Shown here: in pieces, positions 1 through 64,000 of the stretch
Numbering within the stretch: the stretch's first letter is position 1
Layout of the letters: the number at the start of each line of letters is the position of its first letter
Origin: Lachnospiraceae bacterium A2
GTDB taxonomy: Bacteria; Bacillota; Clostridia; Lachnospirales; Lachnospiraceae
Assembly: GCA_000403315.2 (NCBI GenBank)
Contig: KE159636.1
Span: 2,144,041-2,208,040 of the forward strand
Reading direction: 5' to 3'
Length of the DNA: 64,000 nt
Made by a program: the position numbers and the translations under genes
The notes under the pieces: model-generated
What the model was told of the DNA's origin: nothing
The model's input: only the letters and a program-made list of their open reading frames with translations
Databases searched by the model: none

Positions 1-1
1 T

Positions 2-253
2 GGAAACGGGCGTTCGGACATTATGGTAAAGAGCCCTTCGCTGCGGGGCAGGTCATTTATTCTGGAACTGAAAGTTTCCGGTTCCATTGACAGCCTGGAG
101 GAAGACGCGGAAAAAGCCCTGCAGCAAATTTATGATAAGAAGTATATGGAGGAGCTGCAGGCGGAAGGGTATAAAAAAATAGACTGCTATGGCGTGGCCT
201 TTTACCGGAAGGACTGCGAAGTCCGGTTTGGGAACAGGCAGTGCGTCCCATAG
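2..253 (+). CDS. C-terminal fragment of a PD-(D/E)XK nuclease-domain (AAA-ATPase-like) protein, 5' end outside window
   Basis: The reading frame is already open at base 2 and ends at 253, so only the last 83 or so residues are present. They begin GNGRSDIM and continue to FILELKV. The Asp of RSD and the Glu and Lys of ELK form the D...ExK signature of PD-(D/E)XK nuclease folds. This arrangement, followed by a helix rich in Glu and Lys and the ending [14 protein letters not shown], is typical of the C-terminal domain (PDDEXK_9 type) of large ATPase-like proteins common in gut anaerobes. The cellular role of these proteins is not established. An internal ATG at 23 has no good ribosome site and is probably not a start. 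Confidence 0.75.
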
Positions 254-346
254 GATGCAGGAAGCACCATGGGCCCCAAATAGCAATTTTCAGGCATGTT
301 TTAGGAGAAAAGTATCAAAAAAATGGGCAAAATTAGCAAAAAGTGG

Positions 347-375
347 GTGACAATATGCCTGCTTTTTGCTATTAT
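347..375 (+). promoter_or_regulatory. Candidate sigma-A promoter for argS
   Basis: GTGACA (347-352) and TATTAT (370-375) are 17 bases apart, giving a predicted start near 382 and a leader of about 125 bases before argS. No T-box-like features or terminator hairpin were recognised in this leader. The rest of the 254-506 gap shows nothing clear. Confidence 0.5.
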
Positions 376-506
376 AAATAGGAAGTAGTGCAGTACGCAA
401 TCAGGACAGGCTGCGGAAATAGAAACCATGCCATCCCATGCCGGATTGCCAAAAGGAAAAGGGCAATGGCATGCCAGTCCGGGTTGCAGGACAACAGGAG
501 AGAACA

Positions 507-2276
507 ATGGAGAAAATGTTAGACATTATCAGCAGAGAGGTTATGGCAGCCATGGAGGCCAGCGGATATGATGGCACGTATGGCAAGGTGACTTTGTCCA
601 ACCGCCCGGATCTCTGCGAGTACCAGTGCAACGGGGCAATGGCGGCAGCAAAGGCCTATAAGTGCGCCCCGTTCCAGATTGCGGACAAGGTAGCGTCCGT
701 TTTGCAGAAAAACAGCATATTTGCCAAGGCAGAGGCGGTAAAGCCGGGATTTTTGAATTTATCCTTAAGCCCGGATTATCTGGCGGGCTACCTGCGGCAG
801 ATGGAAGCAGACGGGGAGCGGTTAGGCTGCGGGAAAACCGGCAGCCCAAAGACGGTCCTGATAGATTACGGCGGGCCAAACGTGGCAAAGCCTTTGCATG
901 TCGGCCACCTGCGTTCTGCCATTATCGGGGAGAGCATTAAACGGATTGGGAAATTCATGGGCCACAATATGGTTGGCGACGTGCATCTGGGGGACTGGGG
1001 CCTGCAGATGGGACTGATTATCACGGAGTTAAAGGAACGGAAGCCGGGACTTGTGTATTTTGAGGAAAATTACGGAGGGGAATATCCCAAGGAGCCGCCC
1101 TTTACCATTTCAGAACTGGAAGAAATCTACCCTGCGGCCAGCGGGAAATCCAAAGAAGACGAAGCATACAAAGAAGCCGCCATGGAGGCGACATATGAAC
1201 TGCAGCATGGCAGGAGGGGCTACCAAGCCCTGCTTGGGCATATTTTAGATGTGTCTGTCAGCGACCTGAAACGCAATTACGAAAACCTGAACGTGTCCTT
1301 TGAGCTGTGGAAAGGGGAATCCGATGCACAGCCTTACATCCCCGCCATGGTGGAGAAGATGAAACAGGATGGGTTTGCCTATATCAGCGAAGGGGCGCTG
1401 GTGGTGGATGTGAAGGAGGAGGGGGATACCAAGGAAATCCCTCCCTGCATGATTTTAAAATCAGACGGGGCGTCCCTTTACAATACCACAGACCTTGCTA
1501 CCATTGTCTGGCGCATGGAGGACTACCATCCTGACGAAATCATTTACGTGGTAGACAAGCGGCAGGAGCTGTATTTCACCCAAGTGTTCCGCTGCGCAAG
1601 GAAAACCGGCCTGGTAGGCCCGGAAACCAAGCTGACGTTTTTGGGCTTTGGCACCATGAACGGGAAGGACGGCAAGCCCTTCAAGACAAGGGAAGGGGGC
1701 GTCATGCGGCTGGAGTACTTAGTGTCCGGCATCCAAGAGGAGATGTACAAAAAGATTTCGGACAACCACACGGTGGACGAGGAAGAAGGCCGGGAAACCG
1801 CCAAGGTGGTGGGGCTTTCCGCCATCAAATACGGGGATTTATCCAACCAGGCCTCCAAGGATTATATGTTTGACATTGAGCGGTTTACCTCTTTTGAGGG
1901 GAATACCGGCCCTTACATTTTATACACCATTGTGCGCATCAAATCCATTTTGAAAAAATACCAGGCGCAGCGGGAGCTGCCCCCACAGGCGGAGATTCTG
2001 CCGGCACATACGGACAGCGAAAAAGCGCTGATGCTGGAAATCAGCAAATTCAACGGCATGATGGAAACTGCATTTGAAGAAAAAGCGCCCCATAAGGTGT
2101 GCGCCTATATTTATGACCTTGCAAATGCCTTCAACCATTTTTACCATGAAACAAAAATCATAGGGGAGCAGGATGAAATGGTGCAGGCAGGCTATATTAA
2201 GTTATTAGGGCTTACAAAGAAAGCATTGGAGCTATGCATTGGCGTACTGGGGTTTGAAGCTCCTGAGCGCATGTAA
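507..2276 (+). CDS. argS: Arginyl-tRNA synthetase
   Basis: Class I aminoacyl-tRNA synthetase that charges tRNA-Arg in the cytoplasm, 589 residues. The HIGH-type motif HVGH is at residues 131-134 within KPLHVGHLRS. The KMSK loop is degenerate (GKPFKTREGG), as is usual for ArgRS. The N-terminal domain is followed by the Rossmann core and a helical anticodon-binding domain near the end, ending GFEAPERM. The frame is open upstream to 438, but ATG 507 follows AGGAGAG at a good distance, so it is taken as the start. It appears monocistronic, with fructokinase 68 bases downstream. Length and motifs are normal for the family. Confidence 0.95.
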   Translation: MEKMLDIISREVMAAMEASGYDGTYGKVTLSNRPDLCEYQCNGAMAAAKAYKCAPFQIADKVASVLQKNSIFAKAEAVKPGFLNLSLSPDYLAGYLRQMEADGERLGCGKTGSPKTVLIDYGGPNVAKPLHVGHLRSAIIGESIKRIGKFMGHNMVGDVHLGDWGLQMGLIITELKERKPGLVYFEENYGGEYPKEPPFTISELEEIYPAASGKSKEDEAYKEAAMEATYELQHGRRGYQALLGHILDVSVSDLKRNYENLNVSFELWKGESDAQPYIPAMVEKMKQDGFAYISEGALVVDVKEEGDTKEIPPCMILKSDGASLYNTTDLATIVWRMEDYHPDEIIYVVDKRQELYFTQVFRCARKTGLVGPETKLTFLGFGTMNGKDGKPFKTREGGVMRLEYLVSGIQEEMYKKISDNHTVDEEEGRETAKVVGLSAIKYGDLSNQASKDYMFDIERFTSFEGNTGPYILYTIVRIKSILKKYQAQRELPPQAEILPAHTDSEKALMLEISKFNGMMETAFEEKAPHKVCAYIYDLANAFNHFYHETKIIGEQDEMVQAGYIKLLGLTKKALELCIGVLGFEAPERM

Positions 2277-2344
2277 AGCGCCTGCTAGGGGCACGCTGCC
2301 CAAAGGCATATAGATGTACCAGAAGGATAGGAGGAAGATAAGAA

Positions 2345-3310
2345 ATGGCGAAGTATGATGTAACTGCATTGGGGGAACTGCTGATTGATTTTACGTATAC
2401 GGGGGAATCTGCCCAGGGAAATTCCCTGCTGGAAGCAAACCCGGGCGGGGCGCCCTGCAATGTGCTTGCCCTGCTGAATAAGTGCGGCCGGTCTACCAAC
2501 TTTATCGGCAAGGTAGGGAAAGACCAGTTTGGATACCTGCTGCGGGACACGTTGGCAGACTTAAAGATCGGCAGGGACGGCCTTTGCTTTGACGACGAGG
2601 TAAAGACTACACTTGCTTTTGTAAAAACCTTTGAAAATGGCGACCGGGATTTTGCATTTTACCGGAACCCCGGGGCAGACATGATGCTTTCAGAAGATGA
2701 AGTAGACGGGGAACAGGTGAAAAACAGCCGGATTTTCCATTTCGGCACCTTATCCATGACCCATGAGGGCGTGTGCAGGGCCACGGAGAAAGCGGTAAAT
2801 ATTGCAAAAGAAAACGGGGTGCTGGTTTCCTTTGACCCGAATTTAAGGATCCCACTTTGGAAAGACTTAAGCGTTGCAAAAGAGAAAATGGAATATGGCC
2901 TGGGCAAATGCGACGTGTGCAAGATTTCCGAGGAGGAAGTGGAATTCCTTACAGGGGAGAAGGACATTGAGAAAGGGGCTGCTATCCTCCGGGGGAAATT
3001 CCCGGTGAAACTGTTCCAGGTAACGGCAGGGGCAGAGGGCAGCTATGCGTTTTATAAAGATTTGGTGGTCTATAAGCCAAGCTATAAGCTGGGCGGGACC
3101 ATTGAAACGACAGGGGCAGGGGACACGTTCTGCGGCAGCATCTTAAATGGCCTGTTAGACAGGGACATTGACAGCCTGAAAAAAGAAGATTTGGAAAATA
3201 TGCTTTCCTTTGCCAATGCGGCGGCTTATCTGGTAACCACCAAGAAGGGCGCCATCCGCTCCATGCCGGAACCAGACGATGTGTGGAAGATTGTCCATGG
3301 GAACCAGTAA
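2345..3310 (+). CDS. scrK: PfkB-family carbohydrate kinase, probable fructokinase
   Basis: This 321-residue protein has the ribokinase/PfkB fold. The N-terminal glycine-rich motif ALGELLIDF and the sugar-site segment NPGGAPCNVL are present. The C-terminal signature TTGAGDTFCG carries the catalytic base Asp260. These kinases phosphorylate fructose (or a related sugar) with ATP. The NPGGAP segment and overall length fit fructokinases of sucrose and raffinose operons. It lies upstream of a LacI regulator and an alpha-galactoside uptake block, which suggests it handles fructose released from raffinose-type sugars. That substrate link is inferred. The ATG follows GGAGGAAG by a good spacing. Confidence 0.85.
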   Translation: MAKYDVTALGELLIDFTYTGESAQGNSLLEANPGGAPCNVLALLNKCGRSTNFIGKVGKDQFGYLLRDTLADLKIGRDGLCFDDEVKTTLAFVKTFENGDRDFAFYRNPGADMMLSEDEVDGEQVKNSRIFHFGTLSMTHEGVCRATEKAVNIAKENGVLVSFDPNLRIPLWKDLSVAKEKMEYGLGKCDVCKISEEEVEFLTGEKDIEKGAAILRGKFPVKLFQVTAGAEGSYAFYKDLVVYKPSYKLGGTIETTGAGDTFCGSILNGLLDRDIDSLKKEDLENMLSFANAAAYLVTTKKGAIRSMPEPDDVWKIVHGNQ

Positions 3311-3539
3311 TCCCAGGCAGGATAATGGCAAGGCCGAAAAGCCTGTGCATTTGGAAGGAATTAATTTCGGAACAGGACTATGACAAGTTAGCCAGCCCAT
3401 GTATGGGAAAGCGGGGGTTCCCGTCCATCCATGCATGGGGCGGCTATGCAACAAAAGAGAATAATTGAGTGAATTAAGCCAGCAATAACCGTCAACAAGA
3501 GATAGAAATCCAGCAGAACAGCAAAGTCAGGGAGTGCTT

Positions 3540-4547
3540 ATGATTACAATTAAAGAAGTTGCGTCGATATTAGGTATCAGCCCTACAACGGTGTCAAACG
3601 TTGTGAATGGGCATACTGAAAAAATGTCCTCTGCCACAAGGCAGAGAATAGAGCAGGCACTGGTGCAGTACGGGTTTGAGAAAACCGTCCATCAGGAAGA
3701 GTACGGAAAGGCATTGAAATTAATATCGGTGGATTTCTGCCTGAGGTATAAAGAAAGCGTCATTGCAGACCCCTTCTGCGCCGAACTTTTGAATTCCATC
3801 TGCATGAAATTGCAGGAATACGGCAGATATCCAGTCTGCAGCGTCCCAAAAGATGAGCAGGATATTTTCCAGAAACTACAGGCCCGCAATATTGAAGGCG
3901 GGATTGTGATTGGGTTTGACCCCTGGGAATGCCAGGAGTTTGCCCAGAGGGTAGGGAAGCCCCTGGTATTTGTGGATTGCGGGGAAGGGGAGTACGACAA
4001 CGTAGGGATTGCAGATTATGAGGGAGGAAAACAGATTACGGAATTCATGTTAAAGGAAGGGCACCGGAAAATTGCTTTTTTCTGCGATAAGAAAAACCCG
4101 GTGTCCAGCACCTATGAGCGGTTCCGGGGATATTGCGATGCCCTGGAGGGTTATGGCATTGCTTATGACAACAAGAATTATTATTACCTGCCGGCAGGGA
4201 GGAACCTAAGGCGGGAAGCATTGCGCAATTTTGCCCTTAAGGCAAAGGAGGAAGGGTATACGGCAGTTTTTGTAGTGTCAGATTTACTGGCAAATGAAGC
4301 CATCAGCATTTTCTTTGGGGAAGGGCTTAAGGTGCCGGATGATATTTCCGTGGCGGGGTTTGATGACAACATTTATGCCCGCCTTAGCAGGCCCATGCTT
4401 ACCACCGTCCGCCAGTCGGTGAAGGAAAAGGGCGAGGAGGCCGTGAAACTCCTGATGCAGCGGATTAAGGGGGAGGAAATTATCGCAAAATCCTTTAAGC
4501 TGCCGGTGGAGCTGATTGTGCGGGAAAGCATAAGGAATATTAATTAG
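3540..4547 (+). CDS. LacI-family transcriptional repressor
   Basis: The protein has 335 residues. The N-terminal helix-turn-helix (TIKEVASILGISPTTVSNVV) is followed by the hinge and a periplasmic-binding-protein-like sensor domain. The conserved C-terminal segment (DDISVAGFDDNIYARL, then PMLTTVRQS) is intact. Such proteins repress sugar operons until an inducer binds. It sits between the fructokinase and the ABC/alpha-galactosidase genes and is the obvious candidate regulator for them. No operator was identified with confidence. GTG 3534 in frame is an alternative start, but GGAG at 3530-3533 is six bases from ATG 3540 and favours the latter. Confidence 0.9.
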   Translation: MITIKEVASILGISPTTVSNVVNGHTEKMSSATRQRIEQALVQYGFEKTVHQEEYGKALKLISVDFCLRYKESVIADPFCAELLNSICMKLQEYGRYPVCSVPKDEQDIFQKLQARNIEGGIVIGFDPWECQEFAQRVGKPLVFVDCGEGEYDNVGIADYEGGKQITEFMLKEGHRKIAFFCDKKNPVSSTYERFRGYCDALEGYGIAYDNKNYYYLPAGRNLRREALRNFALKAKEEGYTAVFVVSDLLANEAISIFFGEGLKVPDDISVAGFDDNIYARLSRPMLTTVRQSVKEKGEEAVKLLMQRIKGEEIIAKSFKLPVELIVRESIRNIN

Positions 4548-4745
4548 CACCATAAGGTTATGCATGATGGAAAGCTAATAAGCCTGCCGTAACAGAAAAA
4601 AAGCTGCGGGCACATAACTTGCCCCGGCAGAACACCGGAAACCCTTTCGCATCCAAACGCGGTAAGGGTAAAAAAGATATGTATATACGCCGAAGACAGC
4701 GGCAAATTCGTGAATATACCCAAAAATGCAGAAGAAAAGAAGGCA

Positions 4746-4782
4746 GGCAGCGGACAGCTAAGTTCCGCTGCCAATTTTTTTG
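4746..4782 (+). terminator. Rho-independent terminator after the LacI gene
   Basis: A GC-rich stem (GGCAGCGGA / TCCGCTGCC) with a 9-base loop is followed by AATTTTTTT. It lies in the 387-base gap between the lacI-type gene and the binding-protein gene. The gap otherwise holds an AT-rich promoter region. Confidence 0.8.
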
Positions 4783-4812
4783 TATAAAATATACATAAAA
4801 TATTTATAAAAT

Positions 4813-4841
4813 TTGTATAAAAAATTGGTTATGCACATAAT
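4813..4841 (+). promoter_or_regulatory. Candidate promoter of the ABC sugar-uptake operon
   Basis: TTGTAT (4813-4818) and CATAAT (4836-4841) are 17 bases apart in a very AT-rich stretch just after the terminator. The leader is about 85 bases. The -10 is imperfect, which would suit a regulated promoter. Confidence 0.4.
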
Positions 4842-4934
4842 ATATTGCAAAACAAAACATAACAAAATAAAATTAGCAATGCAAAGAGCAAGGTTCCAAC
4901 AGAAAATTTGTTTAAAAAGACGAGGAGGTTAAAA

Positions 4935-6227
4935 ATGGCAAAGAAAAAGAAAAGAGTATTGGCGTTATTCCTTGCTATGGCAACTGTCTTAGGGCTTCTG
5001 CTTGGCGGCTGCGGCAGCAAGGATGATGCGGACGGAAAGGTTGTGATTGAACTTGTCCACTACAAACCGGAGGCAGTGGACGTATTTGAAGCTTTGGAAG
5101 AAAAATTCAACCAGACCCACGACAACATTAAGTTGGTGATTGATTCCCCAAATGATGCCATGGTAATCCTGAAAACAAGGTTTATCCGGGAAAACAACCC
5201 AGACATCATCGGAATCGGCGGCGACATCAACTATTCCAACTTCCTGGATGCCAAGATGCTGATGGATATTTCGGATTTTGACGGGTTATCCGACATCAAG
5301 GAAAATTATCTTGCCACCAATAAGGATTTGGAGTATGTCCCTCAGGAAGGCGTATACGCAGTGCCATATATGGCAAATGCGGCAGGCGTCCTTTACAACC
5401 GGGATATGTTTGAGGAACATGGGTGGCAAATCCCAACTACATGGGAGGAGTTCAACCAGCTTTGCGAAACCATTGCAGCAGAAGGCATACAGCCGCTGTA
5501 CTTTGGGTATAAAGACACATGGACCTGCCTTGCTCCATGGAACGCAATTGCAGTAAACCTGTGCGGGACGGACATTGCATATCAGGTAAACAGCGGCAAC
5601 GCCACATTCTCAGAAGCTTATAAGGAAATTGCAGTGAAGGATAAGGAACTTCTGAAATATGGGCAGCCTAACCCAGTGGCATACAGCTATAACGATGCAT
5701 GTACCGCTTTTGCAAGGGAGCAGTCAGCCATGTATGTGATCGGGAACTATGCAATCCCCCAGATTAAATCCGTAAACCCGGATATGAACATTGACTCTTT
5801 TGTATTCCCGGCAAGCAGCGTTGCAGAGGAAAACATCCTGAACTCCGGTAATGACTTGATGTTCTGCATAATGGAAGACTGTGAACACAAAGAAGAGGCT
5901 TATGAAGTATTAAGATTTCTGTTGGAAGACGAGAATGTCCAGTCTTATCTGGACGACCAGAGTGCAGTACCGTGTAAGAAAGGTGATTTTGAGATTGCTC
6001 CAGAACTGGACGGCATGAAGGAATACATAGAAAATGGGATCGTTGCGGATTACCAGGATCACCATTATCCAAATGAAATGGCAGTGGACGCCATGATCCA
6101 GACATACCTGTTTGACGACAGCAGCAATGCACTGGACACCTTCCTTACCAGATTTGACAAAGAATGGGTGAGGTACAACAAAGACATCATCAGCAAAGTG
6201 CAAAAATATCAGGAAAAGGGGGAATAG
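4935..6227 (+). CDS. Extracellular sugar-binding lipoprotein of an ABC transporter (CUT1-like)
   Basis: This 430-residue solute-binding protein starts with a Lys-rich signal peptide and has the lipobox LLLGGC, so the mature protein should be lipid-anchored at its Cys. The body is a typical family 1 binding protein (PYMANAAGVLYNRDMFEEHG, then WEEFNQLCETI). The start was set at ATG 4935, nine residues inside the open frame, because GAGGAGG lies at 4922-4928. It is followed after 3 bases by two permease genes, forming an operon. With an alpha-galactosidase downstream, the ligand is probably raffinose, melibiose or a similar alpha-galactoside, which is inference from context. Confidence 0.9.
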   Translation: MAKKKKRVLALFLAMATVLGLLLGGCGSKDDADGKVVIELVHYKPEAVDVFEALEEKFNQTHDNIKLVIDSPNDAMVILKTRFIRENNPDIIGIGGDINYSNFLDAKMLMDISDFDGLSDIKENYLATNKDLEYVPQEGVYAVPYMANAAGVLYNRDMFEEHGWQIPTTWEEFNQLCETIAAEGIQPLYFGYKDTWTCLAPWNAIAVNLCGTDIAYQVNSGNATFSEAYKEIAVKDKELLKYGQPNPVAYSYNDACTAFAREQSAMYVIGNYAIPQIKSVNPDMNIDSFVFPASSVAEENILNSGNDLMFCIMEDCEHKEEAYEVLRFLLEDENVQSYLDDQSAVPCKKGDFEIAPELDGMKEYIENGIVADYQDHHYPNEMAVDAMIQTYLFDDSSNALDTFLTRFDKEWVRYNKDIISKVQKYQEKGE

Positions 6228-6230
6228 ACC

Positions 6231-7124
6231 ATGGGAAATGAAGGAAAGAGAGATAAATTATGGACCAAAAACGATAAGGTTTTTCTTGGGATGCTGATTC
6301 CTGTGCTTATCCTGTTCTTTTGCTTCAATACCCTTCCGCTTTTAAAAGGCTTTTACTATGGCCTTACCAATTACAAAGGGTACGGTGACTTTGACATAGT
6401 AGGGCTTCGGAACTTCAAAGATTTGATTACAGACCTGCGCGTAGGGAAATCTTATCTGTTTACATTTAAATACGCAGTAGTGATGACTATTGCAGTTAAT
6501 CTTATCAGTTTAATCCTTGCTTTAGGGTTAAACCGGGAAATACGGGGAAAAAGTGCGTTACGAGGAATATATTTTGTACCGAATATATTGGGAGGATTGG
6601 TTGTAGGTTATATTTTCAGCTTTGTATTTACATACATCCTTCCGGCAGTCGGGGAAGCAACCGGGATCGGGTTTCTCCAAAACAGTATGCTTGCAGACAC
6701 CAAGACCGCTTGGATTGCCATTGTGATTGTAGGGGCATGGCAAGGGATTGCAATGAATACGATTATTTACATATCAGGGCTGCAGACAGTCCCGGCAGAG
6801 GTTTATGAAGCGGGGATGATCGACGGCGTAACTGGGTGGAAGAAATTCTGGAACCTTACCTTCCCATTGATTCTTCCTTTCTTCAGCATCAACTTAGTGC
6901 TTTGCATGAAAAATGCACTGATGGTATTCGACCAGATTATGTCCTTGACAAAGGGCGGCCCGTCCCAGAGTACGGAATCCATTTCCTACTTGATTTACAA
7001 CAACGGCATGAGCGGCGGACAGTTTGGGTTCCAGAGCGCAAATGCATTTGTATTCTTTGTAGTAATCGTAGTGATTTCGTTCCTGCAAATGAGATTCTTA
7101 GGAGGTAAGGAGGAGCAGTTATAA
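6231..7124 (+). CDS. ABC sugar transporter permease, MalF/UgpA type
   Basis: A 297-residue inner-membrane protein with about six hydrophobic helices. The EAA loop (YEAGMIDGVTGWKKFWNLTFP), which contacts the ATPase, is near residue 190. The first helix (MLIPVLILFFCFNTLPLL) and the C-terminal half match the first permease of carbohydrate uptake transporters. It begins 3 bases after the binding-protein stop and overlaps the next permease by a single base, so the genes are co-translated. No ATP-binding subunit is encoded here. CUT1 systems often share one MsmK-like ATPase encoded elsewhere. Confidence 0.92.
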   Translation: MGNEGKRDKLWTKNDKVFLGMLIPVLILFFCFNTLPLLKGFYYGLTNYKGYGDFDIVGLRNFKDLITDLRVGKSYLFTFKYAVVMTIAVNLISLILALGLNREIRGKSALRGIYFVPNILGGLVVGYIFSFVFTYILPAVGEATGIGFLQNSMLADTKTAWIAIVIVGAWQGIAMNTIIYISGLQTVPAEVYEAGMIDGVTGWKKFWNLTFPLILPFFSINLVLCMKNALMVFDQIMSLTKGGPSQSTESISYLIYNNGMSGGQFGFQSANAFVFFVVIVVISFLQMRFLGGKEEQL

Positions 7125-7993
7125 TGGGAAAAAAAGGAACCAAAGGAAGTGAAGGAGCAGTTGGCGGCAAAGCCGTGAACAATGTCATCAATATACTTTT
7201 AGCAATTGGCTGTCTTACCATATTATTCCCTATTTATATGACAATAGTCATTGCGTTTAAGAAGCCCTCGGAAATGACGAACGACGTGGCAGGGGCCCTT
7301 GGGCTCCCGGCAAGCTGGAGTTTTGACAATTTCGCAGAGGCAATGCGGGTAACGGATTTCTGGCGTTCCTTGGGCAACAGCTTGTTGCTCACCGGCGTAA
7401 CCGTAATTATCTGTATTCTGTTACATTCCCTGGCAGGCTATGTCATCGGAAGGAAAATGGCAAAACTGAAATTTTTCAAGGTATCTTATTTCTACATTGT
7501 AAGCGGTATGTTCGTGCCCTTTGCAGTGCTGATGATGCCTTTGGTAAAACAGACCTCCCAGATTGGGATTGCAAACAGGTTCGGCGTTATTGTGCTGTAT
7601 GTGGTGTTCTTTATGCCTATGAACATCATGCTGTATTCCGGGTATCTGAAAAATATCCCGATGGCTCTGGAAGAAGCAGCCTGCGTGGACGGCGCAAGCA
7701 TTTGGCAGACTTATTGGAAAATTATTTTCCCAAATATGAAGCCCATGCATGCAACCGTTGCAGTATTGACTGCCATGAGCACATGGAACGACGTTATGAC
7801 CCCGCTGGTTATTATGTCCGGCAGCGACGTGAATACGCTCCCGCTGGCACAGCTTAATTTCCAGTCACAGTTCGGGACCAACTATAACTTGGCATTTGCA
7901 TCTTACCTGTTGGCATTGCTGCCAATCCTGATTTTCTACATTGTATGCCAGAAGCAGATTATCAACGGCGTGGTAAATGGTGCAGTAAAATAA
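7124..7993 (+). CDS. ABC sugar transporter permease, MalG/UgpE type
   Basis: A 289-residue membrane protein and the second permease of the pair. It has a cytoplasmic N-terminus, about six membrane helices and an EAA loop (LEEAACVDGASIWQTYWKIIFP) near residue 190. The ending KQIINGVVNGAVK is the classic MalG-type tail. It overlaps the preceding stop (TAATG). The operon appears to end here, and the alpha-galactosidase downstream has its own promoter. Confidence 0.93.
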   Translation: MGKKGTKGSEGAVGGKAVNNVINILLAIGCLTILFPIYMTIVIAFKKPSEMTNDVAGALGLPASWSFDNFAEAMRVTDFWRSLGNSLLLTGVTVIICILLHSLAGYVIGRKMAKLKFFKVSYFYIVSGMFVPFAVLMMPLVKQTSQIGIANRFGVIVLYVVFFMPMNIMLYSGYLKNIPMALEEAACVDGASIWQTYWKIIFPNMKPMHATVAVLTAMSTWNDVMTPLVIMSGSDVNTLPLAQLNFQSQFGTNYNLAFASYLLALLPILIFYIVCQKQIINGVVNGAVK

Positions 7994-8088
7994 AATGAAC
8001 CAGAAACTTCCCACAAAATGGGGATGCAGATGGCGGGAATGATTTTTCAAACACGCCCTAGCCTGCATGTGCGTGCGCCTGTATGGAT

Positions 8089-8104
8089 GCCTGCATGTGC
8101 AGGC
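8089..8104. repeat. 16-bp perfect palindrome between permease and alpha-galactosidase genes
   Basis: GCCTGCA-TG-TGCAGGC forms a perfect inverted repeat 57 bases upstream of the -10 of the alpha-galactosidase. There is no T-run, so it is not a standard terminator. It could be an operator or a transcript-end hairpin. Confidence 0.35.
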
Positions 8105-8145
8105 TGTGTTTGGAATCAGGGCTTTTTCTGATAAGAAATAAGGAG

Positions 8146-8175
8146 TTGACATTTTCTGCCTGGATGCGATACTAT
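8146..8175 (+). promoter_or_regulatory. Promoter of the alpha-galactosidase gene
   Basis: TTGACA (8146-8151) and TACTAT (8170-8175) are 18 bases apart, leaving a leader of about 60 bases. The consensus -35 makes this a strong prediction. Confidence 0.7.
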
Positions 8176-8239
8176 ATGCGTGGAAAGAATTTCATAAAAC
8201 CAAGCAAAGCTACTATATGTATAGAAAGGCAGTTAATCT

Positions 8240-10456
8240 ATGGCAATCATTATCAAAGACAATGTATTTACCCTCCAGACAAAAAACAGTACCTACCAAA
8301 TGAAGGCTGACAGCAAAGGCGTCCTCCTGCACACTTATTATGGAAAGAAAACGGACGAAACGGACTATTCCTATTTGATTTCCATGCAGGACCGGGGATT
8401 TTCCGGGAATATCTATGAGGCAAGGGAGGACAGGACCTATTCCCTTGATTTTCTGCCGCAGGAATTTCCAGTGCGGGGCAGCGGGGATTACCGGATTAGC
8501 TGTATGCATGCGGATTTGGGGACGGGCGTCAGGGACTGCCTGCTGTTTTTTGACAGCTATCGGACCTACCATGGGAAATATGGGCTGGAAGGCCTTCCAG
8601 CCATGTTTGCATCTGAGGACGAGCCGGTAGACACCTTGGAAATCACCTTGAAGGACAGCCAGGAAGAGTTCTACCTGCACCTGTATTACGGGGTGTTTGA
8701 GGAGCACGACATCATTACAAGGGCGGCAGTTGTGGAAAACAGGACGGATCAGGAGATACGGCTGTCAAAAGTCCTGTCTGCCTGCCTGGACATGGATCAT
8801 GACGGCCTGGATTTCATCCATTTCTATGGGCGTCATACCAGGGAACGGAAAATGGAGCGCGTGCCCTTGTTCCATGGGGTTACGGAACTGAGGAGCACCC
8901 GTGGGACTTCCAGCCACCAGCATAACCCATTTGTCATCCTTGCGGATAAAACCACCAGCGAGGAAATGGGGGAATGTTATGGCTTTTCCCTCCTTTACAG
9001 CGGGGGGTTCCATCTCCATGCGGAGGTAGACCAGTTCCACCAGACAAGGCTGGTGGTGGGGATTGACGATTCCGTATTCACCTGGAGCCTGCAGCCGGGA
9101 GAGCGGTTTGTGGCGCCGGAGGTTGCCATGGCTTACAGCAACGGGGGCTTGTCCCAGTTATCCCATTGCTACCACAATGGGTTCCAGAAGAATTTAATCC
9201 GCAGCAGATGGAAGGATAAGAGGAGGCCTATCCTTGTCAATAACTGGGAAGCTACTTATTTTGATTTTAATGCAGAAAATCTTTTGAAGATTGCAGAGGA
9301 AGCAAAGGAATTGGAGCTGGACATGCTGGTTCTTGACGATGGCTGGTTCGGGAAACGGAACGATGATTTTTCCGGCCTTGGGGACTGGTATGTCAATGAA
9401 GAAAAGCTGGGCTGCACCCTAAAAGAATTAGTGGATAAAGTTAATGGGATGGGGCTCCAGTTCGGCCTTTGGTTTGAGCCGGAAATGGTTTCCGAGGACA
9501 GCGACTTATACCGGAACCACCCGGACTGGGCTATGGTAGTGCCTGACCGCAGGCCAATCCGGAGCCGGTCCCAGCTTGTGCTGGACATGAGCCGGGAGGA
9601 TGTGCGGGATTACATTAAGGAACGGCTGTTTGCAATCCTTGATTCTGCCAACATCCAGTATGTAAAATGGGATATGAACCGTTCTGTGGCAGCGGCATAC
9701 AGCGTGCTTCTCCCCAGGGAGCGGCAGGGGGAATTGCGCCACCGGTATGTGCTGGGGCTTTACGAAGTGATGGAGGCCATGCTGGAGCGGTATCCGGATT
9801 TGCTCTTAGAGGGCTGCAGCGGCGGCGGCGGAAGGTTTGACGCGGGGATGCTGTACTATGCGCCCCAGATTTGGTGCAGTGACAATACAGACGCCATTGA
9901 GCGCTTAGTTATCCACCATGGGACTTCCTTCGGCTATCCCATGTCCTCCGTGTCCGCCCATGTGTCTGTGTGCCCGAACCACCAGAATGGCAGGGTTACG
10001 CCGTTCCGTACAAGGGCAATCTGCGCTATGCAGGGCACGTTTGGGTATGAATTGGATTTAAGCAAGCTGTCAAAAGAAGAAAAAGCGGAAGTGAAACAAC
10101 AGGTACGTATGTTTAAGGAGCGTTACCGCCTGTTCCAATTCGGGAATTATTACCGGATTTCCTCCCCATTGGAAAACAGGGATTTCACAGCATGGGAGTA
10201 TGCAGATAAAGATGGGAAGGAAGCGTACATTGGGGTAGTTTATACTGATTTGCATGGGAACCCTGCATCATGGTGCATAAAATTCCAGGGGCTCCTGCCG
10301 GAAGGGAAGTATACCATGTGGAAAAACAATGAGCCAGCCGGCACATTTACGGGCGTGGCGCTGATGAGCGGCGGGGTGCTCCTTCCAGTCCCGGTGGAAA
10401 ATTATGATTCCTGCCAGATTTATGTGCGCCTGGAAGGGGAATCAGGCAGGGGATGA
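8240..10456 (+). CDS. Alpha-galactosidase, glycoside hydrolase family 36
   Basis: This 738-residue cytoplasmic enzyme should release galactose from melibiose, raffinose and related sugars. Family hallmarks are all present: the N-terminal beta domain, NNWEATYFDF, VLDDGWFGKRNDD, WFEPEMVSEDSDL, the nucleophile Asp478 in KWDMNR, and the acid/base Asp548 in WCSDNTDA. A C-terminal beta domain closes the protein. These catalytic positions equal those I recall for Geobacillus AgaA/AgaB-type enzymes. There is no signal peptide, so it should act on sugar imported by the upstream ABC system. It ends just before a bidirectional terminator. Confidence 0.95.
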   Translation: MAIIIKDNVFTLQTKNSTYQMKADSKGVLLHTYYGKKTDETDYSYLISMQDRGFSGNIYEAREDRTYSLDFLPQEFPVRGSGDYRISCMHADLGTGVRDCLLFFDSYRTYHGKYGLEGLPAMFASEDEPVDTLEITLKDSQEEFYLHLYYGVFEEHDIITRAAVVENRTDQEIRLSKVLSACLDMDHDGLDFIHFYGRHTRERKMERVPLFHGVTELRSTRGTSSHQHNPFVILADKTTSEEMGECYGFSLLYSGGFHLHAEVDQFHQTRLVVGIDDSVFTWSLQPGERFVAPEVAMAYSNGGLSQLSHCYHNGFQKNLIRSRWKDKRRPILVNNWEATYFDFNAENLLKIAEEAKELELDMLVLDDGWFGKRNDDFSGLGDWYVNEEKLGCTLKELVDKVNGMGLQFGLWFEPEMVSEDSDLYRNHPDWAMVVPDRRPIRSRSQLVLDMSREDVRDYIKERLFAILDSANIQYVKWDMNRSVAAAYSVLLPRERQGELRHRYVLGLYEVMEAMLERYPDLLLEGCSGGGGRFDAGMLYYAPQIWCSDNTDAIERLVIHHGTSFGYPMSSVSAHVSVCPNHQNGRVTPFRTRAICAMQGTFGYELDLSKLSKEEKAEVKQQVRMFKERYRLFQFGNYYRISSPLENRDFTAWEYADKDGKEAYIGVVYTDLHGNPASWCIKFQGLLPEGKYTMWKNNEPAGTFTGVALMSGGVLLPVPVENYDSCQIYVRLEGESGRG

Positions 10457-10514
10457 AGCTTGGGTATCAGAGAACAAAGTAGGAAAGCCCACTTTCATTT
10501 TACATTTAAGACAA

Positions 10515-10591
10515 AATCCTGCTTTGCAGGATTCTCCGCCTGCGGCGGGTCGCTTTGCGACAGATTTCATACCCGCCGCAGTGCGATAAAA
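10515..10591 (+). repeat. Dispersed double-hairpin repeat, copy 1
   Basis: About 77 bases forming a small hairpin (AATCCTGCTTTGCAGGATT) and a larger one closed by CTGCGGCGGGT / ACCCGCCGCAG with TCGCTTTGCGA inside. A copy with about three mismatches lies in reverse orientation at 41289-41366. No coding potential was seen. Confidence 0.85.
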
Positions 10592-10625
10592 AAGGGCACA
10601 GCAGTGAAAAGCTGCTGTGCCCTTT
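10591..10625. terminator. Bidirectional terminator between convergent genes
   Basis: AAAGGGCACAGCAG and CTGCTGTGCCCTTT form a perfect 14-bp stem around a 7-base loop. A-rich sequence precedes it and CTTT follows. It can serve the alpha-galactosidase on the plus strand and the coiled-coil gene on the minus strand. Confidence 0.8.
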
Positions 10626-10658
10626 CTTTGCTGCACCACTGCGTGTTTTGGCAGCGGC

Positions 10659-11345
10659 TTAAAGCGTTTTTAGTTGGTTCTGGTGCATATTAATGTAAAT
10701 GTCTTGGATTTCTTGTTTTGCTTTGACATCGCTGCTAAGAGATATGGCTTCGTCTAGCTTTCGGGATAAATCGAGATGGCCTTCTGCTATGATTTTGATG
10801 TTGCGGTTTGTTTCGTTCTCAAGTGTGACATTGATTTTGGATACTTCATTTTCAAGGGAAGAAACCCTGTTGTCCAGAGAAACTATCTTTTTGCCAAGCG
10901 AATGGACTTCTTTGTCCAGGGAATCCACTTTTACTTCAAGGGAAGAAACCCTGTTGCTTAGGGAATCCACTTTTTTGTCTAGGGAATCCATTTTCACTTC
11001 AAGGGAAGAAACCCTATTGTCCAGGGAATCCATTTTCACTTCAAGGGAAGAAACCCTGTTGCTTAGGGAATCCACTTTTTTGTCTAGGGAATCCATTTTC
11101 ACTTCAAGGGAAGAAACCCTATTGTCCAGGGAATCCATTTTCACTTCAAGGGAAGAAACCCTGTTGCTTAGGGAATCCACTTTTTTGTCTAGGGAATCCA
11201 TTTTCACTTCAAGGGAAGAAACCCTGTTGTCTAGGGAATCCATTTTCACTTCAAGGGAAGAAACCCTATTGTCCAGAGAAACCACATGTTTCTTTACCGT
11301 CTGCATGTCGTCGTATAATGCCTGCAGCAGTTGTGTGTTTGTCAT
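10659..11345 (-). CDS. Repeat-built coiled-coil protein of unknown function
   Basis: This 228-residue protein has no recognised family. The start is supported by AAAGGAGGT just upstream on the minus strand. Residues 1-27 and the last 75 or so are unique (for example NRNIKIIAEGHLDLSRKLDEA). Residues 28-132 are three near-identical 35-residue units made of heptads such as VSSLEVKMDSLDNR, which predict a long parallel coiled coil with Val/Leu at the core. It has no signal peptide or membrane segment, so it is probably cytoplasmic. It is convergent with the alpha-galactosidase gene and shares its terminator. A tail-fibre-like or scaffold role is possible but unsupported. Confidence 0.75.
   Translation of the reverse strand: MTNTQLLQALYDDMQTVKKHVVSLDNRVSSLEVKMDSLDNRVSSLEVKMDSLDKKVDSLSNRVSSLEVKMDSLDNRVSSLEVKMDSLDKKVDSLSNRVSSLEVKMDSLDNRVSSLEVKMDSLDKKVDSLSNRVSSLEVKVDSLDKEVHSLGKKIVSLDNRVSSLENEVSKINVTLENETNRNIKIIAEGHLDLSRKLDEAISLSSDVKAKQEIQDIYINMHQNQLKTL
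10950..11264 (-). repeat. Three tandem 105-bp units coding the coiled coil
   Basis: Each unit encodes a 14-residue plus a 21-residue heptad block. The three copies are almost identical in DNA, not only in protein, which points to recent duplication or unequal crossing-over. Copy number is likely to vary between strains. Confidence 0.85.
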
Positions 11346-11374
11346 ACAATACCTCCTTTCTGATGTGTTTTAGT

Positions 11375-11528
11375 ATACCATATGCTTCGCACTATGGTAT
11401 GGTAACCATGCCACTCCGCTCAGCTCCGGGCGGTATCATAGCTAACGCAATGATACCATATGCTCCGCACTATGGTATGGTAAACTATGCTACTCCGTTT
11501 CGGGCGGTATCGTAGCTATTGCTATTAT
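11375..11528. repeat. Two tandem 78-bp hairpin repeats
   Basis: Two copies begin with ATACCATATGC at 11375 and 11453. In each, ATACCATA pairs with TATGGTAT across a short TGCTTCGCAC or TGCTCCGCAC loop, and CGGGCGGTATC follows. They occupy the gap of about 420 bases between the coiled-coil gene and the HTH gene. A third truncated start (TATACCATGTG) lies at about 11525. A short TCTATC/GATAGA hairpin with six Ts is at 11549-11571. Confidence 0.75.
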
Positions 11529-11764
11529 ACCATGTGCATGTGGAAAAGTCTATCAAAAAGATAGATTTTTTATATCACAGTAGGAAGTTGGTTCCTGTAT
11601 GACGCATATCAGAACATAGGAAGAATGCATTCCGTATGAAATGTATTAGTTTATGCAATTTTACTGAAAAATAAGGGGAATATCAGGGGTGCAACAGATT
11701 ATTGCTGGCTTAATCCGTGAAAAAATGGTAGGATAGCAGAAAAAATAGATGCGGAGGGATGAAG

Positions 11765-12868
11765 ATGATGTACCAGCAGAAGGAAAAAAATTATAGGCAG
11801 GCCATAATGGAACAAGCAAGGGACGCAGATCAGGCGAAAGGGAAAGATGCTGATAAGGCAGGACCGGCAAATGGGATACCTGTGCAGGGGGCAGCAGAAC
11901 AAACCCTTCAAATTCAAAGCCTGGGGAAGAAAATCAGGCAGTCCCGGGAGCAAGGGGGCATCACCCAGACGGGCCTGGCGGAGGAACTTTCTGTCACAAG
12001 GCAGGCGGTGTCCAATTGGGAGCGGGATAAGACCCTGCCAGACGTGTATACCTTGCAGAAGATTGCAGCATACTTTGGGATGACGCTGGATGAATTTATG
12101 GAAGGGACTAAGAGGGCGGAGGTTGTGATGCCAAAAATGCCGGGAATTCTGGCTGCAGCAACAGGGCTTACTATTTTTTTATATCTGGTGGCTGGCGGGA
12201 GCACAGGCCGTCTTTCTGTAGGGACTGCAGCCAGCATGGTGGTAGTCGGCGTATTTTGCCAGCTATTTCTGCACCTCTATTTTTCCAGTGCAGTGAAAAC
12301 CGGGAATTTTTCTGCCCTTGCAGGATATAGCAGCAAGGTGGAATACAATGTGGAGGAGGTAAAAAAGCTTCTGGTCCAAATGGATACCCATATTTCCTGC
12401 ACTTCTTTTGGGACGGTGCTGCTGCTTGGGATTGGCGCGTTATTTGGGTCAGGGCAGGCAGATCATTTTTTAGAGATTCTTATCCTTGCGTACAGTGGGG
12501 AACTGACTACGGTACTTTTGCTTTATAATTACCGGGGGCTGGACAGGACGATGGTAAGGGAATCGGACAGGAAAGCGGCCAGGGCTGGTTATGTGTCCTC
12601 CATCTGGCTTGTGGCTGCGGTATTTGTATTTTTGGGTGCAGTGATTGTAAAATGCTCCGTCAAATCCATCCAGAATAATTCCGCAGGGGCAGTTGGGATA
12701 CTGGGCTGGATGTTTCTGTTCCTGCTTGTGTCCTTGGGAGAATTTTTTTACGAGCAGCGCAGGGCAAAAAAACAAATGGAAGAAGTTGGGAGCTACCAGC
12801 CAGGAGCTGCATTTTGGGCAGGCACTGCAGCAGCAGCTGCGGTGACAGTCCTGATGTTTCTTTTTTAA
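11765..12868 (+). CDS. XRE-family helix-turn-helix regulator fused to a multi-pass membrane domain
   Basis: The protein has 367 residues. A charged N-terminal extension of about 50 residues precedes an XRE-type helix-turn-helix (LGKKIRQSREQGGITQTGLA, then RQAVSNWERDKTLPDVYTL). The rest holds about six hydrophobic segments (for example GLTIFLYLVAGG, GTVLLLGIGALFG, GWMFLFLLVSLGE), so the DNA-binding domain would be tethered to the membrane. Such HTH-membrane proteins are common in Clostridia and may sense membrane or envelope stress, but the signal is unknown. ATG 11759 directly abuts GGAGGG. ATG 11765, six bases further, is the better start. The long pre-HTH extension is unusual. Confidence 0.8.
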   Translation: MMYQQKEKNYRQAIMEQARDADQAKGKDADKAGPANGIPVQGAAEQTLQIQSLGKKIRQSREQGGITQTGLAEELSVTRQAVSNWERDKTLPDVYTLQKIAAYFGMTLDEFMEGTKRAEVVMPKMPGILAAATGLTIFLYLVAGGSTGRLSVGTAASMVVVGVFCQLFLHLYFSSAVKTGNFSALAGYSSKVEYNVEEVKKLLVQMDTHISCTSFGTVLLLGIGALFGSGQADHFLEILILAYSGELTTVLLLYNYRGLDRTMVRESDRKAARAGYVSSIWLVAAVFVFLGAVIVKCSVKSIQNNSAGAVGILGWMFLFLLVSLGEFFYEQRRAKKQMEEVGSYQPGAAFWAGTAAAAAVTVLMFLF

Positions 12869-12967
12869 TGGTTTCATGGGCGCTATGCATATTTTCCCCA
12901 AAACGCGGAAAGATAAACCTGACAGGCAAACCCATTGCCTGATATTGAGAAACGAAAGGAGATTCCC

Positions 12968-13153
12968 ATGAACCAGATATCAGAAAAAGAACTGTCTGCC
13001 TTAAATGATTTGCTTACCGGCGAGGAGCTTCTGATTAAGAAATTCCAGATGCTGGCAGAGAACTGCAATGATTCAGAAGTAAAGGCGAAATTTACTGAAA
13101 TTTCCAATGAGCACAAAGAACATTTCCGTTCCCTGTATTCCCAGTTAAGCTAA
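12968..13153 (+). CDS. Small helical protein, probably spore-coat or ferritin-like
   Basis: A 61-residue protein, all helical by eye (SEKELSALNDLLTGEELLIK, then KFTEISNEHKEHFRSLYSQL). The sequence resembles the short ferritin-like/CotF-associated proteins that often sit next to cotF genes in Clostridia. The start at ATG 12968 follows AAAGGAGA at good spacing. The open frame extends upstream to 12935 without a ribosome site. A spore-coat role is inferred from the next gene. Confidence 0.65.
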   Translation: MNQISEKELSALNDLLTGEELLIKKFQMLAENCNDSEVKAKFTEISNEHKEHFRSLYSQLS

Positions 13154-13345
13154 ACGGGATGGCCTTTTGCCAATCCGGCTTTAAATGCCAGTGCTTATAA
13201 AAAGCCGGCGTTAACCCAGATTATCCAAATGCCCATGCAAGCACGGCGCCAGCCTGTAGGCATTGTACGCGGAACGAAACAAAATAGGCATGGTGCAGGG
13301 GGCAGGAAACAGCCCTGTGCCTGAGAAGCGAATTAGGAGGAAATT

Positions 13346-13618
13346 ATGCAGCAGTCATTTTATTCAGAAAAAGATATGTTCGCGGATGCGCTGACCGCAG
13401 AAAAAACAGCTACCACGTTATACAACACATTTTCCAACGAATGCGTCCACAGCAATGTCAGGAATGCTATCCTGGACTGCCTGGAGAAGGAGCACAAAAT
13501 CCAGAACGAAGTATTTAATATGATGCATGACAGGGGATATTATCCCACGCCTTCTGCAGAAACACAGAAGGTTGACGAAGCAAAGCAGAAATTCAGCCAG
13601 TGCATGCAGAGTTTCTAA
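13346..13618 (+). CDS. Spore coat protein, CotF family
   Basis: A 90-residue protein matching the Coat_F family: QQSFYSEKDMFADALTAEK near the start, then the helix VRNAILDCLEKEHKIQNEVF and the MMHDRGYYPT turn. CotF-type proteins are components of the endospore coat. The start has AGGAGG at proper spacing. It follows the small helical gene after 192 bases and precedes a strong terminator. The pair supports the view that this is a spore-former. Confidence 0.85.
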   Translation: MQQSFYSEKDMFADALTAEKTATTLYNTFSNECVHSNVRNAILDCLEKEHKIQNEVFNMMHDRGYYPTPSAETQKVDEAKQKFSQCMQSF

Positions 13619-13738
13619 CCGGATACCCTGAATGCACAAGGCAGGGGGACGCCGGCTTTTAGCCCGGGCAGATGGCAAGAAGCCTTTGCTGCCAGCGTAA
13701 AAGTGTGCAAACGGTTAAGAGTTTCTTAAGATTCCCTT

Positions 13739-13793
13739 AAAAGGATATTCCTACAGGCAGAAAAATCCAGTCCCTGTGGGAATATCCTTTTTT
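13739..13793 (+). terminator. Terminator after the coat-protein genes
   Basis: AAGGATATTCCTACAGG pairs with CCTGTGGGAATATCCTT, a 17-bp stem with one or two mismatches, followed by a T-run. It lies inside the gap of about 350 bases that also holds the next promoter. Confidence 0.85.
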
Positions 13794-13810
13794 GCAATGC
13801 CAAATTCCCA

Positions 13811-13839
13811 TTGATATTTAAAAACAGATATTGTATAAT
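13811..13839 (+). promoter_or_regulatory. Strong promoter upstream of the J-domain gene
   Basis: TTGATA (13811-13816) and a consensus TATAAT (13834-13839) are 17 bases apart. The predicted leader is about 125 bases and no regulatory fold was recognised in it. Confidence 0.75.
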
Positions 13840-13970
13840 GAGCGGAAGGCATAGCGCCATACCGGGATGCGCGTGGTTTTGCGTATTGCAGCGGCGTTTA
13901 TGGCACGCGCCTGAGAGCGCATGGTTGGCTATATTGGAAATCACAAGGGAGAGGAAAAGGAGGCAGTGCA

Positions 13971-14459
13971 ATGAGTTACCCTGAAAAATCAAGCGGGTTG
14001 TTTCAGGAGCCAGTTGCAGAAGAATTACTTAGAAGCGAATTAGCAAAGGAGCAGCAGAGGTTAGAAGAAGAAAGACGGGACTTCGAGCGGGAAAAGAAAG
14101 AATTTTATTTCCGGAAAAAAATGGAAGAAAAACGCCTTGCAGAGGAGAACCGCCTGTTCCAGATGAAGTGGAAAGTATTGGAAGGGGAACTTAGGAGCCT
14201 TGCAAAAGAAAAGCAGGATGTGGCAGTGGAAAAGGAACGCTATCACCAGAGGGACAGCCAGGGCAGCCATTTTGTATTTTCTGGGAACAATGTGGAGGCA
14301 GAAGTATTTTTCTCCGGCGTATGCGACGAGCTTGCATTGAAAAAGCGTTACAAGGAACTGATTAAAATTTACCATCCAGACAACCTTGCGGGGGATACCG
14401 TTACCTTACAGATGATAAATAAAACGTATGATTTCTTGAAAAAGCAATTTTCTGCATAA
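13971..14459 (+). CDS. Coiled-coil protein with C-terminal J-domain-like segment
   Basis: A 162-residue protein. Residues about 20-90 are a highly charged helix (QQRLEEERRDFEREKKEF, then RKKMEEKRLAEENRLFQ), probably a coiled coil. The last 45 residues resemble the core of a DnaJ J-domain, with LKKRYKELIKIYHPDN containing the HPD triad and INKTYDFLKKQF closing it. A J-domain would stimulate an Hsp70. The reversed order (J-domain at the C-terminus after a coiled coil) is not that of DnaJ. Its partner is unknown. It lies 92 bases upstream of the decarboxylase gene and may or may not share its transcript. Confidence 0.75.
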   Translation: MSYPEKSSGLFQEPVAEELLRSELAKEQQRLEEERRDFEREKKEFYFRKKMEEKRLAEENRLFQMKWKVLEGELRSLAKEKQDVAVEKERYHQRDSQGSHFVFSGNNVEAEVFFSGVCDELALKKRYKELIKIYHPDNLAGDTVTLQMINKTYDFLKKQFSA

Positions 14460-14551
14460 AGGGCAGGAAACGTATCTTGCGGGGCAGGAGGATAAGGGGG
14501 CAGGGTACTGCCGCAGGCGTCCCCTGCTTGGCAGGTTCAGGAGGGAAAGCA

Positions 14552-15787
14552 ATGGAACAGCAGGAATTGGAGGCGGTGCTGGCGCAGTACCAGACGCCGG
14601 CCTACGTATTTGACTTAGATGCGCTGGCAGCCCGGGCGAAGCGGATTTCGGAACGCTTGGGGCAAGCCGGGATTGGCCTGTGCTATGCTATGAAAGCAAA
14701 CCCATTTCTGATAGGGGGGCTTGCCCCTTTTGTGGAACGGTTTGAGGTGTGCTCGCCGGGGGAATTCCGCATTTGTGAGCGGGAAGGGCTCTCCATGGGG
14801 CGGCTGGTTATTTCCGGCGTCCATAAAGGGCTTGGGGATACCAGGCGGATGGTACAGGAATATCAGGGAGCAGGGATTTTTACCATAGAATCCATGCGGC
14901 AGAGGGATCTGCTTGCAGCATGCGCCAGCGAGGCTGGGGTGCCGGTAAAGGTTCTGGTGCGCATCAGCAGCGGCAACCAGTTTGGCGTAGACTACATGCT
15001 GGCAAAGGAAATATTCCAAAACCGCAGGGAATATCCCCAGCTTTTGCTGGAAGGCATCCAGTATTATTCCGGTACCCAGAAGAAGAACCTGTCTGTAATA
15101 GAAAAGGAATTGCAGGAATTGGACAGGTTCTGCCATGAGGTACAGGAGGAATTGGGTGTCCAAATCCCGGAAATCGAATATGGGCCCGGTTTTTTTGTGC
15201 CATATTTCCAGTCGGACGCTGAGGAGCATTTGGAGGAATTATTGGAAGGGTTCACAGCCTTGGCCCAGCGTATGGAATTTTCAGGGAAAATGACGCTGGA
15301 GCTGGGCAGGTTCCTGGCAGCGGAGTGCGGGAGCTTCCTGACCTCCATTGTGGACAGGAAAGAAAACGGCGGGCAGGTTTACGGGATTGTGGATGGCGGA
15401 ATCCACCACCTGAATTATTTCGGGCAGACCATGGCAATGAAATTGCCCTATATCCAGCATATCCCTATGGGGGACCGGGCAGGCATTGCAAAGGCGGGCA
15501 GCCAGGAGGATAACGAATATCTGCCGGAAGAAAAATGGAATATCTGCGGCTCCCTGTGCACGGCGGCGGATGTGATTGTCAAGCAGTTTCCCCTCACTGG
15601 GGCAAAGGCAGGGGACGTGCTGGTGTTTGGGCGGGCAGGCGCTTATTCCGTGATGGAAGGGATTAGCCTGTTCCTCAGCAGGGACTTGCCAAAGGTACTG
15701 TTTTACTCCAGGGAACATGGCCTGCGCCTGGTCCGGGATGTGCTGCCTACCGATACCATCAACAGTGTAAAAAAATCAGAGAAATAA
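14552..15787 (+). CDS. PLP-dependent decarboxylase of the DAP/ornithine decarboxylase (fold III) family
   Basis: A 411-residue enzyme with an alanine-racemase-type TIM barrel followed by a beta domain. The PLP lysine is Lys48 in YAMKANPF. A glycine-rich phosphate-binding segment (EYGPGFFVPYF) and the Cys-containing substrate loop ICGSLCTAADV are present. The family decarboxylates amino acids (diaminopimelate, ornithine, arginine). The butirosin enzyme BtrK acts on glutamate attached to an acyl carrier protein. A carrier protein gene follows after 22 bases, then an MBOAT gene, so a carrier-bound or surface-polymer-linked substrate is plausible here. It is not obviously lysA, as no lysine genes are nearby. 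AGGAGGG at 14539-14545 fixes the start. Confidence 0.85.
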   Translation: MEQQELEAVLAQYQTPAYVFDLDALAARAKRISERLGQAGIGLCYAMKANPFLIGGLAPFVERFEVCSPGEFRICEREGLSMGRLVISGVHKGLGDTRRMVQEYQGAGIFTIESMRQRDLLAACASEAGVPVKVLVRISSGNQFGVDYMLAKEIFQNRREYPQLLLEGIQYYSGTQKKNLSVIEKELQELDRFCHEVQEELGVQIPEIEYGPGFFVPYFQSDAEEHLEELLEGFTALAQRMEFSGKMTLELGRFLAAECGSFLTSIVDRKENGGQVYGIVDGGIHHLNYFGQTMAMKLPYIQHIPMGDRAGIAKAGSQEDNEYLPEEKWNICGSLCTAADVIVKQFPLTGAKAGDVLVFGRAGAYSVMEGISLFLSRDLPKVLFYSREHGLRLVRDVLPTDTINSVKKSEK

Positions 15788-15809
15788 GGATTCAGAAAGG
15801 ATGAGAGTT

Positions 15810-16037
15810 ATGGAAAAATTAATGGAAATTTTAGAGGACATTCAGCCAGATGCAGATTTTGATACCTGCGAAACATTGATTGACGACGGTGTGCTGGATT
15901 CATTTGCCATTTTGTCCATTGTCAGTGAATTACAGGATGAATTTGGGATTACGATTACCCCCGCCGACATTATCCCGGAGAATTTCAACTCTGCCAAGGC
16001 ATTGTGGGCAATGGTAGAACGGCTGCAGGAAGCGTAA
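15810..16037 (+). CDS. Acyl carrier protein, DltC-like
   Basis: A 75-residue carrier protein with the phosphopantetheine-attachment Ser31 in DDGVLDSFAIL. It is followed by the typical acidic helix II (IVSELQDEFGITITPADI) and a final helix. Size and the LDS motif resemble DltC, the D-alanyl carrier, more than fatty-acid ACP. It should hold an activated acyl or aminoacyl group as a thioester. ATG 15801 abuts AGAAAGG, so ATG 15810, nine bases downstream, is the better start. It lies between the PLP decarboxylase and the MBOAT gene with short gaps, forming an operon. Confidence 0.88.
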   Translation: MEKLMEILEDIQPDADFDTCETLIDDGVLDSFAILSIVSELQDEFGITITPADIIPENFNSAKALWAMVERLQEA

Positions 16038-16049
16038 GGCGGGATAGCT

Positions 16050-17588
16050 ATGTCTTTAGTTTCTATGGAATTTTTGCTGTTTGCTGCCGCAGCAGTGGCG
16101 GGGTATTATTGGATCCCCAAAAGATGCCAGTGGATGTGGCTCCTGCTGTTCAGCTATATTTACTATGCCAGCGGGGGAATCCGGGTCACCTGTTTCCTTT
16201 TATTTACCACCCTTACCTCTTATGCAGCAGGGATTTTGGTGGAGCAGGCAGCAGAAAAGATACCTGATAAAAAGAAAGCAAAACGCCGGGGCAAGCAGGT
16301 TTTGGCGTCGGCCTTGCTTCTGAATTTTGGCATATTAGGGGTGCTGAAATATACGAATTTCGCGCTCCATACAGTAAATGGGCTGTTTGGCACAGAGTTT
16401 GGTTCCTTACAGTTCCTGTTGCCACTTGGGATTTCCTTTTATACGTTCCAGTCCATGGGATATCTTCTGGATGTATATTGGGGCAGGGCGAAGGCGGAAC
16501 ATCATTTGTTCCGTTTTGCTTTGTTTGTGTCTTTTTTCCCGCAGATCCTGCAAGGGCCGATTGGCAGGTTCAGCGCTTTGGGGGAACAGCTTTACGCTTC
16601 CCATCCCTTTGACGGGAAACGGATAGAACGGGGATGCCTGCGCATCTTATGGGGCTATTTTAAGAAAATGGCAATTGCGGACAATGCGGTGATTTTTGTC
16701 GATGCAATCTTCGGGAACCCAGAGCTGTACGACGGGTTAGGGCTGATGGGGGTGCTGATGTACAGCATCCAGCTTTACTGTGATTTTTCCGGCGGCATGG
16801 ACGTGGTAATTGGCATTGGGGAGCTGTTTGGGATACATTTGGACGAGAATTTTAAGCGGCCGTATTTCGCCGTTTCCATTACGGATTTTTGGCACCGCTG
16901 GCATATCACCCTTGGGACCTGGATGAAGGACTATGTGTTCTACCCGGTGACGCTGTCCGGCTGGATGAAGCATTTTTCCAAATTTGCCAAGAAGGCATTT
17001 GGGAAACAGATGGGGCGGACGCTGCCGATCTGCCTTGCCAACCTGATCGTGTTCTTCGTGGTGGGCGTCTGGCACGGGGCCGCATGGAAATTCATTGTTT
17101 ATGGCCTTTACAATGGGCTGATTATTGCTTTCAGCGGGCTGATGGCCCCGGCCTACCGGAACTGGAAAAAAGCCCTCCATATTTCGGATAAGAGCAGGGC
17201 GTTCCATCTGTTCCAAATGGCGCGCACCTTTGTGCTGGTAAATATTAGCTGGTTTTTTGACCGGGCAGAGGATGTGCCGACGGCAGTCCTTATGATGAAA
17301 AATACCCTGCGCCGCCTGGACTTCAGGCAGGTTTTGGAGCCAGGGATTGAAATTGGCGAAGCAAGCGGGACAACTTTTACGGTGGTTGCCCTTGGGGTAA
17401 TACTGGGCGGATGCCTGCTCCTGTTTGCAGTCAGCGTGCTGCAGGAACAGGGGAAGGACCTGGCAGAAATTTTCACAAGGCAGCACTGGCTGGTAAAGGC
17501 TGCGGTCTATCTGTGCCTGATTTTAGCGCTGCCTGTGCTGGGGCAGCCTTCCGGGGAGTCAGGAGGGTTTATTTATGCGCAATTTTAA
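16050..17588 (+). CDS. MBOAT-family membrane acyltransferase, DltB/AlgI-like
   Basis: A 512-residue protein with ten or more membrane helices. The MBOAT core includes ITDFWHRWHITLGTWMKDY with conserved His282, and VGVWHGAAWKFIVYGLYNG with the catalytic-type His342. DltB and AlgI use this site to pass an acyl group from a carrier (or donor) across the membrane to a cell-surface polymer. A carrier protein gene directly upstream suggests a DltB-like donor. The reading frame overlaps the next gene by 14 bases, implying translational coupling. The acceptor polymer cannot be deduced from the sequence. Confidence 0.92.
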   Translation: MSLVSMEFLLFAAAAVAGYYWIPKRCQWMWLLLFSYIYYASGGIRVTCFLLFTTLTSYAAGILVEQAAEKIPDKKKAKRRGKQVLASALLLNFGILGVLKYTNFALHTVNGLFGTEFGSLQFLLPLGISFYTFQSMGYLLDVYWGRAKAEHHLFRFALFVSFFPQILQGPIGRFSALGEQLYASHPFDGKRIERGCLRILWGYFKKMAIADNAVIFVDAIFGNPELYDGLGLMGVLMYSIQLYCDFSGGMDVVIGIGELFGIHLDENFKRPYFAVSITDFWHRWHITLGTWMKDYVFYPVTLSGWMKHFSKFAKKAFGKQMGRTLPICLANLIVFFVVGVWHGAAWKFIVYGLYNGLIIAFSGLMAPAYRNWKKALHISDKSRAFHLFQMARTFVLVNISWFFDRAEDVPTAVLMMKNTLRRLDFRQVLEPGIEIGEASGTTFTVVALGVILGGCLLLFAVSVLQEQGKDLAEIFTRQHWLVKAAVYLCLILALPVLGQPSGESGGFIYAQF

Positions 17589-18543
17589 AAAGCTATTGCT
17601 GCCGGCCGTGGTGGCGCTTGTACTGGCAGCCGTAAATTTTTGCCTGAACTATGCGCTGATCCCATACAGCTACGTGCGGATTATGATGCACCAAATCGAA
17701 ACGCAGGAGTATGATACCCTGTTCCTTGGCACTTCCCACGGGCTGAACGGAATCAGCCCCAAGATAATAGAGGAAAAAACAGGCGGGCGGGTCATGAACC
17801 TGTGCTTAGGGGGCGAGTACCCAAAGGACGCCTATTACTTATTAAAACAAGCCTGTAAAAAAAGCAGCCCCAAAACGGTGGTCTACGAACTGGACCCGGG
17901 CTACTGGTGCACGCCGGAAGGGCAGCGTGGGGACTTTAACCGGGTTTTTTATGAAATGCCGTGGTCTTTGACAAAACTGGAGTATTTCTTTGCAAAGGAA
18001 TGGAAGCTGGATTTCCGGGCGGCATTGTTCCCGTGGTTTTACTATAGGAGCCAGTTCCGGCAGATGGAAGAAATTTTGGCAGTGAAGCGGGGGCAGGAGT
18101 ACCAAAACTTTGGGGCCGGCCCATTCCAGAACGAGGGGCAGGGCTATGCAGACGGGTTTATGCAAAACGCCTTAGCCACAGGCCCCAAACCGGAGGGGAA
18201 GCTGGAGCTGTGGGACGAACAGGAGAAAAATGAGGACTCCTTCCGGTATTTTGAGAAAATGCAGGCTTTCTGTGAAAAGCGGGGCATCCGGCTGATTGTT
18301 ATTACGACCCCGGTCCCCAGCGAAACTTTGGAAAAATATGCGGAAAAATTTGAGGAGTCCGACAGGTTTTTTACAGAGTACTTAAAGGGCCTTGGGCTGG
18401 AATACTGGAATTACAACCGCCCGGAAAGGAAAATCAAGGATTTTGATTACAGCCTGAATGTGTATACGGATTATGAAGGGCATATGTGGGCAGGGCAGGC
18501 AGAGCAGTTCAGCGCCCAGCTTGGGGAAGATATGATTCAGTGA
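17575..18543 (+). CDS. SGNH/DltD-like membrane-anchored protein
   Basis: A 322-residue protein with one N-terminal membrane helix (LLLPAVVALVLAAVNFCL) and the rest probably outside the cell. The segment DTLFLGTSHGLNGI places Ser54 like the block I serine of SGNH hydrolases. TDYEGHMW near the end supplies Asp299 and His303 for a possible triad. DltD and AlgJ/AlgX-type partners of MBOAT proteins have this design and complete transfer of the acyl group to the polymer. It overlaps the MBOAT gene by 14 bases. Overall similarity to DltD is modest, so the name is not assigned. Confidence 0.75.
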   Translation: MRNFKKLLLPAVVALVLAAVNFCLNYALIPYSYVRIMMHQIETQEYDTLFLGTSHGLNGISPKIIEEKTGGRVMNLCLGGEYPKDAYYLLKQACKKSSPKTVVYELDPGYWCTPEGQRGDFNRVFYEMPWSLTKLEYFFAKEWKLDFRAALFPWFYYRSQFRQMEEILAVKRGQEYQNFGAGPFQNEGQGYADGFMQNALATGPKPEGKLELWDEQEKNEDSFRYFEKMQAFCEKRGIRLIVITTPVPSETLEKYAEKFEESDRFFTEYLKGLGLEYWNYNRPERKIKDFDYSLNVYTDYEGHMWAGQAEQFSAQLGEDMIQ

Positions 18544-18560
18544 AAGGAACTTGGAGCATC

Positions 18561-19511
18561 ATGAAATGGAAAAAATATACCATCCATGCCACCACGGAAG
18601 CCGAGGATTTTATCAGCAGCATGTTGGCGGACCTTGGGGTGGAAGGGGTACAGATTGAGGACAATGTGCCGCTGTCGGCAGAGGATAAGGAAAAAATGTA
18701 CATTGACATCCTCCCGGAGCTGCCGCCGGATGAAGGGGCTGCGGATATCAGCTTTTTCTTGGATGCAGAAGGGGAGCATGACGCCCTTCTAAAGCAGGTC
18801 CAGGAGGAATTGGAAGGCCTGCGGCTCTTTGTGGATATTGGGGAGGGGACTATTTCCCAGGGGGAAACCGAGGACACGGACTGGATAAATAACTGGAAAC
18901 AGTATTTCAAGCCTTTTTCCATTGGGGATATTTTAATCAAGCCTACATGGGAAAAAGCGGAAAATGGCGGAAATTACCGCTGCGTGGTGGAAATTGACCC
19001 GGGAACCTCTTTTGGGACAGGAAAGCATGAAACGACCCGCCTGTGCATCCAGCAAATCCAAAAGTACTTAGAGCCCCAGGCCAAAGTGCTGGATGTGGGC
19101 TGCGGGAGCGGCATCCTCTCTGTGATCTGCCTGAAATTAGGGGCTGGGGAAGTCGTTGGGACAGATATTGACCCGCTGTGCATATCAGCATCCCATGAAA
19201 ACATGGAAGTGAACGGCCTGCCAAAGGAACACAGCAGGTTTTACCAGGGAAACCTGATTGACGACCCAAAGCTGCAGGGGCAGGTAGGGCAGGGATATGG
19301 CATTGTGGTGGCAAATATCCTTGCAGACGTTATTATCCCTTTAGCGCCGGTGGTCCCAGCCCATCTGGAACAGGGGGGCATTTTCATTACAAGCGGGATT
19401 ATTGATTTTAAGGAAGCTGCGGTAACTGCTGCCATCCGGGACGCAGGGCTTGCCATTTTGGAAGTGGTGCGTTTGGGCGAGTGGGTTTGCATTACCGCAA
19501 GGAAGGATTGA
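18561..19511 (+). CDS. prmA: Ribosomal protein L11 methyltransferase
   Basis: A 316-residue SAM-dependent methyltransferase that trimethylates ribosomal protein L11. The substrate-recognition N-terminal domain is followed by EIDPGTSFGTGKHETTRLC, the SAM motif VLDVGCGSGILSVICLKLGA, and VVANILADVIIPL, all hallmarks of PrmA. The open frame extends upstream into the SGNH gene, but ATG 18561 after TTGGAGC gives the normal N-terminus MKWKKYTIHAT. Its stop is one base from the rsmE start, forming the common prmA-rsmE pair. Confidence 0.95.
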   Translation: MKWKKYTIHATTEAEDFISSMLADLGVEGVQIEDNVPLSAEDKEKMYIDILPELPPDEGAADISFFLDAEGEHDALLKQVQEELEGLRLFVDIGEGTISQGETEDTDWINNWKQYFKPFSIGDILIKPTWEKAENGGNYRCVVEIDPGTSFGTGKHETTRLCIQQIQKYLEPQAKVLDVGCGSGILSVICLKLGAGEVVGTDIDPLCISASHENMEVNGLPKEHSRFYQGNLIDDPKLQGQVGQGYGIVVANILADVIIPLAPVVPAHLEQGGIFITSGIIDFKEAAVTAAIRDAGLAILEVVRLGEWVCITARKD

Positions 19512-19512
19512 C

Positions 19513-20244
19513 ATGTTCCAATTTTTTGTAGAGCCTGGACAGATCACAGCGCAGGAAGCTGAAATTACAGGCGGCGATGTGAACCATATCAGGAATGTCC
19601 TGCGGATGAAGGCAGGGGAGCAGGTGCGCATCAGCGACCAGCAGGGGCAGGATTTCCTATGCCGGATTGAAAAGCTGGAGGAAAGCCGCATTTTGCTAAG
19701 GATACAGGAAAAATGCCAGGGGACGGAGCCGCCCGTAAAAATCACGTTGTTCCAGGGGCTTCCCAAAGGGAACAAGATGGAACTGGTGGTCCAGAAAGGG
19801 GTAGAATTAGGGGCCAGCGAAATTGTCCCCGTCGCCATGCAAAACTGCGTGGTAAAACTGGACCATAAACGGGCGGAGCACAAGCGTGCCCGCTGGCAGG
19901 CCATTGCAGAAAGCGCAGCGAAACAGTCCAAGCGCAGCCTGGTCCCGGTAGTGCGCCCGGTCTGCACGTTTTCCGAAGCGGCAGCTTATGCCAGGGAACT
20001 GGATGTGCGCCTGTTCCCCTATGAGCAGGAGCGGGGGATGGCTCATACAAGGGAAGTGCTGCAGAAGGTAAAAAAGGGGGATTCCGTTGGGATTTTCATT
20101 GGGCCGGAAGGAGGGTTTTCCGCTGGGGAAGTGGAATCCATACGGCATGAAATGGAAATTATTTCCCTGGGGAACCGGATTCTGCGCACAGAAACAGCAG
20201 GGCTTGCAGCGCTTGCCATGCTGCTGTATGAGGTGGAAGAATAG
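19513..20244 (+). CDS. rsmE: 16S rRNA (uracil-1498 N3) methyltransferase
   Basis: A 243-residue SPOUT methyltransferase. It has an N-terminal PUA-like region (EITGGDVNHIRNVLRMKAGE) and the knotted C-terminal SAM site (IFIGPEGGFSAGEVE and LGNRILRTETAGLAAL). It methylates U1498 of 16S rRNA in the small subunit. ATG 19513 follows the prmA stop by one base, and the ribosome site AAGGA lies inside the end of prmA, implying coupled translation. Confidence 0.95.
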   Translation: MFQFFVEPGQITAQEAEITGGDVNHIRNVLRMKAGEQVRISDQQGQDFLCRIEKLEESRILLRIQEKCQGTEPPVKITLFQGLPKGNKMELVVQKGVELGASEIVPVAMQNCVVKLDHKRAEHKRARWQAIAESAAKQSKRSLVPVVRPVCTFSEAAAYARELDVRLFPYEQERGMAHTREVLQKVKKGDSVGIFIGPEGGFSAGEVESIRHEMEIISLGNRILRTETAGLAALAMLLYEVEE

Positions 20245-20293
20245 GGGCGCAGTAAGCAGGGCATTGCTGCAGGAAGGAAAGGAATGGATTTAA

Positions 20294-21448
20294 ATGGAAG
20301 CATATTTTGACAATGCGGCAACAACCCGCTGCTCGGACGGGGCAAGGGATGTGATGGTCCGCGCCTTGTCCGAGGATTACGGGAACCCTTCTTCCCTGCA
20401 TGGGAAAGGGATGGAAGGGGAGAAGCATATCCGTGAAGCCAGGAAAAATATCTGCAGGACATTGAAGGCAAAGGAAACGGAATTGGTATTTACCTCCGGG
20501 GGCACGGAGTCCAATAACCTTGCCATACTTGGCGCAGCCATGGCAAACAGACGGGCGGGGATGCATTTGGTTACAACGAAAATCGAGCACCCAGCAGTGT
20601 CCGCGCCTATGCGGTTTTTGGAGGAGCAGGGTTTTTCCGTCACATGGCTGGATGTGGACAGGGACGGGCTGATTTCCTTGGAGCAGCTTCGGGAATCCAT
20701 CACCCCGGAAACTATTTTAGTTTCCATTATGTATGTAAATAACGAAATCGGGGCAGTCCAGCCTATCCAGGAAGCGGCAGAAGCCATCCGGGCAAAAAAT
20801 CCCGGGGCTTTGTTCCATGTGGACGCCATCCAGGCATATGGAAAATATAATATCCACCCCAAAAAACTGGGCGTCGACCTGCTTTCTGCCAGCAGCCACA
20901 AAATCCATGGCCCCAAAGGGGCTGGTTTCCTGTATGTAAAAGAAAAAACAAAGATAAAGCCCATTATATTCGGCGGCGGGCAGCAGAAAAATATGCGCTC
21001 TGGGACGGAAAATGTGCCGGGGATTGCTGGGCTGGGGCAGGCAGCAAAAGAAGCCTATGAAATGCTCCAGGAAAAGCAGGAACATCTTTACCAGTTAAAA
21101 GAAGCCTTCCTTGCAGGGCTGGCGGATGTGGAGTGGGCGCACCCCAACGGACGGACCGGCAGGGACAGCGCGCCACACATTATAAGCCTGACTGTGGACG
21201 GGGTGCGCAGCGAGGTGCTGCTCCATGCCTTGGAGGAGCGCCAGGTGTATGTGTCTGCCGGGAGCGCATGTGCGTCCAATAAGCCGGCGCCAAGCAGTAC
21301 TTTGCAGGCTATCCGGGCTGGGAAAGGGGCGTTGGAATCCACGGTGCGGATTAGCTTTTGCCCGGGGAATACTTTGGAGGAAGTGGAGTATTGCCTTGGG
21401 GTTCTGAAAGAGGCAGTGCCGCAGCTCCAGAAGTTTTCCAGGCGGTAG
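20294..21448 (+). CDS. Cysteine desulfurase, NifS/IscS-like
   Basis: A 384-residue PLP enzyme that takes sulfur from cysteine. The PLP lysine is Lys203 in SSHKIHGPKG, and the sulfur-carrying Cys326 is in SAGSACASNK. The start YFDNAATTRCSD and ALEERQVYVSAGSAC are class-typical. It lies 90 bases upstream of thiI, so this is the dedicated sulfur donor (NifZ-type) for tRNA 4-thiouridine rather than a general Fe-S cluster enzyme. No Fe-S scaffold gene is nearby. Confidence 0.92.
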   Translation: MEAYFDNAATTRCSDGARDVMVRALSEDYGNPSSLHGKGMEGEKHIREARKNICRTLKAKETELVFTSGGTESNNLAILGAAMANRRAGMHLVTTKIEHPAVSAPMRFLEEQGFSVTWLDVDRDGLISLEQLRESITPETILVSIMYVNNEIGAVQPIQEAAEAIRAKNPGALFHVDAIQAYGKYNIHPKKLGVDLLSASSHKIHGPKGAGFLYVKEKTKIKPIIFGGGQQKNMRSGTENVPGIAGLGQAAKEAYEMLQEKQEHLYQLKEAFLAGLADVEWAHPNGRTGRDSAPHIISLTVDGVRSEVLLHALEERQVYVSAGSACASNKPAPSSTLQAIRAGKGALESTVRISFCPGNTLEEVEYCLGVLKEAVPQLQKFSRR

Positions 21449-21538
21449 GGGCGCAGAACTGCGGCTGCCGGAAGGGAAGGACGTGTAATACATAGCTGTC
21501 CGCAAACATCAAATAGTTAGCCAAAATCAGGAGGAATT

Positions 21539-22732
21539 ATGTTCAAAGCATTTTTAATAAAATACGGAGAAATCGGAATCAAAGGAAAAAACCGCCATCT
21601 TTTTGAGGACGCTTTAATCCGCCAGATCAAATACGCCTTAAAGCCAGTAGAAGGCGAATTCCAGGTTACCAAGGAGCAAGGCCGCATTTATATCGAAGCC
21701 CTTGGTGCGTTCGATTATGACGAGGCCCTGGCAAGCCTCCAGTGCGTCTTTGGGATTGTAGGCATTTGCCCGGTAGTGCTGGCGGAAGACGAAGGCTTTG
21801 AGAAGCTGGCAGAAGATGTGGCTGCATATATGGACGCCCGTTACCCGGACAAGCGCAAAACCTTTAAGGTAGAAACAAGGCGCGCCAGAAAAAGCTATCC
21901 CTTAACCTCTATGGAAATTAACGCTGAGTTAGGGGGGCGGCTGCTGCACACATTCCCAGAACTAAAAGTAGACGTGCACAACCCCGATATTATGCTCCAT
22001 GTGGAAATCCGGAAGAAAATTAATATCTATTCCGAAACGCTGCCAGGGCCTGGCGGTATGCCAGTAGGTACAAACGGGAAAGGGATGCTGCTGCTGTCCG
22101 GAGGGATCGACAGCCCGGTGGCAGGGTATATGATAGCGAAACGCGGGGTGAAAATTGACGCGGTGTATTTCCATGCGCCCCCTTATACCAGTGAGCGGGC
22201 CAAACAGAAAGTAGTGGATTTGGCAAAAATTGTGGCGAAATATGCCGGGCCCATTTATCTGAAAGTAGTGAATTTTACAGATATCCAGATGTATATTTAT
22301 GAAAAATGCCCCCATGAGGAACTGACGATCATCATGCGCCGCTACATGATGCGGATTGCGGAGCATTTTGCCAAAGAAACCAATTCTTTGGGCCTGATTA
22401 CCGGGGAAAGCATCGGGCAGGTAGCAAGCCAGACGATGCAGTCGCTGGCGGCTACTAACGAAGTGTGCGGGATTCCTGTGTACCGACCCCTGATTGGGTT
22501 TGACAAACAGGAAATTATCGCAGTTTCGGAGAAAATTGGGACCTATGAAACTTCGATACTGCCCTATGAGGACTGCTGCACCATTTTTGTTGCCAAGCAC
22601 CCTGTCACAAAGCCAAACCTTAAAATTATCCGGCGCTCGGAAACGCATTTGCAGGAAAAAATCAAAGAGATGGTAAAGACAGCCATAGAAACGGCGGAAA
22701 CGATTATCGTAGAAGCAGATATGGATCCCTGA
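21539..22732 (+). CDS. thiI: tRNA 4-thiouridine synthetase
   Basis: A 397-residue enzyme that makes s4U8 in tRNA. The N-terminal ferredoxin-like/THUMP region (KYGEIGIKGKNRHLFEDAL) is followed by the PP-loop ATP site LLSGGIDSPVAGYMIAKRG. The end is PYEDCCTIFVAKHPVTKP and a short tail. There is no C-terminal rhodanese domain, as in most Firmicutes ThiI, so sulfur must come directly from the desulfurase encoded just upstream. The ribosome site AGGAGGA is well placed. Confidence 0.95.
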   Translation: MFKAFLIKYGEIGIKGKNRHLFEDALIRQIKYALKPVEGEFQVTKEQGRIYIEALGAFDYDEALASLQCVFGIVGICPVVLAEDEGFEKLAEDVAAYMDARYPDKRKTFKVETRRARKSYPLTSMEINAELGGRLLHTFPELKVDVHNPDIMLHVEIRKKINIYSETLPGPGGMPVGTNGKGMLLLSGGIDSPVAGYMIAKRGVKIDAVYFHAPPYTSERAKQKVVDLAKIVAKYAGPIYLKVVNFTDIQMYIYEKCPHEELTIIMRRYMMRIAEHFAKETNSLGLITGESIGQVASQTMQSLAATNEVCGIPVYRPLIGFDKQEIIAVSEKIGTYETSILPYEDCCTIFVAKHPVTKPNLKIIRRSETHLQEKIKEMVKTAIETAETIIVEADMDP

Positions 22733-22787
22733 AACAAAGTGGGCAAGCCACTTAACTCCCCGGACCACTCACTCATGAGGGGCTTGG
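22732..22787 (-). repeat. Dispersed intergenic repeat, copy 1 (inverted to 45639-45697)
   Basis: Read on the minus strand, this holds CCAAGCCCCTCATGAGTGAG followed by GGGGAGTTAAGTGG and CTTGCCCACTTTGTTTC. The same string with small changes is at 45639-45697 on the plus strand. It begins within the thiI stop codon. Function unknown. Confidence 0.75.
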
Positions 22788-22872
22788 CGTCTACACCCCG
22801 TTTCGATCCGTTCTGAACAAGCGCCACTGGCGATTAGAACCTTTTGGCGTGGCAAGGTCTTTCTTATAGAAT

Positions 22873-22901
22873 AAAAAAATCCCCATGGGGAATCCATGGG
22901 G
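22873..22901 (-). terminator. Terminator of the HPr-like gene
   Basis: On the minus strand CCCCATGG pairs with CCATGGGG around a 5-base loop, followed by ATTTTTTT. Confidence 0.8.
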
Positions 22902-22920
22902 GCTGGCATGCCTAAGGGGG

Positions 22921-23151
22921 CTATACCAGATAGGGTTTTAAAGCTTCAAGTATGTCGTCCACTTCGCTTTCAACATGGATTGCCAAGTCTATGGGTTTGG
23001 ACAGGTCAAGGCTGAAAATACCCATGATGGATTTTGCATCAATGACATACCGCCCGGAAATCAGGTCGAAATCGTAATCGAACTGGGTGATGGCATTTAC
23101 AAAAGATTTTACTTTGTCAATAGAATTTAAAGAAATCTGTACTGTTTTCAT
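22921..23151 (-). CDS. HPr-like protein lacking the phosphorylatable histidine
   Basis: A 76-residue protein with the HPr pattern of length and secondary structure. The regulatory segment DAKSIMGIFSLDLSKP aligns with the region around Ser46 of HPr. The GIHARPA active-site loop (His15) is absent, and NSIDKVKSFVNAI stands in its place. It therefore cannot relay phosphate from enzyme I. It could be a Crh-like regulator phosphorylated on Ser by HPr kinase, or a protein with another role. It is a single gene with a good minus-strand ribosome site (AAGGAGG), its own promoter and its own terminator. Confidence 0.8.
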   Translation of the reverse strand: MKTVQISLNSIDKVKSFVNAITQFDYDFDLISGRYVIDAKSIMGIFSLDLSKPIDLAIHVESEVDDILEALKPYLV

Positions 23152-23221
23152 GTGAATTGCCTCCTTACTGGATGATTTGTTGTATCATTTCATTTGAAAT
23201 ATGTAACAAAATATTTTCTAT

Positions 23222-23250
23222 ATATTACCGTCTTTTCTAAAAAAAGTCAA
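23222..23250 (-). promoter_or_regulatory. Promoter of the HPr-like gene
   Basis: On the minus strand TTGACT (23250-23245) and TAATAT (23227-23222) are 17 bases apart, about 70 bases upstream of the start codon. Confidence 0.65.
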
Positions 23251-23309
23251 TGGTGTCATCCACAATTTAGCAAATAAAAATTGAAAGGTTTTCGGCAGTT
23301 TGATATTAG

Positions 23310-23430
23310 GATTAGGGTATCAAAAGCACCTTTGGTGCTAAGCTCATACCATATATTGTTATTGCAAATCAATTTGCACATCAATATATGGTATAGAGCG
23401 GGTGCGTCGCACCCTTTTGACACCCTAATC
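23310..23430 (-). mobile_element. 121-bp palindromic MITE-like element, full copy 1
   Basis: The element begins GATTAGGGTATCAAAAG and ends CTTTTGACACCCTAATC. Inside are hairpins built on GCACCTTTGGTGC, ATACCATATATTG/CAATATATGGTAT around TGCAAATCAATTTGCA, and GGGTGCGTCGCACCC. It is bounded exactly by 7-bp direct repeats ATATTAG (23303-23309 and 23431-23437), as expected of a target duplication. It is reversed relative to the 41151-41271 copy and has no coding capacity. It ends 29 bases before the mtaB start. Confidence 0.88.
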
Positions 23431-23459
23431 ATATTAGGCAGGAAGGGAAAGGAAAAAAG

Positions 23460-24959
23460 ATGAGAAAAGCAGCCCTACAGAACCTTGGCTGTAAAGTCAA
23501 CGCATACGAAACGGAAAGCATGCGCCAAATGCTGGAGCAGGCGGGCTATGAAATTGTCCCTTTTGGGGAAGCAGCCGACGTCTATGTGGTAAATACGTGT
23601 TCCGTTACGAATATTGCAGACCGCAAGTCCCGGCAAATGCTCCACCGTGCCAAGAAGAAAAATCCGGACAGCGCAGTAGTGGCGGCCGGATGCTATGTCC
23701 AGACCTCCAGGGAGCAGGTGCAGGCAGACGGGGCGGTTGATATTTTGATTGGGAATAACAGGAAACATGAATTGCTGGCATTGCTGGAACAGTATTTTCA
23801 GGAGCATCCCCCAAAGGAGAGGGAGGAAGGCGAGGGCTGTTCCGGCCTTGGGCATGGAACAGCAAAGGAAGCCCATCCCTATATATCCGTAGGGAACATT
23901 GCTGAGGAAAGGAAATACGAAGAATTGGGCATCCGCCGCACAGGGGAGCATACCAGGGCTTTCCTGAAAGTGCAGGATGGTTGCAACCAATTTTGCAGTT
24001 ACTGCATTATCCCTTATGCAAGGGGGCGGGTAAGGAGCCGGGGCATGGAGGATGTTGTCCGGGAAGTGGAAACGCTGGCGCAGGAAGGGTACCGGGAAAT
24101 TGTTCTGACGGGCATCCATTTGAGCTCTTATGGTACTGATTGGGCGCAGGAAAAGCCTGCGGAAGCAGGGCGGCAGCCAAATTTGCTGGAAGTAAGCCCC
24201 CCTGTTTCATCAATTGGCAAGGATGCGCAAGGCGAGGCTGCCAGATGGCAAGGTTCAAAACTGCTGGAATTAATCCAGAAAGTCCATGGAATTGGCGGGA
24301 TTGACCGCATCCGCCTTGGCTCCCTGGAGCCCGGAATCGTAACGGAGGAATTTGCCCGGGGGCTGTCCAGGCTGCCCAAGGTCTGCCCACATTTCCACCT
24401 GTCCCTCCAAAGCGGCTGCGACGCCACACTGGGGAGGATGAACCGGAAATACACCTGTGAGGAGTATGAAAAAGGCTGCAGGCTGCTGCGGGAGTATTTT
24501 TCCCATCCAGCTATTACCACGGATGTTATTGTGGGGTTCCCAGGGGAAACGGAAGAAGAATTTGAAGCCACGCGGAAATTTCTGCAAAAAATCAATTTCT
24601 TTGAAATCCATATATTTAAATATTCCCTGCGGAAAGGCACAAAAGCAGCCCAGATGGAGCGCCAAATCCCGGAAGGGACCAAGAACATCAGGAGCGATTT
24701 GCTGTTTGAAGATTTGTCAGCCATGAACCGGGAATATTTAGAATGGCATATTGGCAGGGAACTGGAGGTACTGATGGAGGAGGAGGTTTCCGTTGGGGGA
24801 AGACGGTACGTTTTGGGCCACACCAGGGAATATGTGAAAGCTGCCCTCCCGCTCCCGGAGGAGGGCGGTGAAAGGCTGGAAAATAAGCTGGTACGGGGGA
24901 CAGCCGTTTCCATGTTAAAGGAACATATCCTGCTTTTACAAAATTTTTCAATTTATTAA
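23460..24959 (+). CDS. mtaB: tRNA t6A37 methylthiotransferase
   Basis: A 499-residue radical-SAM methylthiotransferase that converts t6A37 to ms2t6A37 in tRNA. Three domains are visible. An N-terminal [4Fe-4S] domain has LGCKVNAYETESM, NTCSVTNIADRKSRQ and AAGCYVQ. The radical-SAM core has CNQFCSYCIIPYARGR and VIVGFPGETEEEF. A C-terminal TRAM-like domain closes it. It is longer than typical MtaB (about 430-450) because of Glu/Gly-rich insertions near residues 120-145 and 223-262. The latter contains a Ser/Pro-rich loop. Both lie between conserved blocks and need not disturb catalysis. Confidence 0.93.
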   Translation: MRKAALQNLGCKVNAYETESMRQMLEQAGYEIVPFGEAADVYVVNTCSVTNIADRKSRQMLHRAKKKNPDSAVVAAGCYVQTSREQVQADGAVDILIGNNRKHELLALLEQYFQEHPPKEREEGEGCSGLGHGTAKEAHPYISVGNIAEERKYEELGIRRTGEHTRAFLKVQDGCNQFCSYCIIPYARGRVRSRGMEDVVREVETLAQEGYREIVLTGIHLSSYGTDWAQEKPAEAGRQPNLLEVSPPVSSIGKDAQGEAARWQGSKLLELIQKVHGIGGIDRIRLGSLEPGIVTEEFARGLSRLPKVCPHFHLSLQSGCDATLGRMNRKYTCEEYEKGCRLLREYFSHPAITTDVIVGFPGETEEEFEATRKFLQKINFFEIHIFKYSLRKGTKAAQMERQIPEGTKNIRSDLLFEDLSAMNREYLEWHIGRELEVLMEEEVSVGGRRYVLGHTREYVKAALPLPEEGGERLENKLVRGTAVSMLKEHILLLQNFSIY

Positions 24960-24968
24960 AAATAATGC

Positions 24969-24997
24969 TTGACTTTTTGGAACTCAGCATGTAAAAT
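24969..24997 (+). promoter_or_regulatory. Promoter of tRNA-Glu
   Basis: TTGACT (24969-24974) and TAAAAT (24992-24997) are 17 bases apart, about 55 bases before the tRNA. It starts just after the mtaB stop. Confidence 0.7.
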
Positions 24998-25052
24998 AAA
25001 CATGTTGAGTTTCGAAGTTACAAATTCACAGGAACACAACATTGCAGAATAT

Positions 25053-25124
25053 GGCTCGTTAGTCAAGCGGTCAAGACGCCGCCCTCTCACGGCGGAAACA
25101 GGGGTTCGATTCCCCTACGAGCTG
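25053..25124 (+). tRNA. tRNA-Glu (CTC anticodon)
   Basis: A full cloverleaf can be drawn. The acceptor stem is GGCTCGT with ACGAGCT. The D-arm contains AGTCAAGCGGTCAAGA. The anticodon stem CCGCC/GGCGG encloses loop CTCTCAC, giving anticodon CTC. The T-arm is CAGGGG TTCGATT CCCCT. The terminal pair would be G-U. No CCA is encoded. It stands alone rather than in a tRNA cluster. Confidence 0.93.
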
Positions 25125-25198
25125 TTAAGCTATAATTGAATAGCCCAACCCGGAAAGTACTGGAAACCCTAATTTTATATGGTTTTCAGTATTTTTTT

Positions 25199-25258
25199 AT
25201 CTTATAGGAAAGACTGTGTTACTATAAAGTATTAAAGTCAATGACTTTCCTATAAGAT
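25199..25258. repeat. Palindromic repeat closed by ATCTTATAGGAAAG / CTTTCCTATAAGAT
   Basis: A 60-base imperfect palindrome with perfect 14-base arms downstream of tRNA-Glu. The same arms enclose a different centre at 45491-45538, and one arm is seen near 22856-22870. It may act as a terminator-like hairpin or be a decayed mobile element. Confidence 0.7.
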
Positions 25259-25330
25259 AAAATATGTAGAAATTGAATTATGGCTGTGGTATGATGAAAA
25301 GTATTATTAATAGATTTATGGAGGATGGTT

Positions 25331-25942
25331 ATGGCTCTGGGAAATAAATTAGGCATTAATGATTCAGCAGAACTTGCGAGAGTAGAAGAAAAAATAAGCA
25401 AGATTAAAGCCATTAAATTATATGAAAGAAACATTGTTGACGATTTTGAAGTTGGTAAATTTTCGGGTCTTGCTAAAATTCATAAATTTTTGTTTGATGA
25501 GTTATATGATTTTGCTGGAAAAATAAGGATAGTAAATATTGCAAAAGGAAACTTTAGATTTGCTCCCGTAATGTATCTGGAAACTGCATTAAAGCATATT
25601 GATGATATGCCTCAGTCAACATTTGATGAAATAATTGAAAAATATGTGGAAATGAACATAGCGCATCCTTTTAGGGAAGGGAATGGAAGAAGTACGCGCA
25701 TATGGTTAGATTTGATTTTGAAAAAGGAATTAAAATTAGTTGTAGATTGGAATACAGTTGATAAAGCAGATTATTTGCTTGCAATGGAAAGAAGCCCGGT
25801 TAAGGATGTAGAAATTAAGGTTTTACTGAGGAAGGCATTAACAGAGCAGATAGATAATAGGGAAATGTATATGAAAGGCATTGATGTAAGTTATTATTAT
25901 GAGGGATATAATACCTTTAAGACAGAAGAATTGTATGAATAA
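25331..25942 (+). CDS. Fic-domain protein, probably self-inhibited (class III) AMP-transferase
   Basis: A 203-residue protein with the Fic active-site motif [12 protein letters not shown], whose His is the general base. It also has the upstream flap region [15 protein letters not shown]. Fic enzymes usually transfer AMP from ATP to target proteins. Near the C-terminus [11 protein letters not shown] matches the (S/T)xxxE(G/N) inhibitory motif. Its Glu blocks the ATP gamma-phosphate site in class III Fic proteins, so this one would be self-inhibited and need no separate antitoxin. GGAGG ends directly at ATG 25325, so ATG 25331 is preferred. The gene is clearly more AT-rich than its neighbours and follows a tRNA, suggesting acquisition by transfer. 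Confidence 0.9.
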
Positions 25943-26010
25943 AACCTGTCCAAAATTTTCAACATTTGCATAAGCAGGTTTATCAATCAGGGAGGAGGCG
26001 CTTATCATTT

Positions 26011-26589
26011 ATGGGTATGAAACAAATGTTTGTCAAATCAATCTACGCTGGTTTTATGATAGGGCTGGGAGGTATTGTCTATTTGTCAGTAGAAGACAGG
26101 GTAGTAGGTTCGCTGCTGTTTTCCTTTGGCTTGCTGACAATCGTAACGCAGGGATTTTGCCTGTACACTGGCAAAATAGGGTTTGTGAAGGAGTTAAAAG
26201 AGCTCTTACATATGGCGGTTATTATAGCTGGAAATTACATCGGGACATTTCTTGCGGCATGTTCCATGAAAGCTGTGCGTCCCGATATGGGAAGCTTGGG
26301 GCTGGTCCAAAAAAAGCTGGATAACGATGTATTTGATGTTTTTATTTTGTCGGCATTTTGCGGCGTGATGATGTATCTTGCAATAGACAATTATAACAAA
26401 TCGAAAAACATCCTGTTTATTATTGCGCCCGTCATGATATTTATACTGTCTGGGTTTGAGCACTCTGTTGCAAATATGTTTTATTTCCATTTTGCCGGGG
26501 CATATAGTTTCAAAGCATTTGGCTACCTTATTGTTATGCTGGCCGGCAATGGGATTGGCGCGAAACTTTTCAGCCTAAAGCCGGAATAA
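26011..26589 (+). CDS. Formate/nitrite transporter (FNT) family channel, short form
   Basis: A 192-residue membrane protein with about six hydrophobic segments. Family marks are the first helix with GFMIGLGGIVYLS, GNYIGTFLAA, and the signature SGFEHSVANMFYF. FNT proteins form pentameric channels for formate, nitrite, hydrosulfide or similar monovalent anions. This one is shorter than classic FocA/NirC (about 260-280), mainly in loops and termini. The frame is open upstream to 25966, but GGAGGAGG at 25991-25998 supports ATG 26011 (or 26017). The ion it carries cannot be told from context. Confidence 0.85.
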   Translation: MGMKQMFVKSIYAGFMIGLGGIVYLSVEDRVVGSLLFSFGLLTIVTQGFCLYTGKIGFVKELKELLHMAVIIAGNYIGTFLAACSMKAVRPDMGSLGLVQKKLDNDVFDVFILSAFCGVMMYLAIDNYNKSKNILFIIAPVMIFILSGFEHSVANMFYFHFAGAYSFKAFGYLIVMLAGNGIGAKLFSLKPE

Positions 26590-26597
26590 GCCCATGT

Positions 26598-26897
26598 ATG
26601 GGTACAGGCATAGGAATTTTTGTAGCTGAAACATTAAGCCATTCCAGTGCAAAAAAGACCGGACAGAAAAGAAAAGACATTTACGAACAGGCAGGCGTGG
26701 AAGAATACTGGATTGTTTCCCCGCAAGGTTCCGTAGAAATATATTATCTGCAGGATGGGAAATATGTGCTGGAACAAAATTATTTGCTTCAGGATGGCAA
26801 AGAGGACGAGGAGTATAATGCAGAACTGGAAATCTGCCTGAAGGCTTTTCCCCATATTAAAATGTCATTGGGGGAAATTTTTGAAGGGGTGTATTAA
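26598..26897 (+). pseudogene. Truncated Uma2-family (PD-(D/E)XK, DUF820) endonuclease-like remnant
   Basis: The 99 residues match only the C-terminal half of Uma2-family proteins: VAETLSHSSAKKTGQKRKDI, then YEQAGVEEYWIVSP, a hydrophobic middle and IKMSLGEIF. Full proteins are about 180-200 residues, and the N-terminal half is missing. The Glu of VAETLS stands where the family has the catalytic E. There is no convincing ribosome site, and it starts 8 bases after the FNT stop. Probably a decayed gene; a short expressed fragment cannot be excluded. Confidence 0.6.
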
Positions 26898-27044
26898 TTT
26901 GGCGGCTGCCGCCAGGGGCAGATACCCCGCGGCTCTGCTGCGCTGTAAGTTTGATGTCTTGCCAGCTTGCTGCGGGGTATTTAATTTCCTGTACAATGCT
27001 ATGTAATCCAGCCGCATCCCTGCGGCCCTGTAACTGCCAGCCCG

Positions 27045-28406
27045 TTAATTCCCGATCAGCCCTTTTACAATCAAAAACAGCAGCAATGCCGGAAGCACAA
27101 AGGTCACATAAGGGCGGATCCACCGGGGCAGCTTTATCCCATTCCCGGTATTTGCTTCTTCTAAATAATTCCCAAACCCCCAACCAAACCGCGTTACACA
27201 GAAAATCAGGTAGCAGAAGGAACCGATAGGCAGTATCAGGTTGCTTACCAAAAAATCCTCCAAATCCAGGACCGTGCTGTTTTCCCCTAATGGCTGGAAC
27301 CCAGACCACAGGTTATACCCGAAAACACAGGGCAGGGACAGTGCGGTAATCAGCACAAGGTTTACAAGGCAGGATTTTTTCCTGCTCCAGTGGAACAGGT
27401 CCATGCCGCAGGAAATAATGTTTTCAAACACCGCTAAAATAGTGGAGAATGCCGCAAAGGACATAAAGACGAAAAACAGCGTCCCCCAAATCCTTCCCCC
27501 GGCCATCCCGTTAAACACATTGGGCAGGGTAATGAAAATCAGGTTTGGGCCATTGTCGGGGCTGATGCCAAAAGCAAAGCAGGCAGGGAAAATAATCAGC
27601 CCGGAAACAAACGCCACAAAGGTATCCAGAATGGCGATGTTGATGGATTCCCCCAGAAGGCTGTGGTCCTTGCCGATGTAGCTGCCGAAAATCCCCATGG
27701 CGCCAATGCCAAGGCTCAGAGTGAAAAAGGCCTGGTTCATGGCGGCAGTAATGGTTTCCCATACCCCCACTTCCTGCATCCGCCCAAAATCAGGCAGCAG
27801 GTAGAATTTCAGCCCTTCCAGGCCGTTTTCCAAGGTGCAGCTATGGATGGCAAGGATAATGATAATGGCAAGCAGCAGGGACATCATGGTTTTGGTAATC
27901 TTTTCCACGCCCTTCTGCAGGCCCATGGAGCAGACAAATATCCCGGCAGCTACCACGACTACCATGGCTGTGCCAAGGATTTTGGGGCTTGCAAGCATTT
28001 CCTGGAACATCCCTGCCACTTCCCCTGCGTCCTGCCCTGCAAATTTCCCTGTGAGCATCTGGTAGAAATAGTACAGCATCCACCCGGTCACCGTAGTGTA
28101 GAACATCATCAGGAGGTAGTTCCCGGCCATCCCAAGGTAGCCGTTTAAGTGCCATTTCTGGCCCGGGCGTTCCAGTTCCTGGAAGCTTTTCACAATGCTT
28201 TTCCTGCTGGCCCTGCCTACCGCAAACTCCATTGTCATTACAGGCACCCCCATGGCAATCAGGAAAAACAGGTAAAAGAGCACAAAAACCCCTCCCCCAT
28301 ACATCCCGGCGACATAAGGGAACCGCCAGACGTTCCCGATTCCGATTGCGCAGCCTGCGGACAGTAAGATAAACCCAAGGCGCGACCCTAATTTTTCTCT
28401 TTCCAT
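27045..28406 (-). CDS. Sodium:neurotransmitter symporter-family (LeuT-fold) transporter
   Basis: A 453-residue membrane protein with about eleven helices. The first helix region SRLGFILLSAGCAIGIGNVW followed by RFPYVAGMYGGG is the SNF/LeuT signature forming the sodium and substrate sites. These bacterial members import amino acids (often Trp, Tyr, Leu or Ala) with sodium. ATG at 28406 is chosen over an upstream TTG at 28463 because it gives the normal short N-terminus MEREKLGSRLG. It is a lone minus-strand gene. The 147-base downstream gap has a possible weak hairpin (ATACCCCGC / GCGGGGTAT, about 26930-26977). Confidence 0.9.
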   Translation of the reverse strand: MEREKLGSRLGFILLSAGCAIGIGNVWRFPYVAGMYGGGVFVLFYLFFLIAMGVPVMTMEFAVGRASRKSIVKSFQELERPGQKWHLNGYLGMAGNYLLMMFYTTVTGWMLYYFYQMLTGKFAGQDAGEVAGMFQEMLASPKILGTAMVVVVAAGIFVCSMGLQKGVEKITKTMMSLLLAIIIILAIHSCTLENGLEGLKFYLLPDFGRMQEVGVWETITAAMNQAFFTLSLGIGAMGIFGSYIGKDHSLLGESINIAILDTFVAFVSGLIIFPACFAFGISPDNGPNLIFITLPNVFNGMAGGRIWGTLFFVFMSFAAFSTILAVFENIISCGMDLFHWSRKKSCLVNLVLITALSLPCVFGYNLWSGFQPLGENSTVLDLEDFLVSNLILPIGSFCYLIFCVTRFGWGFGNYLEEANTGNGIKLPRWIRPYVTFVLPALLLFLIVKGLIGN

Positions 28407-28587
28407 GTTTTTACCCTGGCTGTGGGCGTGGCATATGCTTGAAAATATTTCCCGTGGGCGCAAATTGCAAAACGCACATGGCAGAAGGCATTCCGTAAGC
28501 GTGCCTGCACAGCCATCTCCTTCCGTTTAAATGAAATAATCCCTGCTATTGTACCATAAAATCCGGGAATTTGGAATTAATTTTTTT

Positions 28588-28780
28588 GAGTTTCCCCATT
28601 TTGTAATCCATAGTGCCAAAAGGTTTCCATCACAAAGTGATGAAAACACTTTGCACATAAAAGCGCTCTAGAAAGCTAGCGTTCCAGTGTGCTTTTTGTG
28701 CAGGATGTCTATGCTGCCAAAGGCAGCAAGACCTTTTGGCACTATCATACTAAGCTATTACAAAAAATGGGGAAACTCAA
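28588..28780. mobile_element. Candidate 193-bp MITE-like element with multiple internal hairpins
   Basis: The ends GAGTTTCCCCATTTTGTAAT and ATTACAAAAAATGGGGAAAC + TC are inverted repeats. A second nested pair is TAGTGCCAAAAGGT / ACCTTTTGGCACTA. Small hairpins (CATCACAAAGTGATG, GCTGCCAAAGGCAGC) fill the middle. AATTTTTTT occurs directly on the left (28579-28587) and again at 28781-28789, a possible 9-bp target duplication, although poly-T makes this weak. It has no coding capacity and occupies most of the 566-base gap before rimP. Confidence 0.6.
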
Positions 28781-28828
28781 AATTTTTTTATTCCCACGGG
28801 CAATTAAGAAAAATATTTCCATTTGCCC

Positions 28829-28857
28829 TTGCATTTACCACAGCAAAGTGATATCAT
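28829..28857 (+). promoter_or_regulatory. Candidate promoter of the rimP-nusA-infB operon
   Basis: TTGCAT (28829-28834) and TATCAT (28852-28857) are 17 bases apart, giving a leader of about 110 bases that contains the hairpin at 28885. Confidence 0.45.
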
Positions 28858-28884
28858 AGATACGATAACATGATAATCTCAGGC

Positions 28885-28918
28885 TTGAGAGTGGGCGTCT
28901 GTCCACTCTCAATTTTGT
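28885..28918 (+). promoter_or_regulatory. Leader hairpin, possible attenuator, upstream of rimP
   Basis: A perfect 10-bp stem TTGAGAGTGG / CCACTCTCAA with an 8-base loop is followed by TTTTGTG. It is terminator-like but has a short T-run, and it lies about 60 bases before the rimP start. It may be an attenuator or a transcript-stabilising hairpin. Confidence 0.45.
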
Positions 28919-28972
28919 GTAAAATGGGCGCCATCCCATGGCAAATAGATTTGGTGGAAAGAAGGTGCAGGA

Positions 28973-29440
28973 ATGTCAAGGAAAGAGATGTATGAGCAGC
29001 GTACCGAAGAACTGCTGCTCCCCATCCTGGAAAGGTGCCAGTTTGAGCTGGTGGATGTGGAGTATGTGAAAGAAGGCGGGAACTGGTACCTGCGGGCATA
29101 TATTGATAAAGAAGGCGGGATTACGGTGGATGACTGCGAGCTTGTCAGCAGACAGATGAGCGATTTGCTGGATGAGCAGGACTTTATCGAGGAATCCTAT
29201 ATTTTTGAGGTAAGCTCTCCAGGGCTGGGCAGGCCCTTAAAGAAGGAAAAGGATTTTGCAAGGAGCCTTGGGAAAGAAGTGGAAATCAGGACTTACCGCG
29301 CCATAGGGAAAGAAAAAGAATTTTATGGCATTTTAAAATCATATGATGGGACTACGGTGACAATTGAGGCAGACAATCAGGAAGAACTGGCATTTGCAAG
29401 GGCAGATATTGCATTAATCCGCCTTGCCTTTGATTTTTAG
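28973..29440 (+). CDS. rimP: Ribosome maturation factor RimP
   Basis: A 155-residue protein needed for 30S subunit maturation. It has the N-terminal alpha/beta domain (FELVDVEYVKEGGNWYLRAY) and the conserved VSSPGLGRPLKKEKDFARS leading into the C-terminal SH3-like domain ending ALIRLAFDF. It is the first gene of the translation operon, 38 bases before nusA, the standard order in Firmicutes. The ribosome site GAAAGAAGG is slightly distant. Confidence 0.95.
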   Translation: MSRKEMYEQRTEELLLPILERCQFELVDVEYVKEGGNWYLRAYIDKEGGITVDDCELVSRQMSDLLDEQDFIEESYIFEVSSPGLGRPLKKEKDFARSLGKEVEIRTYRAIGKEKEFYGILKSYDGTTVTIEADNQEELAFARADIALIRLAFDF

Positions 29441-29478
29441 TTTTCGGATGGGCAAGAACATTCAGGAGGGTAAAAGAA

Positions 29479-30930
29479 ATGAATAATGAACTATTAGAAG
29501 CGTTGACGATATTGGAAAAAGAAAAGGACATCAGCAAGGACACCTTGTTAGAAGCGATTGAAAATTCGCTGATTACCGCATGTAAGAACCATTTTGGCAA
29601 GTCGGACAATATCAAAGTCAACATCAACCCGGAAACCTGTGAATTCCATGTGTATGCGGAAAAAACCGTGGTAGAAGAAGTGGAAGACAGCGTGCTGGAA
29701 ATCAGCTTAGCCAATGCCAAGATGATGAACTCCAAATACGAAGTGGGGGACATTGTAAATATAGAAGTGAAGTCCAAGGAATTTGGGCGCATTGCCACCC
29801 AGAACGCCAAGAATGTGATTTTGCAGAAAATCAGGGAAGAAGAACGCAAGGTGCTGTTTGACCAGTATTATGGAAAGGAAAAAGACGTGGTGACAGGCAT
29901 TGTGCAGCGGTATGTGGGGAAAAACATCAGCATTAACCTTGGGAAAGTGGACGCTATCTTAAGTGAAAACGAACAGGTGAAAAGCGAAGTGTTCAAGCCC
30001 ACGGAGCGGATTAAGCTTTATATCCTGGAAGTGAAATCTACCTCCAAAGGCCCCAAAATCCTTGTCTCCAGGACCCACCCGGAACTGGTGAAGCGGCTCT
30101 TTGAATCCGAGGTGACGGAAGTGAAAGAAGGGATTGTGGAAATCAAAAGCATTTCCCGGGAGGCCGGCAGCAGGACGAAGATTGCCGTGTGGAGCAACGA
30201 CCCGGACGTGGACCCGGTAGGCGCCTGCGTAGGCCTGAACGGCGCAAGGGTTAATGCCATCGTCAACGAGCTAAGGGGCGAGAAAATTGACATTATCAAC
30301 TGGAGCGACAATGCCGCCATGCTGATTGAAAATGCCTTAAGTCCCGCCAAAGTTATTTCCGTCATTGCAGACGCAGAGGAAAAGACCGCTAAGGTAGTGG
30401 TGCCAGATTACCAGCTTTCCTTAGCCATCGGCAAGGAGGGGCAGAATGCAAGGCTTGCCGCAAGGCTTACGGGCTTTAAGATTGACATTAAGAGCGAAAC
30501 GCAGGCAAGGGAAGCCGGGGACTTTATGGATTATGAGAACGATTACGAGGAGTATGAGGAAGGGGAAGATTTTGCCGGGGATTTCGACGAGCTGGACGGG
30601 AAAGAGCCGGAATATGAGGAGGAAGGCGAAGAAGGTTACAGCGACGAGCCAGAGTATGAGGGCGAAGAAGGCTACAGCGACGAGCCAGAGTATGAGGGCA
30701 AAGAAGGCTACAGCGACGAGCCAGAGTATGAGGGCGGAGAAGGCTACAGCGACGAGCCAGAGTATGAGGGCAAAGAAGGCTACAGCGACGAGCCAGAGTA
30801 TGAGGGCGAAGAAGGCTACAGCGATGAGCTGGAGTATGAAGGCCAGCCAGAGTTAGAAGCAGCCGGGTACGGCCATGTGCCGGAGCCAGACGGCAGCCTG
30901 GAAGATGAAGAAGGGAAGGCAGATGAATAA
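29479..30930 (+). CDS. nusA: Transcription termination/antitermination protein NusA with a repetitive acidic tail
   Basis: A 483-residue RNA-polymerase-associated factor. The N-terminal polymerase-binding domain ([19 protein letters not shown]) is followed by an S1 domain (near 135-200) and two KH domains, the second containing [20 protein letters not shown]. After about residue 350 comes an acidic extension, with six 12-residue repeats of the type [12 protein letters not shown], that is absent from Bacillus subtilis NusA (about 370 residues). The tail may mimic the acidic repeat region found in some other NusA proteins or interact with polymerase, but this is not shown. Its end overlaps ylxR by 8 bases. 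Confidence 0.95.
30631..30846 (+). repeat. Six tandem 36-bp repeats in nusA
   Basis: Near-identical 36-base units start at 30631, 30667, 30703, 30739, 30775 and 30811, each encoding [11 protein letters not shown] plus E, K, G or Q. DNA identity between units is high, so they expanded recently. Confidence 0.9.
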
Positions 30931-31195
30931 AAAAATCCCTATGCGCCAATGCGTTGGCTGCGGCGAAATGAAAAACAAAAAGGAGCTGCTCCGCATTATC
31001 CGTACATCGGAAGGGGAAATCCTTCTGGACGCCACCGGGAAGAAGAACGGACGGGGCGCGTACCTGTGCCCGGACCCGGAGTGTTTCCAGAAGGCCTTAA
31101 AAGCGAAAGGCCTGGAGCGTTCCCTAAAAACAGCAATACCAAAAGAAATAACGGAAAATCTGGCAAAGGAGATGGAAAATATTGCAGCAAGATAG
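30923..31195 (+). CDS. ylxR: YlxR-family (DUF448) RNA-binding protein
   Basis: A 90-residue basic protein with the family signature PMRQCVGCGEMKNKKELLRI and GRGAYLCPDPECFQKALK. YlxR proteins bind RNA and have been linked to RNase P and to gene regulation in Firmicutes. It begins inside the end of nusA (8-base overlap) and overlaps ylxQ by 14 bases. The internal ATG 30923, preceded by GGGAAGG, is chosen over the longer open frame. Confidence 0.92.
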   Translation: MNKKIPMRQCVGCGEMKNKKELLRIIRTSEGEILLDATGKKNGRGAYLCPDPECFQKALKAKGLERSLKTAIPKEITENLAKEMENIAAR

Positions 31196-31502
31196 AATTT
31201 TATCCATGCTTGGCCTGGCGGCAAGGGCAGGGAAAATTGCAAGCGGGGAATTTTCTACGGAACGTGCCGTGAAATCAGGGCGCGCCTTCCTTGTAGTTGT
31301 TTCCACTGAGGCATCGGATAACACCCAGAAAATGTTTCGGAATATGTGTTCCTTTTACCATGTCCCAATGTACCTGTATGCACCGAAGGAAACCCTGGGC
31401 CACGCCGTTGGCAGAGGGTTCCGTGCCAGCCTTGCAGTACTGGATGAAGGATTTGCCGCAAGCTTGATAGAAAAACTGGATGTAGCAGACAAAACGGAAT
31501 AA
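31182..31502 (+). CDS. ylxQ: L7Ae/YlxQ-family ribosomal-type RNA-binding protein
   Basis: A 106-residue protein of the L7Ae/L30e fold, with MLGLAARAGKIASGEFSTER at the start and GRGFRASLAVLDEGFAASL near the end. Members bind kink-turn RNA. It lies in the conserved position between ylxR and infB, overlapping ylxR by 14 bases and ending 15 bases before infB. Confidence 0.92.
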   Translation: MQQDRILSMLGLAARAGKIASGEFSTERAVKSGRAFLVVVSTEASDNTQKMFRNMCSFYHVPMYLYAPKETLGHAVGRGFRASLAVLDEGFAASLIEKLDVADKTE

Positions 31503-31517
31503 CGGAGGTAGCAATAT

Positions 31518-34500
31518 ATGGCAAAAGTCAGGATATATGAAATCGCAAATGAATTAAAAATACAGTCCAAGGATGTGATTGAATTTTTGAAGGAAAAGAA
31601 CATTTTCAAAAAGACAGCCAGCAGCTCCATTGAGGATGATGTGGCTGACATGGTAAAAGGCAACTTTTCCGGCGGGAAGCCTGCGCCAGCCAAGCATGGC
31701 AAGGCAGAGCCTTCCAGGCAGCCTGGGGAACAGGAAGAACCAGCGAAACAGGCAAAAGAAGGAGCTGCCAAAGGGAAACCCCAGAAGGCAGCAAAAGAAA
31801 AGCTGGAACCTGCCAGAGGGGAAGCCCCAGGGCAGGGGAAGGAAAAAGAAGAAGCGGCTAAGGCAGGGACAGCCGCCAAGCCAGCAAAGGAGAAAGACGG
31901 AACAGCCCAGACAGAGCCCGCCAAAGGGGATGCGCCCAAGGCTGGAAAAGGTGAGAAGGGACCGTCAGAAGGAGGGAGAACTGAGTTAATGAAAGGAAAA
32001 GAAGAAACTGCAAAGCAAGGGGAAGGGAAGGAAGAAACCGAACGCCCGAAGAAAAAATCCAGCATTACAGCCGTGTTCAACCCACAGAACAGCAAAACAG
32101 CCCCGAGGAGGTCTGCAAAGCCGCAGGGTGAGCGGAACAGCCGTCCCCAGGGCGACCGGAATAACCGCCCCCAAGGGGAACGCAGCGGGAACCGCCCGCA
32201 GGGAGAACGCCCTGCAAGGCCGCAGGGCGACAGGCTCCAAAGGCCACAAGGGGATCGTCCTGCAAGGCCACAGGGCGACAGGCCCCAAAGGCCGCAAGGG
32301 GATCGTCCGGCAAGGCCGCAGTCCGGGGATAAGCCTGTCCGTGCACAGGAAGAACGCACGGCAAGGCCGCAGAATGACAGAGGGGACAGGAACAGCCATC
32401 CCCAAGGGGAACGCGGAGGGCGCCCACAGGGCGAACGTGGCGGAAGGCATCAGGGGGAACGCGGGGGACGCCCGCAGGGCGACCGGAATAACCGCCCCCA
32501 AGGGGAACGCGGAGGGCGCCCGCAGGGTGACCGGAATAACCGCCCCCAAGGGGAACGCGGAGGGCGCCCGCAGGGTGACCGTGGCGGGAGGCCGCAGGGC
32601 GACCGGAATAACCGTCCTTACCAGAATGGGCGTCCAGGCCAGAAGAACCGTTTTGAGCAGGAAATCCATAAAATGAACCAGAATTCCCCGGCAGGACCCA
32701 TGGACGAAGCAAGGGGCAAGGAAAGCCGGGAGCGTGACAACCGCAAAGGCAATAACCAGCGCCATGAAAAGGAACTGATGGGCAAGAAGAAGGAGCGCTT
32801 CGACAATCTGGAGAAAAAAGGCAGGGGAAGGAAATCCCAGCAGCCCCAGCAGCCCCCGAAGAAGGAAGAAGAAACCATCAAGACCATTACCATCCCGGAA
32901 AAACTTACGATACGGGAATTGTCAGACCGGATGAAGGTCCAGCCTTCTGCCATTATCAAAAAGCTGTTTTTGCAGGGAAATATCGTAACGGTAAACAGCG
33001 AAATTGATTTTGCCGCAGCAGAAGAAATTGCATTGGAATTTAACTGCATTTGCGAGCAGGAGGAGAAAATAGACGTTATCGCAGAGCTTTTAAAGGAGGA
33101 GGAAGAAGACGTTTCCATCCAGGTAAAACGCCCGCCAGTTGTCTGCGTCATGGGCCATGTAGACCATGGGAAAACCTCCCTGCTGGATGCCATCCGAGAC
33201 ACCCATGTGATTGACCGGGAGGCAGGGGGGATTACCCAGCATATCGGAGCTTACATGGTAGAGTGCAACGGGGAAAAGATTACCTTCCTTGACACCCCGG
33301 GCCATGAAGCATTTACCGCCATGCGTATGCGCGGGGCAAACGCAACGGATATTGCAATCCTTGTGGTTGCCGCAGACGACGGCGTAATGCCCCAGACCGT
33401 AGAAGCCATCAGCCATGCCAAGGCCGCAGGGGTAGAAATTATTGTAGCCATCAATAAAATTGATAAGCCCAGCGCCAATGTGGAGCGGGTAAAACAGGAG
33501 CTTGCTGAATATGAATTAATCCCGGAGGACTGGGGCGGCAGCACGATTTTCGTGCCGGTATCAGCCCATTCCCATGAGGGGATTGACTCACTGCTGGAAA
33601 TGATCCTCCTGACAGCGGAAATCTGCGAACTGAAAGCAAACCCGAAACGGAACGCAAGGGGGCTTGTCATCGAAGCGCAGCTTGACAAAGGCCGCGGCTC
33701 CGTAGCCACTGTATTGGTACAGAAGGGGACGTTGAAGGTAGGCCAGCCAGTGGCCTGCGGAAGCTGTTACGGAAAAGTAAGGGCTATGATTGACGACAAG
33801 GGCAGGCGCGTGAAAGAAGCAGGCCCATCCACCCCAGTGGAAATATTAGGCTTGAATAATGTGCCCAATGCTGGGGAAATCTTTGTATGTACGGACTCTG
33901 AAAAAGAAGCGAAAAGTTTTGCGGAAACCTTTATTTCCGAAGGCCGTGAAAAAATGCTGGAGGAAACAAGGACCCGGATGTCCCTGGATGACCTGTTCTC
34001 CCAGATTCAGTCCGGGAATATCAAGGAGCTGCCGATTATCGTAAAGGCGGACGTACAGGGTTCCGTAGAAGCGGTAAAACAGAGCCTTGTGAAGCTGTCC
34101 GACGAGGAAGTGGTAGTAAAAGTGATCCATGGCGGCGTAGGAGCCATCAACGAATCAGACGTAAGCCTTGCTTCGGCATCCAATGCCATTATTATCGGCT
34201 TTAACGTCCGCCCGGACGCTACTGCAAAAGCAACTGCAGAGCGGGAAGGCGTAGACATGCGGCTCTATAAAGTAATTTACAACGCCATTGAAGATGTGCA
34301 GGCGGCAATGAAGGGCATGTTAGACCCTGTATTTGAAGAAAAGGTATTGGGCCATGCAGAAGTCCGCCAGATTTTCAAGGCTTCCGGCGTAGGGAACATT
34401 GCTGGTTCCTATGTATTGGACGGCGTGTTCCAGAGAGGCTGCCAAATCCGCATTTCCCGGGAAGGGGAGCAGATTTTTGAAGGGAACCTTGCATCCCTGA

Positions 34501-34628
34501 AACGTTTTAAGGACGATGTGAAGGAAGTAAGGGCAGGCTATGAGTGCGGCTTGGTATTTGAAGGGTTCAACGACATTCAGGAACTGGATGTGGTAGAAGC
34601 GTTTACCATGGTGGAAGTGCCCAGGTAA
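31518..34628 (+). CDS. infB: Translation initiation factor IF-2 with a long repetitive linker
   Basis: A 1036-residue initiation GTPase. The N-terminal IF2N-type segment ([20 protein letters not shown]) is followed by a Lys/Glu/Ala-rich stretch and an Arg/Pro/Gln/Gly repeat zone ([22 protein letters not shown]) over about residues 200-375. A second IF2N domain ([20 protein letters not shown]) comes next. The G domain begins with GHVDHGKTS at 546-554, followed by DTPGHEAF and NKIDKP. The C-terminal domains that bind fMet-tRNA end the protein. The core is normal. Only the linker is unusually long and repetitive. Confidence 0.96.
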
Positions 34629-34722
34629 AGCCAGGGAATGCGCTGGAGCAGGCCCGGCATCCGGATGCAGCGTGGCATTCCCTAAGGCGGAAGCCACTGG
34701 GAAAAGGGCAGAAAGGCAGGAT

Positions 34723-35097
34723 ATGAGGAAAAACAGCATTAAAAATACAAGGATTAACGGCGAGGTTTTACGGGAGCTTTGCAATATCATCCGCGGGGAA
34801 ATCAAAGACCCAAGGATAAACCCTATGACTTCCGTTGTGGCAGTGGAGGTAGCCCCGGACCTGAAAACCTGCAAGGCATATATCAGCGTATTGGGGGATG
34901 AGGAATCCCAGGCCAATACACTGGCAGGGTTAAAAAGTGCAGAAGGCTACATCCGCAGCAAGCTTGCCAAAAACATCAACCTTAGGAATACGCCCCAAAT
35001 CCGGTTCGTGCTGGACCAGTCCATTGAATATGGCGTAACAATGTCCAAAAAGATTGATGAAGTGAACCAATCCAGCGGGGCGGAGGAACAGGGATAA
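34723..35097 (+). CDS. rbfA: Ribosome-binding factor A
   Basis: A 124-residue KH-fold protein that helps 16S rRNA 5'-end maturation. It has INGEVLRELCNIIRGEIKDP, the VVAVEVAPDLKTCKAYISVL strand-helix and LRNTPQIRFVLDQSIEYG. The start is ATG 34723, giving the normal MRKNSIKNTRI N-terminus; the open frame extends upstream but without a ribosome site. It lies 94 bases after infB in the conserved order. Confidence 0.95.
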   Translation: MRKNSIKNTRINGEVLRELCNIIRGEIKDPRINPMTSVVAVEVAPDLKTCKAYISVLGDEESQANTLAGLKSAEGYIRSKLAKNINLRNTPQIRFVLDQSIEYGVTMSKKIDEVNQSSGAEEQG

Positions 35098-35169
35098 CAG
35101 CCATGTATCCCTGGGCCGTTCCGGCAGGGCAGGGAACCCGCTGGCAGACAGCGGGCAAGGAGGGCATTT

Positions 35170-36147
35170 ATGCAAGATTTAGCATCCCAACTGGCAGGGG
35201 TACAGTCAGTTGCCATTGCAGGGCATGTCAGGCCCGACGGCGACTGCGTAGGCTCCTGCCTGGCAACTTATAATTATATCAGGGCTTGGTTCCCCCAGAT
35301 AGAAGCAGACGTCTATCTGGAGCCAATCCCAAATATTTTCAAATTTTTAAAGGGCGCAGGGGAAATAAAAAATACCTGCGGGAAAGAAAAAATTTATGAC
35401 CTTTTCATTGTGCAGGACTGCGGGGACGCCGCTCGGCTGGGGGATGCCGCCAAATATTTCCAGACGGCAAAAAAGACCCTCTGCATCGACCACCATGTGA
35501 GCAACCAGAGCTTTGCCGATGAAAATTATATTTTCCCGGAGAAAAGTTCCACCTCTGAGCTGATTTTTGAACTGCTGGAGAAAGAGCGGATTACAAAGGA
35601 AATCGCGGAATGCATTTATGTAGGCATGGTCCATGATACCGGCGTGTTCCAATATTCCAGCACCACGGCAAAGACCATGGAAGCAGCGGGGATTCTGATG
35701 GAAAAGGGCATTAATTTCACAAAAATCGTGGATGACACTTTTTACACCAAGACCTTTGAGCAGAATAAAATTTTAGGGCAGGCGCTGCTGAACAGCCAGC
35801 GTTATCTGGAAGGCAAAATCATTGCCACAGCCGTCACAAAAGAGGAAATGGCAAGGCATCAGGTCCTTCCCAAGCATTTAGACGGGATTGTCAGCCAGCT
35901 ACGGGTGACTAAAGGCGTGGAAGCAGCTATTTTCCTTTATGAAAATGACGACGGGAGCTGGAAAATCAGTATGCGTTCCAATGGGAAGATAGACGCAGCC
36001 AAAATTGCCATGAAATTCGGCGGGGGCGGCCATGTCCGGGCAGCCGGGGCAACCATGGAAGGCACCAGCAAGGCAGTAATTGAAAAACTCTGCATGGAAA
36101 TGAAAGGGCAGTTAGGCCATGATAAATGGAATTATCAATGTATATAA
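35170..36147 (+). CDS. nrnA: DHH/DHHA1 phosphoesterase, NrnA-like oligoribonuclease
   Basis: A 325-residue enzyme of the DHH family. Motif I AIAGHVRPDGDCVGS and the DHH motif CIDHHVSN bind two metals. The C-terminal DHHA1 domain has the MKFGGGGHVRAAGATM signature. NrnA degrades short RNA (nanoRNA) and in some bacteria also dephosphorylates pAp. It overlaps truB by 29 bases, so the two are probably translationally coupled. Confidence 0.92.
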   Translation: MQDLASQLAGVQSVAIAGHVRPDGDCVGSCLATYNYIRAWFPQIEADVYLEPIPNIFKFLKGAGEIKNTCGKEKIYDLFIVQDCGDAARLGDAAKYFQTAKKTLCIDHHVSNQSFADENYIFPEKSSTSELIFELLEKERITKEIAECIYVGMVHDTGVFQYSSTTAKTMEAAGILMEKGINFTKIVDDTFYTKTFEQNKILGQALLNSQRYLEGKIIATAVTKEEMARHQVLPKHLDGIVSQLRVTKGVEAAIFLYENDDGSWKISMRSNGKIDAAKIAMKFGGGGHVRAAGATMEGTSKAVIEKLCMEMKGQLGHDKWNYQCI

Positions 36148-37054
36148 AGAAAAAGGATATACTTCCCACGATGTGGTAGCAAAGCTGCGGGGGATTTTCC
36201 AGCAGAAAAAAATCGGCCATACCGGAACCTTGGACCCGGATGCAGAAGGGGTGCTTCCGGTCTGCCTTGGGAAAGCCACCAAAGCCTGCGGCCTGCTGAC
36301 AGAAAAAGACAAAGTATATGAAGCCGTGCTGCTGCTGGGGAAAACTACGGACACCCAGGACATTTCCGGGAACATTCTGGCAGAACAGGAGGTAACCTGC
36401 CAGGAAAGGCAGGCAGCCGAAGCCATTGCCAGCTTTACCGGGGAACTTAAGCAGGTCCCGCCCATGTACTCCGCCTTAAAGGTCAATGGGAAGAAACTTT
36501 GCGATTTGGCAAGGGCTGGGATAGAGGTGGAGCGGAAGCCAAGGGAAATCACTGTTTTTTCCATCCAAATACTGGAGATTTCCCTCCCAAGGGTGAGGAT
36601 GCAGGTCCATTGCTCCAAAGGCACGTATATCAGGACCCTGTGCCATGATATCGGCCAAAGCCTGGGCTGCGGCGGGTGCATGGAATCCTTGGTGCGCACC
36701 CGGGTAGCAGGGTTTGCATTGGAGGATGCCCATAAGCTGGCAGAGATTGAACGGAGGGTGCGGCAGAACCGGGCGGAAAACCCCGGCGGGATCCTTTCCG
36801 GGAAGGATTTGCAGGGGCTTGTGAAGGATACGGACTATGTGTTCCTGCATTACCCAAGCTCCTCGGTGAAGCCGGAATTTTCCAAGCTTTTGTACAATGG
36901 GAACCCCTTAAAGCCGGAATGGCTGACGGAGTGGGACAAGTCTTACCAGGCGGGCAGCCTGCGCATTTACGACAGTGACCAGGTATTTACAGGCATTTAC
37001 CGCTGGGATGGGGAGAAAAAAGACCTCCGGCCAGCCCAGATGTTCCTGCCATGA
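36119..37054 (+). CDS. truB: tRNA pseudouridine-55 synthase
   Basis: A 311-residue enzyme making pseudouridine 55 in the tRNA T-loop. The catalytic Asp39 is in HTGTLDPDAEGV. KVYEAVLLLGKTTDTQD and CSKGTYIRTLCHDIGQ are also typical. The start codon lies inside nrnA and gives the family-normal N-terminus MINGIINVYKEKGYTSHDV. A C-terminal extension of about 60 residues follows the catalytic domain and resembles the TruB C-terminal domain. Confidence 0.95.
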   Translation: MINGIINVYKEKGYTSHDVVAKLRGIFQQKKIGHTGTLDPDAEGVLPVCLGKATKACGLLTEKDKVYEAVLLLGKTTDTQDISGNILAEQEVTCQERQAAEAIASFTGELKQVPPMYSALKVNGKKLCDLARAGIEVERKPREITVFSIQILEISLPRVRMQVHCSKGTYIRTLCHDIGQSLGCGGCMESLVRTRVAGFALEDAHKLAEIERRVRQNRAENPGGILSGKDLQGLVKDTDYVFLHYPSSSVKPEFSKLLYNGNPLKPEWLTEWDKSYQAGSLRIYDSDQVFTGIYRWDGEKKDLRPAQMFLP

Positions 37055-37154
37055 AAAACGCAGCAAATGCTTATGGGAAGCCTGGGGACCGGGCATGGCT
37101 GGCGCGCCTGCAAGGTTTGGGAAGCAGGGAATTTTACAGGATAAGGACAGAACA

Positions 37155-38123
37155 ATGGAATACATAAAGCAGAGCATTTTTACAATCAAAGAGCCCACCG
37201 TGCTGTCATTCGGCAAATTTGACGGGCTGCACCGGGGCCATGAGCTGCTGATGGGGTACATGGCAGGCAGGAAAAAAGAGCAGGAAGGCTTAAAGGCAGT
37301 TGTTTTTACCTTTGACATCCCCCCAAAAGAGCAGGTGGCGGGGGCCAAAGCCAAGGTGCTTACCACCAATCAGGAAAAAGTGAAGCTTTTTGCAGGCGCA
37401 GGCATTGATTACCTGATAGAATGCCCTTTCACCAGGGAAATCATGTGCATGGAGCCGGAAGCATTTATAGCGGATACGGTAACCAGCCTGAATGTCAAAT
37501 ACATGGTGGTGGGGACGGATTTCCGGTTCGGCCACAAACGCCGGGGGGATTACCGGATGCTGGAAGCATTTGCCCCGCAGTATGGCTATGAAGTAAAAGT
37601 GGTGGAAAAAATGCAGGAAGATGGCAGGGACATCAGCAGCACTTTTGTGCGGGAGGAGATTGCTGCCGGAAATATGGAAAAAGCAAACTGGCTGCTGGGC
37701 TATGAATTTTTTGTGGAAGGGAAGATCCTCCATGGGAAAAAGATGGGGAAATCCGTCCTGGGGATCCCAACCATTAACCTGCTGCCGCCAGAGGACAAGC
37801 TGCTGCCTCCTTACGGCGTCTATGTGACGGTAACGGAGCACCAGGGGCGCCAATATCAGGGTATCACCAATGTAGGCTGCAAGCCCACGGTTGGGGGAGG
37901 GAACCCCATAGGGGTGGAAACCCACCTGTTTGGCGTGTCGGAAGACATGTATGGGGAAGAAGTAAAAGTGAAGTTCTTAAGCCGGGTGCGGGAGGAGCGG
38001 AAATTTGAAAATTTAGACGCCCTGAAAGCACAGATGGAACAGGATATCCATTACGGAAGAGAATATTTTGGAACCAGCGGGGAAACGCCTGCTGGTGGAA
38101 AAGGGAGAATACCATGGATTTAA
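37155..38123 (+). CDS. ribF: Bifunctional riboflavin kinase/FAD synthetase
   Basis: A 322-residue enzyme that turns riboflavin into FMN and then FAD. The N-terminal nucleotidyltransferase domain has SFGKFDGLHRGHELL and VVGTDFRFGHKRRGD. The C-terminal kinase domain has GKILHGKKMGKSVLGIPTIN and NVGCKPTVGG. ATG 37155 after AAGGACAG is chosen over the longer open frame that runs back into truB. It overlaps the phosphate transporter gene by 10 bases. Confidence 0.95.
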   Translation: MEYIKQSIFTIKEPTVLSFGKFDGLHRGHELLMGYMAGRKKEQEGLKAVVFTFDIPPKEQVAGAKAKVLTTNQEKVKLFAGAGIDYLIECPFTREIMCMEPEAFIADTVTSLNVKYMVVGTDFRFGHKRRGDYRMLEAFAPQYGYEVKVVEKMQEDGRDISSTFVREEIAAGNMEKANWLLGYEFFVEGKILHGKKMGKSVLGIPTINLLPPEDKLLPPYGVYVTVTEHQGRQYQGITNVGCKPTVGGGNPIGVETHLFGVSEDMYGEEVKVKFLSRVREERKFENLDALKAQMEQDIHYGREYFGTSGETPAGGKGRIPWI

Positions 38124-39736
38124 TATTAGAATTGCTGGGGGGCCTTGGGCTGTTCCTGTTTGGCATGAGCTTTATGAGCCAGGGGCTGCAGAAAGCGGCG
38201 GGGGCAAAGCTTCGGACAATTTTGGAGGCAATGACGAAAAACAAGATTATTGCCGTGCTGTTTGGCGCATTGTTTACTGCTATTATCCAGTCCTCCGGCG
38301 CAACCACCGTTATGGTAGTCAGTTTTGTAAATACTGGGATTATGACGCTGGCACAGTCTGTTGGGATTATTTTCGGGGCCAACATCGGAACGACGATCAC
38401 GTCCCAGCTTGTGGCATTTAACCTGACAGGGATTGCCCCGGCCATCCTTTTTGTGGGGGCAGTTTTCATGATGTTTGGCAAGCACCCCATGGTGAAGAAA
38501 GTCGGGGAGGTTATTCTGGGGTTTGGCGCGCTGTTCATGGGGATCAGCATGATGAAAGATTCCATGTCAGGGCTGCGGGAATACCAGAATGTGCTGAATA
38601 TCCTTGGCAGCCTGGATAACCCTGTCCTTGGGATTCTTCTTGGGACTGTGATTACTGTGGTAGTCCAAAGCTCCTCCGTGACGGTCAGCATCCTGCTTCT
38701 GATGGCAAGCCAGGGGCTGGTATCCCTTCCGGTCTGCTTTTACGTGGTCTTAGGCTGCAACATCGGCTCCTGTACCCCGGCAGTCCTTGCCAGCCTGAAC
38801 GGAAAGAAGGACGCAAAGCGGGCGGCCCTGATCCATGTGCTGTTCAACGTGCTGGGCATGGTGATAATCGGCGTCCTGCTGGCCTTTGGGATGCGGCAGT
38901 TTGAATCCTTTATTTTACATATTTCAGGCTCGGACGTAGGCCGGTGCGTGGCAAATGCAGATTCCCTGTTTAAAATTTTCCAGACTGTAATGTTCCTGCC
39001 CCTGTCCGCCCAGTTTGTGGCGCTGACTAAGAAGCTGGTGCCGGGGGAGGACGAAGGCGGCAAGGAATTCCAGCTTCTCTATATTGGGAAACAGAATATT
39101 TTTTCCCCTTCTACTGCAGTTGTGGAAACAACGCAGGAAATTGAGCGGATGGGGACCATGGCAATTAAAAACCTGCGCCTTGCCATGGAAGCCTTTTTCG
39201 ACCGGAATGAAGAAAAGATTGCAAGGGTTTATGAAACGGAAAAGCAGATTGACTTTCTGAGCCATGAGCTGACGGACTATCTGGTAAAAATTAACCAGCT
39301 CCAGCTTCCGGTGGTGGATGCCAAGCGCATTGGCGGCCTGTTCCATGTAGTCAGCGATATCGAAAGGATTGGGGACCATGCGGAAAATATTGCCGATTAC
39401 GCGGTAAAATGCCGGGAAGAAAACCTGGGCTTTACCAAGAAGGCTTCCAGGGAAATCCTGGAAATGCATGAGAAAACCACCGTTATTGTGGAAGAAGCCA
39501 TGGAAATGTTTGTGTCGATGGATGAAAAGAACCTGCCGGATATCCTGGAGCTTGAGGAAGCCATCGACCAGATGGACCGGGAACTGCAGCAGAACCATGT
39601 AAAACGGATGGCAAAAGGGAAATGTTCCCCCATGTCCGGCATTATTTTCACGGATTTGGTAACAGGGCTGGAACGTGTGGCGGACCATGCCACCAACATT
39701 GCATTTTCCATTCTGGAGAAATCCCCAATGGATTAG
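38114..39736 (+). CDS. Na/Pi cotransporter family protein with C-terminal PhoU-like domain
   Basis: A 540-residue protein. The membrane half (residues 1-310) carries two inverted repeats with the Gln-Ser-Ser motifs IIQSSGATTVMVVSF and VVQSSSVTVSILLLM, typical of NptA/YjbB sodium-phosphate cotransporters. The cytoplasmic half is helical and PhoU-like (RIGDHAENIADYAV, LERVADHATNIAFSILEK). It imports or exports phosphate with sodium. It overlaps ribF by 10 bases, at the position where rpsO often sits in other Firmicutes operons. Confidence 0.9.
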   Translation: MDLILELLGGLGLFLFGMSFMSQGLQKAAGAKLRTILEAMTKNKIIAVLFGALFTAIIQSSGATTVMVVSFVNTGIMTLAQSVGIIFGANIGTTITSQLVAFNLTGIAPAILFVGAVFMMFGKHPMVKKVGEVILGFGALFMGISMMKDSMSGLREYQNVLNILGSLDNPVLGILLGTVITVVVQSSSVTVSILLLMASQGLVSLPVCFYVVLGCNIGSCTPAVLASLNGKKDAKRAALIHVLFNVLGMVIIGVLLAFGMRQFESFILHISGSDVGRCVANADSLFKIFQTVMFLPLSAQFVALTKKLVPGEDEGGKEFQLLYIGKQNIFSPSTAVVETTQEIERMGTMAIKNLRLAMEAFFDRNEEKIARVYETEKQIDFLSHELTDYLVKINQLQLPVVDAKRIGGLFHVVSDIERIGDHAENIADYAVKCREENLGFTKKASREILEMHEKTTVIVEEAMEMFVSMDEKNLPDILELEEAIDQMDRELQQNHVKRMAKGKCSPMSGIIFTDLVTGLERVADHATNIAFSILEKSPMD

Positions 39737-39921
39737 GGGAATTTGTATGCCGCAGGGAAATCCCTGGCAGGTTTGGGGGCTTTTTGGGCCGGAAATTTGG
39801 GTTTTTCCCCTTTTTCGGATCCGAAAGCCCCCTATTTGTGGAGAAACGACAGTTTTTTTCCAGGAAATTTTCACTAGCTACAGTAATTTTGCACAAATAT
39901 TACAGAAATGTTACGGCAGCC

Positions 39922-39950
39922 TTGACAATGTAATTTTCAATTGATATAAT
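39922..39950 (+). promoter_or_regulatory. Consensus promoter of the NlpC/P60 gene
   Basis: TTGACA (39922-39927) and TATAAT (39945-39950) are exactly 17 bases apart, both perfect consensus. The leader is about 60 bases, with GGGAGG just before the start codon. Confidence 0.85.
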
Positions 39951-40015
39951 TCACCTAGCATACGCTTTGAAGATGAATAGAAAAAGTTGAAGATAAATTG
40001 TCCGGGAGGTCAGGA

Positions 40016-41077
40016 ATGAAAATCGAATTTAGGAAAGCAGCAGCAATATGCATGACAGGTGCCATCGCATTTGGCATGGCAGGGATCACAGCAGAAGCAG
40101 CAGGGAAACATGTAGACGCAGGCGTCAGCACAGTGCTGAATGAAAGCCTGACAGGGGACGGCGAGGTAGGCGCAGGGGTGACAGCCATGTTAAACCAGAG
40201 CCTGACAATGGAAGCAGCGCCCCAGGAGCCGGCAACCATATGCGGCTACACGAACCTTGGGATTGCCCAGGTGGAGAACCATCTGAATATCCGGGAGGGC
40301 GCCGGGGAGGAATATGACTTAGTAGGGAAGCTGCCGGTAGACGCCGGATGCGAGATATTGTCCGATGAAGGGGAATGGTTCCAAATCCGTTCCGGGAAAG
40401 TCACCGGGTATGTGAAAGGTGAATTCCTGCTGACAGGCCAGGACGCTGCAAACCGGGCAAATGAAGTGAAGTCCATTGTGGCAACCTCCGTTACCCAGAC
40501 CCTGAACGCAAGGGTGGAGCCCAATACAGACTGCAGCATTTGGACAATGATTGCAGAAGGGGAGGAACTCCAGCTCTTGGAAGACCAGGGCGAATGGCTG
40601 AAAGTCGATGTGGACGGCGATGAGTGTTATGTGGCAAGGGAGTTTGTAGAACTGTCCGAGCAGCTCCAGAAAGCAATGACTATGACGGAAATCCGTTATG
40701 GGGAAGGCATTTCAGACGTCCGGGTTGACATGGTGCAGTATGCTTGCCAGTTTGTGGGGAACCGTTATGTCTGGGGCGGCACAAGCCTGACGAACGGGGT
40801 GGACTGTTCCGGCTTTACGATGCGGATTTATGAGAAATATGGCATTTCCCTGCCCCATTCCTCCAGAGCACAGTCTGGGTATGGGACGAAAATCAACTCC
40901 TCTGAAGCAAAACCGGGCGACCTGTTCTTCTACGGGAATGGAGATGGCATCAACCACGTTGCCATGTATATTGGCAATGGACAAGTTGTGCATGCAAGCT
41001 CTGCAAGGACAGGCATTAAGATTTCCAATGCTTTCTACCGCTCACCAATCTGTGTCACAAGGCTGCTGGGCGAATAA
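40016..41077 (+). CDS. Secreted NlpC/P60 peptidoglycan endopeptidase with two SH3-like domains
   Basis: A 353-residue exported protein with a signal peptide (AAAICMTGAIAFGMAGITAEAA). Two bacterial SH3 domains follow, near 85-140 (LNIREGAGEEYDLVGKLP) and 160-215 (LNARVEPNTDCSIWTMI). The C-terminal NlpC/P60 domain has the catalytic Cys in GVDCSGFTMRIYEKY and the His in INHVAMYIGNGQVVHASS. Such enzymes cut the D-Glu-diamino acid bond in peptidoglycan stems, acting in cell separation or wall turnover. It has its own strong promoter and terminator and so forms a single-gene unit. Confidence 0.93.
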   Translation: MKIEFRKAAAICMTGAIAFGMAGITAEAAGKHVDAGVSTVLNESLTGDGEVGAGVTAMLNQSLTMEAAPQEPATICGYTNLGIAQVENHLNIREGAGEEYDLVGKLPVDAGCEILSDEGEWFQIRSGKVTGYVKGEFLLTGQDAANRANEVKSIVATSVTQTLNARVEPNTDCSIWTMIAEGEELQLLEDQGEWLKVDVDGDECYVAREFVELSEQLQKAMTMTEIRYGEGISDVRVDMVQYACQFVGNRYVWGGTSLTNGVDCSGFTMRIYEKYGISLPHSSRAQSGYGTKINSSEAKPGDLFFYGNGDGINHVAMYIGNGQVVHASSARTGIKISNAFYRSPICVTRLLGE

Positions 41078-41104
41078 AATAGAATTTTTAGTAACGGGTA
41101 CAAG

Positions 41105-41138
41105 GCTGCCTGCATCTGGGAAGGTGCAGGCAGCTTTG
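41105..41138 (+). terminator. Terminator of the NlpC/P60 gene
   Basis: A perfect 10-bp stem GCTGCCTGCA / TGCAGGCAGC with a 10-base loop is followed by TTTGTT. Confidence 0.8.
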
Positions 41139-41150
41139 TTATTCTATAGA

Positions 41151-41271
41151 GATTAGGGTGTCAAAAGGGTGCGGCGCACCCGCTCTATACCATATATTGA
41201 TGTGCAAATTGATTTGCAATAACAATATATGGTATGAGCGTAGCACCAAAGGTGCTTTTGACACCCTAATC
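41151..41271 (+). mobile_element. 121-bp palindromic MITE-like element, full copy 2
   Basis: Same length as the 23310-23430 copy and nearly identical in reverse orientation. The ends are GATTAGGGTGTCAAAAG and CTTTTGACACCCTAATC. It is bounded exactly by 7-bp direct repeats CTATAGA (41144-41150 and 41272-41278). It sits between the NlpC terminator and the feo promoter and is non-coding. Confidence 0.9.
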
Positions 41272-41288
41272 CTATAGAATAACAAAGC

Positions 41289-41366
41289 TTTTATCGCACT
41301 GTGGCGGGTATGAAATCTGTCGCAAAGCGACCCGCCGCAGGCAGAGAATCCTGCAAAGCAGGATTC
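41289..41366 (-). repeat. Dispersed double-hairpin repeat, copy 2
   Basis: Reverse complement of the 10515-10591 repeat with about three differences. One of them (GTGGCGGGT for GCGGCGGGT) keeps the stem as a G-U pair. The copy is enclosed by a further inverted repeat AACAAAG / CTTTGTT. Confidence 0.85.
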
Positions 41367-41422
41367 TTTGTTCCTTTATAGGGTTAGGGAACCTAAGCCC
41401 TCCCATCCGCATATATTAACTA

Positions 41423-41451
41423 TTGATAATCATTATCATTTAGAGTATAAT
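41423..41451 (+). promoter_or_regulatory. Fur-controlled promoter of feoAB
   Basis: TTGATA (41423-41428) and TATAAT (41446-41451) are 17 bases apart. The sequence TGATAATCATTATCA (41424-41438) is a perfect 7-1-7 Fur box lying over the -35 and spacer, so iron-loaded Fur should block polymerase. Confidence 0.88.
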
Positions 41452-41502
41452 ACTTACAGAATGGCAACACAACTATTATTACCAGGAATCGAGGAACCAT
41501 AC

Positions 41503-41748
41503 ATGACAATTACAGAAGGACATATCGACAAAAGCTACATTGTAACAGACATTTCTATGGAAGGGCCCGTCATGCGGCGGTTAGAGGCCCTTGGCATTAA
41601 CAGCGGCACCAAGCTGCGCCTGATGAACCGGAAACGGAATGGGACAGTCATTATCAAAGTCCGGGGCACCCGCTGGGCAATCGGGCGGGACATTGCAGGG
41701 GGGATTTTGGTAGACCCGGCAGAAAGCGAGGAGCCAGTATGGAAGTAA
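41503..41748 (+). CDS. feoA: FeoA-domain ferrous iron transport accessory protein
   Basis: An 81-residue SH3-like protein (VTDISMEGPVMRRLEALGIN, then GTKLRLMNRKRNGTVIIKVR). FeoA helps FeoB import ferrous iron. The open frame reaches back to 41368 through the promoter, and ATG 41461 would lie almost at the transcription start. ATG 41503, with GAGGAA six bases upstream, is therefore the start. It overlaps feoB by 10 bases. Confidence 0.9.
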   Translation: MTITEGHIDKSYIVTDISMEGPVMRRLEALGINSGTKLRLMNRKRNGTVIIKVRGTRWAIGRDIAGGILVDPAESEEPVWK

Positions 41749-43724
41749 TCAGAGTTGGATTTGTGGGGAACCCCAACTGTGGGAAAACCACATTATTTAA
41801 CGCCTATACCGGGGCAAACCTGAAGGTGGCGAACTGGCCTGGCGTCACTGTGGAAAAAGTAGAAGGGGAAACCGTCTACAAAGGCCAAAAATTAAAATTG
41901 ATAGATTTACCGGGCATCTACAGCCTGACGTCTTACTCCATTGAGGAAAAAGTTTCCAGGCGGTGCATTATGGAGCGGGAAGTAGACGTGATTATTAATA
42001 TCGTTGACGCGTCGGCCTTGGAGCGGAACCTTTACCTGACAATGCAGCTTCTGGAACTGGGCAAGCCAGTCGTCCTTGCCCTGAACATGATGGACATTGT
42101 GGAAGAACGGGGGATGGAAATTGACCTGCACCGCCTGCCGGAAATGCTGGGGGGCATCCCGGTTGTGCCTGTTTCCGCAAGGAAACGGAGCGGGCTTGAC
42201 GTGCTGCTCCATGCGGCGGTGCATCACTATGAGGAAATGCACCAGCCCAACGTGGTCACTTACCAGACATACATTGAGGAAAAAATCCAGATGCTGGAAG
42301 CAGAATTAAAGGACAGGTACCAGATTCTGGAAAATGCCCGCTGGTATGCCATTAAGCTGCTGGAGCAGGACGAGGAAATTACAGCCCAGTACCCGGTGGG
42401 CCTGCCCGGGGTTCTGGACAGGAGCTATGAAAAAGACATTATCAACCAGAAATACGATTACATAGAGGAAGTCATTGAGGACACCTTATTTTACAAATCA
42501 GAAAAAGCGGCATTTACGGACAAAGTAGATGGAATCCTAACCCATCCCCTCTGGGGCATGCCCATTTTTTTCGGGGTAATGGCAGTGGTATTTTTCCTGA
42601 CTTTTTTTGTGGGGGATGCGCTGAAAGGGGGCTTCGAGGTATTGCTTGACGCCGTTTCCTCCAGTATGCTCCATGTGCTGGGGCAGATGGGGGTGGCTCC
42701 CTGGCTGGTTTCCCTGGTTGTGGATGGGATTGTCGCAGGGGTTGGGGGAATCCTTACCTTCCTGCCGAATATTTTCATCCTGTTTTTAGCCCTTGCGCTC
42801 CTTGAGGACAGCGGCTACATGGCAAGGGTAGCTTATGTGATGGATGGGCTGATGGGGAGCCTTGGCCTTTCCGGCAAAGCCTTCCTGCCCATGGTGCTGG
42901 GGTTTGGCTGCACTGTGCCGGCCATTATGGCGACCCGGGCGCTGGAAAAAGAAGCCGACCGCAGGCGCACCATTTTGATTACCCCCTTTATGTCCTGTTC
43001 CGCAAGGCTCCCCATTTATGTGCTGTTTGCAGATATGTTTTTTGGGGAGTACGCTGCTATTGCAGCCATTTCCATGTATTTTCTGGGGATGGTGGTTGCC
43101 ATTGCGGTTGCGCTTATCATCCACCGGGTGGAAACCCATACCGAGCACCATACCCTTTTAATTGAGCTGCCGGAATATAAGACCCCCAATGCCAGGACCA
43201 TTGCAGTCTATGTCTGGGAAAAAATCAAAGATTACCTGACAAAAGCAGGGACTACGATTTTTATTGCTTCCATTATTATCTGGTTCCTCCTGAACTTTGG
43301 CGCCCATGGCATGGTGACGGAGGTTTCAGAAAGCTTTGGGGCAATCCTCGGCCATTGGATGGAGCCGATCCTTGCCCCGGCCGGGCTTGGGATGTGGCAG
43401 ATTGGCGTTGCGCTGATTTCCGGGATTTCCGCAAAGGAAGTGGTAGTCAGCAGCTTCTGCGTGCTCTTTGGCATCAGCAACGTGAACTCTGCTTCTGGGA
43501 TGCTGTCCCTTACCGGGCGTCTGGCAGAGCTGGGCTTTGGCCCCTTAAACGCATACTGCATGATGGTATTCTGCCTGCTTTACGTCCCCTGCGCGGCGAC
43601 GATTGGGACAATTAAAAAAGAAACCGGCTCCATGAAATTTACCTTGAAAATGATTTTGTTCCAATTGGGGACTGCTTGGCTGGCGGCAGTTTTGGTTTAT
43701 CAGGTTGGTTCAGCCCTTTTGTAA
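41739..43724 (+). CDS. feoB: Ferrous iron transporter FeoB
   Basis: A 661-residue membrane GTPase. The N-terminal G domain has GNPNCGKTTLFNAYTG, DLPGIYSLTSYS and LNMMDI, followed by a helical GDI domain. The membrane part has two Gate-type repeats, with the conserved Cys-Pro-Ala-type segment LGFGCTVPAIMATRALE and SCSARLPIYVL. It imports Fe2+ under low-oxygen conditions. It is co-transcribed with feoA from a Fur-box promoter. The length is slightly shorter than E. coli FeoB (773), as usual in Clostridia. Confidence 0.95.
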   Translation: MEVIRVGFVGNPNCGKTTLFNAYTGANLKVANWPGVTVEKVEGETVYKGQKLKLIDLPGIYSLTSYSIEEKVSRRCIMEREVDVIINIVDASALERNLYLTMQLLELGKPVVLALNMMDIVEERGMEIDLHRLPEMLGGIPVVPVSARKRSGLDVLLHAAVHHYEEMHQPNVVTYQTYIEEKIQMLEAELKDRYQILENARWYAIKLLEQDEEITAQYPVGLPGVLDRSYEKDIINQKYDYIEEVIEDTLFYKSEKAAFTDKVDGILTHPLWGMPIFFGVMAVVFFLTFFVGDALKGGFEVLLDAVSSSMLHVLGQMGVAPWLVSLVVDGIVAGVGGILTFLPNIFILFLALALLEDSGYMARVAYVMDGLMGSLGLSGKAFLPMVLGFGCTVPAIMATRALEKEADRRRTILITPFMSCSARLPIYVLFADMFFGEYAAIAAISMYFLGMVVAIAVALIIHRVETHTEHHTLLIELPEYKTPNARTIAVYVWEKIKDYLTKAGTTIFIASIIIWFLLNFGAHGMVTEVSESFGAILGHWMEPILAPAGLGMWQIGVALISGISAKEVVVSSFCVLFGISNVNSASGMLSLTGRLAELGFGPLNAYCMMVFCLLYVPCAATIGTIKKETGSMKFTLKMILFQLGTAWLAAVLVYQVGSALL

Positions 43725-43833
43725 AAAAATGTCTGCAGTTTCGGCCAGTCTGCTCTTTTTGTAGAAAATATGTAGTAAAATTTGTGAAAAAAGGAGAAAC
43801 GAAGTATTTTCTGGCGTACATGGGAAAATTCCC

Positions 43834-43863
43834 TTGCAAGAAGGATTGGTACAGTGTTAAAAT
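43834..43863 (+). promoter_or_regulatory. Candidate promoter of the hydrogenase gene
   Basis: TTGCAA (43834-43839) and TAAAAT (43858-43863) are 18 bases apart, about 30 bases before the start. AAAGAGAGG lies in between as the ribosome site. Confidence 0.5.
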
Positions 43864-43895
43864 ATTGTCAAACAAAAAAAGAGAGGTAAAATCCA

Positions 43896-45344
43896 ATGTA
43901 TGCTGATGGAAATGTAATTAGAATCAAACACGATGTACTGTACGAAGTGGCAAAGCTGGCATTTGCCGGGGAACTGGATTCCAAAAGGGACCACATTGCA
44001 CTGGAACTGATTCCTGGGCCGACGCCAAAGTTCCGCTGCTGTATTTACAAGGAGCGTGAAATTATCCGCCAGAGGGTGCGCCTGGCAGAAGGCAAGGCGC
44101 CGGGGCCTGTAGACGACGGGAATATTATCCAGGTCATCAGCTCTGCCTGTGAGGACTGCCCGATTTCCAGCTACACCGTAACAGAGAACTGCCAGAACTG
44201 TATTGGGAAGGCATGTATCAATGCCTGCAAATTTGGAGCTATTGAAATGGGCCGTGACCGTTCCCACATTGATGCTTCTAAGTGCAAGGAATGCGGGAAG
44301 TGCGCGCAGGCCTGTCCTTACAATGCTATTGCCCACCTGAAACGCCCCTGTAAATTTAGCTGCCCGGTGGATGCCATTACATACGACGAGCATGGAATTT
44401 CCATTATTGATAAGGAAAAATGCATCCGCTGCGGGAAGTGCATCCATAGCTGCCCCTTCGGCGCTATCGGATCCAAGACATTTATTGTGGATGTGGTAGA
44501 AGCCCTGAAATCCGGCAAAAAAGTATATGCCATGGCAGCGCCGGCTACGGAAGGCCAGTTTGGCAAAGATATTACTGTGGCAAGCTGGAAGAAAGCCATG
44601 AAGGAACTGGGCTTTGAAGATTTCTATGACGTAGGGCTTGGCGGCGACATGACAGCAGCTTATGAGGCAGAGGAATGGGCAGAAGCTTATGGGGAAGGCA
44701 AGAAGAAAGTGACTTCCTGCTGCCCTGCATTTGTAAATATGGTGCGCCTGCATTACCCGCAGCTTGCGGACTGCGTATCCACTACAGTGTCCCCCATGTG
44801 CGCAGTGTCCCGCCTGATTAAGGCGCAGGATCCAGACGCAGTAACCGTATTTATCGGGCCATGCCTTGCGAAAAAATCCGAGGTGGTAGACCAGAAAATC
44901 CCGGGGAATGCAGATTATGTCCTGACTTACAGCGAAATCCGTGCTATTATGAAAGCAAAAGACATAACTCTGCAGCCATGTGAAAATGAAGGCCAGATTG
45001 CTTCTGTTTATGGCAAACGCTTTGCCAATTCCGGCGGCGTAACCGCGGCAGTGCTCCAGAGCCTGAAAGAATCCGGCCATGAAATCGATGCAAAAGTCTG
45101 CAAAGCCAACGGAGCTGCAGAATGTAAGAAAGCGCTGCTTTTGCTCCGCGCAGCAAAATTGCCGGAAGACTTTGTGGAAGGCATGATTTGCGACGGCGGC
45201 TGCGTGGGCGGCCCAAGCTCCTTCAAAAACCAGGCTCTTGCAAAGAAAGACCGCGACGCGCTGGTTGCAGAAGCAGATGGGCGCGGAATCCATGAGAACC
45301 TTGGGAATTTTGCAATGGACAGTTTTTCTATGCACAGGGAGTAG
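43896..45344 (+). CDS. Monomeric [FeFe] hydrogenase with ferredoxin-like domains
   Basis: A 482-residue iron-sulfur enzyme. The N-terminal region carries Cys motifs CEDCPISSYTVTENCQNC and two 4Fe-4S ferredoxin sites (CKECGKCAQACP and CIRCGKCIHSCP). The C-terminal H-cluster domain has TSCCPAFVNMV, SPMCAVSRL, IGPCLAKKSE and ICDGGCVGGPSS, the L1-L3 type motifs. It should evolve or use hydrogen with ferredoxin. The motif variants differ from the well-known CpI enzyme (for example TSCCPxW and MPCxxK) and fit the group B type of fermentative Clostridia. No maturation genes (hydE, hydF, hydG) are nearby. Confidence 0.9.
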   Translation: MYADGNVIRIKHDVLYEVAKLAFAGELDSKRDHIALELIPGPTPKFRCCIYKEREIIRQRVRLAEGKAPGPVDDGNIIQVISSACEDCPISSYTVTENCQNCIGKACINACKFGAIEMGRDRSHIDASKCKECGKCAQACPYNAIAHLKRPCKFSCPVDAITYDEHGISIIDKEKCIRCGKCIHSCPFGAIGSKTFIVDVVEALKSGKKVYAMAAPATEGQFGKDITVASWKKAMKELGFEDFYDVGLGGDMTAAYEAEEWAEAYGEGKKKVTSCCPAFVNMVRLHYPQLADCVSTTVSPMCAVSRLIKAQDPDAVTVFIGPCLAKKSEVVDQKIPGNADYVLTYSEIRAIMKAKDITLQPCENEGQIASVYGKRFANSGGVTAAVLQSLKESGHEIDAKVCKANGAAECKKALLLLRAAKLPEDFVEGMICDGGCVGGPSSFKNQALAKKDRDALVAEADGRGIHENLGNFAMDSFSMHRE

Positions 45345-45374
45345 GATAGCATAGCGCTAGTTTTCCTTATAAGT

Positions 45375-45421
45375 TAGGGCTAGGGTATCAAAAGCGCCTG
45401 TGGCGCTGCGCCCATACCATA
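45375..45421 (+). repeat. Partial, degenerate copy of the GATTAGGG palindromic element
   Basis: TAGGGTATCAAAAGCGCC and GGCGCTGCGCCCATACCATA resemble the left half of the 121-bp element, but the right end is missing and no flanking duplication was found. It lies just after the hydrogenase gene. Confidence 0.5.
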
Positions 45422-45455
45422 GACTGTTTTTGAAAAGAATATTGAACATGCATCA

Positions 45456-45487
45456 GGTGCAGAGCCATGGGCTTTGCACCTTTTTTG
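45456..45487 (+). terminator. Terminator after the hydrogenase gene
   Basis: GGTGCAGAGCC pairs with GGCTTTGCACC (11 bp, one G-U) and is followed by TTTTTTG. Confidence 0.85.
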
Positions 45488-45490
45488 TTC

Positions 45491-45538
45491 TATAGGAAAG
45501 ACCTTGTCACGCTAACGCGTGAAAGTATCTTTCCTATA
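45491..45538. repeat. Palindromic repeat with TATAGGAAAG / CTTTCCTATA arms
   Basis: Second occurrence of the arms seen at 25199-25258. The centre differs and contains the small palindrome CACGCTAACGCGTG. Confidence 0.65.
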
Positions 45539-45638
45539 AGATAAAAAATAATATGCGCAGGGTCTGCCCCAGCGAAGCGAGGGTACTTGTGCGAATAGAA
45601 GATGTCACTGTGTGACCGCACTCGGCGCAGCAAAGTGT

Positions 45639-45697
45639 CCAAGCCCCTCATGAGTGAGGGGGTAGGGGAGTTGAAGTGGGCTTGCCCACTTTGTTCC
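45639..45697 (+). repeat. Dispersed intergenic repeat, copy 2 (inverted to 22732-22787)
   Basis: CCAAGCCCCTCATGAGTGAG, then GGGGAGTTGAAGTGGG and CTTGCCCACTTTGTTCC, matches the minus strand near thiI with a few changes. The gap 45345-45929 is filled mainly by this and the neighbouring hairpin repeats. A poor promoter-like TATAAT is at 45797-45802. Confidence 0.75.
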
Positions 45698-45929
45698 GTA
45701 TTTGGGGAACTGCTGTTTTTTAAATAATGCCTGAAAAATATTTAAAAAAATTTAAGAAATAATTAAAGAATATCTTCCATTTTTTGGAAATTAATGTATA
45801 ATTAGTACTATATATGGGAGAAAAGTACTGTGAATTTCAGGGGGAAGGGGGAAATGCACCAGACGCAGGGACTGCAGATTGTTTTTGATAGTTTTTGGGT
45901 TATGCATTTGTACGAAGGAGGTATAATTT

Positions 45930-48900
45930 ATGAGGAAATCAGGAAGAAAATTATTAGGAATTTTATTGGCAGCATCTATGGCAGTTACCACAGTATTTCC
46001 GATGCAGGGCTTTGCAGCAGAAGGGAATGGCTATGAAGAAGCAGAAGAATCTTTGGCAGAAGGTGCAGCGGCAGGATCGTCCGAGGAAGGGCAGCAGCCA
46101 ACGGACGAAAGTGCAAACCCAGAAGTAACAGGCGAAGTGCAGCAGCCAGCAGATGAAAGCGCGAATCCAGAAACACAGGATGGGGAACAGCAGCCAGCAG
46201 AGGAAGGCACAAATCCAGAAGCGGTAGACGCCCAAGAGCAGGAACCGGCAGAGGAAGGGAGGAACCCAGAAACGCAGGATGGGGAACAGCCGCCGGCAGA
46301 TGGGACACAGCCAGAAGGAACGGAAGAAAAGCAGGAACCAGCGGAGGAAGCAGGGCTGGAAAATTTAGAGGAAGGGAAGGAACCAGCAGAAGAAAGGCAG
46401 GATCCAGCAGACAAAGGGACAGAGCCGGAAACCCTTGGGGAACAGCAGAAGCCATCAGACGGGGCACAGCCAACGGAAGAAGAACAGGGAACCGAAGGGG
46501 CAGAGATGGGAACGTTTATGCTGCCGCAGAGGAACGGGGAAGATGGTATTATGCCGTTGGAGGATAAAGCAGACATTGATGCTCCCGTAATTGAGGATTT
46601 TGAATTTAAAGAAAATGGACAGACATTGACAAGGGATGATATACTTCATTTTTCGATGTTGGCATATGATGCGGACAGTGGAATAAAGACTATTACGGTT
46701 GAGTTGAACTGCGGTGTGTGGAAAACTGTGCAATTAAGGAAAAGCGAGGAAAAGAACCGATATGAGGGTTCTATTTCTTGTAGTGTATTTGAAGGGAAAA
46801 ATGGTTATATTTCTTCTATCTATGTGGAGGATATGAGTGGAAATTGTACTGATGGTAAAGAATATGTATTTGATGAAGATTATAATTACCGTTATCAATT
46901 TACGCTAGATTATGAGGAAGAAAAACCAGAAGTTGTGGAGGATTTATCTATTTTCAATTTTGAGATGAAGAAAAATCCTTCCAATGAGGATGGAAAATTA
47001 AGGGTAGGCGATACTGTAACATATACGGCTGATTTTTCCTATAAAGAATACGGGATTAAAACTGCAAATATATTTTTGCAATCTTATGCAAATGCTACTA
47101 TGAAAGTGGCATCAGCACCAATGGAGTGTGATACAGAGAATAAAAAATTGTCAGGTACATATACAATTACAGAGGAAACATATCCTTGGTCATGGAAGTT
47201 AGCTAGTATTGATGTACGGACAGAAAATGGCAGTCTACTCGAATTTTATCCTGCTAAAATTGAACCAAATAAAGATTTGGGCTTTGAAGTGGTACAGGAA
47301 GATTTTGATACAGAAAAACCAGTTATTGAGAGTGTTTCCATTGATAAAAATGGGCAATGGGTAAAAGCTGGGGATATCATTACCATAACAGCGAAAGTAA
47401 AGGAAGATAACCCTGCTGAATATGCAGATGCACGTTTGGAACCACAGGTATTGAATGTAAACCGCAGGATAGATGTCAAGATGAAGTTTGATGCAGATAC
47501 AAATGAATATATAGGTACAGTTGAAATTACAGAAGACACATATCCATGTGAATGGGCGCTTACGAGTATGACTATTCCTGATAAAATTGGGCATAAGGCA
47601 TTTCTGACAGAATTTAAAAGTGATTTGAATATTACTTATCCATGGTATTTTAAAGTGAAGTCAGGGAATACATATCGGGAAGATTTCCGGAATGTAACAT
47701 TTGAACTGTACGGATTTGCAAAACAGGAAAATGGGTGTTATAAAAATAATTCCCTCATTTCTAATGATACTATTCAAGTGGGAAGACGGGCAACGCTAAA
47801 GAGCTTGGGTATTTTCCCAGAACCAATCCAAGGGGTTAATGCAGAGTGGCTGTGCAAAAGATGGTCCAGTGATACTGGGGTGACAATAGATGGGGATTCG
47901 GAATTGTATTTTAGTGGTTATGATGATTTGACATATACTATTTCAGCCACTTATGATAAAGTATGTGCAAATGTATTTCTTACCTATATGTCAAAAGACA
48001 GCGGGAAAACATCTGCCTATGTGCCAGTATTTGTAGAGGAAGGGGCAACGTACAAGGATGCTCTGGCTGCACTGCAATTGCCGGAAGATGCCCAAACAAA
48101 GGAGTTTGTTAAGTTTGAATTAGATGGCCCCTATGACGAAAATACGCCAGTAGGGGACATTGCTGAATTTTCTGCGGAAGCAATCTATAATAATTGCCAA
48201 GTAGCATGGAATACAAGGTATATTGGAAAAGATGGGAAAGAAGTATCCAAGTTGGTTACCAAGTCCTATTTGGAAGGGACTGCTGTCAATGATGCTTTAG
48301 CAGAATTAGAAAGTCCAGAGCCGCCAAGTGGCGCGGAATTTGAATCATGGGTGCTGCGTGGTTCTGATGGAACACAGGCCATTACACAGCCCATGGCGAA
48401 CATGGATATTGTGGCTGTTTATCGTGGGAAAACCACAGTGGATGCTTCTTATATTTATCGTGGGCAAGATGGGATTGTTGCGTCTGCCAGCAAGCTTGTG
48501 CTGATGGATGGGAAAGATTTGTCAGATGCAGAAATTCAGGGCGGTGCTACAGAGGTATTCAAGGATGTAGAACATTTGGCGGGCTTAAGGTTGTTGGAAT
48601 GGAAAAGTACTGTTACTATGAATCAATCCAGATATATGGAAGTCCAGTTTCAGGCGTTATACTATAACTGTGTAGTTACCTTAAAGTTTCCAGATAATAC
48701 TTGTCAATATATTGTTGTTGAAAAAGATGCAGGATATGTCCTGCCGATAGAGAATGAAAAGTACATAGATATCATTTGGGAAGGGTATACGAAAGGCCAA
48801 AAAGTAATTATTAGCCAAGATATGGAGTTTTCCATCAAAGAATGTAAAGATAGGCCTCAAGAAGAAACTGGCGGCGTGAAGCTTTCCGACGAAGAAATAG

Positions 48901-49655
48901 CTGGGATTATAGAAAAAATTAAAAATGCAGCCGAAGGCGAAACCATCTCCATTGACATGAAAAAGGCAACCGTCATCCCCAAGGAGGTACAGGAAGCAAT
49001 CCAAGGGAAATCTGTCAACATCGTGCTGAATATGGATGGCTATAGCTGGACCTTAAACGGCATGGACGTAGCAGCTACCAACTTAAAGGACATTGACTTG
49101 GAAGTAAAGGTTGACACCAATGCCATCCCCTCCAATATTGTGGCTTCCATAGCAGGGGACAGCCCGACCACACAGCTTTCCCTGACCCATAATGGGGATT
49201 TCGGGTTCCGGGCGGAACTTTCCCTGAACCTTGGCAGCGAGCACAGCGGCAGCACCGGGAATCTGTATTATTATGACAGCGACGGAAAACTGATATTTAT
49301 CAATGCAGGGCAAATCGGCGCAGACGGCATCACAAGCCTTCCGTTCTCCCATGCATCCGATTATGTCATTGTTATTGAAAAAAAATCATCTGGTACAGAT
49401 AATAATAACGAAGATGGGGAACAGCCTGATGATGGAGTTGGAGAAGATGATAATTCCCAAAAAGATGACAGTGCAAATGGCAAAGATGACAAAGATAACA
49501 TCATAAAAGACAAAGAAGACAAAGACGGTGGCAGCAGAACAGATGAATTTGCCACCATTGAAAAGAAACCCACTAACCCAACAACAGACTCCAATGCACC
49601 AACAACAGACAATACCAATACAGCACCATTAAAGAGCCCAAAGACCGGCGAATAA
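45930..49655 (+). CDS. Large secreted surface protein A, putative class B sortase substrate (C-terminal SPKTGE)
   Basis: A 1241-residue protein. A signal peptide (LLGILLAASMAVTTVFPMQG) is followed by about 150 residues rich in Glu, Gln and Pro with repeats such as QQPADESANPE. Three Ig-like beta repeats follow (each near KPVIESVSIDKNGQWVKAGD, ending TYPCEWAL...), then a run of MucBP/Listeria-repeat-like beta domains. A distinctive domain comes next (ETISIDMKKATVIPKEVQEA to LPFSHASDYVIVIEK). An acidic Asp/Lys/Asn linker leads to LKSPKTGE at the very end. SPKTG fits the (S/P)PxTG motif known for Clostridioides difficile sortase B. There is no membrane helix or charged tail after it. AAGGAGG at 45915 fixes the start. 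Confidence 0.8.
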   Translation: MRKSGRKLLGILLAASMAVTTVFPMQGFAAEGNGYEEAEESLAEGAAAGSSEEGQQPTDESANPEVTGEVQQPADESANPETQDGEQQPAEEGTNPEAVDAQEQEPAEEGRNPETQDGEQPPADGTQPEGTEEKQEPAEEAGLENLEEGKEPAEERQDPADKGTEPETLGEQQKPSDGAQPTEEEQGTEGAEMGTFMLPQRNGEDGIMPLEDKADIDAPVIEDFEFKENGQTLTRDDILHFSMLAYDADSGIKTITVELNCGVWKTVQLRKSEEKNRYEGSISCSVFEGKNGYISSIYVEDMSGNCTDGKEYVFDEDYNYRYQFTLDYEEEKPEVVEDLSIFNFEMKKNPSNEDGKLRVGDTVTYTADFSYKEYGIKTANIFLQSYANATMKVASAPMECDTENKKLSGTYTITEETYPWSWKLASIDVRTENGSLLEFYPAKIEPNKDLGFEVVQEDFDTEKPVIESVSIDKNGQWVKAGDIITITAKVKEDNPAEYADARLEPQVLNVNRRIDVKMKFDADTNEYIGTVEITEDTYPCEWALTSMTIPDKIGHKAFLTEFKSDLNITYPWYFKVKSGNTYREDFRNVTFELYGFAKQENGCYKNNSLISNDTIQVGRRATLKSLGIFPEPIQGVNAEWLCKRWSSDTGVTIDGDSELYFSGYDDLTYTISATYDKVCANVFLTYMSKDSGKTSAYVPVFVEEGATYKDALAALQLPEDAQTKEFVKFELDGPYDENTPVGDIAEFSAEAIYNNCQVAWNTRYIGKDGKEVSKLVTKSYLEGTAVNDALAELESPEPPSGAEFESWVLRGSDGTQAITQPMANMDIVAVYRGKTTVDASYIYRGQDGIVASASKLVLMDGKDLSDAEIQGGATEVFKDVEHLAGLRLLEWKSTVTMNQSRYMEVQFQALYYNCVVTLKFPDNTCQYIVVEKDAGYVLPIENEKYIDIIWEGYTKGQKVIISQDMEFSIKECKDRPQEETGGVKLSDEEIAGIIEKIKNAAEGETISIDMKKATVIPKEVQEAIQGKSVNIVLNMDGYSWTLNGMDVAATNLKDIDLEVKVDTNAIPSNIVASIAGDSPTTQLSLTHNGDFGFRAELSLNLGSEHSGSTGNLYYYDSDGKLIFINAGQIGADGITSLPFSHASDYVIVIEKKSSGTDNNNEDGEQPDDGVGEDDNSQKDDSANGKDDKDNIIKDKEDKDGGSRTDEFATIEKKPTNPTTDSNAPTTDNTNTAPLKSPKTGE

Positions 49656-49718
49656 GCCTGCCTACCTGCTGGAAGCTGATTTGCAGACAGCCTTTGGCAG
49701 CAGGGCAAGCCACCGGCC

Positions 49719-49762
49719 AAAAGGCGCAGAGCTTTTAAGGATCAAATGCTTTGCGCCTTTTA
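49719..49762 (+). terminator. Terminator after surface protein A
   Basis: AAAAGGCGCAGAGC and GCTTTGCGCCTTTT pair around a 15-base loop, giving a T-ended stem. It separates protein A from the sortase. Confidence 0.75.
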
Positions 49763-49903
49763 GCCATACCTTCTGCAATGTGACGCCCCAATTTGCAGAA
49801 AGCACTTTTTGGACGTGCCCTAAGCAGATTCTGCCAAAGCCAGAAATGCGGCTGACACTACTTTCAGAAAAAGCAGTATCCCAAGATTGGAGGACAGAGG
49901 ACT

Positions 49904-50674
49904 ATGAAATTAGAAAAAAAGACGATACTGGCAGCGTCCGTAACGTTCCTGTTTGGCCTTGCAGTTGCTTTTGCAAGCTTCCAGGCAGGGGATGCCGCCA
50001 GCGTCCCGGAAGGTACAGAAGGTTCCCTGGAATTTTTTACGGACATATCGGTAGAGGAAGTAAAGGCCACGGAAGAATCCGGGGAAGTAACGATTGATTT
50101 TGATACTTTGCAGGCAAAAAACCCGGATATTTATGCTTGGATTACCATCCCGGGCACAGATATTGATTATCCGGTTTTACAGAAAACAGATCCGGAGGAT
50201 CCTTACAACAATTACTATCTGGACCATACGGTGGACCATACGGAGGGGCTGCCTGGGGCAATCTATTCCCAAGGCGTGAACCGCAAGGATTTCAAGGATT
50301 CCGTCACCGTCCTGTATGGGCACAATATGAAAAATGGGGGAATGTTTACCAGCCTGCACGAATTTGAGGACAAGGCGTTCTTTGAGGAGAACAGCCAGGT
50401 GCTCATTTATACGCCGGCAGGCACCTTTACCTATGAAATATTTGCAGCAGCCGAATTTTCAGACGATTTAATTCCCTATGAATATGATTTTTCTAACCCT
50501 TCCGAGGTGCAGAGGTACCTGGATGACGTAGGGGGCTGCAAGGGGAATTTTAGGGAAACGGCAAAGGTTTCCAAAGAGGACAATATCCTTACCTTGTCTA
50601 CCTGCTACAGCGGCCGGGAGGAAAACCGCCTTTTGGTAGAAGCAGTGCTGGTAGAGGAGGGACAGGCAAAATAG
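49904..50674 (+). CDS. srtB: Class B sortase
   Basis: A 256-residue membrane-anchored transpeptidase with one N-terminal helix (ILAASVTFLFGLAVAFASF). The catalytic His140 is in LYGHNMKNGG, Cys234 in TLSTCYSG and Arg242 in EENRLL. The helix between strands and the YPVLQKTDPEDPYNNYYL loop are class B features. It should cut sorting signals and link proteins to peptidoglycan. It lies between two large proteins that both end with SPKTGE, so these are its likely substrates. The ribosome site GGAGGACAGAGG is slightly extended. Confidence 0.93.
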   Translation: MKLEKKTILAASVTFLFGLAVAFASFQAGDAASVPEGTEGSLEFFTDISVEEVKATEESGEVTIDFDTLQAKNPDIYAWITIPGTDIDYPVLQKTDPEDPYNNYYLDHTVDHTEGLPGAIYSQGVNRKDFKDSVTVLYGHNMKNGGMFTSLHEFEDKAFFEENSQVLIYTPAGTFTYEIFAAAEFSDDLIPYEYDFSNPSEVQRYLDDVGGCKGNFRETAKVSKEDNILTLSTCYSGREENRLLVEAVLVEEGQAK

Positions 50675-50778
50675 AAGGGCGCAGAAGCGCAAAATGGCAG
50701 GGAAGGAGGTTACGGCAGGAGAGAACGATAGTCAACAGCGTTTTTAAGTTTTTATTTTTTACGGAGGTGGAATCATTA

Positions 50779-53700
50779 ATGAGCAAATTAGGAAAGAAAT
50801 TACTGGGAATTATGCTGGCAGCATCCTTGGCAATTACGTCAGCCTTTCCAATGCAGGGTGTAGCGGCAGAAAAAAATGGCAGTGAATACCAGGGCGCAGA
50901 AGATGAGGACAGTATGCCAGCAGAGGAAGGACAAACTTTAGAAGAATTGGTGCAGCCAACCGGGGATGCAGCAGAGGGGCAGCCGGAAGCAGAAGAAGGC
51001 CAGCAGCCGACCGGGGATGAAGCAGAGGGCAGCGTGCCGGAAGCAGAAGAAGGCCAGCAGCCAACCGGGGAAGCAGCAGAGGGGCAGCCGGAAGCAGAGG
51101 AAGGCCAGCAGCCAGCAAGGGAAAGCCAAACCTTAGAAGGGGCAGGACAAAGACAGTTCCCGGAAGGGACTAAGGACTGCCAGACCCATCAGGCAGAACA
51201 CACGGAAGGGAACGAACAGCCCAGCGGAGAAGATCCAGCTAACAGCGCAGGGCAGCAGGTGTTTATGCTTCCCCAAAGCGATAGCAGCGGAGAAACAGAT
51301 TCTTTGGATGGGGATGGATCTTACGATATTAACCAGCCTGTGATAGAAAGCTTTGAATTGGAGGAGAACGGGCAGACATTGACAACGGACCAGTACCTCC
51401 ATTTCAAAATGCGCGTGTTTGATTCAGACAGCAATGTGAAGTCAATTTCTGTGAATATAAATGGCGGTTACTATTATCATTCTTTAGAGTTTGAACCCGG
51501 CGATGAAGAAAATGTGTACACAGCAACAGTGCCATGCACCCAGTTTGGGACAGGCAGTTTTTATGTGGGCAGCATCCGTGTAGAGGATGAAAAGAGCAAT
51601 TATGTAGATGGGGATGTAACAGGGGAAGACGGCGGATACCTATACCGGTTTACCATCGAATATAAGCCCCAGGAAGGGAACGTAACCCTTTCTGATTTAA
51701 AAATGCAGATAAATGCTTCTGACAGCAACGAGGCATTGAAAGCAGGGGACAGCGTCACTTATACTGCCAATGTCCAGTGTGAAGGCCTAGAAGCCACAGG
51801 AGGGAGGATGGGTATCACTTATGGTGGTTACCATACGAACAAAGAAGGTTTCGGCGCCTCCTATGACCAAAGCACAGGGCTCCTGTCAGGAACCTTTACC
51901 ATAGGGGAGCGGACCTATCCAGAAGAATGGAGATTATACAGTATTGAGGTATTTACAAAGTCCAGTGGGACGTTTTATTTTCTTGCAAGTGACATTGCGC
52001 CGGACGCAGAACTTAAATTTACCGTAGACCAGGCATACGACAAAGAGCCGCCCGTGATTGAAAGCATTGACATTGGGGAAAATGGGCGTGAGGTTCAAGC
52101 AGGGGAAACCGTTGAAATTCGGATAAAAGTGGCGGAGGATCACCCCAGCGATTCCGCACAGGCACGGTTTGACCCGTCTGAAGTTAGCCAAAGCAGGCAA
52201 AACGTGGACTTGGACTATGATTCAGAAACGGGTGAATATGTTGGGCAGGTTCAGATTACAGAATTTACCTATCCCTGCAAATGGCAGCTAGGATATCTGT
52301 CTATTTTGGATACTTATGGGAACAGGGCATCCTTGTCCGATTTTACAGGGGACGGGCAGGAGGATTGTTCGCGGTATTACACCGTATCGCCAGATGGTTA
52401 TGATACAGTAAAGCCCGCCATAACAAAAATCAGCATAGAACCCAGTGAGAAACCTGTAAAACGGGGGGACACTGTCACCCTGAAAGTGGAAGCAGAGGAA
52501 AAAAACCCTGACGGCGGGTATGCGTATTTTGCTCCGGCAGGTTCAGAATATAAATATACGAAATATGTCAGCCTGTCATACAGTAAGGATCAAAATGCAT
52601 ATATTGGGTCAGTTGAAATTGGAGCATCCACCGACCCCGGCCAATGGGAGCTGACAGAGCTGTCCATCCGCGATAAAAATAATAATGCCGCGGACCTTTC
52701 GGAATATGGGGAACAAGGGCCATGGTGTTTTACGGTAGACGAGTCGGGCTATGACATATACGGCCCGGTGATAGAGAGCATTTCCCTTGAAAAAAATGGG
52801 GAATTTGTCAGGCCAGGGGATACGCTTGGCATAACGATAAAGGTAAATGAGAAAAATCCTGCTTACAATGCATATGCTTATTTTTACCCGCAGGTAACAA
52901 ATGTTTCTTCTTCCATATGCGTTGATTTGGCATATAACCATGCGGAACGGGAATATGTCGGCTCAATCCCAATCACCGACAGCACATACCCCTGTGAGTG
53001 GGCGCTTGCAAGGCTGGAAATGGAAGATACACTAAGGCACAGCTATTCTATGTCGGAGGAATTGTCCGGCTGGCAGACTGCTTACCCGTGGTATTTTAAG
53101 GTGAAATCAGGAAATACCTACCGGGAGGACGTCAAAAATGCCGTATTTTCTTTTTATGGCCTGCAGCAGCAGGAGGACGGCAGTTACTGGTTTGGCTATT
53201 CGGAGCAGGAGATGGAACATGTAGGAAGGCGGTCGACTTTAAAAGAACTGGGGATCTTCCCTGAGCCAATCGAAGGGGTTACGGCTACATGGATACGTAG
53301 CTGGGGCGCCTTGGAAGTGAAAGAAGATACCGAACTGCTGCTGAACAGCCACAATTACTTTACTGCTTCCTATGATAAAGGCTGCGCAAATGTAAGCCTT
53401 ACTTATGTTTCTGGGGAAAGCGGGGAAAAAACTGTAATGCTCCCGGTATTTACAGACAAGGAGGCAACTTACAGAGAAGTGCTGGCTGCCTTGGAACTGC
53501 CGGAAGATGCTAGGACAGACGATTTTGCAGAAATGGTACTGAGCTACAGCGACAATTCCCATAACTGGGATTCAAAAGTTGGGGATATTGCAAATATTTC
53601 TGCCATTGCGGACTACAGGAACTGCCAAGTAACCTGGAACGCAAGGTACATTGGGCAGGACGGCAATGAAACCTCCAGGATAATTACGGGGTCTTATCAG

Positions 53701-55197
53701 GAGGGCACAACAGCAGCGGAAGCCCTGGCAGGGCTGGACAGCCCGGAAGATACCCTGGGAATGGAAGGGGAAGGATGGGCGCTTCTTGGCGCTGGCGGGG
53801 AGCAGGTGCTTTCCAAGGAAATGGTAAGCTTTGACATTGTTGCGCTTTACCGCGGCAATACCACATTGGACGTTTCCTATACTTACCGCAGTGAAGATGG
53901 GACAATCGCAGGAGGAAGCAAGCTGCTGGCAATGGAAGGGGAGGACCTTTCCGATGCAGAAATCCAGGGGGAAGCTACAAATGCATTTAAGGATGCAATC
54001 CATTTCCCCGGCCTGCGGCTCTCCGAATGGGCAGGCACCATGGAGCTTGACCAGGGAAAATACAAGAAAATCCAGTTCCAGGCACAATACTACAACTGCG
54101 TGGTTGCCCTGAAATACCCGGATGAAACCTGCCAGTATGTGGTTGTGGATAAAAATACGGAATTTACGCTGCCAATAGAAAATGAAACCTATACGGACAT
54201 CCTTTGGGAAGGCTTTGCACAGGGGCAGGCAGTGACGATCACAGAGGACAGGGAATTCCTTGCGGCAGAAGCCAAACGCAAAGACGGCACAGAGGAAAAG
54301 CCATCAGGGGGACGGCTGACGGCAGATGAGATTGCCAAGATAAAAGAGGAAATCGAAAAAGCAGAAGCAGGCGCTTCTGTGAAAATTGACATGAAAAAAG
54401 CTACCGTTGTGCCAAAGGAAGTGTTAGAAGCCATCAAAGGGAAGCCAGTGGACATTGTCCTTGACATGGGCAGCTATAGCTGGACAATTGACGGGGCAGA
54501 GGTAAATGCAGCGGATTTAAAGGATATTGACCTTGAAGTGTCAATCGGGACAGATAACGTCCCCTCGGCTTTAGTGTCATCCATTGCAGAAGGCAAGCCA
54601 GCCACCCAGCTTTCTTTGACACACAATGGGGAATTTGGGTTCCGGGCAGACCTGACGCTGAACCTTGGCAGTGAGAACAGCGGCAGCTATGGAAACTTAT
54701 ACTATTACGACAGTTCCGGGAAACTGATTTTCCGCAATGCAGGGCAGATTGGGGCAGACGGATCCACGACTCTTTCCTTCTCCCATGCGTCCGATTACGT
54801 TGCCATTATTGATAAAATGGCGCATACCAGTGCAGGTTCCGGTTCTGGTAAGGAACCCGCCGGAGGGACAGACAGCGGCGTAAAGGCAGAGCCTGACAGC
54901 AGCGCCAACGAGGAGGAACCTGGGACAGGGACAGGCAGCGAGGAAACGCTTCCCGGCAATCCCGGAGGGAGCACAGACAATGACAGCTCGGGGAGGACGG
55001 ATGCCAGCCTCCGGGACCAGGATGGAAAAGAACCAGAAGCCAGGAATGGGAAAGATGCCAGAAAAAATGGGGAGGAGCAGCTTACTGCCACCGTGAAGAA
55101 ACGCACAGGCAGCGTTACCGCAGGCTCCGGCAGCGCAGGCACTGCAGCCCAAACAAGCTTAAAGAGCCCGAAAACTGGGGAGCCAGATACCCAGTAG
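50779..55197 (+). CDS. Large secreted surface protein B, paralogue of protein A, putative sortase substrate
   Basis: A 1472-residue paralogue of the protein at 45930. The same order is seen: signal peptide (GIMLAASLAITSAFPMQG), Glu/Gln/Pro-rich repeats (EAEEGQQPTGEAAEGQ), Ig-like repeats, MucBP-like region, the domain with SVKIDMKKATVVPKEVLEAI, a Gly/Ser/Asp-rich linker and the ending LKSPKTGEPDTQ. It has five Ig-like units instead of three, which accounts for most of the extra length. Again no hydrophobic anchor follows the SPKTG motif. GTG 50767 is in frame, but ACGGAGGTGG at 50761-50770 favours ATG 50779. A surface-adhesin role is inferred only. Confidence 0.8.
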   Translation: MSKLGKKLLGIMLAASLAITSAFPMQGVAAEKNGSEYQGAEDEDSMPAEEGQTLEELVQPTGDAAEGQPEAEEGQQPTGDEAEGSVPEAEEGQQPTGEAAEGQPEAEEGQQPARESQTLEGAGQRQFPEGTKDCQTHQAEHTEGNEQPSGEDPANSAGQQVFMLPQSDSSGETDSLDGDGSYDINQPVIESFELEENGQTLTTDQYLHFKMRVFDSDSNVKSISVNINGGYYYHSLEFEPGDEENVYTATVPCTQFGTGSFYVGSIRVEDEKSNYVDGDVTGEDGGYLYRFTIEYKPQEGNVTLSDLKMQINASDSNEALKAGDSVTYTANVQCEGLEATGGRMGITYGGYHTNKEGFGASYDQSTGLLSGTFTIGERTYPEEWRLYSIEVFTKSSGTFYFLASDIAPDAELKFTVDQAYDKEPPVIESIDIGENGREVQAGETVEIRIKVAEDHPSDSAQARFDPSEVSQSRQNVDLDYDSETGEYVGQVQITEFTYPCKWQLGYLSILDTYGNRASLSDFTGDGQEDCSRYYTVSPDGYDTVKPAITKISIEPSEKPVKRGDTVTLKVEAEEKNPDGGYAYFAPAGSEYKYTKYVSLSYSKDQNAYIGSVEIGASTDPGQWELTELSIRDKNNNAADLSEYGEQGPWCFTVDESGYDIYGPVIESISLEKNGEFVRPGDTLGITIKVNEKNPAYNAYAYFYPQVTNVSSSICVDLAYNHAEREYVGSIPITDSTYPCEWALARLEMEDTLRHSYSMSEELSGWQTAYPWYFKVKSGNTYREDVKNAVFSFYGLQQQEDGSYWFGYSEQEMEHVGRRSTLKELGIFPEPIEGVTATWIRSWGALEVKEDTELLLNSHNYFTASYDKGCANVSLTYVSGESGEKTVMLPVFTDKEATYREVLAALELPEDARTDDFAEMVLSYSDNSHNWDSKVGDIANISAIADYRNCQVTWNARYIGQDGNETSRIITGSYQEGTTAAEALAGLDSPEDTLGMEGEGWALLGAGGEQVLSKEMVSFDIVALYRGNTTLDVSYTYRSEDGTIAGGSKLLAMEGEDLSDAEIQGEATNAFKDAIHFPGLRLSEWAGTMELDQGKYKKIQFQAQYYNCVVALKYPDETCQYVVVDKNTEFTLPIENETYTDILWEGFAQGQAVTITEDREFLAAEAKRKDGTEEKPSGGRLTADEIAKIKEEIEKAEAGASVKIDMKKATVVPKEVLEAIKGKPVDIVLDMGSYSWTIDGAEVNAADLKDIDLEVSIGTDNVPSALVSSIAEGKPATQLSLTHNGEFGFRADLTLNLGSENSGSYGNLYYYDSSGKLIFRNAGQIGADGSTTLSFSHASDYVAIIDKMAHTSAGSGSGKEPAGGTDSGVKAEPDSSANEEEPGTGTGSEETLPGNPGGSTDNDSSGRTDASLRDQDGKEPEARNGKDARKNGEEQLTATVKKRTGSVTAGSGSAGTAAQTSLKSPKTGEPDTQ

Positions 55198-55270
55198 CAA
55201 ACTGGGACACAGCCTGATGGTTCCAACAGGATGCCAATAGTCAGGTAATAGCGCAGAAGCATAGAAAAGG

Positions 55271-55369
55271 CTGCTGCATTTAGGGTACACAGTACACAAG
55301 TATGGGATTATGTGTTTTTCAGGATCCGCTTGCTGTACTTGAATCCCTAGGTGCAGCAGTTCTTTTTTG
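55271..55369 (+). terminator. Long terminator hairpin after surface protein B
   Basis: CTGCTGCA pairs with TGCAGCAG and, inside, TAGGG with CCCTA, over a large structured loop containing GTACACAGTACAC. The tail is TTCTTTTTT. Confidence 0.7.
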
Positions 55370-55382
55370 ACTTAATATATCC

Positions 55383-55434
55383 TTGACAGATATATCAGTA
55401 TCTGATATATTAGATATATCAGATACCGATATAT
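55383..55434 (+). promoter_or_regulatory. PadR-gene promoter overlapped by a tandem palindromic operator
   Basis: TTGACA (55383-55388) and TATATT (55406-55411) are 17 bases apart. ATATATCAG-TAT-CTGATATAT (55390-55410) is a perfect palindrome covering the spacer and -10. A related ATATATC...GATATAT lies 24 bases further on (55414-55434). This is the layout expected of an autoregulated PadR-type repressor binding ATAT-rich dyads. Confidence 0.75.
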
Positions 55435-55472
55435 GGGGAAACATGGCATAACATTCAAGGGGGGTGATGGAT

Positions 55473-55844
55473 GTGGCAGACAGGCAGGCTGCAATGACGG
55501 AAGCAGTTTACTATATACTCCTGTCCATGCGGACACCGAACCATGGATATGGGATTATCCAGAATACCTTGGAACTGACAGGGGGAAGGCTGGAGCTAGG
55601 AGCCGGGACCCTTTACGGAGCCATCAATACTTTATTGGATAAAGGATGGATCCAGCTTTACAGCGAAGATAAGAAATCCAGGAAGAAGAAACAGTATATC
55701 CTGACAGAACTTGGTCTGTCAGCTTTGCAGCAGGAAATTGCAAGGCTGGAAGAACTGGTAGAAAATGGGAAACGCATTATGTCCACAGCCGGCATGGGGC
55801 TGGAGCTGCCAACCGAAGGGGCAGCAGGGCTTCAGATGACGTGA
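55473..55844 (+). CDS. PadR-family transcriptional regulator
   Basis: A protein of about 123 residues with the PadR winged helix. Key segments are EAVYYILLSMRTPNHGYGI, LGAGTLYGAINTLLDKGWI and KKQYILTELGLSAL. PadR proteins are usually repressors of nearby transporters or detoxification genes. The Shine-Dalgarno run AAGGGGGGTGAT (55457-55468) favours GTG 55473 as the start. GTG 55464 and ATG 55467 are in-frame alternatives. A dyad operator overlies its own promoter. The next gene encodes a DUF2812-like membrane protein, a common PadR partner. Confidence 0.85.
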   Translation: MADRQAAMTEAVYYILLSMRTPNHGYGIIQNTLELTGGRLELGAGTLYGAINTLLDKGWIQLYSEDKKSRKKKQYILTELGLSALQQEIARLEELVENGKRIMSTAGMGLELPTEGAAGLQMT

Positions 55845-55864
55845 CGGGCGGGCAAGCGGCTAAA

Positions 55865-55905
55865 AGCGTGCCTGAACATGCATTCCTGCAATTTTCAAGC
55901 ACGCT
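55865..55905. repeat. Hairpin of the GCGTGC...GCACGC type
   Basis: AGCGTGCCTGAA pairs with TTCAAGCACGCT (one mismatch), followed by CTAGGG. Similar right arms, ATTTTCAAACAGGCTTTAGG and TTTTTCAAACACGCCCTAG, occur at 60093-60112 and 8043-8061. They appear to be a family of 3'-end hairpins. Confidence 0.5.
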
Positions 55906-55965
55906 CTAGGGGATGGGCATATCACATGCGGGAGTAAAAAACACAGAGGAAGGACCGATCAAGCT

Positions 55966-56550
55966 ATGAAAAAATTTAAACTGTATTTTGACAAAGAAAA
56001 AGAAGAAACATGGCTGAATGAGATGTGCGGCAAGGGTTTGGCAATGACTAAATTTTTCCTGGGGGTTTATACCTTTGCGCCATGCGAGCCTGGAGCTTAT
56101 ATTTATCAGATAGATATGCCCCCGGCATCCGGGAAACTCTGGGAATGGTGCCAAAGGAAAAGGGAGTATGTTGCATTTGTAGAAGGGACGGGGGCAGAAT
56201 ATGTATGCTCTTGGGGCGCTTGGGTGATTTTCCGGAAAGAATCTGCCAAAGGGGAATTTGAACTGTATACGGATGCAGAATCCAAAATCATTATGTACCA
56301 GCGGATACGGCTGCTGTTTCTGGCAGTTGGGCTGTATGAGTTCGTGATGTCCATAATTGATACGTATAATTTTTGGAATGGCGCAAAAGAGGCTCTGATG
56401 GCTGGGAAGGGCTTGGCAGATTTGGAGGGAAGCCATTTTTACCTATCGGGTTTGGCTATTCTGTACCTGATGGCAATATGCATGTTTACCATGGTAGTGC
56501 GGTTTACTATTAAAATCCGCCGTGTGAAACAGGAAAAAATTTTTTCTTGA
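55966..56550 (+). CDS. DUF2812-like membrane protein
   Basis: A 194-residue protein. The first 110 or so residues resemble the DUF2812 domain (KLYFDKEKEETWLNEMCGKG near the start and EYVCSWGAWVIFRKES). Two membrane helices follow (IRLLFLAVGLYEFVMSII and YLSGLAILYLMAICMFTMVV). Function is unknown. In Firmicutes such genes commonly follow PadR regulators, as here, and are thought to be regulated by them. It lies 121 bases after padR with the hairpin at 55865 in between. Confidence 0.8.
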   Translation: MKKFKLYFDKEKEETWLNEMCGKGLAMTKFFLGVYTFAPCEPGAYIYQIDMPPASGKLWEWCQRKREYVAFVEGTGAEYVCSWGAWVIFRKESAKGEFELYTDAESKIIMYQRIRLLFLAVGLYEFVMSIIDTYNFWNGAKEALMAGKGLADLEGSHFYLSGLAILYLMAICMFTMVVRFTIKIRRVKQEKIFS

Positions 56551-56594
56551 CAGAGTGCTAAATATGCTTTATTGTATTAGGTGAATAGTACAAT
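56547..56594 (+). promoter_or_regulatory. Candidate promoter and dyad operator of the ABC exporter
   Basis: TTGACA (56547-56552) overlaps the end of the preceding gene, and TATTGT (56570-56575) lies 17 bases on. ATTGTA-N12-TACAAT (56571-56594) is an inverted repeat around the predicted start, suggesting repressor binding. The -10 is weak. Confidence 0.45.
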
Positions 56595-56617
56595 AATACA
56601 AAAAGAGAGGAATGGGC

Positions 56618-57397
56618 ATGAGAGAATTATTACAAGTGCGGGATTTAAAGAAAACCTTTAAGATTTCCGCCAAGCAACAGAAAATCCAAAAAACCAAAGA
56701 GAAGATTAAGGTTGCGGTAAACCATTTAAGCTTTACTGCCTACCAGGGGGAAGTGTTTGGGCTCCTTGGCTCTAACGGGGCCGGCAAGACTACTACCTTG
56801 CGGATGATGGCTTCCTTGATTACGCCGGATGCGGGGGATGTGCTGGTGGATGGGACCAGCGTGGTAGAGAACCCCAATGAAGTCCGCAGGAAAATCGGTT
56901 TTTTGACCAGTGAGCTGAAACTGGAAGAATTTTTTACCCCCAATTACCTGTTCGATTTCTTTTGCGAGCTCCATGGCGTGGAGAAGGAAACTGCGCGGCG
57001 GCGGAAGCAGGAACTGTTTGGCAAGTTCCAGATCTCAGATTTTGCCGAGGTAAAGGTGGCAAACCTTTCTACAGGCATGAAGCAGAAGGTATCGCTGGTG
57101 GTTTCTATCGTACATAACCCAGATATCATTATTTTTGACGAGCCGACCAATGGGCTGGACGTACTGACGGCAAAGGTAGTGACAGATTTCCTTCTGGAAC
57201 TGAAAGCCCAGGGCAAGACCATTATCGTGTCTACCCATATTTTCAGCCTGATTGAGAAAATCTGCGACCGGGTGGGCGTCATCATTGACGGGACTATGGC
57301 AGTCTGCGACACCTTGGAGCATTTGACGCAGGAAAAACCATTGGAAGAAAAATTCTTTGACATATACGCAGAAAAGGCAGGTGAGTCCTATGAATAG
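56618..57397 (+). CDS. ABC exporter ATP-binding protein, NatA-like
   Basis: A 259-residue ATPase. Walker A GSNGAGKTTTL, the signature LSTGMKQKVSLV and Walker B DIIIFDEPTNGLD are intact. The family includes NatA (sodium export) and other ABC-2 type exporters. The N-terminal stretch with KQQKIQKTKEKIKV is a small insertion before the first conserved strand. ATG 56612 is only two bases from GAGAGG, so ATG 56618 is preferred. It overlaps the permease gene by 8 bases. Confidence 0.9.
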   Translation: MRELLQVRDLKKTFKISAKQQKIQKTKEKIKVAVNHLSFTAYQGEVFGLLGSNGAGKTTTLRMMASLITPDAGDVLVDGTSVVENPNEVRRKIGFLTSELKLEEFFTPNYLFDFFCELHGVEKETARRRKQELFGKFQISDFAEVKVANLSTGMKQKVSLVVSIVHNPDIIIFDEPTNGLDVLTAKVVTDFLLELKAQGKTIIVSTHIFSLIEKICDRVGVIIDGTMAVCDTLEHLTQEKPLEEKFFDIYAEKAGESYE

Positions 57398-58574
57398 CAA
57401 CATGATGGCAGTAATAAAAAAGGAATTTACTAGGTTTTTTACCGATAAGCGGATGGTGCTTACTACCCTGATTATGCCAGGGCTTATGATTTACCTGCTG
57501 TATTCCGTGATGGGGCAGGGGCTTTCCTCCCAGTTTGCAGGAGGGGATGAAAAGCCAAAAGCCCAGGTGGTATCCCTCCCGGCCAGCATGGGGTCTATGG
57601 GGCAGGATGCGCCTTTGGAATTTACGGGAATTTCCGGGCAGCAGGAAAAAGATGCTGCCATGGACGCTTTGGCAGAAGGGAGCGGCGATTACCAGCTTCT
57701 GGTATGCTTCCCGGAAAATTTTGACGAGGAAGTAGCTGCCTATGAAGTAACCTCCGGCCAGCCAGCCCCGGCAGTGGAAATTTACTACAATTCCAGCGAT
57801 ACGGATTCCCAGCAGGCCTATGTGGCAATGACACAGGTATTGGACAGCTATGAATCTGCCCTTGCAAATAAATTTGACATCAACCCGGGCGGGGAAGGGT
57901 ATGACCTGGCTTCGGAAGAGGACATTTCCGCGCAGATGTTTTCCATGATGGTGCCTATGCTGATGATGGCCTTCCTGTTCAGCGGCTGTATGGCGGTTGC
58001 CCCGGAATCCATTGCCGGGGAGAAGGAGCGGGGGACGATTGCTACCTTGCTGGTAACGCCCTTAAAGCGGAGCCACCTTGCATTGGGGAAAATTTTAAGC
58101 CTTAGTGTCATCGCCATCTTAAGCGGCCTTTCCAGCTTCCTTGGAACCATGCTTTCCCTGCCGAAGCTGATGGGCGGCGGGGAAACGATGAATGTAAATG
58201 TCTACGGCATAACGGAATATGCCATGCTGCTGCTTGTCATCCTTTCCACTGTGCTGGTGATTGTGGCGGTTGTTTCTATTATCTCCGCTTTTGCCAAGAA
58301 TGTAAAAGAAGCCACTGGATGGGTAACGCCTATTATGATTGTGTCAATGCTCTTTGGCGTAACCACAATGGTAGAAAGCCTGAGCAAGACAGAGCCGGTG
58401 TGGTTTTTAATCCCGCTGTATAACAGCGCCCAGTGTATGAGCGGCATTTTTTCCTTGGAAATGGATATGGTAAATATTGCTGTCACTGTGGCATCTAACA
58501 TTGTCTATGCCGGGATTGGCGTAGTTGTCCTGACAAAGATGTTTGACAGTGAAAAAGTAATGTTTTCTAAGTAG
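57390..58574 (+). CDS. ABC-2 type exporter permease, NatB-like
   Basis: A 394-residue membrane protein. The first helix (MVLTTLIMPGLMIYLLYSVM) is followed by a large extracytoplasmic domain (about residues 45-185) and then five or so helices. SGCMAVAPESIAGEKERGTI is the conserved ABC-2 permease motif. It pairs with the ATPase just upstream (8-base overlap). The substrate is not evident. A hairpin (GCTGCG / CGCAGC, near 58585-58607) follows and may end the transcript. Confidence 0.9.
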   Translation: MNSNMMAVIKKEFTRFFTDKRMVLTTLIMPGLMIYLLYSVMGQGLSSQFAGGDEKPKAQVVSLPASMGSMGQDAPLEFTGISGQQEKDAAMDALAEGSGDYQLLVCFPENFDEEVAAYEVTSGQPAPAVEIYYNSSDTDSQQAYVAMTQVLDSYESALANKFDINPGGEGYDLASEEDISAQMFSMMVPMLMMAFLFSGCMAVAPESIAGEKERGTIATLLVTPLKRSHLALGKILSLSVIAILSGLSSFLGTMLSLPKLMGGGETMNVNVYGITEYAMLLLVILSTVLVIVAVVSIISAFAKNVKEATGWVTPIMIVSMLFGVTTMVESLSKTEPVWFLIPLYNSAQCMSGIFSLEMDMVNIAVTVASNIVYAGIGVVVLTKMFDSEKVMFSK

Positions 58575-58622
58575 CAGGCAGCCGCTGCGCTGAAACATCG
58601 CAGCAGAAGGCTTTTCGGAGAG

Positions 58623-59546
58623 GTGGTTACAATAGAAAGATATCAGGCATTTTTCCCAATTACGGCAGAGCCGTTCCGCAGCAGCCATACTTATACGGAA
58701 ATCCTGCCCTGTGAAGCATTGCGCCCGTATGTCCGGTGTTTTTGGGGGACAAGGGAGCCAGTGGATGCTTCTGCCGCCTGCCCGGAATCAGGGGCTGCCG
58801 GGTCCCAAGGCTGTGGGATGCCCCCTGTTTCCGGCCTGGTTACGCCGGACGTCTGCATGGATATTATATTTACGGTAGATTATGCAAGCCATAAAATAGG
58901 GAATATGTTCTGCGGGATCAACGATACCTTTTTTCAGGCACAGGCAGCAAGTACGGAAAATTTTTCCGTATTTGCTGTCCGTTTCTATGCGTGGGCTGCT
59001 GCGGCATTTGCCCAGGAAAGCCTGCAGGGGACGAAAAACCAGTTTTACGACGCAGGCGTGCATTTTGAAAAGCTGAAAAAGAAGCTGGAACCCCTGTTAT
59101 GGGAACTGGATTCCATCCAGGAACGGATTCCTGCGGCAGAACGCATCCTGCTTGGCATTTTGCGCCCCAGCCGGATGGATTCCCTGCTTCTGCGGGGAGT
59201 GGACAAGATGATTGAGAGCCGGGGCAGCCTGAAAATTTTAGGGCTGGCAACGGACTTACATATCAGCGGCCGGCAGATGGAACGTGTTTTCCATAAAAAT
59301 ATTGGATGCACCCCAAAGAAAATGGCGGAGCTGATCCGTTACCAATATGTCTGGCAGGAAGCATGCCTGAACCCTAAATTCCATATTTTGGACGCCGTAT
59401 ACAAATTTGGCTATACAGACCAGGCCCATCTGCTCCGCAATTTCCAGAAGATCCACGGCATGACTTTAACACAGGCCAGGGACTACGCGGCAGGAAAACA
59501 GCGGGCTGCAAGCACGAAAGGAAGGAATAGACATCCTGCGGGGTAA
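58623..59546 (+). CDS. AraC-family regulator with an N-terminal DUF6597-type domain
   Basis: A protein of up to 307 residues. The N-terminal part (TEILPCEALRPYVRCFWGTR, then VTPDVCMDIIFTVD) resembles the sensor domain of many short-chain AraC regulators. The C-terminal part is a double helix-turn-helix (LGLATDLHISGRQMERVF and ILDAVYKFGYTDQAHLLRNF). The start is uncertain. The only ordinary candidate, GTG 58623, is two to three bases from GGAG. The next codons offer no ATG, GTG or TTG at a better distance, although ATA 58632 would be well spaced. Confidence 0.85.
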   Translation: MVTIERYQAFFPITAEPFRSSHTYTEILPCEALRPYVRCFWGTREPVDASAACPESGAAGSQGCGMPPVSGLVTPDVCMDIIFTVDYASHKIGNMFCGINDTFFQAQAASTENFSVFAVRFYAWAAAAFAQESLQGTKNQFYDAGVHFEKLKKKLEPLLWELDSIQERIPAAERILLGILRPSRMDSLLLRGVDKMIESRGSLKILGLATDLHISGRQMERVFHKNIGCTPKKMAELIRYQYVWQEACLNPKFHILDAVYKFGYTDQAHLLRNFQKIHGMTLTQARDYAAGKQRAASTKGRNRHPAG

Positions 59547-59600
59547 ATATGTCGGAAATTTACAAGACTTCCCAACATTATCTGATATGCTTTACATAAA

Positions 59601-59646
59601 GGTTAGGTATGGGCGCAGCACCAAAAGTGCTTTTGGCATCCTAATC
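59601..59646 (+). mobile_element. 46-bp internally deleted GATTAGGG-family element
   Basis: The element runs GGTTAGG...CCTAATC and keeps GCACCAAAAGTGC from the right half of the 121-bp element. It is bounded exactly by 7-bp direct repeats ACATAAA (59594-59600 and 59647-59653). It lies just upstream of the VOC gene ribosome site. Confidence 0.75.
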
Positions 59647-59673
59647 ACATAAAAAATGAAAAAGGAGAAGAAG

Positions 59674-60066
59674 ATGATGAGGTTAGATGGATTTGGGATT
59701 TTAGTCAAAGATATGGGTGCAATGATACGGTTTTACCGTGATGTGCTGGGGTTTGAAATCAAAGAAGCAGAGGATACTGCAAATGTATTTTTGGAAAAAG
59801 ACGGCACCCTATTCCTGCTCTTTGGCCGGAAAGATTTTGAGCAGATGACAAGCCACAAATATGGCTATGCCGAAGGGGAAAACGGGCATTTTGAAATTGC
59901 CCTTTCTGTGGAAAATTATGCTGAGGTGGACAAGGCTTTTGCAGAAGTCGTGGCAAAAGGGGCAAAGCCCATTTTAGAGCCGACCACGGAGCCATGGGGG
60001 CAGCGCACTTGCTATGTGGCGGATCCGGAAGGGAATTTGGTGGAAATCGGTTCCTTCCAGCCTTAG
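59674..60066 (+). CDS. VOC (glyoxalase/dioxygenase superfamily) protein
   Basis: A 130-residue protein with two beta-alpha-beta-beta-beta modules: GFGILVKDMGAMIRFYRDVLGFEI at the start (read as GFGILVKDM then FYRDVLGFE) and CYVADPEGNLVEIG at the end. Glu residues in FEIAL and NLVEIG could bind metal. Members include glyoxalase I, fosfomycin-resistance enzymes and dioxygenases, and nothing here distinguishes them. ATG 59674 follows AAGGAG by six bases and is preferred to ATG 59656. Confidence 0.85.
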   Translation: MMRLDGFGILVKDMGAMIRFYRDVLGFEIKEAEDTANVFLEKDGTLFLLFGRKDFEQMTSHKYGYAEGENGHFEIALSVENYAEVDKAFAEVVAKGAKPILEPTTEPWGQRTCYVADPEGNLVEIGSFQP

Positions 60067-60110
60067 AGCCTGTTTGAAACTTCATCCTTACAATTTTCAA
60101 ACAGGCTTTA
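60067..60110 (+). terminator. Terminator after the VOC gene
   Basis: AGCCTGTTTGAAA pairs perfectly with TTTCAAACAGGCT (13 bp) and is followed by TTAGGG. The T-run is short, so efficiency is uncertain. Confidence 0.6.
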
Positions 60111-60208
60111 GGGAAGGAAACTACCCCAAAGAAAACCGGCAAAATAACCAAATGTGCCCTTTCGTTTTTGGGGAAAATAGAGAAAGTTCCAGACACCAAA
60201 ATCATGGA

Positions 60209-60237
60209 TTGACTTTGTAAAGAAGATGCGTTACTAT
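60209..60237 (+). promoter_or_regulatory. Promoter of the beta-glucoside operon
   Basis: TTGACT (60209-60214) and TACTAT (60232-60237) are 17 bases apart, just upstream of the antiterminator target. Transcription would start near 60244. Confidence 0.7.
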
Positions 60238-60250
60238 AATACCATCAACA

Positions 60251-60360
60251 GGATAGTGATTGCGTAAGCAAGCTAAACCTATATGTAAAATAGATACGGG
60301 AACAGGCCTTAATTGAATGATTGTGTTCCGTATTTTTTTCCATATAGGTTTTTTGTATTA
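60251..60360 (+). promoter_or_regulatory. Ribonucleic antiterminator (RAT) and overlapping terminator
   Basis: GGATAGTGATTGCGTAAGCA followed by AGCTAAACCTA (60251-60281) matches the RAT bound by LicT/BglG proteins. Its 3' part AAACCTATATG (60275-60285) also pairs with CATATAGGTTT (60342-60352), which is followed by TTTTG. An inner stem ATACGGGAACA / TGTTCCGTAT supports the same hairpin. RAT and terminator are therefore mutually exclusive, and protein binding would allow read-through into licT and the PTS genes. Confidence 0.88.
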
Positions 60361-60363
60361 TTT

Positions 60364-60390
60364 GATTAGGGTGTCAAAAGTACCTTAATC
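60364..60390 (+). mobile_element. 27-bp remnant of the GATTAGGG-family element
   Basis: GATTAGGGTGTCAAAAG joined to TACCTTAATC keeps only the two ends. It is bounded exactly by 7-bp direct repeats ATTATTT (60357-60363 and 60391-60397). It sits between the RAT terminator and the licT ribosome site. Confidence 0.8.
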
Positions 60391-60422
60391 ATTATTTGGA
60401 AAAACGGTAAGAGGTGCAGGAC

Positions 60423-61268
60423 ATGAAGATTCACAAAGCCCTAAATAACAATGCAGCAGTTGTGTTAGACGAAAAAGGCCATGAGAAAATTGTCATGGGG
60501 AAGGGAATCTGTTTTAAGAAAAAGGCAGGCGATGAGATCCCCGAAGAACTGGCAGATAAAATATTTTCCCTGTCTGGGGCAGAGGCGAACAGCAAGTTCC
60601 AAACCTTAATACAGGACGTTCCAATGGAGCATATTGCGCTGGGGGAAGAAATTATTGCAGAGGCAAAGGCACGCCTTGGGCATAAAATGAACGATATGGT
60701 CTATATTTCCCTGATCGACCATGTACATACCTCCATCGTCCGGTTCTTGGAGGGGATCACTGTGAAAAATATCCTGCTGTGGGATATCCGTAAATTTTAT
60801 AAAGAGGAATACCAGATTGGCCTGTGGGCTCTGGAGCTGATAAAGGAAACATGCGGCGTGGAGCTGCCAGAGGATGAGGCCGGGTTTATAGCCCTTCATT
60901 TGGCAAATGCCCAGATGGATGAGGAAAAAATGCAGAATATGTATGAAATCACCCGGATTATGCAGGAAATCTTAAATATCGTAAGGTATTATTTCCATGT
61001 TACATTTGATGAGGACGATGTATATTATTACCGTTTTATCACCCACTTAAAGTTTTTTGCCAAACGGCTGGCGGAGCACAAGCTTTATGGGGAAGATGAC
61101 AATGACGATTTATGGGGCGTGGTAAAGGAAAAGTATCCGGATACCTTCCGCTGTGTGGAAAAAATCGCTGCATTTATAGAGAAAAAGTATAAATACAAGC
61201 TGTTAAAGGATGAGCAGCTTTACTTGACTATCCATATTGAGCGGGTCATCCACAAGACGGGGAAATAG
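60423..61268 (+). CDS. licT: BglG/LicT-family transcriptional antiterminator
   Basis: A 281-residue RNA-binding regulator. The N-terminal CAT domain (KIHKALNNNAAVVLDEKGHE, then VMGKGICFKKKAGDEI) binds the RAT. Two PRD domains follow, with phosphorylatable histidines in DHVHTSIVRF, IALHLANAQ, FITHLKFFAKRL and YLTIHIERV. PTS phosphorylation of these sites switches the protein on or off according to beta-glucoside supply. A RAT/terminator lies directly upstream, so the gene is probably autoregulated with the PTS genes. ATG 60423 is preferred over 60414. Confidence 0.93.
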   Translation: MKIHKALNNNAAVVLDEKGHEKIVMGKGICFKKKAGDEIPEELADKIFSLSGAEANSKFQTLIQDVPMEHIALGEEIIAEAKARLGHKMNDMVYISLIDHVHTSIVRFLEGITVKNILLWDIRKFYKEEYQIGLWALELIKETCGVELPEDEAGFIALHLANAQMDEEKMQNMYEITRIMQEILNIVRYYFHVTFDEDDVYYYRFITHLKFFAKRLAEHKLYGEDDNDDLWGVVKEKYPDTFRCVEKIAAFIEKKYKYKLLKDEQLYLTIHIERVIHKTGK

Positions 61269-61368
61269 CATAAGACAAACAATTACCATGTATGCCAGGA
61301 TGGTGACAGGGCTAAGGCTGCTGGCCAAACCTTCATAAAATAAATTATTATTTTCAGGAGGAAAAAAG

Positions 61369-63324
61369 ATGGGTAAGTATGGAAATCTGGCACAGGACAT
61401 TGTTAGGAACATCGGCGGCAAAGAAAACGTCATAAGCCTGACACATTGCATTACAAGGCTCCGTTTCAAGCTGAAGGACGAAAGCAAGGCCAAGGACGAT
61501 GTGCTGAAAAACATGGACGGGGTAGTGACTGTCATGAAAAGCGGCGGCCAGTACCAGGTGGTAATCGGCAACCATGTACCGGAGGTGTATGCGGAGGTGA
61601 CGCCTCTCTTAGGGCTTGAGGACGGGGCGTCCCGGCAGGAAGAAGAAGCGCCGTCGGGGAACTTGTTCAACCGGTTTATTGATGTTATTTCCGGCATTTT
61701 CCAGCCAATCTTAGGGATTATGGCAGCCTGCGGGATGGTGAAGGGGCTCAATGCGCTCTTTGTTGCCCTGGAGTTGTATGAGGAAACCTGCGGGGGGTAT
61801 TTAATACTGAATGCCATTGGGGACGGGCTGTTTACCTTCCTCCCATTGTTCCTGGGTTACACTGCGGCGAAAAAATTTAATATGAAGCCTATGATTGGGC
61901 TGGTAATTGGAGCGATAATGTGTTATCCTAGTATTCAGGGGAGTGCACTTTCCACAGGTGGGGAAGCGCTCTATACGCTGTTTTCTGGAACCATGTTTGA
62001 ATCAGCCGTGTACACGGATTTCTTCGGCATACCGCTGATAGCCATGGATTATACAGGAACTGTAGTCCCAGTGATATTTGTAGTATATTTTGCATCCAAA
62101 TGTGAGAAGTTTTTTGGGAAATTCATACCAGATTTGGTAAAGTTTTTCTTTGTCCCTATGCTGACGCTGCTTGTGGCGGTTCCGGCGGGCCTATTGGTGA
62201 TTGGGCCTCTGGCATCTTTTGCATCCACGGTGATTGCAGAGGCTGTCATGTCTGTGCGGGATTTCAGCCCGATGCTTGCAGGGGCAATTGTAGGGCTTAC
62301 GTGGCAGATTTTAGTCATTTTTGGCCTGCATTGGGGATTTATCCCGGTTTACATTAACAACATCATGACAAATGGATATGACAATGTGATGATGCCGTTT
62401 TTTGCTTGTACCTTTGCAACATCCGCGGTTGTCTTGGCAATTTTCTTTAAAACGAAGAATAAGCATATGAAGGAACTGGCGCTGCCAAATTTTATTTCAG
62501 GTATTTTTGGCGTGACGGAACCGGCGATTTATGGGATCCTCCTTCCCTTGAAAAAACCTTTTATCATAAGCTGTATTGTCGGAGGGATTGGCGGGGGCTT
62601 TTATGGCGCCTTCAATTTCCGGAAGTTTATGATGGGGGGCATGGGAATTTTTGAATTCCCGGCAATGATTGAGCCAGATGGCGGCATGGGCAACCTGATA
62701 GTGGCGATTGTAGGTGTGGCCCTTACGATGGTGATTGCTTTTGCGGCAACTATGGCCCTTTACAAAGAAGAACCGGCAGGCGCGCAGGGCGTGGCGGGTT
62801 CTGAAGGGGCAGGCGCTGGGAGCGCAGGTGCGCAGGGCGCAAAAAGCCAAGGCAGCGGCGCCATCACAAGACGGCTTGAGATTGCCAGCCCCATGGCAGG
62901 GAAGGTGCTGAAATTGGAAACCATCCATGACGATGCTTTTGCCTCAGGGGTATTGGGGAAAGGCGTAGCCATCCTGCCAGAGCAGGGCGAAGTCTTTGCG
63001 CCTGCGGACGGCGTGGTTTCTACGCTGTTCCCGACCCTCCATGCCATTGGGATGGAAACCGACGGCGGGGCAGAGCTTTTAATCCATATCGGGCTGGATA
63101 CTGTCCAGTTGGAAGGAAAAGGCTTTGAAGCTATGGTTAGCCAAGGGGAACGTGTGAAGCAAGGGCAGCTTCTTGTGAAATTTGACATGGATTACATCAT
63201 GGCACAGGGCTTTTGCATGGAAACCCCGGTGATTGTAGTAAACAGCGACGATTATCTGGAAGTTGCCGAGAGCAAGGAAGAACGTACGTTACCGGGAACT
63301 CCCCTGCTTACCATCGTACAGTAG
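61369..63324 (+). CDS. bglF: Beta-glucoside PTS transporter, subunits IIB-IIC-IIA
   Basis: A 651-residue fused permease. The IIB domain has the phosphorylated Cys27 in SLTHCITRLRFKLKD. IIC spans about residues 105-465 with some ten helices (LFNRFIDVISGIFQPILGIM at the start; the TEPAIYGILLPLKKP loop). An Ala/Gly-rich linker leads to IIA with the His573 site in LLIHIGLDTVQLEGKGF. It imports and phosphorylates aryl- or disaccharide beta-glucosides. The gene order licT-bglF-bglA is classic. AGGAGGAAAAAAG is a strong ribosome site. Confidence 0.93.
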   Translation: MGKYGNLAQDIVRNIGGKENVISLTHCITRLRFKLKDESKAKDDVLKNMDGVVTVMKSGGQYQVVIGNHVPEVYAEVTPLLGLEDGASRQEEEAPSGNLFNRFIDVISGIFQPILGIMAACGMVKGLNALFVALELYEETCGGYLILNAIGDGLFTFLPLFLGYTAAKKFNMKPMIGLVIGAIMCYPSIQGSALSTGGEALYTLFSGTMFESAVYTDFFGIPLIAMDYTGTVVPVIFVVYFASKCEKFFGKFIPDLVKFFFVPMLTLLVAVPAGLLVIGPLASFASTVIAEAVMSVRDFSPMLAGAIVGLTWQILVIFGLHWGFIPVYINNIMTNGYDNVMMPFFACTFATSAVVLAIFFKTKNKHMKELALPNFISGIFGVTEPAIYGILLPLKKPFIISCIVGGIGGGFYGAFNFRKFMMGGMGIFEFPAMIEPDGGMGNLIVAIVGVALTMVIAFAATMALYKEEPAGAQGVAGSEGAGAGSAGAQGAKSQGSGAITRRLEIASPMAGKVLKLETIHDDAFASGVLGKGVAILPEQGEVFAPADGVVSTLFPTLHAIGMETDGGAELLIHIGLDTVQLEGKGFEAMVSQGERVKQGQLLVKFDMDYIMAQGFCMETPVIVVNSDDYLEVAESKEERTLPGTPLLTIVQ

Positions 63325-64000
<676 letters not shown>

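Follow-up and report, generated by a model that had tools for sequence, protein, structure and literature searches.

A decarboxylase, a carrier protein, an MBOAT and an SGNH protein are encoded side by side in Lachnospiraceae bacterium A2. They raise the question of how a Dlt-like relay could operate there with a decarboxylase among its parts and no enzyme beside it to charge the carrier. D-alanylation is the textbook route to positive charge on Gram-positive teichoic acids. In the window (the whole 64,000-nucleotide stretch of DNA that was analyzed), an MBOAT, a DltC-like carrier and an SGNH protein occur together as in a Dlt system, and DltA is absent. The features, in window coordinates, are as follows; A denotes a DltA-like adenylation enzyme.

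13971..14459, + strand: upstream neighbor, 162-aa protein with a sub-threshold DnaJ match
14460..14551, + strand: site of an A gene (~505 aa) in 8 of the 13 orthologs of this locus within the genus; no convincing remnant in the window
14552..15787, + strand: DEC, fold III PLP decarboxylase, 411 aa, BtrK/SbnH-like
15801..16037, + strand: ACP, DltC-like carrier protein, 78 aa, phosphopantetheine serine within DDGVLDS
16050..17588, + strand: MBOAT, DltB-like acyltransferase, 512 aa, C-terminal FIYAQF with Tyr509
17575..18543, + strand: SGNH protein, 322 aa, plausibly DltD/PatB-like, with an N-terminal helix, G52-T-S54, D299 and H303

All four cassette genes are real and intact. We place the DEC start at an internal ATG (14552); the mechanical open reading frame starts earlier, at a TTG (14477). 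The tight packing described in an earlier note on this DNA holds for the 12-nt gap between ACP and MBOAT and for the 14-nt overlap of MBOAT and SGNH; the first gap is 13 nt, and becomes that note's 22 nt only if ACP begins at its second ATG, 15810. DEC belongs to the profile families Orn_Arg_deC_N and Orn_DAP_Arg_deC, ACP to PP-binding and MBOAT to PF03062. The 162-aa neighbor was found in 12 of the 12 other orthologous loci fetched and is probably outside the system.

The cassette is widespread: of 299 genomes sampled from the family, 59 encode DEC. We collected 152 loci; collapsing them by decarboxylase identity left 139 distinct ones, 114 of them with full flanks. The 80 loci that carry names are the best of at least 522 confirmed. 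Counted with profile HMMs that were derived from loci of the same set, a DltA-like A lies within 2.5 kb of DEC in 109 of the 114 full-flank loci (in 96, no more than 160 nt upstream), and ACP does so in 107. A, ACP, MBOAT and SGNH all accompany DEC in 87 of the 114, and the gene order is therefore not due to chance. Thus, the conservation across relatives and the adenylation gene joined to the cassette in some genomes, both proposed as checks, were borne out, the latter in most loci. The absence of a dedicated activating enzyme is true of this genome's cassette and untrue of the system, which normally comprises five genes rather than four, with A, the one that had been missed, usually first. 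Likewise, DEC does not take the place of DltA, as had been suggested; in most cases, it lies between A and ACP. The A proteins themselves are not canonical DltA: those of three relatives score 304-315 bits against the 560 required by TIGR01734 (DltA), and the top PDB matches to one cassette A are LgrA chains.

The reading that we favor, whose chances we judge to be about even, is a Dlt-like relay in which an acidic amino acid would be loaded, decarboxylated on its carrier and transferred by MBOAT and SGNH, with A acting in trans in this organism. This is essentially the BtrK-like scheme, with its loader encoded elsewhere in the genome, that the earlier note had proposed, and at the level of sequence the comparative data favor it. 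In the first step, A would activate the amino acid and load holo-ACP through the side-chain carboxyl. While the amino acid is still on the carrier, DEC would then strip off its free alpha-carboxyl, so that a thioester of the beta-alanyl or GABA type is left; this step is modeled on BtrK with glutamyl-BtrI and VinO with 3-methylaspartyl-VinL.

The candidate substrate class comes from the A pocket. The pattern D-V/I-K..S..C-N, with positions set in GrsA numbering from motifs rather than from structure, is shared by 119 of the 125 distinct DEC loci from which A could be parsed (14 of the 139 gave no full-length A). It contains a Ser where DltA has its D-Ala-selecting Cys. Lys239 is part of the Glu code of surfactin synthetase, in which K239E favors Gln (excerpt of PMC11355689). 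The pocket also occurs in cassettes without DEC: in non-deduplicated counts, it is found in 131 of 139 A proteins in the DEC context, 10 of 10 beside a formyltransferase, 5 of 12 beside MBOAT only and 4 of 6 in other settings. Plain cassettes with a different pocket carry Lys239 as well. We considered activation of the VinN type, which features Lys330-Arg331 and a shortened beta13-beta14 loop (excerpt of PMC11253843); as judged by eye from motif strings, cassette A has Cys-Asn at 330/331 and a loop of ordinary length.

The enzymes most similar to DEC are BtrK and SbnH, which act on conjugated amino acids. Its best PDB sequence matches are BtrK (93 bits), SbnH (66), a lysine/ornithine decarboxylase (64) and LysA entries (at most 60). 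In Foldseek, the predicted structure (pLDDT 89.9) ranks BtrK first and SbnH next, with LysA folds scoring nearly equally, and the margin of BtrK over LysA is thus clear by sequence but slight by fold. Alignment assigns PLP binding to Lys48 and catalysis to Cys336, which is followed by Thr337. Thr or Ser follows the catalytic Cys in 135 of 136 distinct DECs, with one gap (3 of the 139 distinct loci yielded no DEC). In L/ODC, ADC and DAPDC, this position holds an Asp that contacts the substrate amine (excerpt of PMC7857480). To judge from the alignment, then, the acidic residue by which a distal amine is sensed is missing from DEC.

These data bear on a different order of events, in which the substrate of DEC is a free amino acid, and the decarboxylated product (beta-alanine, GABA or similar) is then activated and loaded by A. 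Free amino acids are the substrates of many fold III decarboxylases, and IdnL3 forms a starter amino acid ahead of loading (excerpt of PMC11284099). However, the nearest relatives of DEC act on conjugated substrates. Further, the A pocket is identical beside DEC or a formyltransferase and has Lys at 239; binding of a decarboxylated product by A is therefore unexpected. We regard this order of events as unlikely, if still deserving of attention.

Under the favored relay, the acyl group would next move to Tyr509 at the C-terminus of MBOAT. The terminal FIYAQF fits the FxYxxF motif, whose Tyr is the acyl shuttle of the Dlt and Pat systems (excerpt of PMC12148441). All 108 MBOATs have Tyr at -4 and a final Phe or Tyr, and 47 of them, that of the window included, have the strict motif; crude regular expressions recover a WHG pattern in 101 of 108 MBOATs and the ACP serine pattern in 103 of 121. 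Both proteins fall under the cut-offs for their Dlt counterparts, ACP with 36.1 of 68 bits for PRK05087 (DltC) and MBOAT with 160.5 of 375 bits for TIGR04091 (DltB). Finally, Ser54 of the SGNH protein would receive the acyl group and esterify an extracellular polymer, perhaps teichoic acid, adding a cationic amine. This fourth protein has no match in Pfam or NCBIfam; its model adopts the SGNH fold, and the triad is intact. In an alignment of 30 sequences, D299 and H303 are invariant, and S54 is conserved in at least 90%. We base the label “DltD-like” on the Foldseek ranking and on the neighboring genes, because VIA-align places thioesterase I (Z 14.3) above PatB (Z 12.8-13.1) and DltD (Z 12.6-12.8), even though the DltD alignments are the longest that it lists.

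The lack of A in the window is a secondary loss. Among the 13 orthologous loci of the genus, A directly precedes DEC in eight and is absent from five, including the window. No remnant of A was recognizable upstream of DEC; tblastn in the window, L110 and L111 gave only chance-level matches (E 0.7-1), and we rejected a remnant on these grounds. Three of the A-less genomes (G301, G322 and G323) form one clade in a tree without G308, and the A-less genomes represent few lineages. In this clade, a 767-aa gene follows SGNH; it was rejected as the loader, as its sequence resembles a YhgE/Pip-type membrane protein.

The charging enzyme was thus sought elsewhere. The whole genome has two AMP-binding (PF00501) matches, both distant from the window, and a single DltA-like A, on contig C3 near a teichoic-acid-type locus, in the order A-formyltransferase-ACP2. 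This A carries the same pocket as the cis A of the relatives. C3-type A (at least 70% identity) occurs in 4 of 5 A-less genomes, in 0 of 8 cis-A genomes and in 3 of 16 that lack an orthologous DEC. Because the A-less genomes represent so few lineages, the Fisher p of 0.007 overstates independence. In a quick A tree with SH-aLRT support only (64 of 165 usable rows included; L092 and L093, which are DEC loci without A and with a different gene order, left out), the C3 A clusters with the A proteins of plain cassettes and of those with a formyltransferase, and separately from the eight cis A of the genus. This separate clade led us to reject relocation of a cis A to C3. In the window genome, we infer that the C3 enzyme most likely supplies A in trans.

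It is also conceivable, though rather improbable, that in the A-less genomes, the window included, the relay no longer works and the rest is decaying or otherwise employed. In G323, which is 98% complete and retains the A-less cassette, the C3 A finds no counterpart at E 1e-60, and the five AMP-binding matches fall in one 2988-aa and one 716-aa frame. The window ACP shows no drift toward the C3 carrier ACP2 (49% identity, versus 44-49% for four cis-A relatives), and the dN/dS of DEC is somewhat higher in four A-less pairs (0.12-0.17) than in cis-A pairs (0.09-0.12). On the other hand, the four genes are intact, and the dN/dS values of the A-less pair G322-G301 (DEC 0.15, MBOAT 0.12, SGNH 0.13, ACP 0.02) are close to those of the cis-A pair G304-G299 (0.01-0.12), bearing in mind that several SGNH pairs are saturated and that G322-G323 has too few changes. 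The remaining cassette genes of the A-less genomes are under purifying selection.

We consider it quite improbable that A loads aspartate via its alpha-carboxyl and that DEC strips the beta-carboxyl to give alanyl-ACP, an aspartate-fed system akin to D-alanylation. The on-carrier precedents, BtrK and VinO, both take off the alpha-carboxyl, and alanine could be loaded directly. In favor, Asp235 and Lys239 suit an acidic amino acid that is activated in the ordinary way, at its alpha-carboxyl, and IdnL3 is an example of a PLP decarboxylase from such pathways that can take off a carboxyl lying beta to the carbon with the amine (excerpt of PMC11284099). That DEC is instead an enzyme of basic metabolism (LysA, or a decarboxylase of ornithine or lysine) that merely happens to lie here, we reject as highly improbable: general PLP decarboxylase families and the near-equal LysA folds would allow it, but DEC reaches only 140.2 of the 297.9 bits of the lysA equivalog cut-off, a more LysA-like gene elsewhere in the genome scores 275 bits (just under that cut-off) and has Glu after its Cys, and the PDB ranking, the non-acidic post-Cys residue and the linkage to A, ACP, MBOAT and SGNH all oppose it.

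Returning to the relay with A in trans, we tentatively suggest a wider arrangement, possible rather than probable: in Clostridia and relatives, an acidic-amino-acid A may charge DltC-like carriers on a modular platform with a swappable tailoring slot, one that is split in the window genome. If so, the occupant of the slot (decarboxylase, formyltransferase or none) would determine what is attached to the surface polymer: a cationic beta-alanyl/GABA ester, a formylated ester or a plain amino acid. The C3 A would then be a hub for several surface modifications, serving the window ACP, ACP2 beside the formyltransferase, and ACP3 with its own MBOAT-SGNH. Were the cassette to add other amine groups, edited on a carrier, the known surface-charge chemistry of gut bacteria would be widened, and there would be targets at which effects on charge, host-peptide resistance and immune recognition could be tested. 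Among titles and abstract openings of open-licence PMC articles, we found no report of an adenylation-decarboxylase-carrier-MBOAT-SGNH cassette.

With the Dlt system, the cassette shares an adenylation enzyme, carrier, MBOAT and SGNH transferase, as well as the acyl-shuttle Tyr motif. It differs in its extra decarboxylase, in the Ser and Lys239 of its A pocket, in bearing the shuttle motif on MBOAT rather than on a separate DltX, and in A, ACP and MBOAT scores far under the Dlt cut-offs. PatA/PatB peptidoglycan O-acetylation also joins an MBOAT with a C-terminal shuttle motif to an SGNH transferase, but its donor is acetyl-CoA, and it has neither carrier protein nor adenylation enzyme. BtrI/BtrJ/BtrK of butirosin synthesis likewise pair a fold III decarboxylase, the nearest solved structure to DEC, with a carrier-bound amino acid. 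There, the loader is an ATP-grasp ligase rather than a DltA-like enzyme, and the product enters an antibiotic rather than the surface polymer proposed here. The macrolactam systems (VinN/VinL/VinO and FlvN) combine an adenylation enzyme, a standalone ACP and a PLP decarboxylase that acts after thioester formation; they make a polyketide starter unit and have no MBOAT or SGNH, and the features of VinN described above are missing from cassette A. The exosortase A-associated TIGR03098/TIGR03099 pair an AMP-forming ligase with a PLP decarboxylase, but DEC attains only 155.2 of the 478.45 bits needed for TIGR03099, its top NCBIfam match. Finally, the formyltransferase-adenylation-carrier module of LgrA, in which a carrier-bound, non-acidic amino acid is formylated, is a model for the sister A-formyltransferase-ACP cassettes, although LgrA is a single NRPS polypeptide.

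Four tightly packed plus-strand genes of the window encode a fold III PLP decarboxylase, a carrier protein, an MBOAT protein and a fourth protein:

14552-15787, + strand, decarboxylase (DEC)
15801-16037, + strand, carrier (ACP)
16050-17588, + strand, MBOAT
17575-18543, + strand, fourth protein (SGNH)

The fourth protein has no match in Pfam or NCBIfam. Its model (pLDDT 93.1, built with 30 relatives) finds DltD structures at the top in Foldseek (E 3.1e-05); VIA-align gives thioesterase I at Z 14.3, PatB at up to 13.1 and DltD at 12.6-12.8, and the longest alignments among the matches listed are those to DltD. Across 30 sequences Asp299 and His303 never vary, and at least 90% have Ser54. We class the protein as SGNH, with DltD/PatB as the plausible subgroup. 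Elsewhere in the window, a 228-aa minus-strand ORF with heptad-like repeats (10659-11345; SLDNRVSSLEVKMDSLDKKV) overlaps a long repetitive plus-strand ORF.

DEC is present in 59 of 299 sampled family genomes (E 1e-30), in 14 of 29 of the genus (E 1e-20; 13 of the 14 at 63% identity or more) and in 14 of 391 of the class (E 1e-60). The best 80 of 522 loci include, among others, Dorea, Blautia, Lacrimispora, Agathobaculum, Merdibacter, Erysipelothrix and Collinsella. We reduced 152 DEC loci to 139 distinct ones, 114 with full flanks. A DltA-like adenylation gene (A) lies within 2.5 kb of DEC in 109 of these 114, and at most 160 nt upstream in 96; in 87, A, ACP, MBOAT and SGNH all accompany DEC. 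The five loci without A are those of the window, genomes G322 and G301 (the near-copy G323 was merged with G322), and L092 and L093, whose gene order differs from the others. The normal system thus has five genes, including A. Five other cassettes (L073, L077, L082, L089, L206) are ordered A-ACP-DEC; in their A the amine-binding Asp235 is gone and position 239 holds Arg. This I-A-R pocket perhaps reads a different substrate. A further five (L199, L208, L213, L214, L219) have A, DEC and ACP but neither MBOAT nor SGNH close by; most of them continue with genes of ~360-400 aa, and they possibly represent a natural-product or lipid pathway sharing the loading module.

Within the genus, the upstream DnaJ-like neighbour is common to all 12 other orthologous loci fetched, and the window's downstream gene, which by eye we take to be PrmA, is kept in all 11 with enough sequence. 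A stands between the DnaJ-like gene and DEC in eight genomes (G299, G300, G304, G306, G309, G312, G313, G325) and is absent from five: the window's own (G000), G301, G322, G323 and G308. No remnant of A was found at the A-less orthologous loci, and their other cassette genes are intact as far as the contigs reach. dN/dS is 0.154 for DEC, 0.116 for MBOAT, 0.125 for SGNH and 0.015 for ACP in the A-less pair G322-G301, and 0.120, 0.099, 0.068 and 0.011 in the cis-A pair G304-G299; for DEC, the range is 0.12-0.17 over four A-less pairs and, slightly lower, 0.09-0.12 over five cis-A pairs. In the genus tree, from which G308 was left out as too short, the window lineage is separate from the G301/G322/G323 clade on an unresolved backbone. 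Three A-less genomes, but not the window, carry a 767-aa membrane-protein-like gene after SGNH (L110:3318-5621, L111:3463-5766, L114:3215-5518).

The window's genome contains two AMP-binding matches, one of them acyl-CoA-synthetase-like. The other, a candidate source of A for the window cassette, is the adenylation gene of contig C3, which clears the amino-acid adenylation cut-off (338 bits against 317) and falls below that of DltA (PRK04813; 320 against 476). Two loci there are pertinent:

L035:9944-12581, contig C3, A-formyltransferase-ACP2 (ACP2, a second DltC-like carrier)
L233:3735-6770, contig C3, ACP3-MBOAT-SGNH with no adenylation gene, flanked by genes for an ABC transporter and a Stealth protein inside a teichoic-acid-type locus

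The first is of a sister cassette type, with a formyltransferase in the decarboxylase's place, as in L123, L125, L126, L127, L135 and L136. G322 and G301 have the order A-formyltransferase-ACP2-MBOAT; G176, G303 and G311, which have no orthologous DEC, have A-ACP2-MBOAT. We find C3-type A (at least 70% identity) in 4 of the 5 A-less genomes, in none of 8 cis-A genomes and in 3 of 16 others (Fisher p 0.007, uncorrected for shared descent); the A-less genome without it is G323, where a search at E 1e-60 gave no match. In a tree of 64 A rows (of 165 usable), C3 A falls within a 26-row clade holding all ten formyltransferase-type rows, apart from the genus's cis A. ACP2 shares 84% identity with ACP3 and 49% with the window ACP; four cis-A relatives have ACPs at 44-49%, and the window ACP does not come nearer than these. 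Some 10-19 kb upstream of C3 A are two CDP-glycerol glycerophosphotransferase-like genes, an ABC transporter ATPase, a Stealth protein and ACP3-MBOAT-SGNH, so that C3 A adjoins a teichoic-acid-type locus. Nearby, ORFs that we guess from sequence to be integrase-like and replication-initiator-like (L035:16904-19815) are a possible mobile-element boundary.

By sequence, the top PDB match of DEC is BtrK (93 bits), followed by SbnH (66), a lysine/ornithine decarboxylase (64) and LysA entries (at most 60); its model (pLDDT 89.9) matches BtrK first (E 2.2e-29), SbnH second and LysA structures from E 4.8e-27. BtrK is described as decarboxylating glutamyl-BtrI, and SbnH an N-citryl amino acid; in L/ODC, ADC and DAPDC an Asp after the catalytic Cys contacts the substrate's side-chain amine (PMC7857480). 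That residue is Thr or Ser in 135 of 136 DEC sequences, and Glu in a more LysA-like enzyme of the window's genome (275 bits, just below the lysA cut-off of 298). VinO is reported to decarboxylate only once the thioester is formed (PMC11284099). Removal of an alpha-carboxyl requires that it be free; if the BtrK and VinO precedents hold, the amino acid would therefore be loaded on ACP through its side chain.

A could be parsed at 125 distinct DEC loci; read via aligned motifs, 119 of them have the pocket residues D235, V/I236, K239, S301 and C-N at 330/331, as does C3 A. Counted without deduplication, the set recurs in all 10 A that have a formyltransferase neighbour, in 5 of 12 whose neighbours include an MBOAT but no tailoring enzyme of either kind, and in 4 of 6 in other settings. 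DltA has Cys, which selects D-Ala, in place of the pocket Ser (PMC11253843), and Lys239 is part of the Glu-reading code in surfactin synthetase; there the K239E change turns preference towards Gln (PMC11355689). From this pocket we infer that A would activate an acidic amino acid.

In the Dlt system, MBOAT hands D-Ala from the carrier to the Tyr of the DltX FxYxxF motif, which other MBOAT/SGNH systems fuse to MBOAT (PMC12148441). The last six residues of the window MBOAT are FIYAQF; Tyr at -4 and a final Phe or Tyr occur in 108 of 108 distinct loci, the strict motif in 47. This conserved C-terminus supports well a relay in which the acyl group would pass from carrier to Tyr (MBOAT), to Ser (SGNH) and to a putative polymer. 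In all, the genome counts six MBOAT genes (from seven PF03062 pieces); it also encodes glycerophosphotransferase-like proteins and one sulfatase-family protein (799 aa), which might be LtaS and has no NCBIfam match at E 1e-20.

The earlier note had proposed decarboxylation on the carrier and MBOAT transfer to a surface polymer, with the activating enzyme encoded elsewhere. On-carrier decarboxylation feeding a Dlt-like transfer, with activation from elsewhere, is still the best reading, and we give it about an even chance. The system as such has an activating enzyme; in this genome the cis copy has been lost.

VinN is described as taking 3-methylaspartate as a beta-amino acid via Lys330-Arg331 on a shortened loop (PMC11253843), a feature not seen in the cassette A. 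No description of an A-DEC-ACP-MBOAT-SGNH combination was found in searches of open-licence PMC papers, judged by titles and abstract openings. The parts are all of known kinds, and the novelty lies in their combination.
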